Assembly (NCBI GenBank): GCA_021813445.1 | Contig: JAKAKP010000009.1 | Location: 1-32,397, forward strand | Origin: Deltaproteobacteria bacterium | Lineage (GTDB): Bacteria > Desulfobacterota > Desulfobaccia > Desulfobaccales > 0-14-0-80-60-11 | Length of the DNA stretch: 32,397 bases | Direction: 5' to 3' | Shown here: positions 1-32,397 of the stretch, one piece after another | How positions within the stretch are numbered: the stretch's first letter is position 1 | Layout of the letters: each line of letters opens with the position of its first letter | Position numbers and translations under genes: made by a program | The notes under the pieces: generated by a model | Told to the model about the DNA's origin: nothing | Databases searched by the model: none | The model's input: only the letters and a program-made list of their open reading frames with translations

Positions 1-1949
1 GTTTGGCGCGGGCCATGCCTTTGGAGACCCTGAACGCTTATCGCCATCACGGCAATCCGGCCCCGCGCCTGGAACAGGACCTCCAGGCCGCCAGGGACCT
101 GTTGGCGATTCTGCCCCAACTGGGTATCGACCTGGAGCAGGTAAGCCGGCAATTGGAAGAGGAGGGAGTGGCGAAGTTTGCCCAACCCTTCGACACCCTG
201 ATGTGCGCGCTGGAAGGCAAACGCCAGGAAGTGCTGATGGAAAGCCTGGATCGGCAGATTCTGGATTTGGGGGAGTTTGAGGAATTTTTCCGGGAGCGCC
301 TCGCAGCCCTGGAGAAGGACCGCACCAGCGAGCGCCTCTGGCGGAAAGACGGCAGCCTCTGGACCCAGGACCCGGCCAAGCAAAAAAGCCTGCCGGATTC
401 CCTGGGCTGGCTGCACGCGCCCGAGAAGATGGAGGATTGCCTGGGGTTCCTCCTCTCCTTCTCCCAGAGTATCCGGGAGGAGGGATTCCGCCACGTGGCC
501 CTCCTGGGCATGGGGGGCAGCAGCCTCGCATCCCTGGTTTTTCAACACCTCTTTCCTCCTGGGGAGTTTGGTTTGCCCCTCTCGGTCCTGGACACTACCG
601 ATCCCGGGACTATCCGGGATCTGGAAAAGCATTTGCCCCTCACTGAGACCCTGTTTATCATCGCCAGCAAATCCGGGACCACCGCCGAACCCCTGGCTTT
701 CGGAGAATATTTTTATCACCGTCTCCAAGAGCTGAAAGGGGAGCGGGCCGGAGAAAATTTTCTGGTGATCACCGACCCCGGCAGCCCCTTGATCTCCTTG
801 GGACATGCACGGGGCTTCCGGGGCTGCATCCTGAATTTTCCGGACATCGGGGGCCGCTACTCGGCCTTGTCCTTTTTCGGCCTCTTGCCCGCGGCCCTGA
901 TGGGTCTGAACCTGGTGGAACTGTTGAACCGCTCCCTGCGGATGCTGCACGCCTGCTCTTCTTGCGTGCCGCTCCAGGAGAACCCCGGTCTGGTCCTGGG
1001 CGCGGCCCTGGGTGAGTTGGCCTGCCGGGGCCGGGATAAAGTGACCTTCATCACCGGGGAAAGCCTCGCACCCCTGGGCATGTGGCTGGAGCAGCTCCTG
1101 GCCGAAAGCACCGGCAAGGACGGCACCGGCCTGCTGCCGGTGGCCGGCGAACCCCTGGGGGCCCCCTCCGTTTATGGCCGCGACCGGGTCTTTGTCTACT
1201 TCCGTCTCCCGGGAGCGGGACAGGAAAAACTGGATCAGGGCGTGGCCGCACTGCGGCAGGCGGGCCATCCGGTCATCACTATCCAGATGACCGACCTCCT
1301 GGACCTGGGGGAGGAGTTCTTCCGCTGGGAAATCGCCACCGCCGTCGCTGGAGCGGTATTGGGTATCAACCCCTTTGACCAGCCCAATGTCCAGGAAAGC
1401 AAGGATAACACCAACCGCCTGCTGCGCCTGGTGCAGGAGCAGGGCCGCCTCCCCGGGGAATCTCCCGCCCTGGTGGCCGGTGCCTTGAGTCTTTACACCA
1501 CGGAGAAGGCGCCCACCCTGGCCGCGGCCGTGGCCAGGTTTGTGCAGCAGGCGCTACCCGGAGATTACCTGGCCCTCCTGGTGTACCTCGGCGAAAGCCC
1601 AAAAGTGGAGGCAGCCGTGGAAGATATGCGCCAGATGTTCCGGGACCATCTCCATCTGGCCACCACCCTGGGTTATGGGCCCCGTTACCTCCATTCCACC
1701 GGCCAGCTGCATAAAGGCGGACCAGGCACCGGTTTATTTTTGGAGCTGACAGGCGATGATCCGGAAGATCTGCCCGTTCCCGGCAAACCTTATACTTTCG
1801 GGATCTTCAAAAATGCCCAGGCCCTGGGTGACCTGGAAGCCCTGCGTCAACACGGCCGGCGGGTCATGCGGGTCCATTTGGGCAACGATATCCTCCGGGG
1901 ATTGGCGCAACTGCAGCAGGCCGTGACCATGGCCCTGACGGGGGACTAA
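1..1949 (+). CDS. tal-pgi: Bifunctional transaldolase / glucose-6-phosphate isomerase, 5' end cut by the window
   Basis: The first about 70 visible residues (ETLNAYRHHG ... GIDLEQVSRQLEEEGV ... FAQPFDTLM) match the C-terminal end of a transaldolase. The rest is a phosphoglucose isomerase: SIS-type sugar-phosphate motifs GMGGSS (about residue 168) and SKSGTT (about 222), then QESKDNTNRL (about 464) and LHKGGPGTG (about 570). The reading frame is open to the left edge, so the catalytic transaldolase barrel lies outside the window and the ATG/TTG codons near position 3 are internal. The family is known to interconvert glucose-6-P and fructose-6-P and to run the transaldolase step on one polypeptide. 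The gene sits upstream of gnd-zwf-pgl, so isomerase, transaldolase and oxidative branch are gathered together. The stop is TAA at 1947-1949. Only the extent of the missing N-terminus is open. Confidence 0.93.
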   Translation, partial: LARAMPLETLNAYRHHGNPAPRLEQDLQAARDLLAILPQLGIDLEQVSRQLEEEGVAKFAQPFDTLMCALEGKRQEVLMESLDRQILDLGEFEEFFRERLAALEKDRTSERLWRKDGSLWTQDPAKQKSLPDSLGWLHAPEKMEDCLGFLLSFSQSIREEGFRHVALLGMGGSSLASLVFQHLFPPGEFGLPLSVLDTTDPGTIRDLEKHLPLTETLFIIASKSGTTAEPLAFGEYFYHRLQELKGERAGENFLVITDPGSPLISLGHARGFRGCILNFPDIGGRYSALSFFGLLPAALMGLNLVELLNRSLRMLHACSSCVPLQENPGLVLGAALGELACRGRDKVTFITGESLAPLGMWLEQLLAESTGKDGTGLLPVAGEPLGAPSVYGRDRVFVYFRLPGAGQEKLDQGVAALRQAGHPVITIQMTDLLDLGEEFFRWEIATAVAGAVLGINPFDQPNVQESKDNTNRLLRLVQEQGRLPGESPALVAGALSLYTTEKAPTLAAAVARFVQQALPGDYLALLVYLGESPKVEAAVEDMRQMFRDHLHLATTLGYGPRYLHSTGQLHKGGPGTGLFLELTGDDPEDLPVPGKPYTFGIFKNAQALGDLEALRQHGRRVMRVHLGNDILRGLAQLQQAVTMALTGD

Positions 1950-1951
1950 CG

Positions 1952-2476
1952 ATTATCCTGACCATCGGCCACTCCACCCATCCCCTGGAGACCTTTATCC
2001 GGTTGCTGCAGGCCCACGGGGTGACCCTGGTGGCGGACGTGCGCACCGTGCCCCGCTCCCGCCACAACCCCCAGTTCAACCGGGAGACCCTGCCGGAGCA
2101 GCTTCAGGCGGCGGGCCTCGGCTACGTGCACCTGCCGGGGCTGGGGGGCCTGCGCCACCCCCGGCCCGACTCTCCCAACCGGGGCTGGCGTAACGACGCT
2201 TTTCGGGGCTTTGCCGACTACATGCAGACCCCGGAGTTTACCGGGAACCTGGAGGCCTTGATCCGGCTGGCCCAAACCGCGCGGCTCGCCTTGATGTGCG
2301 CGGAGGCCGTGCCCTGGCGCTGCCACCGCTCCTTGATCGCCGACGCCCTTACCGTCCGGGGCCTGCCAGTGGAGCACATCATGGGCCTCAAGGGCCGCCA
2401 GCCCCACCGGCTCACCGGCTTTGCCCGGGTCCAGGATGGAGAACTTATCTATCCAGAAGAAGAAAGCCCAGGCTAA
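1952..2476 (+). CDS. DUF488 family protein with non-canonical start
   Basis: The translation carries the DUF488 signature: LTIGHSTHPLETF at the N-terminus, then VADVRTVPRSRHNPQFN, a GLGGLR motif and MCAEAVPWRCHRSLIAD. Family members are small soluble proteins with a conserved Cys-containing CHR motif and no settled biochemical role. The signature TIGHST lies upstream of the first conventional start (TTG 2003), so that start would remove it. In frame before the signature there is no ATG, GTG or TTG close by, only ATT 1952, ATC 1955 and CTG 1958. A GGGGG run at 1940-1944, just before the tal-pgi stop, can serve as the ribosome binding site. I chose ATT 1952, two bases after that stop, which suggests translational coupling. 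The 3' end runs into a dispersed repeat that includes the stop codon. Family call is firm, start is not. Confidence 0.8.
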   Translation: MILTIGHSTHPLETFIRLLQAHGVTLVADVRTVPRSRHNPQFNRETLPEQLQAAGLGYVHLPGLGGLRHPRPDSPNRGWRNDAFRGFADYMQTPEFTGNLEALIRLAQTARLALMCAEAVPWRCHRSLIADALTVRGLPVEHIMGLKGRQPHRLTGFARVQDGELIYPEEESPG

Positions 2477-2682
2477 ATCCTCATGAACCACCCTGTCTCA
2501 ATGTCGGGGCGCCCCAAAATCCCCCCTTCCCCCCTTTCATAAAGGGGGGGAAAGTCCCCCTTTGGGAAAGGGGGTTTAGGCATTCTCGGTGGCGCAGGCT
2601 TTCCAGCCTGCGCAAGCTTTTCGGTGCAGCCCGGAAAGCCTGCGCCACCGTTCTGGAAAATTGCGGGAAAGGATAGGCCCAT
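2462..2682 (+). repeat. Composite intergenic repeat, copy 1 (5'-truncated)
   Basis: This fills most of the 359-bp gap before menG and begins inside the 3' end of the DUF488 gene. Order: GGGGCGCCCC palindrome (about 2503), a G/C-run block (2517-2578), a twin-hairpin core and a tail ending in GGGAAAGGATAGGCC. In the core, 2587-2604 (cggtggcgcaggctttcc) is perfectly inverted at 2633-2650, and the interior holds smaller hairpins such as 2592-2600/2605-2613. The same order of blocks is found at 4288-4545 and inverted at 8637-8898. No open reading frame is present. It is comparable to a MITE or REP/BIME unit; the mobilising enzyme is not visible. Confidence 0.8.
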
Positions 2683-2835
2683 CGAAGGAGAGGGAAAAAG
2701 TTAAAAAATGCCATTGAATGCTCGACAAGACCGACCGTCTTTTCCGAAGGTCAAGAGTCCTGAATGTCAAAATTTCCTGCCGGGAAAAACCAAAATTGGT
2801 AGAATGAACCCAACTTCAAACAGGATTTCTGAGCG

Positions 2836-3615
2836 ATGACTTCAACTCCTGCCCATAACCCGCCTGATTCCGGGGAAACCGCGTATTTCGGCTACCGCCG
2901 GGTCGCAGCCGCGGACAAGGGCCTCCTGGTGCGCGAGCATTTCGACACCGTGGCCGCGCACTACGACCTGATGAACACCCTCCTGAGCTTCGGCCTCCAC
3001 CACCTGTGGAAACGCACCGCCATCAAGATGCTGGGGCTCAAACCCGGGGACCGGGTCCTGGACGTGTGCGGGGGCACCGGGGACCTGGCCCTGCTGGCGG
3101 CCCGGAAGGTGGGCCGCCGGGGCCGCATCGTCATCTATGACATCAACCGGGCCATGCTGGTCACGGGCCGTCCCAAGATCGCCCGCTCCCCCCTGGCCCC
3201 CAGGATCGACTGGCTCCAGGGCGACGCGGAGCGGCTGTCTTGCCCGGACGCCGCCTTTGACGCGGCCATGGTGGGTTTCGGGATCCGCAACCTGACCCAT
3301 CCGGAGAAGGGTTTTCAGGAAATGCACCGGGTCCTGGCGCCCGGGGGCAGACTCATGTGCCTGGAATTCTCCCAACCCACCTGGGCCTGGTTCCGCTGGC
3401 TCTATGACCTTTATTCCTTTTACTTCATGCCCCTGGCCGGGAAAATCATGGTGGGGTCCTGGCAGGCCTATACCTATCTGCCCGAGTCCATCCGCATGTT
3501 CGCCCGGCCCCAGGAGTTGAGCGCGGTATTGGAAGAAATCGGCTTTGCCCAGGTGCGCTTCCGCCGTCTCACCAACGGCATCGCCGCGGTCCACGTAGGG
3601 GTAAAAACCCCTTGA
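2836..3615 (+). CDS. menG: Demethylmenaquinone methyltransferase (UbiE/MenG)
   Basis: This is the SAM-dependent C-methyltransferase that completes menaquinone (or an intermediate of ubiquinone) synthesis at the membrane surface. The 259-residue protein shows the family pattern in order: VREHFDTVAAHYDLMN (about residues 32-47), the SAM-binding loop LDVCGGTGDLA (about 75-85), GFGIRNL, HRVLAPGGRLMCLEFSQP, and a C-terminal YLPESI...F..P.EL..VLEEIGF module. The end reads NGIAAVHVG, close to the usual GGI-A-H motif. Length is normal for the family, with a slightly long N-terminus. The ATG at 2836 follows an AT-rich stretch without a strong Shine-Dalgarno. The stop overlaps the next methyltransferase by 4 bp, implying a two-gene transcript. 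A menaquinone role fits an anaerobe; a ubiquinone role cannot be excluded from sequence alone. Confidence 0.9.
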   Translation: MTSTPAHNPPDSGETAYFGYRRVAAADKGLLVREHFDTVAAHYDLMNTLLSFGLHHLWKRTAIKMLGLKPGDRVLDVCGGTGDLALLAARKVGRRGRIVIYDINRAMLVTGRPKIARSPLAPRIDWLQGDAERLSCPDAAFDAAMVGFGIRNLTHPEKGFQEMHRVLAPGGRLMCLEFSQPTWAWFRWLYDLYSFYFMPLAGKIMVGSWQAYTYLPESIRMFARPQELSAVLEEIGFAQVRFRRLTNGIAAVHVGVKTP

Positions 3616-4217
3616 AAATCAATTGGGCCGAACGACTCATGGTTAACAGTCCGGTCAGGGTGGCGGTGCAGCGTCTCCTCGTCCGCTGGTTCAAGGAAAA
3701 GGCCTCGCTGCCGCCCGGGGCCAAGGTCCTGGAGGTGGGCTGCGGCCGGGGTGCAGGCGCGGCCATGCTTCTGAAGGAATTCGCCCCGGCCACGCTCCAT
3801 GCCCTGGACCTGGATCTGACCATGATTCGTCAGGCCAAAGCCTATCTGCCCCCGGGGCAAAACGGCATCTTCCTTTACGTGGGCGACTTGCTGCACCTGC
3901 CCTACCCGAATGCCGCCCTGGACGCCGTCTTCGGCTTCGGGGTGCTGCATCATGTGCCGGATTGGCGCGCCGGACTGGCGGAAATCACCCGGGTGCTGAA
4001 ACCGGGGGGCCGCTATTTTCTGGAGGAATTCTATCCGCCTCTGTACCAGAACTTCATTGCCCGGCGTATCTTTTTGCATCCGGAAGAAAACCGCTTCCAC
4101 CGCGCCGACCTGCACCAGGCCCTGGAAGCCGCAGGCTTCGAGACGCAAACCATCATGGAACACTCCTCAGTGGGAATCCTGGGGGTAGCCGTCAAAGAAG
4201 TTGCACCCCGCGGTTAG
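3612..4217 (+). CDS. Class I SAM-dependent methyltransferase
   Basis: A 201-residue methyltransferase with the SAM motif LEVGCGRGAGAAML (about residues 41-54), an acidic post-beta2 LDLDLTM, and the Methyltransf_11-type sequence FGVLHHVPDW followed by ITRVLKPGGRYFLEEF. The substrate cannot be read from sequence. The start TTG 3612 overlaps the menG stop in the tetramer TTGA, so the two are probably translationally coupled. An ATG at 3639 is an alternative that would shorten the protein by nine residues. The location suggests an accessory step on a quinone or lipid intermediate, but that is inference from adjacency only. The catalytic fold appears intact. Confidence 0.85.
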   Translation: MKINWAERLMVNSPVRVAVQRLLVRWFKEKASLPPGAKVLEVGCGRGAGAAMLLKEFAPATLHALDLDLTMIRQAKAYLPPGQNGIFLYVGDLLHLPYPNAALDAVFGFGVLHHVPDWRAGLAEITRVLKPGGRYFLEEFYPPLYQNFIARRIFLHPEENRFHRADLHQALEAAGFETQTIMEHSSVGILGVAVKEVAPRG

Positions 4218-4287
4218 AACCAGGCCCGGCGGGAACAGGGATTTCCCGGCCCCTCTTATCCCTGCCAATCCTCCCCGCTATCGCCTT

Positions 4288-4545
4288 ATCATTAACCCAC
4301 AAGTCTTAGTTTGGCGGGAGAGCATTTCTGATTGTGTCCAGATTCTGCCAGGGCTAAATTCTTTTGAATAACTGGGTCTTAGGGTTGGGGCGCCCCAAAA
4401 TCCCCCCGGCCCCCTTTTTTCAAAGGGGGAGTAAGAAAGTCCCTGATTTAAGGTATTCTTTGGTGGCGCAGGCTTGCGCAGTTTTTTTGGCGCAACCTTG
4501 AAAGGCTGCGCCACCGGTTAAAAAACTTGTGGGTAAGGATAAGCC
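4288..4545 (+). repeat. Composite intergenic repeat, copy 2 (full length, upstream of gnd)
   Basis: This is the best full-length copy. Order: left end tcattaacccacaagtctta, a stretch with gagcatttctgattgtg, the GGGGCGCCCC palindrome at about 4387-4396, one G/C-run block (aaaatccccccggccccc then aaagggggag, to 4431), a core hairpin bounded by ggtggcgca (4462-4470) and tgcgccacc (4507-4515), and a right end aacttgtgggtaaggataag. By eye it matches the inverted copy at 8637-8898 over its whole length, with scattered substitutions. It occupies most of the 470-bp gap between the methyltransferase and gnd. The remainder (4546-4687) holds only the gnd leader. Confidence 0.85.
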
Positions 4546-4687
4546 GGTATCGCCCGGAATCGAGTATTTCCTTGCTTTTCCTGCAAAATTGCCCCTCCCC
4601 CTATGGACGACCCCCGATGGAGTTCCTATATTTTATTCAGCCCGCACCGCGGCCCCGCGGGCAAAATGTCTGATTTCGGAGGCATCC

Positions 4688-6100
4688 ATGGGTGACGGAG
4701 ATTGCAGCATCGGCCTGGTGGGCCTGGGCACCATGGGCCGGAACCTGGTCTTGAACATGGCGGACCACGGGTTTGCGGTGGCCGTTTATAACCGCACCGG
4801 GGAAAAGACCAGGGAATTCATGGAGCAGGAAGTGGGGGGCCGCAAGATCCATCCCGGCTATACCCTGGCGGAGTTTGTCGGCCATCTGCAAGGGCCCCGG
4901 GCCATCATCATCCTGGTCTCCGCCGGGCCGCCGGTGGACGCGGTGATTGACGAACTACTGCCTTTTCTCTCCCCGGGGGACCTGATCATCGACGGCGGCA
5001 ACTCCTTTTTTAGGGATACCGACCGCCGGGGCCGGACCCTGGCGGCGAAAGGCTTGCTCTATTTGGGTCTGGGCGTCTCCGGGGGCGAGGCCGGGGCCCG
5101 CCACGGCCCCAGCCTGATGCCCGGCGGCCCGCCCGCGGCTTATGAACGGGTGCGCGCCATTCTGGAGGCAGCCGCGGCCAAAGTCCAGGGGGAGCTCTGT
5201 GTCGCCTATCTGGGGGGCGGCGCTGCCGGCCATTTCGTCAAAATGGTGCATAACGGTATCGAATATGCGGTGATGGAGTTGCTGGCGGAAGCCTACGACC
5301 TGCTGCGCCGGGGCCTGGGCCTGAGCCCCGGGGAGATAGCAGGAATTTATGAGGAGTGGAACCGGGGAGAGTTGGCCTCTTATCTGGTGGAGATCGCTTC
5401 GCCGGTCCTGCGCCGGGTGGATGAGAAGACCGGGCAGCCCTTGATCGACCTGATCCTGGATCAGGCCCGGCAGAAAGGCACGGGCAAGTGGACCTCCCAG
5501 GAGGCCATGGACCTGCAGGTGCCCACCCCCGGCATCGACACCGCGGTCATGATGCGGGACCTCTCGGGTTATAAGGCCGAGCGGGAGGCCGCGGCCCGGG
5601 TCCTCCAGGGACCGCCGCCCGTCTTTCCGGGGGACCGCCAGGCCTTCATCCGCCAGTTGGGCCGCAGCCTTTATGCCGCCATGGTCCTGGCCTTCGCCCA
5701 GGGCCTGGCTTTGCTGCAACGGGCTTCCCAGGTTTACGATTACCGCCTGGATTTGGCCACCGTGGCCCGCATCTGGCGGGGCGGCTGCATCATCCGCGCC
5801 GCCTTGCTGGAGGACATCCGGGCCGCGTACCAGGCCCGGCCCGATCTGGAGCACCTGCTCCTGGACCCCCGCCTGGGCCGGGAAGTCATGGCCCGGCTGC
5901 CGAACCTGCGGGCCGTGACCGCGGCGGCTGCGGCCGCGGGCATCCCCGCGCCGGGGTTGATGGTCTCCCTGGCCTATTATGACGCCCTGCGCAGCGCCCG
6001 GCTGCCCGCCAACCTGATCCAGGCCCAGCGCGACTACTTCGGGGCCCATACTTATGAACGGACGGATATAGCCGGCACCTTCCACACCCATTGGGATTAG
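4688..6100 (+). CDS. gnd: 6-phosphogluconate dehydrogenase, decarboxylating
   Basis: Oxidises and decarboxylates 6-phosphogluconate to ribulose-5-phosphate, making NADPH (cytosolic). The 470 residues match the long 6PGDH form. The dinucleotide motif is G12-L-G14-TM-G17 with NRT after beta2, followed by IIDGGNSFFRDT, GVSGGEAGARHGPS, the catalytic K185-MV-H188-N189 helix, KGTGKWTSQEA, and the C-terminal QAQRDYFGAHTYER and GTFHTHW. The ATG 4688 is preceded by GGAGG at 4678-4682 with 5-base spacing. An upstream in-frame ATG/GTG extension from 4529 would run out of the repeat and lacks homology, so it is rejected. zwf follows after 106 bp, and pgl after that, so the three probably form an operon. 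All key residues are present. Confidence 0.95.
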   Translation: MGDGDCSIGLVGLGTMGRNLVLNMADHGFAVAVYNRTGEKTREFMEQEVGGRKIHPGYTLAEFVGHLQGPRAIIILVSAGPPVDAVIDELLPFLSPGDLIIDGGNSFFRDTDRRGRTLAAKGLLYLGLGVSGGEAGARHGPSLMPGGPPAAYERVRAILEAAAAKVQGELCVAYLGGGAAGHFVKMVHNGIEYAVMELLAEAYDLLRRGLGLSPGEIAGIYEEWNRGELASYLVEIASPVLRRVDEKTGQPLIDLILDQARQKGTGKWTSQEAMDLQVPTPGIDTAVMMRDLSGYKAEREAAARVLQGPPPVFPGDRQAFIRQLGRSLYAAMVLAFAQGLALLQRASQVYDYRLDLATVARIWRGGCIIRAALLEDIRAAYQARPDLEHLLLDPRLGREVMARLPNLRAVTAAAAAAGIPAPGLMVSLAYYDALRSARLPANLIQAQRDYFGAHTYERTDIAGTFHTHWD

Positions 6101-6164
6101 GGGCACAGCTTGCTGTGCCCATGATTTGAGCCTTAGGGCCCCTGGCACGGCAAGCTGTGCCCCT
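6099..6164. repeat. 21-bp inverted repeat between gnd and zwf
   Basis: Left arm 6099-6119 (aggggcacagcttgctgtgc+c) and right arm 6144-6164 are reverse complements except for one G-U-compatible position. A 24-base loop lies between them. The left arm contains the last two bases of the gnd stop codon. Each arm is itself a short palindrome (ggcaca/tgtgcc), so a cruciform or two small hairpins are alternatives. No T-tract follows, so it is not a standard intrinsic terminator. It could stabilise or attenuate the gnd-zwf transcript. Confidence 0.75.
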
Positions 6165-6206
6165 ACGAAAAAAATATCGTCTGGGAATTTGACCTGAGGA
6201 GGTCTT

Positions 6207-7775
6207 ATGACCACTGCCGCCACCCCTGAGCCCACGGTCTTCGTGATTTTCGGCGCGGCCGGCGATCTGGCCTGGCGCAAACTGATACCGGCACTCCACA
6301 ACCTCTTTCTGGACCGGTGGCTGCCGGAAAAATTTCTCATCCTGGGTCTGGGCCACCAGCGGCTGGAGGATGCGGAGTTGCGCCAACATTTGCGCCGGGG
6401 GGTGGACCAGTTCTCCCGCCGGGGCAAAACCGAGGACGGGCCCTGGGCCAGCTTTGCTTCCCATCTATCCTTTGGCTCCTCGGAACTGGATGACCCCCGG
6501 ACTTACGCCTATCTGGCCAAGCAACTGGCCGCCCTGGACAAGGAGTGGAATACCCGGGCCCAACATGTCTTTTATCTGGCCATGCCGCCCGGCATGACCG
6601 GCACCGTTACCCGGGAGCTGGCCAAAGTCCGCCTGCACCAGGACCGCAAACGCTCCCGCATCGTCGTGGAGAAGCCCTTCGGCCAGGACCTGGCTTCGGC
6701 CCGGGAACTGAATCAAACCCTGGCGGCCAGCTTCGAGGAACCCCAGATCTTTCGCATCGATCATTATCTGGGCAAGGAGACGGTGCAGAATATCCTGGCC
6801 TTCCGCTTTGCCAACACCCTCTTTGAACCGGTATGGAACCGGCGCTATATCGATAATGTGCAGATCACCGTGGCCGAACAGGTGGGCGTGGAGAACCGGG
6901 GCCATTACTACGAAAAGGCCGGGGCCCTCCGGGATATGATCCAAAACCATCTGCTCCAGATTCTCTGTCTCATTGCCATGGAACCGCCCATTTCCTTTGA
7001 GGCCGACGAGGTCCGCAATAAAAAAGTGGACGTGCTCCGGGCCCTCCGGCCCATCCTCCCGGAAGAGGTGCATCGTTTTGCGGTGCGGGGCCAATATGGC
7101 GAAGGTAAGATCGACGCCCAGGAAGTCCCCGGTTATCGGGGGGAGACCAATGTGGCTCCGGATTCCCCCATTGAGACTTATGCCGCAGTGAAGCTCCTGG
7201 TGGACAACTGGCGCTGGCAAGGGGTGCCTTTCTATCTGCGTACCGGCAAACGCATGCAGACCCGGATTTCCGAGGTCTCCATCCAGTTCCGGCCGGTGCC
7301 CCACCAGTCCTTTCCCGCGGCCGCGGTGATGGACTGGCGGCCCAACCGCCTGATCATCGCCATCCAACCCGAGGAGGGAATTTTGCTGCGTTTTGAGGCC
7401 AAGTACCCTGGCCCCAGCATGCGCCTGGCCCCGGTGATCATGCAATTCTATTACAAGGAGGCCTTTCGCACCACCCCTCCGCAAGCTTATGAAACCCTGC
7501 TCCTGGACGTCATGCGCGGGGACGCCACCCTCTTCATGCGGGCTGATCAGGCCGAAGCCGCCTGGGAGGCGATCACTCCCGTGTTGGAGACCTGGGAGGA
7601 AGTCCGGCCCACCGATTTTCCCAACTATCAGGCCGGCACCTGGGGACCGGAGTCTGCGGACGCCCTGATCGCCCAGGACGGACGCAGTTGGGTGATGCCC
7701 ACCTTCCTGCAATGCCAGGAAGAGCTGGCAACCTGCCGGGTGACCATGGCCCCGGCGTCCAAGTCTGCCCCATGA
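6207..7775 (+). CDS. zwf: Glucose-6-phosphate 1-dehydrogenase
   Basis: Oxidises glucose-6-phosphate to 6-phosphogluconolactone with NADP+ (or NAD+), the entry step of the oxidative pentose phosphate pathway. The 522-residue protein has the coenzyme loop [12 protein letters not shown] (about residues 15-26), EKPFGQDL (about 153), the substrate signature R183-IDHYLGKE191, [34 protein letters not shown] and a C-terminal [16 protein letters not shown]. It is somewhat longer than the about 490-residue enterobacterial enzyme. The ATG 6207 has an AGGAGG ribosome binding site at 6196-6201. Its TGA overlaps the pgl ATG (ATGA), so zwf and pgl are coupled. Cofactor preference is not decidable from sequence here. 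Confidence 0.96.
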
Positions 7776-8494
7776 TCATTCAGACCTATGCCGATTTGGA
7801 AGCTTTGAGCCGGGCTGCAGCCGAACTGTTCGCCCGGCAGGCAAAAGACGCGGTAAAGGCCCGGGGGCAATTCAGCGTGGCCCTCTCCGGAGGGCAAACC
7901 CCCAAGCGGACCTATGAAATCCTGGCCCGGTCCCCTTTCCGGGAGCAGGTGGACTGGAAGCAGATTCACATCTTCTGGGGGGACGAGCGCTGCGTACCGC
8001 CCCATGATCCCCGGAGCAATGCCCGTCTGGCCCGGAGGGCCTGGTTGGATCAAGTGCCCCTGGACCCGAGCCGGATTCATCCCATCTCCTGCCTGCCTTC
8101 GCCGGCTGCCGGGGCCCGGGAGTATGAAGCACTGCTGCGGAAATTCTGCACCGGTGCTTCTCCCGGCCTGGACCTGATCTTCCTGGGTCTGGGAGAAGAC
8201 GGCCATACTGCCTCTCTCTTCCCGGACAATGGGGCTTTGGAAGAGCGGGAGCACTGGACCGCAGCCGTGTATGTCCCAGCCCAGGGCCTGCACCGGGTCA
8301 CTTTGACCCCAACTTTTATCAATCAGGCCAGGGTCGTGGCCTTTTTAGTGGCAGGCGCAGCCAAATCCCAGGCGCTCCGGGAGGTGCTGCAAGGCTCCCG
8401 GGACAGCCAGCGCCTCCCCGCCCAACTGATTGACCCTGAACCCGGAGAATTATATTGGCTGGTGGATCGGGAGGCAGCAGAAGGGCTGCGCTAA
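7772..8494 (+). CDS. pgl: 6-phosphogluconolactonase (DevB/Pgl type)
   Basis: Hydrolyses 6-phosphogluconolactone, linking zwf to gnd. The 240-residue protein shows the SugarP-isomerase-like fold motifs [32 protein letters not shown], and [13 protein letters not shown], plus the C-terminal [11 protein letters not shown]. The start ATG 7772 overlaps the zwf stop by 4 bp (ATGA). A longer reading from 7688 lies entirely within zwf and is not conserved in character. The order gnd-zwf-pgl gives the whole oxidative branch in one block. All expected motifs are intact. Confidence 0.94.
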
Positions 8495-8636
8495 GGATGG
8501 CAGCCCCCTGGCCGCGGCCCCGGCCTTGGTTCTCCCGGCCAGCCCGCAGTCCTGACCTGGGTCTTGACTTTTTTCGACTTAACCTGCCTTGCCTTTGGAG
8601 CTCTCTAACTCCCAGTTCCCCTCCCCCCCTTTGCCC

Positions 8637-8898
8637 CTTATCTTTACCCACAAGTTTTTTACCCGGTGGCGCAGCCTTTCCAGGCTGCGCCAAAAAACGG
8701 CGCAGGCTGAAAAGCCTGCGCCACCAAAGAATACCTTAAATCAGGCACTGTTTTACTCCCCCTTTGAAAAAGGGGGCTGGGGGGATTTTGAGGCGCCCCA
8801 CCCATAAGACCCCGTGGTTCATAAGAATTTACCCCTGGAAGAATCTGGCCACAATCAGAAATGCTCACCCGCCAAATTAAGACTTGCAGGTAATGATA
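8637..8898 (-). repeat. Composite intergenic repeat, copy 3 (inverted, downstream of pgl)
   Basis: Read on the minus strand this copy reproduces copy 2 end to end: left end tcattacctgcaagtctta, gagcatttctgattgtg, the cgcc palindrome, one G/C-run block (about 8755-8800), the twin-hairpin core bounded by ggtggcgcagcct at 8665 and ccacc at 8725, and the right end aacttgtgggtaaagataag. It fills the central part of the 715-bp gap between pgl and the chemotaxis gene. 8495-8636 is GC-rich sequence with no clear feature. 8899-9209 becomes AT-rich and should hold the promoter of the chemotaxis gene, but I could not identify convincing -35/-10 boxes. Confidence 0.85.
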
Positions 8899-9209
8899 AA
8901 CCTTTGGCCCGGGCGCGCAGAATCGAGCCGCGGTTCCATGCCCCTGCAATATCCTGAGCAGGGACCAACCGCTACTTTTCCTTTTACAGTTCGTAAAAAA
9001 CCTTGACACCTTTTTCTTGCCCATCCAGGGAGAATGGGGGAAATGGGGTTTGCCGCGCATGGTACGCATATTGCTATTCTTTAAACGGCATTATAGAATC
9101 GCCCCGGCATCAGTATTCGACAATTTTTTATTATTATTTACAGGTTTTTTAATTAAGTTACCAACCCCCTTAACTTCAGGCCATCACTAAGAGGCGGAAG
9201 GAAAACAAC

Positions 9210-10739
9210 ATGCTGAAGATGAATTTAAATACCAAGATTATTAGTTTGGTAGTGGGATTTGCCTCAGTCCTTCTCCTGATTGCCGCGGTGGGTTGGCTAG
9301 GTATGCAAGGCATCGTAGAAAGGTTTTCCCGGGCCGATGAGGCAAACAATATGTTTAAGAATCTCCTGCAAGCCCGTCGGCATGAGAAGAATTTCATAAT
9401 TCGCCAGGAAGATAAATGGAAAAAATCGGTAGAAAGCGCACTGGGGGACATAAAAAAAGAGGCTGTGGATATTAAGGGTAAATTCAAAGACCAGCGTAAT
9501 AAACAACGGATTGATGTGACCCTGGCCGCAATAGCCGATTATGAAACGGCACTGGCGCATTTAGGAAAATGGATTGAAAAGAAAAAGGCCGCGTCTGGAC
9601 AGGAGCATGATAAAGAACTTGAGGTCATTGATCAGGAGTTGTTAAAAACCGGAAGAAAGGTCGGCAGCCACCTAATCGAAATAATTACCGATCAAAGGAA
9701 TAAGATCAAATCCGAACTGGCTTGGACCAACAGAGCCTTAATCGGCGTGCCTCTGGTAACGGTTCTTTTGGGATTGATCCTGGGTTTCTTAATTGCCCGA
9801 AGTATTACCAGGCCGATTAAACGGATTATCGAAGATCTGTCCGAAGGGGCCGGTCAGGTAGCCGGCGCTTCTTCGCAGGTCGCCTCCTCCAGTCATTATC
9901 TGGCCCAGAGCTCCACGGAGCAGGCCGCCAACCTGGAGGAGACCACGGCTTCCTTGGCGCAGATGGCGTCAACCAGCCGCAAGAGCGCGGATAATGCCCA
10001 TCAGGCCAACGCCCTGGTAAGCGAAGGCCATAAAGTGGTGGAGCAATCCAACCAAGCCATGAAGGATCTCATCCATTCCATGCGGGAAATCGTCCTGGCC
10101 TGCGAAGAAACCGGCAAAATCAATAAGACCATTGATGAAATTGCTTTCCAGACCAATCTCCTGGCGCTGAATGCCGCAGTGGAAGCGGCCCGGGCCGGAG
10201 AGGCAGGAGCGGGCTTTGCCGTGGTGGCCGATGAGGTGCGTTCCCTGGCCATGCGCGCCGCCGAGTCATCCCAGAATACCACCGCCTTGATTGAAAGGAC
10301 CATCGCCAAAGCCAAAGAAGGCTCAGATTTGGTGGGAAAAACGGCCGAGTCTTTCTCCATAGTGGCCGAAAGCAGCAGCAAGATCCGGGATCTGGTGGCG
10401 GAGATCACCACCGCCTCCCATGAGCAGTCCCAAGGGGTGGATCAAATCAATCAGGCGGTCGCGGAAATGGACCAGGTGGTGCAAAAAAATGCGGCCGTGG
10501 CCGAGGAAGGAGCCAGTGCTTCTGAAGAGCTAACCGCCCAGTCTCAGCAAATGAAAGTCATGGTAAACGAATTGGTGGCCCTGGTGGGTAACCGGAGCAG
10601 AAGTATAAGCAAACCTCAGAGAACCTTGATGCTCAGTGAGCCTAGAGCTCCAGAGCCAACCAGGATAATAAATCCACCTCTGCCAGCAAATTCCGTCCCG
10701 CATCTTCCTGGTGCGGAGGGAGATTTTAAAGATTTCTGA
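9210..10739 (+). CDS. Methyl-accepting chemotaxis protein
   Basis: A transmembrane chemoreceptor of 509 residues. TM1 is at about 11-32 and a helical ligand-binding region (about 33-165) is rich in Lys/Glu, with [11 protein letters not shown]-type features (QARRHEKNF) common to helical-bundle sensors. TM2 is at about 172-194. The HAMP remnant is short ([14 protein letters not shown]), then a long coiled-coil signalling domain follows. The hairpin tip [20 protein letters not shown] spans about 310-330 and continues [16 protein letters not shown]. The extreme C-terminus, DFKDF, resembles an aromatic-x-x-F docking tail for CheR/CheB. AAGGA lies 9 bases before ATG 9210; ATG 9219 is an alternative. 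Codon use and AT content of the N-terminal third are lower in GC than neighbours. A hybrid kinase follows 84 bp later; no cheA/cheW is in the window. Confidence 0.93.
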
Positions 10740-10823
10740 AAAATTGAACCATTTTTAGCCGGTCCAGCTCTGCATCCGTTGAACCTGGCTCCTCTTTCGA
10801 TTCAGGCGCTGAAAGGATTCACG

Positions 10824-13800
10824 TTGCCAAAAATCTGCACCAATCTTCAAGCTCGGATCATACTGATAACCTTTTTCTCCATCCTGCCGCTTCTGGGCTT
10901 GTTGACCCACCTTAACTTGGAGGCAAACCGCTACAGGGAAAAGCCGGCACCAGAACTGGCCCCAGGCGCGGCCCAGCAATCCCCCAGCCTTCAGGAAGGT
11001 CAAGTAACCCATGCTTGCCTGAATACCCTTACCCCGTTGGCCGGGTTGCCTGGCGGGAATTATGTCTTGGTGAATAACCCCGCCCCGGCTATCTCTTCCT
11101 CTCTTCCTCGCACTTTGCCGGACAAATTGCCGGCCGGGTTAGGGGTAACCGGGCTGGTGCTGCTGCTGGCCTGGATGTGGGGACACCATTTCAGGAAACG
11201 CCGCCACGCCTCTAAAGGCCATCTGGCCGAGGATAAGCTGGCGCAGTTGCACCAACAACAGGAATTGATCCTGGCCTCGGCCACGGAAGGGATTTTGGGA
11301 ATAGACCTCCAGGGCAACCACACCTTTGTGAATCCCGCAGCCGCGGCCCTATTGGGTTACGAAGTGGAGGAGCTTCTCGGCCGGCCCTCTCACTCTACGT
11401 GGCACCATTCAAAGGAGAATGGCAGTCCTTACCCGGGGGAGGAATGCCACATCCTGGAAACTTTAAAAGGTGATTACCGCCCCAATCCCGTGGAAGAGGT
11501 GTTCTGGAGAAAGGACGGCACTCCTTTTCCGGTGGAATCCAATAAAAATCCCGTCCTCGAAAACGGACGAATAGTGGGGATAGTCGTAACTTTCACGGAT
11601 ATCAGCGCCCGCAAGCAAGCGGAGAAAGCTCTCCGGGAAAGCGAAAAGCATTATCGCACCCTGATGAAAACCTCCCCCTATTCTATTCTGGACATTGATC
11701 TTCATGGCCGTATTACCGCGGCCAATGACCGGGCCTCCTTGCTTATCGGTTATCAAATAGAAGAACTCATCAACCGCCGGGCCCTAGATTTTATCGCCCA
11801 GGCGGAGTGCCCTGAAGCCATGCGGACCTTGGAAGAGATCCAGAAAACCGGGAGCGTCAGAAACCGGGTGTTCAACATCATCAGAGAGGATGGCACCTCC
11901 TTCGCCGCGGAGGTCAGCGCCTCTTTAATCACGGATGACCTGGGGCAACCCAGGTCCATCATCGCGATCTTTAGAAACATCAGCTACCGCCTGGAAGCAG
12001 AAAAGGCTCTAAAGGCGGGCGAGGAGAAATACCGGGTGCTGGTCAATCAAATTCCGGCGGTGGTCTACAAGGCCTACGCGGACTGCACCATCGATTTCTT
12101 TGATCATAAAGTTGAAGCCCTGACCGGCTATCCCAAAAAATGCTTCGATTCCCGCCAGATCCTCTGGAAGGAACTGATCCTGCCGGAAGACCTCCCGGAA
12201 GCCAGAAAAAAATTTATTCACGCCTTGAAGACCAGCAAGGCCTATGTGCGGGAATATCGCATCCGCAGAAGAAACAAGGAGGTTCGCTGGATTCACAACC
12301 GGGGGAACATATTCTGTGACGCTGCGGGCAAAATTGAATATGTCAGCGGCGTCTTGTTCGACATCACGGACCGCAAGCAGGCGGAGGAAAAACTCTTCAG
12401 GGCCAGCCGGGCGCTAAGGGCCTTGGGGGAAGTCAACCAGGCCCTGGTGCACGCCACGGAAGAACAGGCCTTTTTACAAGATGTTTGGCGGATCATCGTG
12501 GAAGTAACGGGTTACCCGCTGTCCTGGGTAGGCGTTCCCCAGCAGGACCCCGCTAAGACCATTATGCCAGCGGCGCAGATGGGGCGGAGTGGAGAGGACG
12601 CCAATTGGATCAGAATTACTTGGGCGGACGATGACCCCCGCGGCCTGGGGCCAGGCGGAGAGGCGATCCGTACGGGCAAAATCCAGGTGATCAGAAACAT
12701 ACTGGCAAACCCTACTCTTGCTCCCTGGCACGATGAGGCGCGTCGCCGCCATTATAATTCAGTTATTGTTCTGCCCCTAACCCTGGAGCAGGAAACCATT
12801 GCCATCCTGGATATCCTGTCCGAGGAAGTCAACGGCTTCGATTCGGAGGAAATCAAGCTCTTGGAGGAACTAGCCAGTAACGTCAGCCAGGGCATTTCCA
12901 TCCTCAAGGAACGCAGTCAACGCCGGCAGGCGATGGCGGAAAAGGCCAAGCTGGAGATGCAACTCCGCCAGGCTCAAAAGATGGAAGCCATCGGCACCCT
13001 GGCAGGCGGCATTGCCCATGACTTCAACAACATTCTCACAGCCATCGTCGGTTATTCCGAATTGATCCTGTTGAACCTAGACCAAAAACAAGACATTCAG
13101 GTGATTGAGAACCACCTGAACGGGGTCCTGCAGGCAGGGAAACGGGCCAAAGACCTGGTGCAGCAGATCCTCACTTTCAGCCGCAAGAAGGAGCAGGGCA
13201 AGCAACCGGTCCAGATAAACCTGATCATCCTGGAAGCGATTAAACTGCTGCGGGCTTCTTTTCCCGCCACCATTGAGATTTACTCCGACATTCCCAGTCA
13301 GTGCGGGCTGGTTTTGGCCGACCCCACCCAGATCCATCAGGTGCTAATGAACATGGGCACCAACGCCTACCATGCCATGCGCGAGAATGGTGGGGTGCTG
13401 GAGATCAGCCTGGGCGCAGAGGAGGTAGACGCCGCGTTGGCCAATACCCATCCTAATCTGCGCCCCGGCCCTTACCTAAGGCTCAGCGTCCGGGATAGCG
13501 GGCACGGTATGGAGCCTGAAGTCTTGGAGCGCATCTTCGAGCCCTACTTCACCACCAAGGGGCTGTCTGAAGGCACCGGCTTGGGTCTGGCCGTGGTGCA
13601 CGGTATCATCTCCAACCTGGGCGGCGCTATCCTGGTGGACAGCCAGGTGGGGAATGGCACTGCCTTCCAGGTCTATCTGCCCCGTCTGGACGGCGTCGGC
13701 CCGGGGGACATTCCGGAACCAGTCGCAGCCGAGCCCATTGCTGTCTCTTCCAGGGGCGAGCATATCCTGTTCATTGACGATGAACCGGTGCTCGCCCATA

Positions 13801-14153
13801 TCGGCGAAAAGATCCTCAAGCGCCTGGGCTACAAGGTCACGGTCAAGACCAGCAGCCTGGAGGCCCTGGAATTGTTCTCGGCCCGGCCTGAGGATTTTGA
13901 TCTCATTATTTCCGACCAGACCATGCCCCATCTGACCGGCGTCCAGCTGGCCCAAAAAATTATCCGGCTGCGGCCGGAGACGCCCATCATCCTGTGTACC
14001 GGGTCCAGTGAAACCGTCGCCGCCAAAAAAGCAAAAGAGGATGGGATTTGGGATTATTTGGTGAAGCCTTTCAACGTGGGCGACTTGGCCAAGACTATCA
14101 AGCGGGTGCTGCATCCTGAAGAAAGCCCTCCCCCCCGAGGAAACCTGAACTGA
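10824..14153 (+). CDS. Hybrid sensor histidine kinase, PAS-PAS-PAS-GAF-HisKA-HATPase-REC
   Basis: Membrane-anchored hybrid kinase of about 1109 residues. Two hydrophobic segments (about 12-30 and 106-123) flank a short, Pro-rich periplasmic stretch. Then come PAS1 (about 145-267), PAS2 (about 270-395), PAS3 with a PAC tail (about 396-520), a GAF domain (about 523-690), HisKA with H732 in GGIAHDFNNIL, HATPase (N box NMGTNAYHAM, G boxes DSGHGM and GTGLGLA), and a C-terminal receiver with phospho-acceptor D1031 (IISDQTMP) and K in LVKPF. An ATP/Asp relay on one chain is therefore likely. I prefer TTG 10824 because AAAGGA precedes it; TTG 10779 is open further upstream but has no ribosome binding site. 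Signal and output are unknown. It lies just behind the chemotaxis gene and may share its transcript. Confidence 0.93.
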   Translation: MPKICTNLQARIILITFFSILPLLGLLTHLNLEANRYREKPAPELAPGAAQQSPSLQEGQVTHACLNTLTPLAGLPGGNYVLVNNPAPAISSSLPRTLPDKLPAGLGVTGLVLLLAWMWGHHFRKRRHASKGHLAEDKLAQLHQQQELILASATEGILGIDLQGNHTFVNPAAAALLGYEVEELLGRPSHSTWHHSKENGSPYPGEECHILETLKGDYRPNPVEEVFWRKDGTPFPVESNKNPVLENGRIVGIVVTFTDISARKQAEKALRESEKHYRTLMKTSPYSILDIDLHGRITAANDRASLLIGYQIEELINRRALDFIAQAECPEAMRTLEEIQKTGSVRNRVFNIIREDGTSFAAEVSASLITDDLGQPRSIIAIFRNISYRLEAEKALKAGEEKYRVLVNQIPAVVYKAYADCTIDFFDHKVEALTGYPKKCFDSRQILWKELILPEDLPEARKKFIHALKTSKAYVREYRIRRRNKEVRWIHNRGNIFCDAAGKIEYVSGVLFDITDRKQAEEKLFRASRALRALGEVNQALVHATEEQAFLQDVWRIIVEVTGYPLSWVGVPQQDPAKTIMPAAQMGRSGEDANWIRITWADDDPRGLGPGGEAIRTGKIQVIRNILANPTLAPWHDEARRRHYNSVIVLPLTLEQETIAILDILSEEVNGFDSEEIKLLEELASNVSQGISILKERSQRRQAMAEKAKLEMQLRQAQKMEAIGTLAGGIAHDFNNILTAIVGYSELILLNLDQKQDIQVIENHLNGVLQAGKRAKDLVQQILTFSRKKEQGKQPVQINLIILEAIKLLRASFPATIEIYSDIPSQCGLVLADPTQIHQVLMNMGTNAYHAMRENGGVLEISLGAEEVDAALANTHPNLRPGPYLRLSVRDSGHGMEPEVLERIFEPYFTTKGLSEGTGLGLAVVHGIISNLGGAILVDSQVGNGTAFQVYLPRLDGVGPGDIPEPVAAEPIAVSSRGEHILFIDDEPVLAHIGEKILKRLGYKVTVKTSSLEALELFSARPEDFDLIISDQTMPHLTGVQLAQKIIRLRPETPIILCTGSSETVAAKKAKEDGIWDYLVKPFNVGDLAKTIKRVLHPEESPPPRGNLN

Positions 14154-14236
14154 GCTGCTGACCTTGCTTTTTCCTATAGTAAAAGCCGCGAATGATTCCC
14201 TGGAAGCTGTTGCAAAACCTCGTATAGCCCTCAGTT

Positions 14237-14306
14237 GTCATTCTGAGCGCCGCGAAGAATCTCGTATTTTCGAATGGTTGAAATCCTTCACTGCGTTCAG
14301 GATGAC
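14237..14306. repeat. Imperfect inverted repeat with a third half-copy downstream
   Basis: 14237-14260 (gtcattctgagcgccgcg+aagaat) is inverted imperfectly at 14283-14306. A related direct half-copy begins at 14458 (gtcatcttgagtagcgag). Sequences of this type are recurrent, MITE-like intergenic elements in many bacteria. The 429-bp gap 14154-14582 otherwise shows no gene. The ribosome binding site AAGGA of the next gene lies at its end. Confidence 0.65.
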
Positions 14307-14582
14307 AGAAAGAAAGCGTGGGCCCCTCCAGCCGTTCTCATGAGCCCTCCTGAGGTTGATTGGGCAGGCGTCCTGGTAGATCCGAGAAAGAGTTGCCGGA
14401 AAAATCTCTGGTTAAGACAATTAGAGACTGTTTTAAAAATCCAACTTCCCTTAAAATGTCATCTTGAGTAGCGAGCAGAATCCCGAGTTACATCCAATTA
14501 ACTCCTCAAGCATTCGTAATGATGGGACTAATGAGGACGCCGCAGTTTTTGCGGAAGATGGTTTTCGCCCAGGAACAAGGAA

Positions 14583-15017
14583 ATGACTGAAACCGAAAAC
14601 GACCAGATGCAAGGGACGCAGGTATTCCGGCCCTGCAGCCGGGCCTTTGTGGTGCATTACGTGGCCATGTTCATCTGTTTTGTGGGACCCCAGATCAATC
14701 CCGCGGCGGGGCTGCCCCCCTGGCTGGGCCTGGTACTGGGACTCATCCTGGTGGCGGCGGTGGTTTACATGCGCTGGGGCCAGGAGTATCAGGTAACGCC
14801 CCGGGGGGTGAGCAAGGTCTGGACCTGGACCTGCAGGCGGCAGGAAATTACTTGGGACAACCTGGGGGAGGTCCTGATACGCCGGGGGCTGACCCAAACG
14901 CTGCTCCAGGTGGGGAACCTGATCCTCCAGGACAAGTCCGGGGGGCCGGCTTTGTTCTGGTTCGGCCTGACGGACCCCAAAGGGGTTAAAGCCCTGATCG
15001 AAGAAAGGCGCCGGTGA
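14583..15017 (+). CDS. Small membrane protein with PH-like (bPH2/DUF304-type) C-terminal domain
   Basis: 144 residues. Two hydrophobic helices (about 22-38 and 47-64, FVVHYVAMFICFVG and WLGLVLGLILVAAVVYM) are followed by a soluble domain of alternating strands: EYQVTPRGVSKVWTWTCRRQ, ITWDNLGEVLIRRGL, LLQVGNLILQDKSGG, then a short C-terminal helix DPKGVKALIEERR. That topology (two TM helices plus YxVTxxGV... start) is typical of bacterial PH-domain proteins. I call this from pattern, not from a certain motif. AAGGA precedes ATG 14583. The stop overlaps the next gene (TGATG), so the pair is coupled. Function unknown; membrane localisation is the firm part. Confidence 0.72.
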   Translation: MTETENDQMQGTQVFRPCSRAFVVHYVAMFICFVGPQINPAAGLPPWLGLVLGLILVAAVVYMRWGQEYQVTPRGVSKVWTWTCRRQEITWDNLGEVLIRRGLTQTLLQVGNLILQDKSGGPALFWFGLTDPKGVKALIEERRR

Positions 15018-15739
15018 TGCCCCCGGATGAGCCGGAATTGGGACCCGGCGCGCCTCCTCCAGAGCCGGAGGCCGCGACCGCGCCAGAGCAGGAAGCGGAG
15101 GTCACACCTGCACCTCCCCCCACTATTCCTTGGGAAGATGCAGAAATCGGCCGCCTCAGGGGCCTGGTCCGCACTTTAGGACAGTTGCTCTGTCACCCCC
15201 GGAATTTCTTCCAAAATCTGCCCCGGGAAGGCTGGGGCGAGGCCCTGGCCTTCGGTCTAATTGTAAGGACTGCGGGATTATTGGCCTGTCTTTACTGGCA
15301 ACTGGTCTTTTATCTGCAACTCGGCCGCCATTTGGGAGAATTGTCCGCTCTGGCCAGGCAGTTTGTCAACCTGGGAGCGGGGATCATCATTACGGTGATG
15401 CTGCTGGCGCCGTCTATCATGCTGTTGAACCTGGCGGTCAGCAGCCTGGGGTTGTGGGCCGCGGTGCTGCTGAGCGGCGGGCCCCAGGGGCAATTCCCCG
15501 CGATCTGGCGGCTCACCTGCTATGCCCAAGGAGCCCTGGTAGCCGGATTTCTGCCGGTCCTGGGAGGACCGGTGGCCGGTTTTGGGACTTTGGTCCTCAC
15601 TTACCAGGGATTGCGGGGGGTCTTGGGGTTCACTTCCGGGCGGGCCCTGGGAACCTTGTGCCTGTCTCTGGGTCTCCAGGTCTTACTGTCGCTATTGCTC
15701 CTGGGGAGCCTTACGCGCTTCTGGTTTTTCTCCGGCTAA
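15017..15739 (+). CDS. Yip1-like multi-pass membrane protein
   Basis: 240 residues (241 if GTG 15014 is used). The first about 35 residues are Pro/Glu-rich and probably disordered. Then PWEDAEIGRL, LVRTLGQLLCHPRNFFQNLP and about five hydrophobic helices follow (for example LIVRTAGLLACLYWQLVF, IIITVMLLAPSIMLLNLA, GLQVLLSLLLLGSL). The phrase HPRNFF..LP before the first helix, and QLTYQGLRG-like VLTYQGLRGVLGF near the end, resemble bacterial YIP1 (PF04893) members. The start is read as ATG 15017 in a TGATG junction with the preceding gene. The two probably act together at the inner membrane. The last 48 bp overlap the oppositely oriented LapA-like gene tail to tail. Confidence 0.75.
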   Translation: MPPDEPELGPGAPPPEPEAATAPEQEAEVTPAPPPTIPWEDAEIGRLRGLVRTLGQLLCHPRNFFQNLPREGWGEALAFGLIVRTAGLLACLYWQLVFYLQLGRHLGELSALARQFVNLGAGIIITVMLLAPSIMLLNLAVSSLGLWAAVLLSGGPQGQFPAIWRLTCYAQGALVAGFLPVLGGPVAGFGTLVLTYQGLRGVLGFTSGRALGTLCLSLGLQVLLSLLLLGSLTRFWFFSG

Positions 15740-15958
15740 AGCCGCCGCCTTTTTCTGTCTTTTGACCCGCAGGAGATGGCCCAGCCAACCGCCGAGGAGG
15801 CCGATGGCAAAGCTGCCGTAAATCAGCACGAAGATGGGCAGTTTCCCAAGATCGAACTTAAACAGTTTGAGAACCGGGGAAGGCAGGGCGTTCTCCACGG
15901 CAAAATCCACCAGGAGCGCGCCCAACAGCAGGAGAAGCACACCTTTGATTTTATTCAT
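15692..15958 (-). CDS. LapA-domain (DUF1049-like) small membrane protein
   Basis: 88 residues. An N-terminal helix (KGVLLLLLGALLVDFAVEN) is followed by a short loop (LKLFKFDLGKLP), a second helix (IFVLIYGSFAIGLLGGWLGHLL) and a basic tail (RVKRQKKAA). This is the LapA/DUF1049 topology: N-V/LxL-F...lPlf.....f..G. Start ATG 15958 is preceded by AAGG(T) at 7-base spacing. It lies 19 bp downstream of the response regulator and so may be the last gene of the galT-glgA-kinase transcript. Its final 48 bp overlap the Yip1-like gene on the other strand. The overlap is convergent and harmless to both frames. Role in this organism is unknown. Confidence 0.78.
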   Translation of the reverse strand: MNKIKGVLLLLLGALLVDFAVENALPSPVLKLFKFDLGKLPIFVLIYGSFAIGLLGGWLGHLLRVKRQKKAAALAGEKPEARKAPQEQ

Positions 15959-15977
15959 GCCCGCACCTTGGAAAATC

Positions 15978-16331
15978 TCAATCTTTCAGGTAACGTTTTA
16001 CCGCTGATTTCAAGTCCTCCAGGTCGGAGGATTTGACCAGGTATTCATCAGAAGCCCAGGTGGCAAAGTCCTGGCGGTATTCCCCATAAGCCGTGCTGAG
16101 GAGCACCGGCAGCTCCGGCTGCCGTTCCTTGATCTGCCTGAGGGCTTCAATGCCGTCCATCTCCGGCATCTTGATGTCCAAGATGACCAGATCCAGAGGG
16201 ACCTTGTCCACAATCTCCAGGGCTTCCCGGCCGTTGGCGGCCTGGTAGACCTCGTAGCCTTCCTCTTTGAGTTCTTCGCTATAAAGGAGGCGAATGCTCA
16301 TTTCGTCGTCCGCCACCAGGATCTTCTTCAT
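15978..16331 (-). CDS. Single-domain response regulator (CheY-like)
   Basis: 117 residues forming a lone receiver domain. Acidic pair in VADDE (about 7-9), phospho-acceptor D52 in LVILDIKMPEMDG, the ST switch in LLSTAYGEY, and K in EYLVKSSDLEDL. The usual KP after the Lys is KS here. There is no output domain, so it should signal by protein contact. The start ATG 16329-16331 overlaps the kinase stop (TGATG), showing strict coupling. Readings extending further upstream belong to the kinase. It is the obvious partner of the upstream histidine kinase. Confidence 0.93.
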   Translation of the reverse strand: MKKILVADDEMSIRLLYSEELKEEGYEVYQAANGREALEIVDKVPLDLVILDIKMPEMDGIEALRQIKERQPELPVLLSTAYGEYRQDFATWASDEYLVKSSDLEDLKSAVKRYLKD

Positions 16332-18694
16332 CACCCTCCTCCTTTGGGAGCCTTCAACGTGCTGGCCAGGGCTGCGACCTGGCCAGCTTCCTTCACCAGA
16401 CAATATTTGGCCACCGGCAAAGAGACGATAAAGGTCACCCCCTTGCCCAATTCGTTGTTCACTTCCACCTGTCCATAGTGGCGGGAAACGATGCGTTGGG
16501 CTATGGCCAGCCCCAGGCCGGTGCCATAATCTTTAGTGGAAAAAAACGGATTGAAGATATTGTGCAGGACCTCCATGGGAATGCCGCCGCCGGTATCGGT
16601 GATGGCCACCGCCTCATAAAGGCCGTCTTCCTTTTCCACGGGATAAGTGCGGATGGTCAGGATGCCTCCCTGCTGCATGGCCTGGCAGGCGTTTTGAAAA
16701 AGATTATAAAAGACCTGCTTGACCTGACGGTCGTCGCAATGGAGCCGGGGCAGGGAGGAGAATTCTTTGACCACGGTGATATGGCAGGCTTCCAGATCCC
16801 GCTGCACCAGGAGCAGGGTATCATCCAGAAGTTTGTTCAGGTCGTGGTCACCGTAAAAACTGAGGTTTTCCCCAGTAAAATCCAAAATTTCCCGGAGCAG
16901 CTTTTCCAGGCGGGTCACCTCCTCCTGGATCACCTCCACATAGCCTCGCAAGGGGGATTTTTCGTCCACCAGCTTGGCGATGCGCCGGGCGAAGCCGCCG
17001 ATGGACACCAGAGGGTTCCGAATTTCATGGGCCATCCCGGAGGCCAGGCTGCTCAAGGCCGCCAGACGGTCGGATTCCAGCATCCTTTCCCGGATGAGCA
17101 GCAGCTCCCGGTTGTTGGCTTCGATGGTGGAATAGAGGTGGGCATTTTCCACCACCAACCCGGCCTGGGTGGAGAACATGCGCAGGGCGTGGAGGGGTTC
17201 TTCCTCCAGGGGCCGGCCGCTGGCCTGGTTATCCACCATGATGGCGCCGATGGCCCGGTCTTTGGCCAACAGGGGCGCCACGAAAAACTCCGAGGGCGCA
17301 AACTCCGGCGGTAGAGCCGGGGGTAAGCCCCCTTTCCGGACCGGCTCCTTCACATGATAAGGGCGCTTCTGCAGCACCGTCTGGGCCAAAGCCCCCTGGT
17401 CGGCCCGCAGCGGAATCCGCCATTCCTCCACCTTCTCCTTTTCAGCCAAAGGCGACAGCAGGGCCTCGAACAGGGGCAGGCCTTTGAGTTCCACCGAACT
17501 CTGCGCGCCCTTAACGCCTTTCAAAACTTGGTCGGCTTCATCCACCAGCAAGACCACGGCCCGGTCAAACCCCAACCCCTGGTCCAGGGTGAGGCCCTGG
17601 AGGATGATTTCCAGGAGATGCTCTTCCTGCACCGTGGTCAACAGGGCCCGGGACAGGACCTGGAGGACCGTGAGACTCCGCACCATGCGCTCGTTTCTTT
17701 CCGCCAGGGACTCCACCTGCTTAAAGGTAAGGGCATTTTCGATGGCGTTGACGATCAATCCGGCCATGGTGTACAAGAGTTGGCGGTTCTCCGGGTCAAA
17801 GGGCAGGTAATCGCCATCCGCCGCATACTTATCATAGACGCAGATGATCCCCTGCAACTGCCCCTTGAAGGTGAGGGGCACGGCCAGGAAATGGTGGGTC
17901 TGGCCTTCGGCGTCGGTCCCCTGGCCTTGCATATGAGGCATTTCCTCCGCAGGGGCCGCGGTGGCCAGGATCTCCGTGGGAGAGGGACAGGCCCAGGGGA
18001 TCTTCCCATACTTGGAAGAAACCCGCACCTCTTTGGTAACCGCATCAACGATCTGCAAAGCCGCGCCCCGGGCGGTGATCACCTTGGCCGTGGTAGTGAC
18101 CACCCTTTCCAGCAGGTCATCCAACTCCACGGTGGCGCTGAGGGCCTTGCCCACCTCGAAGAGCACGGAAAGTTCGGCGATACGCTTTTTGGCCTCTTCC
18201 TGCAGGAGCGCCTGGCGCAAGGTGCCGGCCAGCATCAGGGTGGCCAGATGCACATTCTGGCGCTCCGCCGGGGTGAGCTGCCGCTCTTGCCGGTCCACCA
18301 GGAGGAGGACGCCGTAAAGGAAATTATCGTCGGCCACCGGAAAGCCGGCCAGAGTTGCAAACGCAGGATGCAGCTTCGACAGGGCCTGGTTGGCGGCCAA
18401 TACCCCCGGCTGGGAACGCTGCACGGATTTGACTTTCCGGGTGCCGGCCACCTCCCCCACCACCCCCTGGCCCAGGGCGAACTCCAGCCGCATATGGGGC
18501 GGTACCGGCCCATGGCTGCTGAGATTGAGAACGAGGGTTTCTTTGGCCTTATCCAGTCCGAAGTAAAGCGCGAGATCCACCTTCAGGTGCCGGGCCAGAA
18601 GATGGACCATGTTGTTGAGGCGCTCCCCGAAGCTGATAGTGGAAGTGAAGACCTCCACCATTTGGGTCAGGAAGGCAATGCGCTCCGTGGCCAT
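16331..18694 (-). CDS. Cytosolic triple-GAF sensor histidine kinase
   Basis: 787 residues without transmembrane segments. Three GAF-type domains: about 20-170 (VDLALYFGLD...GQGVVGEVAGT), about 185-340 (ARGAALQIVDAVT...LAVPLTFKGQLQGIICVYDKYA) and about 355-530 (FDRAVVLLVDE...FVAPLLAKDRAIGAIMVDN). A dimerisation/phospho-acceptor domain follows with H556 in SGMAHEIRNPLVSIGG, then HATPase with FQNACQAM (N box), DTGGGIP and YGTGLGLAIA. The arrangement is that of a soluble sensor responding to small molecules or redox. ATG 18694 lies 6 bases after the glgA stop, with GGGGGGATGA as ribosome binding site. Together with galT and glgA upstream and the regulator downstream, it is probably a feedback device for storage-sugar metabolism; that is inference from context. 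Confidence 0.93.
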   Translation of the reverse strand: MATERIAFLTQMVEVFTSTISFGERLNNMVHLLARHLKVDLALYFGLDKAKETLVLNLSSHGPVPPHMRLEFALGQGVVGEVAGTRKVKSVQRSQPGVLAANQALSKLHPAFATLAGFPVADDNFLYGVLLLVDRQERQLTPAERQNVHLATLMLAGTLRQALLQEEAKKRIAELSVLFEVGKALSATVELDDLLERVVTTTAKVITARGAALQIVDAVTKEVRVSSKYGKIPWACPSPTEILATAAPAEEMPHMQGQGTDAEGQTHHFLAVPLTFKGQLQGIICVYDKYAADGDYLPFDPENRQLLYTMAGLIVNAIENALTFKQVESLAERNERMVRSLTVLQVLSRALLTTVQEEHLLEIILQGLTLDQGLGFDRAVVLLVDEADQVLKGVKGAQSSVELKGLPLFEALLSPLAEKEKVEEWRIPLRADQGALAQTVLQKRPYHVKEPVRKGGLPPALPPEFAPSEFFVAPLLAKDRAIGAIMVDNQASGRPLEEEPLHALRMFSTQAGLVVENAHLYSTIEANNRELLLIRERMLESDRLAALSSLASGMAHEIRNPLVSIGGFARRIAKLVDEKSPLRGYVEVIQEEVTRLEKLLREILDFTGENLSFYGDHDLNKLLDDTLLLVQRDLEACHITVVKEFSSLPRLHCDDRQVKQVFYNLFQNACQAMQQGGILTIRTYPVEKEDGLYEAVAITDTGGGIPMEVLHNIFNPFFSTKDYGTGLGLAIAQRIVSRHYGQVEVNNELGKGVTFIVSLPVAKYCLVKEAGQVAALASTLKAPKGGG

Positions 18695-18700
18695 TAACAG

Positions 18701-20188
18701 TCATCCCCCCAGAAGGCTCAGCCGCTTGGCTCGAGCACACTGGTACAGGTCCAGGTATTTGGGGGCCACGGTGTCCCAGGAAAAGTCAAGGGTCATGTTC
18801 TTCCGCATCAGACCCTGCCAGACGCTCTGATCCTGCCAGACGCTCTGATCCTGGTAAATCGCCAGGGCCCGCTGCACCGCACCCAGAAGTTCCACCGGCG
18901 TATAGCCGGAAAACTTGAAACCATTGCCTTGACCACTGTTGGGGTTAAATTCCTGGATGGTTTCATCCAACCCGCCAGTGGCCCGCACCACGGGCAGCGT
19001 CCCGTACCGTAAGCAATAGAGCTGATCGAGGCCGCAGGGCTCATAGCGGGATGGCATCAGAAAGAGGTCGGCCCCGGCGATGATCTGGTGGGACAACTCA
19101 TCCGTGTAGCCGATGGTCACGCCCAGGCGCGAAGCATGGCGTTGGCTGATCTCCTGGAGCAGATATTGATGGCGCTCCTCGCCGGTGCCCTGGACCACGA
19201 AACCCACCCCCAGCCCCATCAGGTCATCCAGGCTGTTCTCCAACAGGTCGATGCCTTTACGCTCAAAAAAGCGCGTGGTCAGGCCGATGAGAGGTGTTCC
19301 CACTTCCAGGTTTAAGCCGAAGCGGCGGATGAGCGCAGCCTTGCACTCCTTTTTCCCTGCCAGATTATCCGGGCCGTAAGCAGCCGGCAGATACGGGTCA
19401 TGGGCCGGATCCCAGCGGTTATAATCCACTCCTTCCAGGATGCCGTACAATTCCTGGGCCCTTTCCTGGAAGAGGCCTTCCAGGCCGAAGCCGTATTCCG
19501 GAGTCAGGATTTCTTCCCGGTATTTGGCGCTCACCGTGCTGAGCAAATCAGCGTAAACCAAGCCGCCCTTCATCAAATTGATCTTGCCGTAAAATTCCAG
19601 GCCCTTGGGAGAGAGGTACTCCCAGCCCAGGCCGGTGAGCGGCATGTCAAAGGAGGAAAACAGGCCCTGATAGCCCACGTTGTGGACGGTATAGACTGCG
19701 GCCAGCTTTTGCAGCCGGGGCCGGTCGTTATAGAGGGTGCGGAGATAGACCGGCACCAGGCCCGTCTGCCATTCATGGCAGTGGCAGATATCGGCGTCCA
19801 GGTTCAGGGCTTCCACCATTTCCACCACCGCCCGGCTGAAGAAGATAAAGCGTTCGGCGTTATCCTCGAAAGCCCCGTACGCGGTGCCGTAGAGACCCTC
19901 CCGGTTGAAGAGGGCGTCCTGGCCGATGAAGTAGAAGTTGAGACGCGGGTCGATCTTGGAGTAGTGGATTTCCGCAGGGAGGGTCTTCCAGGAGATGGGA
20001 ATGGACAGGGTCTGGCCGGTAAAAGAGATGGGCTGGCCTGATTCCCGCACCTGGCGATATAACGGCAGGACCACGGATACCTGATGACCCAAGCGCACCA
20101 AGGCCCAGGACAAAGCGTTGATCCCCTCCGCCAACCCGCCGCTGCGGGCAAAGGGATTGGCTTCCGGGGTTACCATCAGGATGTGCAT
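18701..20188 (-). CDS. glgA: Glycogen/starch synthase, GT5 family
   Basis: Transfers glucose from ADP- or UDP-glucose to the non-reducing end of an alpha-1,4-glucan. 495 residues, family-typical length. Motifs: N-terminal MVTPEANPFARSGGLAEGI, YTVHNVGYQGLF, GILEGVDYNRWDP, LTTRFFERKGIDLL, and SRYEPCGLDQLYCLRYGT followed by ATGGLDETI. The usual KTGG/KVGG nucleotide-sugar loop is RSGG here (about residues 15-18): the Lys is replaced. Near the C-terminus a six-residue unit DQSVWQ is duplicated in tandem (18-bp DNA repeat). AAGGGAAAGTC precedes ATG 20188. galT lies 18 bp upstream. The substitution could alter the sugar donor; the GT5 assignment is safe. Confidence 0.93.
   Translation of the reverse strand: MHILMVTPEANPFARSGGLAEGINALSWALVRLGHQVSVVLPLYRQVRESGQPISFTGQTLSIPISWKTLPAEIHYSKIDPRLNFYFIGQDALFNREGLYGTAYGAFEDNAERFIFFSRAVVEMVEALNLDADICHCHEWQTGLVPVYLRTLYNDRPRLQKLAAVYTVHNVGYQGLFSSFDMPLTGLGWEYLSPKGLEFYGKINLMKGGLVYADLLSTVSAKYREEILTPEYGFGLEGLFQERAQELYGILEGVDYNRWDPAHDPYLPAAYGPDNLAGKKECKAALIRRFGLNLEVGTPLIGLTTRFFERKGIDLLENSLDDLMGLGVGFVVQGTGEERHQYLLQEISQRHASRLGVTIGYTDELSHQIIAGADLFLMPSRYEPCGLDQLYCLRYGTLPVVRATGGLDETIQEFNPNSGQGNGFKFSGYTPVELLGAVQRALAIYQDQSVWQDQSVWQGLMRKNMTLDFSWDTVAPKYLDLYQCARAKRLSLLGG
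18814..18849. repeat. 18-bp in-frame tandem duplication in glgA
   Basis: 18814-18831 (cctgccagacgctctgat) is repeated exactly at 18832-18849; a further cctg follows. On the minus strand this doubles DQSVWQ near the C-terminus of GlgA. The exactness points to a recent slippage or duplication event. Confidence 0.95.
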
Positions 20189-20206
20189 GACTTTCCCTTC
20201 CCGGGG

Positions 20207-21205
20207 CTAGAGTTGCACCTCCCGGAGATATTGGGCCGCATCCTCCGGCGGTGTGGGATTGATGAAAAAGCCCGAGCCCCATTCAAAACCAGCCATGAGC
20301 GTCAGCTTGGGCATAATCTCAAAATGCCAGTGATAGTATGGTAAATCCGGCTCCCGGAAGGGAGCGGTATGGAGAATAAAGTTATAAGGGGCCTTCCCGA
20401 TGACCTTTTCCAGGCGCTTCAAGGTTTCCGAAAAGACTTGGGCCAGGAGGCGGCAGGAATCCGTGGTCAGGTCCACATAAGAAGAAAAATGGTTTTTAGG
20501 AAGAATCCACACCTCAAAAGGCGAACGGGGGGCGAAGGGGCAAATGGCCACAAATTCTTCATTTTCCAAAAGCACCCGCGTCTGCTGCTGCACTTCCTGA
20601 CGGACCATGTCGCAGAAGACGCAGCGTTCTTTGTAATTATAGTAAAACTTGGACCCGGCCAATTCCTCCTGGACCAGCTCCGGCACGATGGGCAGGCCGA
20701 TGAGCTGGCTGTGGGTGTGCTCCAGGGAAGCCCCCGCGGCCCGGCCCCAGTTTTTGAAGACCAGGACGTATTTGAACCTGGGGTCGTGGGACAAAGCGAC
20801 GATGCGGTCCCGGTAGGCCGAGAGCACATCCATGAAGCCTTCTACGGGAATGGTGGCGAGGGTGGCGTGATGATCCGGGGTTTCGATGATCACCTCATGG
20901 GCGCCGATCCCGTTCATTTTGTCAAACATGCCTTCGCCCTGGCGGTCCAATTGGCCCGCCATGACCAAGGCCGGGAACTTATTGGCCACCACCCGCAGGC
21001 GCCAGCCCGGAGAGTTGGGCGCGGTGCCCGGCTCCCGGTAGGCCATGATCTCCGGCGGCGTAGTATGCTCATTTCCCATGTCGAAGGGGCAGAAACCGCC
21101 TTTGGTTACCTCCGGCTCCACCACAAAGTCGTGGGGGCGCTTGCCCCTTTCCGTGGAAATGATGACCCATCGCCCGATGATGGGATCCTTACGCAATTCC
21201 GGCAT
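20207..21205 (-). CDS. galT: Galactose-1-phosphate uridylyltransferase-like, HIT-superfamily nucleotidyl transferase
   Basis: 332 residues of the GalT family, which exchanges UMP/AMP groups between hexose-1-phosphates and nucleotide sugars. Visible motifs: CPFDMGNE (C39-PF-D42, where the family usually has CPFC), RVVANKFPAL, GAHEVIIETPDHH, EHTHSQLIG with H163/H165 (catalytic position by the HxHxQ pattern), a second CxxC (C195, C198), and YHWHFEIMPKL near the end. The Zn/structural site is thus altered at D42. It precedes glgA by 18 bp on the same strand. That neighbourhood suggests glucose-1-P/ADP-glucose handling as an alternative to the Leloir pathway. No galK or galE is visible here. The first methionine MPELRKDPIIGRWVII is a typical GalT start. 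Confidence 0.9.
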   Translation of the reverse strand: MPELRKDPIIGRWVIISTERGKRPHDFVVEPEVTKGGFCPFDMGNEHTTPPEIMAYREPGTAPNSPGWRLRVVANKFPALVMAGQLDRQGEGMFDKMNGIGAHEVIIETPDHHATLATIPVEGFMDVLSAYRDRIVALSHDPRFKYVLVFKNWGRAAGASLEHTHSQLIGLPIVPELVQEELAGSKFYYNYKERCVFCDMVRQEVQQQTRVLLENEEFVAICPFAPRSPFEVWILPKNHFSSYVDLTTDSCRLLAQVFSETLKRLEKVIGKAPYNFILHTAPFREPDLPYYHWHFEIMPKLTLMAGFEWGSGFFINPTPPEDAAQYLREVQL

Positions 21206-21401
21206 CTGTTCTCCTTACCCTGTCTTCCAGATTCTGGGGCCGCGGCCGCAGGCCCGGCCGCATAGAAGACCGGCGGATGGTACCAGTATATTTTTCCCGG
21301 GGATATTATGCAAGAGATTTACCATACATGGGGCGTGCCAGAGAGACTTGCCGGGCAACAAAAGGATGAGGAAAAAAGTATGGGGAACCGCGGTCTTAAA
21401 T

Positions 21402-21490
21402 GGGGAAAAAGGGGAAAGGGCGAAGAGGGGAAAAAGAAAATCAGATCCCCTTCCCCTTTTCGCCTCTTCCCCTTTTCTCCTTTTACCCCC
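21402..21490. repeat. Long imperfect purine/pyrimidine inverted repeat
   Basis: Left arm about 21402-21434 is G/A-rich (gggaaaaaggggaaagggcg...) and right arm about 21450-21490 is the C/T-rich complement (ccccttcccctttt, then cgcctcttccccttttctcc). They can form a long hairpin with a short loop around aaaatcagat. It lies between galT and the DUF2905 gene and could act as a transcript end for one of them. There is no clean T-tract. Confidence 0.6.
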
Positions 21491-21501
21491 AGTTAACGCT
21501 C

Positions 21502-21714
21502 CTATTTCCGGAAAAGATAAAGTATCAGGCTGAGAAGCACACTGATGAGGATGCAGGTTCCCAGGGGGAAGTAAAATTGGAAATTCCCCCGCCGGTAGGA
21601 GATGTCTCCCGGCAGCTTCCCCAGCCAGGGAATCTTCGGACCCAGCCATAAAACCAGGCCCACGATCACCATAAGCGAGCCGATGATGACCAGGAATCGA
21701 CCCAGATCAGACAT
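21502..21714 (-). CDS. DUF2905 family small membrane protein
   Basis: 70 residues, two TM helices: LGRFLVIIGSLMVIVGLVLWL and FPLGTCILISVLLSLILYLF. Between them lies the signature GPKIPWLGKLPGDISYRRGNFQFYFP, which identifies the DUF2905 family; its function is unknown. I chose ATG 21714 because GAGGT precedes it by nine bases; ATG 21723 is the longer option and would overlap that site. It is isolated from galT by the inverted repeat and from the CoA-transferase by a 117-bp AT-rich gap. Confidence 0.85.
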   Translation of the reverse strand: MSDLGRFLVIIGSLMVIVGLVLWLGPKIPWLGKLPGDISYRRGNFQFYFPLGTCILISVLLSLILYLFRK

Positions 21715-21839
21715 GGCATGCATACCTCTATTATTAATTTAGGCATATTTAACTGCAAAAACATATCCCCTTATAGGCTTTTGCAAAAGGCTCCTAAGGC
21801 TCGGCGGTATGACATTTGGTGCCGGGCGTTTAACTTGGG

Positions 21840-23147
21840 TTACAACAAATGCAGGCCTTCGGCCTCCTTGAGCAAATCGTCCCGGAAGCGGGGGTGGGCC
21901 AGGCTGATGATATCCAGGGCCCGGTCCCGGGTGGACTTGCCCTTAAGGTTGACCACCCCGTATTCGGTGGCCAGGTAGTGGGTGTCCATCCGGGGCGTGG
22001 TGACCACCGTGCCGCTTTGAAAGCGGGGCACCACCCGGGAGACCTCGCCGTTATGGGCCGTGGCGTAAAACGCGATGATGGATTTGCCGTCTTTGGAGTT
22101 GAACGCCCCCCGCACGTAATCGAGCTGGCCGCCAGTGCCGCTGAACTGCGTGCCTCCCAAAAACTCGGAGTTGCACTGGCCCAACAGGTCCACTTCGATG
22201 GTGGAGTTGATGGAGATCATGCGGTCGTTTTTGGCGATGATTTCCGGGGAGTTGGTGTAGGAAACCGGGTAGCTCTCCATGCTGGGGTTGTCATTCATGA
22301 ACTCGTACATCTCCCGGTCGCCGATGGCGTTGGTGAAGACGTGCTTGAAGGGATGCAGAGTCTTTTTACGGCCGGTAACCGCCCCCTTTTTGATGAGGTC
22401 CACCATGCCGGGACAAATAAGTTCCGTATGGATGCCCAAATCCTTATGGCTTTCCAAATAACCGCAGACGGCATTGGGGATGCCGCCGATGCCCAGCTGC
22501 AGGGTGGCCCCGTCCGGGATCATCTCGGCGATGAGGCGGCCGATGACTTCCGCCTCGGGTTTCGGTGGAGTGGGGATGACTTCCAAAAGCGGCGTATCGC
22601 ATTCCACAATGGCGTCCACTTCCGAAACGTGGAGCAAGGCGTCCCCAAAGACCCGGGGCATGTGGCGGTTGACTTCGACGATGAGTTTCTGGCAATGCCG
22701 GGCCGCGGTGGAGATATAGTCGTTGACCGTGCCGAAGCTGAAGAACCCGGCATTATCCATGGGGCTGACGCAGGTGACGGTGACGTCGATGTCCATGTAA
22801 TCCCGGATGAGCCGGGGAATCTGGTGAAATTCGTTGGGCACGAAGTAATTCAAGCCTTTTTTGACCAATTCCCGGTCATAGGCGGTGAGAAACCAGCAAT
22901 ACGGCTGGATTTTATCCAGCAGGTGCGGAGCCAGGATGGTCCGGGACGCGTGTTGCATGGGCAAAAGCGAAAAGACCTTGAGGTCCTCCAGGTCGCCGAT
23001 GCGGACCCGCTGGGCAATGGCCGCCAGCAAGGCCGGGGGCTCGCCGATGGCCATGCCGTGCACCAGGGTGGCCCCCTGCTTGATGATCACGGCCGCCTGC
23101 TCCGGGGTAATCAACTTGCGGCGGTATTCAGAGGTGTAGATGCTCAT
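21840..23147 (-). CDS. Acetyl-CoA hydrolase/transferase family CoA-transferase
   Basis: 435 residues matching the family that includes 4-hydroxybutyrate and butyryl/acetyl CoA-transferases. Motifs: HGMAIGEPPALLAAI, TCVSPMDNAGFFSFG, QLGIGGIPNAV, GIHTELICPGMVDL, NSTIEVDLLGQCNSE, FSGTGGQLDYVRGA, and HYLATEYGVVNLKGKS. A candidate catalytic Glu is E242 in IHTEL, at about the position of Glu238 in the clostridial 4-hydroxybutyrate CoA-transferase (438 residues); E318 in NSTIEVD is the other conserved acid. It moves CoA between acyl-CoA and a free acid such as acetate. AAGGAAG precedes ATG 23147. The exact acid pair is unknown. No neighbouring acyl-CoA genes define it. Confidence 0.9.
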   Translation of the reverse strand: MSIYTSEYRRKLITPEQAAVIIKQGATLVHGMAIGEPPALLAAIAQRVRIGDLEDLKVFSLLPMQHASRTILAPHLLDKIQPYCWFLTAYDRELVKKGLNYFVPNEFHQIPRLIRDYMDIDVTVTCVSPMDNAGFFSFGTVNDYISTAARHCQKLIVEVNRHMPRVFGDALLHVSEVDAIVECDTPLLEVIPTPPKPEAEVIGRLIAEMIPDGATLQLGIGGIPNAVCGYLESHKDLGIHTELICPGMVDLIKKGAVTGRKKTLHPFKHVFTNAIGDREMYEFMNDNPSMESYPVSYTNSPEIIAKNDRMISINSTIEVDLLGQCNSEFLGGTQFSGTGGQLDYVRGAFNSKDGKSIIAFYATAHNGEVSRVVPRFQSGTVVTTPRMDTHYLATEYGVVNLKGKSTRDRALDIISLAHPRFRDDLLKEAEGLHLL

Positions 23148-23218
23148 TTATTTTCATTCTTCCTTTATTTATCAGTGTAACCTTTCACTTTCAGGGAGAG
23201 CCACAAAAATAAGGAATC

Positions 23219-23315
23219 TTTACCCCCCTTTATAAAGGGGGGTAGGGGGGATTTTAACTATGCGGATCGAAAGGCAAAATCCCCCTAAATCCCCCTTTAA
23301 AAAGGGGGACTTAAA
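23219..23315. repeat. Paired G/C-run repeat blocks
   Basis: Two blocks face each other. The first, about 23221-23256, reads cccccctttataaagggggg then taggggggatttt. After a 20-base spacer (aactatgcggatcgaaaggc), the second, about 23277-23313, reads aaaatccccctaaatccccc then tttaaaaagggggac. They are near reverse complements and each is also self-complementary. They lie between the CoA-transferase start and the 3' end of the DUF559 gene. Confidence 0.8.
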
Positions 23316-23354
23316 AGACCGGCTGCTATTCAGCCTTTTTGGTGGTAGGGAGCG

Positions 23355-23702
23355 TCACAGAAATTCATATATCTTTTCGAGCACTCCCTCGATATTCTTG
23401 AGCACATCTCGGTCAGAAAATCTCAAGACCGTAAATCCAAAGTGCTTCAGATAATTATCTCGAATTTCGTCCTTTTTCTTTCCTTCATCTGAATAATGCT
23501 GGCCGCCATCCAGTTCAATAATCAGCTTGGCCGAAGGGCAGTAAAAATCGACGATATAATTGCCGACGTTTTTCTGCCTATAGAATTGCTTGTCCTTTAA
23601 TTGCTTGCCTCTGATTTTGGCCCATAAATGTCTCTCCGCATCCGTCATATTTTTTCTGAGTGATCTGGCGAGGCCTTTGAGATTTTTATTGAATGGGAGC
23701 AT
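23355..23702 (-). CDS. DUF559 endonuclease-like protein
   Basis: About 115 residues of the DUF559 family, a PD-(D/E)XK nuclease fold related to very-short-patch repair nucleases. Motifs: TDAERHLWAKIRGKQL, YRQKNVGNYIVDFYC, then KLIIELDGGQHY. Candidate active-site acids (numbered from TTG 23708) are E25, D54 and E65-L-D67. The C-terminus (FTVLRFSDRDVLKNIEGVLEKI) is typical of the family. ATG 23702 is used; no clear ribosome binding site is seen. It is flanked on its 3' side by the paired G/C-run repeats and lies 35 bp from a damaged HNH-repeat gene. Codon use is noticeably more AT-rich than its neighbours, suggesting acquisition. Confidence 0.88.
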   Translation of the reverse strand: MLPFNKNLKGLARSLRKNMTDAERHLWAKIRGKQLKDKQFYRQKNVGNYIVDFYCPSAKLIIELDGGQHYSDEGKKKDEIRDNYLKHFGFTVLRFSDRDVLKNIEGVLEKIYEFL

Positions 23703-23737
23703 TTTCAACCAGATAGGAAATAAATTACGAGGAGAAA

Positions 23738-24573
23738 TTAATCCTTTGGCAATAGATTTATTGCTGACTTTAGTTCCAATACCTCAAGTGGTGCTTCTGC
23801 CCAATCATGCAACCAACATACAGTAAGATCGCAACCTTCCGGGTCATGTCCATGCTCTGCGAAGTTACTGCTCTTATACTCAAACTCTATATGAACATGT
23901 TGCCACATTGTTCCTTCCGGATTAAGACATCTTTTCCCCTCGCAGTCGGGGAAATCGGTTCGAATACTCTCAATAAGAAATCCTAACTCCCGGCTGACCA
24001 AACCGAAGAGGTAAACGACACCCTGCTCATTGACGGGGGCATAGCGAAGCCCGCGGAAGTCTATGGGCTCTCCGTAAATAATGCTTCTTTTTTTCTCCGA
24101 GGTTGGAAAGGGTTTAAATATTTTGGGAATTATTACCGGAATTTTCTTTTGTGTGTTTTTTTTGTTTGACAGGGTGTTCCCTCAAAAATTGTCGGCTCGC
24201 CGTATTTTTGAACGTATGCGTTAACGGCAGCGCGAAAAGTGCCCCATCTTTTTCTATAAGGATCTTCAGAAAAATGTCCTTCGGCATTCATTAATTTGAA
24301 TGTTGGCCTCCGGCCAAATTTTTTCCAAAGTTCCCCAATAGCTTTCATTAATTCTTCATCTGGTATCCGCTTAGAGCCTGAAACATTAAGGCTTACAGGA
24401 TTTGGTTTAAAACCAGCAGCTTCGACCGCTCGGTTAAAAGTTCCAAAATGGTTTAATAGAGTAGAGATAGATATTGAGCTTGTTCGTTTAAACTTCTCGT
24501 ATGTCAATGGTTCAGGGGAAATCGCATTTGCAACCCTTCTTATTTCTTGTAATATCTGTTCCTTTTTGTCCAT
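23738..24573 (-). pseudogene. HNH/homing-endonuclease-associated repeat gene interrupted by a -1 frame change at an A8 run
   Basis: The upstream part from ATG 24573 encodes two HNH-associated repeats (LTYEKFKRTSS...STLLNHFGTFNRAVEAAGFKP and ...GRRPTFK... YRKRWGTFRAAVNAY). Its zero-frame stop is at 24133-24135. Frame -1 then continues without a stop: KNTQKKIPVIIPKIF, then YGEPIDFRGLRYAPVNEQG, VVYLFGLVSRELGFLIESI, and FPDCEGKRC...HVHIEFEYKSSNF...LTVCWLHDWAEAPL up to 23740. Joined, this makes one protein of about 278 residues whose two halves fit one domain architecture. The only plausible join is the A8 tract on the coding strand (complement of 24156-24163). A 1-base loss, a switching tract or a programmed shift are all possible. 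AT-rich codon use points to transfer. Confidence 0.75.
24157..24163 (-). other. Candidate -1 slippery heptamer A_AAA_AAA
   Basis: In the zero frame of the HNH-repeat gene the codons are ACA AAA AAA ACA, giving the heptamer A_AAA_AAA used in -1 programmed frameshifting. A slip of one base leads into the frame that encodes the rest of the domain. The run is eight A long, so length change by replication slippage is equally possible. Confidence 0.45.
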
Positions 24574-24686
24574 GGCAATATTATTACTGCCAACTTCCCG
24601 AAATTTCAAGAGGAATCGCCGAGGCAGGTAATTATGAAAGCCCCAGGGATTGTCAGTTACCCCATTCTTGGATAAACTTTTAAATT

Positions 24687-25415
24687 ATGTTGATTTTTCC
24701 TGCAATTGACCTGAAGGGCGGCAAGTGCGTGCGTCTGCTCCAGGGGCGCAAGGAAGACGAAACCGTCTTCAGTAACGACCCGGTGGCCATGGGCCGTAAA
24801 TGGCAGGACCTGGGCGCCCAGTGGCTCCACGTGGTGGACCTGGACGGCGCGTTTAGCTCCCGCCCCCAAAACCTGGAAGTGATCCGGGGCCTGCGCCGGG
24901 CCCTGACCATCCCCATCCAATTGGGCGGGGGCCTGCGCACCCTGGAGACCCTGGCTCTCTACATCGATCTGGGCATCGACCGCCTGATCCTGGGCACCGC
25001 GGTGCTCAAGGACCCAGACCTGGTGGCCCGGGCCTGCGCCACCTACCCCGGCCGCATCGCCGTGGGCCTGGACGCCCGGGACGGCCTGGTGGCCGTGGAG
25101 GGGTGGACGGAAACCAGCACCCAAAAGGTGCTGGAAGTGGCCCAAAAACTGGTGCCCCTGAAGCCCGCGGCCTTGATCTACACCGACATCTCCCGGGACG
25201 GCGTCAAACGGGGCGTCAATGTGGAGGCCACCAAGACCTTGGCCCAGGCCGTGGACCTGCCGGTGATCGCCTCCGGGGGGGTGAGCACCCTGGCGGACAT
25301 CGAGGCGCTGCTGCCCCTGGAGCCCCTGGGGGTAATGGGGGTGATTATCGGCCGGGCGTTATATGACGGGGTCTTCCAGCTACCGGAAGCCCTGGAGTTG
25401 GCCCAATCCGGCTAA
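24687..25415 (+). CDS. hisA: Phosphoribosylformimino-5-aminoimidazole carboxamide ribotide isomerase
   Basis: Isomerises ProFAR to PRFAR in histidine biosynthesis, a (beta/alpha)8 barrel. 242 residues. Catalytic acids D8 (FPAIDLKGG) and D129 (AVGLDARDG) are present, as are VVDLDGAF, QLGGGLR, the phosphate loop IASGGVST and GVIIGRALYDG. There is no strong ribosome binding site before ATG 24687. No other his gene is in the window, so it is either a scattered locus or the end of a dispersed pathway. Its GC content is high and ordinary, in contrast to the AT-rich nuclease genes upstream. TrpF-type activity is not indicated. Confidence 0.96.
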   Translation: MLIFPAIDLKGGKCVRLLQGRKEDETVFSNDPVAMGRKWQDLGAQWLHVVDLDGAFSSRPQNLEVIRGLRRALTIPIQLGGGLRTLETLALYIDLGIDRLILGTAVLKDPDLVARACATYPGRIAVGLDARDGLVAVEGWTETSTQKVLEVAQKLVPLKPAALIYTDISRDGVKRGVNVEATKTLAQAVDLPVIASGGVSTLADIEALLPLEPLGVMGVIIGRALYDGVFQLPEALELAQSG

Positions 25416-25600
25416 TACCTTGATAATTCAGCAAAAGCAGTATATTTCCTTTTTACCGTCCCCAAAATGTTTAACTCAAAGTAGGGCGGTCTTTTCTCCC
25501 TCCCCCTCAAGAGGGGGGAGGGCCGGGGTGGGGTGGCGTCTTTGGTCCGATTACGGCTATTGGCCAAGCCGCCCCCTCCTCTAAACCTCTCCCCAGGTGA

Positions 25601-25730
25601 TAGGCATTACCCGCAAGTTAGGAAATTGCTGTTAGGGGAGACTTGATGGCGCAGGCTTTCCAGCCTGCGCAGTTTTTCGGCGCAGCCTGGAAAGGCTGCG
25701 CCACCGATATAAAATTTGTGGATATTGGTC
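25601..25730 (+). repeat. Composite repeat, copy 4 (deletion derivative)
   Basis: The left end (cattacccgcaagtta) and right end (aaatttgtgg) recall copies 2 and 3, but the middle part with the GGGGCGCCCC block is missing. The core 25646-25703 is kept, with the hairpins gcgcaggct/agcctgcgc and ggcgcagcc/ggctgcgcc. The rest of the 351-bp gap before the radical SAM gene holds a C/G-rich stretch at about 25497-25535 and no gene. Confidence 0.75.
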
Positions 25731-25766
25731 CGCACTCAAGAGGGATTTTTTTTACCACCTCACTTG

Positions 25767-28283
25767 ATGCCGGATTTTTTCAAAGGTTTAATCTTGACTG
25801 ATTTCTCTTATCTCAGCCGCGTGCAGCGTCCCGGCCGCTATGGAGGCCGGGAAATCAACGCGGTCTATAAAGACTCTCTGGCCGTGACCTTGCGGGTGGC
25901 CCTCCTCTTCCCCGACCTCTACGAAGTGGGTATGTCCCACCTGGGTCTGAGCCTCCTGTACGACATTCTCAACCGCCAGGAGGATATCTGGGCGGAGCGG
26001 GCCTACGCCCCGGCTCCGGACCTGGAGGCGGGTCTGCGCCGCAGCCGTTTGCCCCTGGCCAGCCTGGAATCCGGCACGGCCTTAAACCAATTTGACCTGG
26101 TGGGCGCCAGCCTCCAATATGAGCTGAGCTATACCAACCTCCTGAACATGCTGGACCTGGGGGGCATTCCCCTCCTGGCCGCAGAGCGCGGCCCCCTGGA
26201 GCCGGTGGTCATCGGCGGCGGCCCGGCCGTTTGCAACCCGGAGCCGGTGGCCCCTTTCTTCGACGCCCTGGTCCTGGGGGACGGCGAGGAAGTCATCCTG
26301 GAGCTGGCCGCGGCCGTCAAATCCTGGAAGGCCGCCCGGGGCACCCGCCGGGAGTTGTGGCAGGCCCTGGAAGAAATCGAAGGGGTTTACGTCCCCGCGC
26401 TGTTTGAGCATGTCTTCGATCAGGACGGACGCCTCCAGGAGATCAGGCCCCGGGGCCGCCACTCTCTGGTCCGCAAACGGGTGCTGGCCGACCTGAACCG
26501 CATCAGCATTTCGCCGAAGCCGGTGGTGCCCTATTGCCAGATCGTCCATGACCGCCTGCAACTGGAGATCGCCCGGGGCTGCAGCCGGGGTTGCCGCTAC
26601 TGCCAGGCGGGCATGCTCTACCGGCCCGTCCGGGAGCGGGACCCGGCGCAAGTGGTGGCCTGGGTGGAAGAGGCCCTGGATAGCACGGGCTATGAAGACA
26701 TCTCCCTGCTTTCCCTGAGCGCCGGGGATTACCGGCCCCTTTCCTGGCTGCTGACCCAGCTCATGGACCGTTTGGCCCCCCGGCGGGTGGCCCTGTCCCT
26801 GCCGTCCCTCCGGGCCGATACCTTGACTCCGGAGATGATGCGCCAGATCAACCGGGTGCGGCGCACCGGCCTGACCCTGGCCCCGGAGGCGGGCAGCGAT
26901 AGGTTGCGCCGGGTCATCAATAAGAATTTGTCCGAAGAGACGATCATGCAGGCCGCGGCGCAGGCCTTCCGCTCCGGCTGGCAGCTCTTGAAGCTCTACT
27001 TCATGATCGGCTTGCCCCGGGAAACCCCGGAAGACCTGGAGGCCATCGCCTCCCTTGCCCGGCAGATACTTAGGACTGCACCCCGGGGCCGCCGGGTCCG
27101 TCTCAATCTCACCCTGTCCAGCTTTATTCCCAAGGCCCACACCCCCTTCCAGTGGGAGGGCATGGCGGGCCTGGAGGAGAGCCGCAGCCGCCTCCATGCC
27201 GTCAAAGACCGGCTGCGCCATCCCCAGATGCAGGCCAAATGGAACTCCGCGGCCCAAAGCTGGCTGGAGGGGGTCTTTGCCCGGGGCGACCGCCGCCTGG
27301 CCCCGGCGCTCCTGGCCGCGTACCGCCGGGGCTGCCGCCTGGACGCCTGGAGCGAACACTTGCGCCTGGAACCCTGGCGAGAGGCCTTTAAAGAGGCGGG
27401 CGTCGATCCGGATTACTACCTCCGGGAAAGGGGAGTGAACGAAGTGCTTCCCTGGGACCACCTGGATTCCGGGGTCAGCCGGGAGTTTTTGGCCACCGAA
27501 CGGGACCGGGCCTACCTGGAGTTGGAGACCCCGGACTGCCGCGGGGCCGGCTGCCAGGGGTGCGGCGTCTGCGACCAGGAAGAGGTGGCCCTGCGTCTCC
27601 AGGATACTCCCGCTGATAGCCCTCCTCCCCAGCCCTCCGCCGAGACCCTGGCCTCCCAGCCCACCTGGTACCGCGTCTCTTTCAGCAAAGTGGACGAAGC
27701 CCGCTGGCTCAGCCATCTGGAGCTGGTCTCCGCGTTTTACCGCAGCCTGCGGCGGGGCCGGTTGCCTCTGGCCTTCAGCGAGGGCTTCCATCCCCTGCCC
27801 CGGGTGGCCTTCCATGGCGCCCTGCCCGTGGGCGTGGAGAGCATAGCCGAAACCCTGGACGTGGAACTGGCCCAACCCCTGGGCAGCCGGGAGATAGCGG
27901 ACACTTTAAACCCGGTCCTGCCCCCGGGCATTAAAATTCTGCAGGTTCAGGCTCTGCCCCGGCGGCTGCCGCCGCCCCGGCTGGAGAGTGCGGTCTACCA
28001 GGTGGAAAGCCCGGAGGCCCTGTTCGATCCCCGGGCAGCCGCGGGCTTCCTCAACCAGGAAGAGGTCCTGGTGACCCGGCAGCGGCCCAAAAAGGCGGAG
28101 AAGATCGTCAATCTGCGGACCCTGGTGGCCCGGCTGGAAGTAGCTGATGCCCACAATTTGCAGCTAACCATACGTTTTCAGGAAAAAGACAATTTGAAAG
28201 TAACCGATACCCTGGCTGCGATCTTCCAACTCAGCGAAGAACAAACCAGGGACTTGCGGATTTTGAAATTAAGGAGTAGTTGA
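25767..28283 (+). CDS. TIGR03960-type B12-binding-like radical SAM protein fused to TIGR03936 (DUF2344) domain
   Basis: 838 residues from ATG 25767 (an upstream in-frame start at 25716 extends only into the repeat). N-terminal B12-binding-like fold (RVALLFPDLYEVGMSHLGL, QFDLVGASLQYELSYTN, VIGGGPAVCNPEP) is followed by a radical SAM core with C272-x3-C276-x2-C279 in ARGCSRGCRYCQAG, and LPSLRADTL and TLAPEAGSDRLR. A Cys cluster (C591, C596, C599, C602) follows, then the DUF2344 domain from about 634 (YRVSFSKVDEARWLSHLELV, FSEGFHPLPRVAFHGALPVG). The fused pair lies just before RNase G, as in many bacteria. The family is suspected of RNA-related modification; the substrate is unknown. No Shine-Dalgarno is clear. 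Confidence 0.9.
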   Translation: MPDFFKGLILTDFSYLSRVQRPGRYGGREINAVYKDSLAVTLRVALLFPDLYEVGMSHLGLSLLYDILNRQEDIWAERAYAPAPDLEAGLRRSRLPLASLESGTALNQFDLVGASLQYELSYTNLLNMLDLGGIPLLAAERGPLEPVVIGGGPAVCNPEPVAPFFDALVLGDGEEVILELAAAVKSWKAARGTRRELWQALEEIEGVYVPALFEHVFDQDGRLQEIRPRGRHSLVRKRVLADLNRISISPKPVVPYCQIVHDRLQLEIARGCSRGCRYCQAGMLYRPVRERDPAQVVAWVEEALDSTGYEDISLLSLSAGDYRPLSWLLTQLMDRLAPRRVALSLPSLRADTLTPEMMRQINRVRRTGLTLAPEAGSDRLRRVINKNLSEETIMQAAAQAFRSGWQLLKLYFMIGLPRETPEDLEAIASLARQILRTAPRGRRVRLNLTLSSFIPKAHTPFQWEGMAGLEESRSRLHAVKDRLRHPQMQAKWNSAAQSWLEGVFARGDRRLAPALLAAYRRGCRLDAWSEHLRLEPWREAFKEAGVDPDYYLRERGVNEVLPWDHLDSGVSREFLATERDRAYLELETPDCRGAGCQGCGVCDQEEVALRLQDTPADSPPPQPSAETLASQPTWYRVSFSKVDEARWLSHLELVSAFYRSLRRGRLPLAFSEGFHPLPRVAFHGALPVGVESIAETLDVELAQPLGSREIADTLNPVLPPGIKILQVQALPRRLPPPRLESAVYQVESPEALFDPRAAAGFLNQEEVLVTRQRPKKAEKIVNLRTLVARLEVADAHNLQLTIRFQEKDNLKVTDTLAAIFQLSEEQTRDLRILKLRSS

Positions 28284-28399
28284 AGGGAAGGAAGAGTGTT
28301 TATTATTGAAGGGGAAAAAGAGTAAAAGGCAAATCTTTAACAGATTGTCGAAAGATTGCCAGTGAAATTCGGGCCTCGTAGAAAACCAGAGGTATCTAA

Positions 28400-28487
28400 A
28401 GTCCCCCTTTGAAAAAGGGGGATTTAGGGGGATTTCGGGCGCCTATCAAATCCCCCCTATCCCCCCTTTTTCAAAGGGGGGGATAAA
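28400..28487. repeat. Paired G/C-run repeat blocks upstream of RNase G
   Basis: Arms at about 28401-28435 (gtccccctttgaaaaagg, then gggatttagggggattt) and 28448-28484 (aaatcccccctatccccc, then ctttttcaaaggggggg) face each other across a 12-base spacer (cgggcgcctatc). The 309-bp gap 28284-28592 holds this pair and an AT-rich leader to the next gene. No other feature was found. Confidence 0.8.
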
Positions 28488-28592
28488 GACTACGTTTAAC
28501 TAAGGCCAGAATTTCCATTTTACAACAGGCTGTTTTTCTTTCCCTTTCCCCTGATACAATAATCACCACTATTTCCCATTAATCGATCCCCG

Positions 28593-30128
28593 ATGGCCAA
28601 TCTATTACTTATCAGTGTGGCGGAATGTGACACCCGGATCGCCCTGGTGGAAGAGGGGCGGCTGGCGGAGTTTTTTCTGGAGCGCCATTCCCAGAGCGAT
28701 CCCACCGGCAATATTTATCTGGGCCGGGTGGCCAAAGTCCTGCCCGGCCTGGGCGCAGCCTTTGTCGACGCGGGCTTGAGCCGGCCGGGCTATCTCTTTG
28801 TGGAAGAGGTCTCCGACCGCTTTGATGATTTCTTCAATTTTTGGCTGAAGGATGAGGAGCAGGAATCCGGGCAAATCCCGGATTCTCCGCCCCGGCGGCT
28901 GCCGCCCGCGCCCATCGAAGACCTGTTGCATGAGGGCCAAGAAGTGTTGGTGCAGGTCTTCCGCGGGCCCATGGGGGATAAAGGCGCGCGCCTGACCACG
29001 AATATCAGCCTGCCGGGACATTACCTGGTATTTATGCCCAATATCATGCACCTGGGGGTCTCCCGGCGGATCGCCGATGAAGGGGAGCGCAATCGTCTGA
29101 AAACGGTCTTGGAGGAACTGAAAATTCCGGAAGGCGGGCTCATCGCCCGCACTGCCAGTCAGGGGCAAAGTTCGGAAACCCTGGCCCGGGAGCGGGATTA
29201 TCTGCTGAATCTGTGGCACTCCCTCAAAAAGAAAAAAGAGACCGCGTCGCCGCCAGCCTTGCTGCATCAGGATTACGAGGCAGCCCGGCGGGTGGTCCGG
29301 GAATTGCTCGGCCCGGAGATCGACCGCATTGTCGTGGATGACGCCGCCACTTATGAGCAAATCGGGCAATATCTGGAATCACGGAGCCCTCTTTATCGAA
29401 ATCGGCTGGAATTCTATGACCGGCCCGAGGCCATTTTCAGCCACTTCGGCCTGGAGATCGACTGGAAAAGGCTGCTGTCCCCCCGGGTCTGGCTGAAAAG
29501 CGGCGGTTACCTGATGTTCGACACCACCGAGGCCCTGACCAGCATTGACGTCAATACCGGCAGGTTTGTAGGCCGCCACCAGTTCCAGGAAACCGTCTTA
29601 AAGACCGATCTGGAGGCCGCCAGGGAGATCGCCCGGCAGCTGCGGCTGCGCAATATCGGGGGCCTCATCGTCATTGACTTCATCGACCTGGAAAATGCGG
29701 CCCACCGGGAGCAGGTGCAGCAAACCCTGGTGGAGGCCTGTAAGCCAGACCGGGCCAAGACCACCATCCTGCCCATGTCCAGCCTGGGACTGGTGGAGAT
29801 GACCCGGCAACGGCTGCGGGACAGCCTCGCCCAGACGGCCACCGAAATCTGCGGCTGCTGCGGCGGCCTGGGGAGAACGCTCACCCCCTTGACCGTGGCC
29901 CATGACCTGCTGCGGCAACTGGCGGGAGAAGCCCGGGAATTCCCCGGCGCCCGCCTCCTGGTCAGCGTCCACCCCCAGGTGGCCGCGATCCTGAAGGAAG
30001 AAGGAGAGCACCTGATGAACCGCTTGAGTGCAGCCCACCAGGTCAAAATCGCCATCTCCCAACAACCCCTCTTTCCCCGGGAATATTTTGAAATCCAGAG
30101 GGAATGGGGAGAGGAGAGGGAAACTTAA
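28593..30128 (+). CDS. rng: Ribonuclease G/E family endoribonuclease
   Basis: Single-strand endoribonuclease that matures rRNA and degrades mRNA. 511 residues. S1-like domain with an insertion (GNIYLGRVAKVLPGLGAAFVD ... a variable acidic loop ... HEGQEVLVQV), RNase H-like linker (KGARLTTNISLPG), and a DNase I-like catalytic domain with metal ligands D319 in SIDVNTGRFVG and D362 in VIDFIDLE. A C420-x2-C423 Zn-link (CGCCGGLGRT) completes it. Length is RNase G-like; the long C-terminal scaffold of RNase E is absent. The ATG 28593 follows no obvious Shine-Dalgarno. Preceded by the radical SAM gene and followed by selB on the same strand; gaps of 309 and 84 bp argue for separate promoters or processing. 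Confidence 0.94.
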   Translation: MANLLLISVAECDTRIALVEEGRLAEFFLERHSQSDPTGNIYLGRVAKVLPGLGAAFVDAGLSRPGYLFVEEVSDRFDDFFNFWLKDEEQESGQIPDSPPRRLPPAPIEDLLHEGQEVLVQVFRGPMGDKGARLTTNISLPGHYLVFMPNIMHLGVSRRIADEGERNRLKTVLEELKIPEGGLIARTASQGQSSETLARERDYLLNLWHSLKKKKETASPPALLHQDYEAARRVVRELLGPEIDRIVVDDAATYEQIGQYLESRSPLYRNRLEFYDRPEAIFSHFGLEIDWKRLLSPRVWLKSGGYLMFDTTEALTSIDVNTGRFVGRHQFQETVLKTDLEAAREIARQLRLRNIGGLIVIDFIDLENAAHREQVQQTLVEACKPDRAKTTILPMSSLGLVEMTRQRLRDSLAQTATEICGCCGGLGRTLTPLTVAHDLLRQLAGEAREFPGARLLVSVHPQVAAILKEEGEHLMNRLSAAHQVKIAISQQPLFPREYFEIQREWGEERET

Positions 30129-30137
30129 CACTTCTCG

Positions 30138-30189
30138 GCTCTCTCTGCGTCTCGGCAGTAATATATTTCACCGCCGAGGCGCAGAGGAG
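30138..30189. repeat. Inverted repeat between rng and selB
   Basis: ctctgcgtctcggc near 30141 and gccgaggcgcagag near 30173 are reverse complements except for one G-U-compatible base. The loop is AT-rich. Similar tct-ctgcg repeats are common in intergenic DNA. It may stabilise or terminate the rng message; no T-tract follows. Confidence 0.6.
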
Positions 30190-30212
30190 GCAAAGAAATC
30201 AAGGCCCACACC

Positions 30213-32132
30213 ATGACGCATGCGCCCGTTATCTTAGGTACCGCCGGTCACATCGACCACGGCAAGAGTTCCCTGATCAAGGCCCTCACCGGCATCGATC
30301 CGGACCGCCTGAAGGAAGAGAAGCTCCGGGGCATCACCATCGAGTTGGGGTTCGCCTATCTCAACCTGCCCAGCGGCAGGCGCCTGGGTATCGTGGATGT
30401 GCCGGGGCACGAGCGGTTTGTGCGCCACATGGTGGCCGGAGCCAGCGGCATGGACCTGGTGGCCCTGGTCATTGCCGCGGATGAGGGGGTGATGCCCCAG
30501 ACCCGGGAGCACCTGGAAATCTGCGAACTCCTGCACGTGAAGAAGGGCCTGGTGGTCCTCACCAAGACGGACATGGTGGAGGAGGATTGGCTGGACCTGG
30601 TGGCCGAAGAGACCCGGGAGGCCCTGAAAGGCACTTTCCTGGAGGGCGCGCCCATCTTGCGGTTCTCCGCGGTGACCCAGGCCGGCAAGGAGGAATTGCT
30701 GGCCGCGCTCTCGGACCTGGCCGCCGAAGTCGCTCCCAAGCCGGGCCGGGGCATCTTCCGCCTGCCCATCGACCGGGTCTTCACCATCAAGGGCTTCGGC
30801 ACGGTGGTCACCGGCACCGCGGGCTCCGGTTCCATCAAGGTGGGGGACGCGGTCATGGTCTATCCCCCGGGCTACAAGGCCCGGGTGCGGGGGCTCCAGG
30901 TCCACGGCCAGTCAGTGGAAGAGGCCCTGGCGGGCAACCGGGCCGCGGTCAACCTCCAGGGGCTGGAGCGGGAAGAGGTGGCGCGGGGCATGGTGGTGGC
31001 CCCCCCGGGGGCGCTGATCCCCAGCCGCCGCCTGGACGCCTTCCTGGAGATCCTGGCCAGCGCACCCCGGGCCTTGAAACACCGCCAGGCGGTGCGGCTG
31101 CACGCCGGCACCAGCGAATCCGTGGCCATGCCGCTGTTGCTGGACGCAGACGAACTGGCCCCCGGGGGCGGCGGCTACGTGCAGTTTTTCCTCAGGGAGC
31201 CCCTGGCCTTAAAGCCCGGAGACCGCTTCGTCATCCGCAGTTTTTCCCCGGCCTTCACCTGGGGGGGCGGCCAGTTCCTCCATGTCCAGCCGCCCCGGCA
31301 CAAGCGCAATCAGGCCGCGGTTTTAGACGGCCTGAAGATTCTGCAGCAGGGCTCCCCGGAGGACACCCTGCGCTTCCATCTCCGGGAGGCCGGGGCCGCG
31401 GGCCGCTCCCGGGCGGAACTCCTGGCCCTGCTCCCCTGGGACGGCCAGGAACTGGACGGCCTGATCAACGGCCTCAAGAATAAGGCGGAATGCCTGCCCT
31501 ACGACCCGGAAAACCAGCGCTTTCTCCTGGCCGCCACCGCCAGGGAGCTGGAAGAGGAAATCTGCCGCCAGCTTTCTGACTATCACAAGCAAAACCCGCT
31601 GAAAACCGGCCTGTCCAAGGAAGAGCTGCGCCGCAAGCTACCCCCGCAGATGGAGGTGCGCCTCTTCAATTACCTGCTGAACCGGTTGGTGGCGGCCCAA
31701 CGCATCGCCCTGGAGCAGGACCTGGTGCGCCTGGCCGCGCATAAAGTGCAGATGGCCGGAGTCCAGGAAGAACTGTCCCAGAAGCTGGAAGACCTCTACC
31801 GCCGGGGGCAGCTCTCCCCCCCGACGCTCAAAGAGGTGGAGGCCGCGCTGCACACGCCCGTCAAGCAGATCCAGACCCTGTTGCAGGTCCTCACCCGCCA
31901 GGGCCGCGTGATCAAGGTCAAAGAAGACCTCTATTTCCACCAGGAGGCCATCGCCGGCCTCAAGGCGCAACTGGTGGATTTCCTGAAAAAGAACAAGGAA
32001 ATCACCGTTATCCAGTTCAAGGACCTGACCCAGGTCTCCCGGAAATTCGCCATCCCGCTCCTGGAATATTTCGACACCACCCGGACCACCGTGCGGGTGG
32101 GCGACGCCCGGAGATTACGGGAAGGGGCATAG
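30213..32132 (+). CDS. selB: Selenocysteine-specific translation elongation factor SelB
   Basis: Delivers Sec-tRNA to UGA codons marked by a SECIS element. 639 residues. GTPase domain motifs: G1 [13 protein letters not shown] (about 9-21), [12 protein letters not shown] (switch), [12 protein letters not shown] (G3), TKTDMV (G4, with T in place of the usual N), then EF-Tu-like domains ([13 protein letters not shown]) and several C-terminal winged-helix repeats ([31 protein letters not shown]). Length is close to the 614-residue E. coli protein. selA and the tRNA-Sec gene are not visible here. The start ATG 30213 is preceded by a weak AAGG. The presence of SelB means in-frame UGA in some genes of this genome must be read as Sec. 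Confidence 0.96.
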
Positions 32133-32141
32133 AAAAAGATG

Positions 32142-32183
32142 GCGGGGGAGGGCCGGGGGTCACAGACCCCTGCCCTCCCCCGC
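32142..32183 (+). other. GC-rich hairpin after selB
   Basis: gcgggggaggg (32142-32152) pairs with ccctcccccgc (32173-32183), with an inner ggggtc/gacccc hairpin. It is a very stable stem about 10 bases after the selB stop, but no T-tract follows. It may block 3' exonucleases or pause polymerase ahead of the terminator. Confidence 0.65.
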
Positions 32184-32214
32184 ACCTCCTCCCAACCCCT
32201 TATATTTTTCCTGT

Positions 32215-32247
32215 ATGGGCACACCCAAATGTGCGCCCATCTTTTTT
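32215..32247 (+). terminator. Intrinsic terminator for selB
   Basis: The stem atgggcacac / gtgcgcccat (9 of 10 pairs) closes a CCAAAT loop and is followed by C then TTTTTT. This fits a Rho-independent terminator downstream of selB. Confidence 0.6.
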
Positions 32248-32248
32248 C

Positions 32249-32278
32249 ACTGCTCACTGCTTATTGCTTACTGCCCAC
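32249..32278. repeat. Degenerate heptamer run
   Basis: Four near-identical seven-base units: actgctc, actgctt, attgctt, actgccc. This type of short tandem run is frequent in intergenic DNA. No function is inferred. Confidence 0.6.
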
Positions 32279-32329
32279 CCCTCTTGGCAGGAGGTTATAC
32301 CAAGTTGCCATCTAATGAGTAATATGGTA

Positions 32330-32360
32330 GACTGCCCAAAAAATTTTCAAGGGGGCAGTC
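32330..32360 (+). promoter_or_regulatory. Hairpin enclosing the ribosome binding site of the right-edge gene
   Basis: gactgccc (32330-32337) pairs with gggcagtc (32353-32360), which ends one base before ATG 32361. The likely Shine-Dalgarno aaggggg (32349-32355) partly lies in this stem, so translation could be held back. Such masking is known for some insertion-sequence transposases; here it is inference. Confidence 0.5.
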
Positions 32361-32397
32361 ATGGGAAAAGTTACCAAGTGCATCGCCCACCTTTCCA
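32361..32397 (+). CDS. Start of an unidentified gene, cut by the window
   Basis: Twelve complete codons, MGKVTKCIAHLS, begin at ATG 32361, preceded by AAGGGGG at 5-base spacing. The upstream tract (about 32295-32330) is AT-rich and could be the end of an insertion sequence. A transposase is one possibility, but twelve residues do not allow a family call. Confidence 0.45.
   Translation, partial: MGKVTKCIAHLS

Follow-up and report, generated by a model that had tools for sequence, protein, structure and literature searches.

Background

A reading frame split at a run of A's may still yield the whole protein. The interrupted tssM1 of Citrobacter rodentium, with eleven A's, is rescued by poly-A slippage at about 20% (PMC4256274). 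Slippery heptamers without stimulators shift in E. coli at some 2-10 times a background near 0.05%, i.e. at less than about 0.6% (PMC4066793), and according to Baranov et al. a large proportion of genomes show selection against A/T runs once these reach nine bases (PMC1088944). Where a frame transition occurs in a single sequence and is confirmed by homologues, a survey of 1106 genomes ascribed it to an indel or a sequencing error (PMC3711429).

The window analysed here, the whole of a 32,397-nucleotide stretch of a deltaproteobacterial genome (contig JAKAKP010000009.1, assembly GCA_021813445.1), holds on its minus strand, between hisA and a gene for a DUF559 protein, a gene that lies in two reading frames. 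A preliminary description had considered programmed frameshifting, a phase switch or decay as the origin of this arrangement. The best explanation, in our view a rather probable one, is that a stand-alone nuclease-like gene was acquired and has recently suffered a slippage indel.

One gene in two reading frames

The gene and its parts are as follows.

24133..24573, minus strand: zero-frame ORF, starting with ATG at 24573, 146 codons (146 aa), with two HNH_repeat units (PF18780, E = 1.6e-21)
24406..24567, minus strand: first HNH_repeat unit (PF18780, 38.7 bits, above the cut-off)
24217..24366, minus strand: second HNH_repeat unit (PF18780, 41.1 bits, above the cut-off)
23738..24181, minus strand: -1 frame ORF, the second half of the gene, 147 codons, open from 24181 to the TAA at 23740-23738
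24136..24181, minus strand: interval of the frame change, 46 nt, in which both frames are open
24156..24163, minus strand: run of eight A's, read in the zero frame as ACA AAA AAA ACA
23741..24094, minus strand: conserved C-terminal domain that belongs to no Pfam family, predicted PD-(D/E)XK-like fold, with the motifs NE..G, FPDC, IEFE and CD..VCW

When matched to a profile of 280 positions made from intact relatives, the zero frame covers positions 3-124 and the -1 frame positions 156-277, and since these are consecutive parts of one profile, the two frames represent one gene. The product of a -1 read-through, 278 aa long, aligns from end to end, with 60% identity, to an uninterrupted protein of 278 aa from a member of the Verrucomicrobia (L025). 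That the frames are halves of one gene, as had been proposed, is thereby borne out; of the coordinates first given to it, 24133-24573, the zero frame is correctly described, but the second half runs further, to 23738.

The zero frame closes 20 nt past the A-run with TAA TAA, the first of which is its stop codon (24135-24133). The -1 frame, in which the motifs YGEPIDFRG, APVNEQGVV, FPDCEGKR, IEFEY, HGHDP and CD..VCW are found, is stop-free over 147 codons, for which the chance at local composition is about 5e-5. The A-run lies inside the 46-nt overlap of the two frames, which do meet there as the preliminary description had it. Runs of eight A's or T's appear somewhere in the 886-bp insert that carries the gene (see below) in 37% of shuffles, and such a run is unremarkable alone. 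Within an 85-nt interval of such sequence the chance of eight A's is 2.6%, and within 46 nt it would be about half of that; the coincidence of the run with the interval of the frame switch is informative.

Homologues of the split gene

A scan with one genome per species gave 64 homologous loci in many phyla, nearly all from metagenome-assembled genomes, and of 395 genomes of the phylum that were scanned, 17 had matches. Both halves lie in a single, uninterrupted frame in about 40 repeat-bearing homologues from many phyla, with no frame break at the linker in any of them. The linker of the closest homologue, the verrucomicrobial protein mentioned above, has no A-run, and another homologue (L030) has seven A's at the matching place of its linker, where the frame is read straight through. 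Since the linker is not alignable at the base level, the ancestral length of the run is unreadable from the relatives.

Seven relatives carry breaks elsewhere, no two at the same place, caused by unrelated lesions: in-frame stops (L009, L027, L037 and L047), a frame change (L050) and deletions (L077 and L086). L085 may be an eighth. Going by these seven, the family would seem to decay often. With seven of about 47 repeat-bearing homologues broken, the proportion seems high even for accessory genes, and it may include assembly errors. Among the sequences compared, the break at the eight A's appears as a singleton, and a break of this kind points to an indel or a reading error, as the survey cited above also argues (PMC3711429).

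Of 29 strongly conserved columns, one deviates from the family in the second domain, a rank of 20 among 50 sequences; no stops have gathered in the second half and its conserved residues are kept, so that the downstream frame may be called intact, as had been noted. Because this domain has no visible decay, the interruption is therefore either recent, or not real, or tolerated.

The two domains

HNH_repeat (PF18780) bears the description "homing endonuclease associated repeat", and the two units of the N-terminal half together score 76.9 bits against a cut-off of 26. Our literature search under the name of the repeat found no papers, and under PF18780 only repeat modelling, with no function given. 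The repeats are predicted to form two sets of four helices. Sequence searches of the PDB returned weak matches over the repeat half, mostly to TetR-type helix-turn-helix (HTH) regulators (E > 0.1), and a fold search with the whole protein likewise returned mostly TetR-type matches, without significance. On these predictions, the repeats would be small helical, HTH-like units, which fits DNA binding.

The window protein has neither an HNH domain nor any other Pfam family in its C-terminal half, and none was found consistently in 50 homologues. The model of the C-terminal domain, which has high confidence (pLDDT 95.7), shows a helix, three strands, a helix and a strand. Across 50 sequences E23, P49-D50 and E70 are invariant and E72 nearly so; the invariant glutamate of the NE motif falls in the first helix, while PD opens the second strand and ExE lies in the third. 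The acidic residues expected of a PD-(D/E)XK active site are present, in an ExE variant instead of ExK. Among the PDB fold matches EndoMS comes first and MspJI third, followed by SfiI and EcoRV; members of the superfamily have E-values of 0.6-3, the best match has E 0.61 and a TM-score of 0.39, and none is significant. Judged from the model and the conserved residues, the C-terminal domain looks like a PD-(D/E)XK nuclease with an ExE site. The name "HNH nuclease-like", under which the gene had first been described, is misleading, as the repeats are small and helical (HTH-like) and it is the second domain that looks like a nuclease, of PD-(D/E)XK type.

The C-terminal domain falls outside the families of Pfam, NCBIfam and PADLOC. 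A search with NCBIfam gave no match, and the anti-phage defence models of PADLOC matched none of 35 full-length homologues. Phage records had no match to the joined protein; viral contigs had none when a single sequence was used, and two distant ones when an alignment was used. The unnamed domain, of about 110 aa, is found in many phyla (homologues L006-L087, L125 and L126), where it is joined to HNH repeats, joined to an EVE domain (L020), or alone, and it is rather likely that it represents a new nuclease-like family. Some genomes hold several copies of the domain (records JAHBXG, JAFLCN and JAEUJD). We also considered a restriction-modification operon, and rejected it when reading the ORFs near 12 intact homologues by eye gave no common partner gene.

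An insertion between hisA and a DUF559 gene

The features that define the insertion are the following.

23706..24590: insertion carrying the gene, about 886 bp, 41% GC; 176 bp instead in a sister genome (G004)
23355..23708, minus strand: DUF559 gene, the intact neighbour, present in two sister genomes
24687..25415, plus strand: hisA, the other neighbour, the conserved flank used to locate the empty site

The insert has 41% GC as compared with about 51-69% in the flanks outside the DUF559 stretch. The DUF559 gene is not part of the insertion, because it is present in two sister genomes. Three sister loci at the spot between it and hisA were compared (L100, L101 and L103, of which L100 belongs to G004 and L101 to G001). 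In G004 the flanks are 176 bp apart rather than 886 bp, and the site is empty; G001 has at this spot a gene whose product contains an HSDR_N (type I restriction) domain. The split gene is absent from six genomes of the same genus. The gene is foreign and probably of nuclease type, and the spot, occupied in two of the states seen and empty in a third, looks like one that single genes of this type enter and leave.

The neighbourhood has some further features. In a third sister genome (G005), which has no DUF559 gene, a gene for a Kef-type transporter precedes hisA. The empty site of G004 (L100, about 6240-6400 of the reverse complement) contains short palindromes, TTCCCAAGC...GCTTGGGAA, which may represent a REP-like element. 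An inverted-repeat element of the type CCCCCTTTATAAAGGGGG lies at 23219-23314 of the window, and further inverted matches to it flank the gene inserted in G001 on both sides (4220-4306 and 5910-5998 of the reverse complement of L101).

Origin of the frame break

The course of events that we consider rather probable would begin with the horizontal acquisition of a stand-alone gene for a two-repeat DNA-binding and nuclease-like protein, 278 aa on read-through. An indel from replication slippage on a run of A's, in the flexible stretch that links the domains, would then have left the two halves out of frame, recently and in this lineage. Normal translation would now produce a 146-aa fragment that consists of repeats only and has no nuclease-like domain, and the enzyme would be off or nearly off, while adventitious -1 slippage of the ribosome or of RNA polymerase on the A-run might perhaps yield traces of full-length protein. 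We infer that the base change is a real and recent one, and among the origins first considered, a recent indel is the one best supported. The intact second half weighs against this reading to the extent that it is equally expected of a working programmed or phase-variable gene, or of a sequencing error.

The last of these, in which the run was miscounted during assembly and the gene is truly continuous and working, is unlikely. It would account for a second half without visible decay and for a singleton break within a homopolymer, and the survey of 1106 genomes leads one to expect homologue-confirmed singletons to be mainly sequencing errors (PMC3711429). Against it stand the other homopolymers of the same genome, which we checked over 301 kb by ORF geometry only: ORFs of at least 200 aa contain about 20 runs of eight (A, T, C or G) and are unbroken by them, and among runs of at least eight the A-run described here is the only clear case that separates two ORFs (a run of eight G's that was flagged in L110 lies inside an ORF of 396 aa). 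The other long ORFs of the window also look uninterrupted. Since other long runs leave ORFs unbroken, a systematic homopolymer problem in this assembly is unlikely; a single error is possible.

Neither a programmed shift nor a phase switch is supported. Productive recoding, by -1 ribosomal frameshifting on A_AAA_AAA or by RNA polymerase slippage, would provide a repeat-only protein and a full-length nuclease side by side. The heptamer does have the phase that a -1 shift requires, the downstream half is conserved, and tssM offers a precedent. However, the split is neither common to nor needed by any of the homologues, about 40 of which are continuous, and the downstream sequence shows no RNA structure, with folding z-scores of -0.5 and -0.4 relative to shuffles. 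The sole element resembling a Shine-Dalgarno sequence is a marginal GAGG at a spacing of 17, the outer edge of the 6-17 nt interval (PMC4066793), and an element of this kind is present at 17% of insert positions (17-25% of positions). What would be expected of a programmed -1 frameshift is thus present as regards the in-phase heptamer, but absent as regards both conservation among homologues and a stimulator. The run of eight A's is also below the usual slippage-prone length, going by the nine-base figure (PMC1088944), and because stimulators are missing and selection is visible only from nine bases, we infer that it is leaky at most. Recoding of a productive kind seems improbable to us. In general, a slippery heptamer, however perfect it looks, is no evidence of recoding unless relatives have the same split.

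A phase switch, in which reversible changes of run length would move the nuclease between on and off states among the cells of a population, is the least probable origin, even with a homopolymer at the split, an intact downstream frame and as cargo a putative nuclease, for which switching would make sense, as the run is not conserved among relatives and eight A's are a common run length in this genome.

In our reading, and returning to the slippage indel, the gene would have encoded a selfish or defensive DNA nuclease, stand-alone and site-recognising, which an indel would have switched off in this organism. It would be much bolder, and improbable when both parts are taken jointly, to see the A-run as a dose setter, through slippage or phase switching, for stand-alone nucleases of PD-(D/E)XK type that have an ExE site and form an undescribed, widely transferred family, whose catalytic domain is joined to varied DNA-sensing parts (HNH repeats, EVE). 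The occurrence of the unnamed domain across many phyla, repeatedly acquired and repeatedly broken, is as expected of selfish or defence nucleases. We find this C-terminal domain more interesting than the frameshift, and it deserves a family model.

Comparison with known systems

The arrangement described here shares with tssM1 of Citrobacter rodentium (PMC4256274) a frame split at an A-run and a conserved downstream part of the protein, but tssM1 has eleven A's and a measured rescue, whereas here there are eight and rescue is not in evidence. Haloarchaeal plasmid proteins, several of them annotated as HNH endonucleases, are 28-36% identical to the N-terminal half with its HNH_repeat units (PF18780); they match this half only, and no HNH domain makes up the C-terminal half of the present protein. 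For that half, the PD-(D/E)XK nucleases EndoMS/NucS, MspJI, SfiI and EcoRV offer the comparison, as the same order of elements is predicted and comparable acidic residues are conserved; the third motif here has no lysine. BamHI has an ExE active site in place of ExK.
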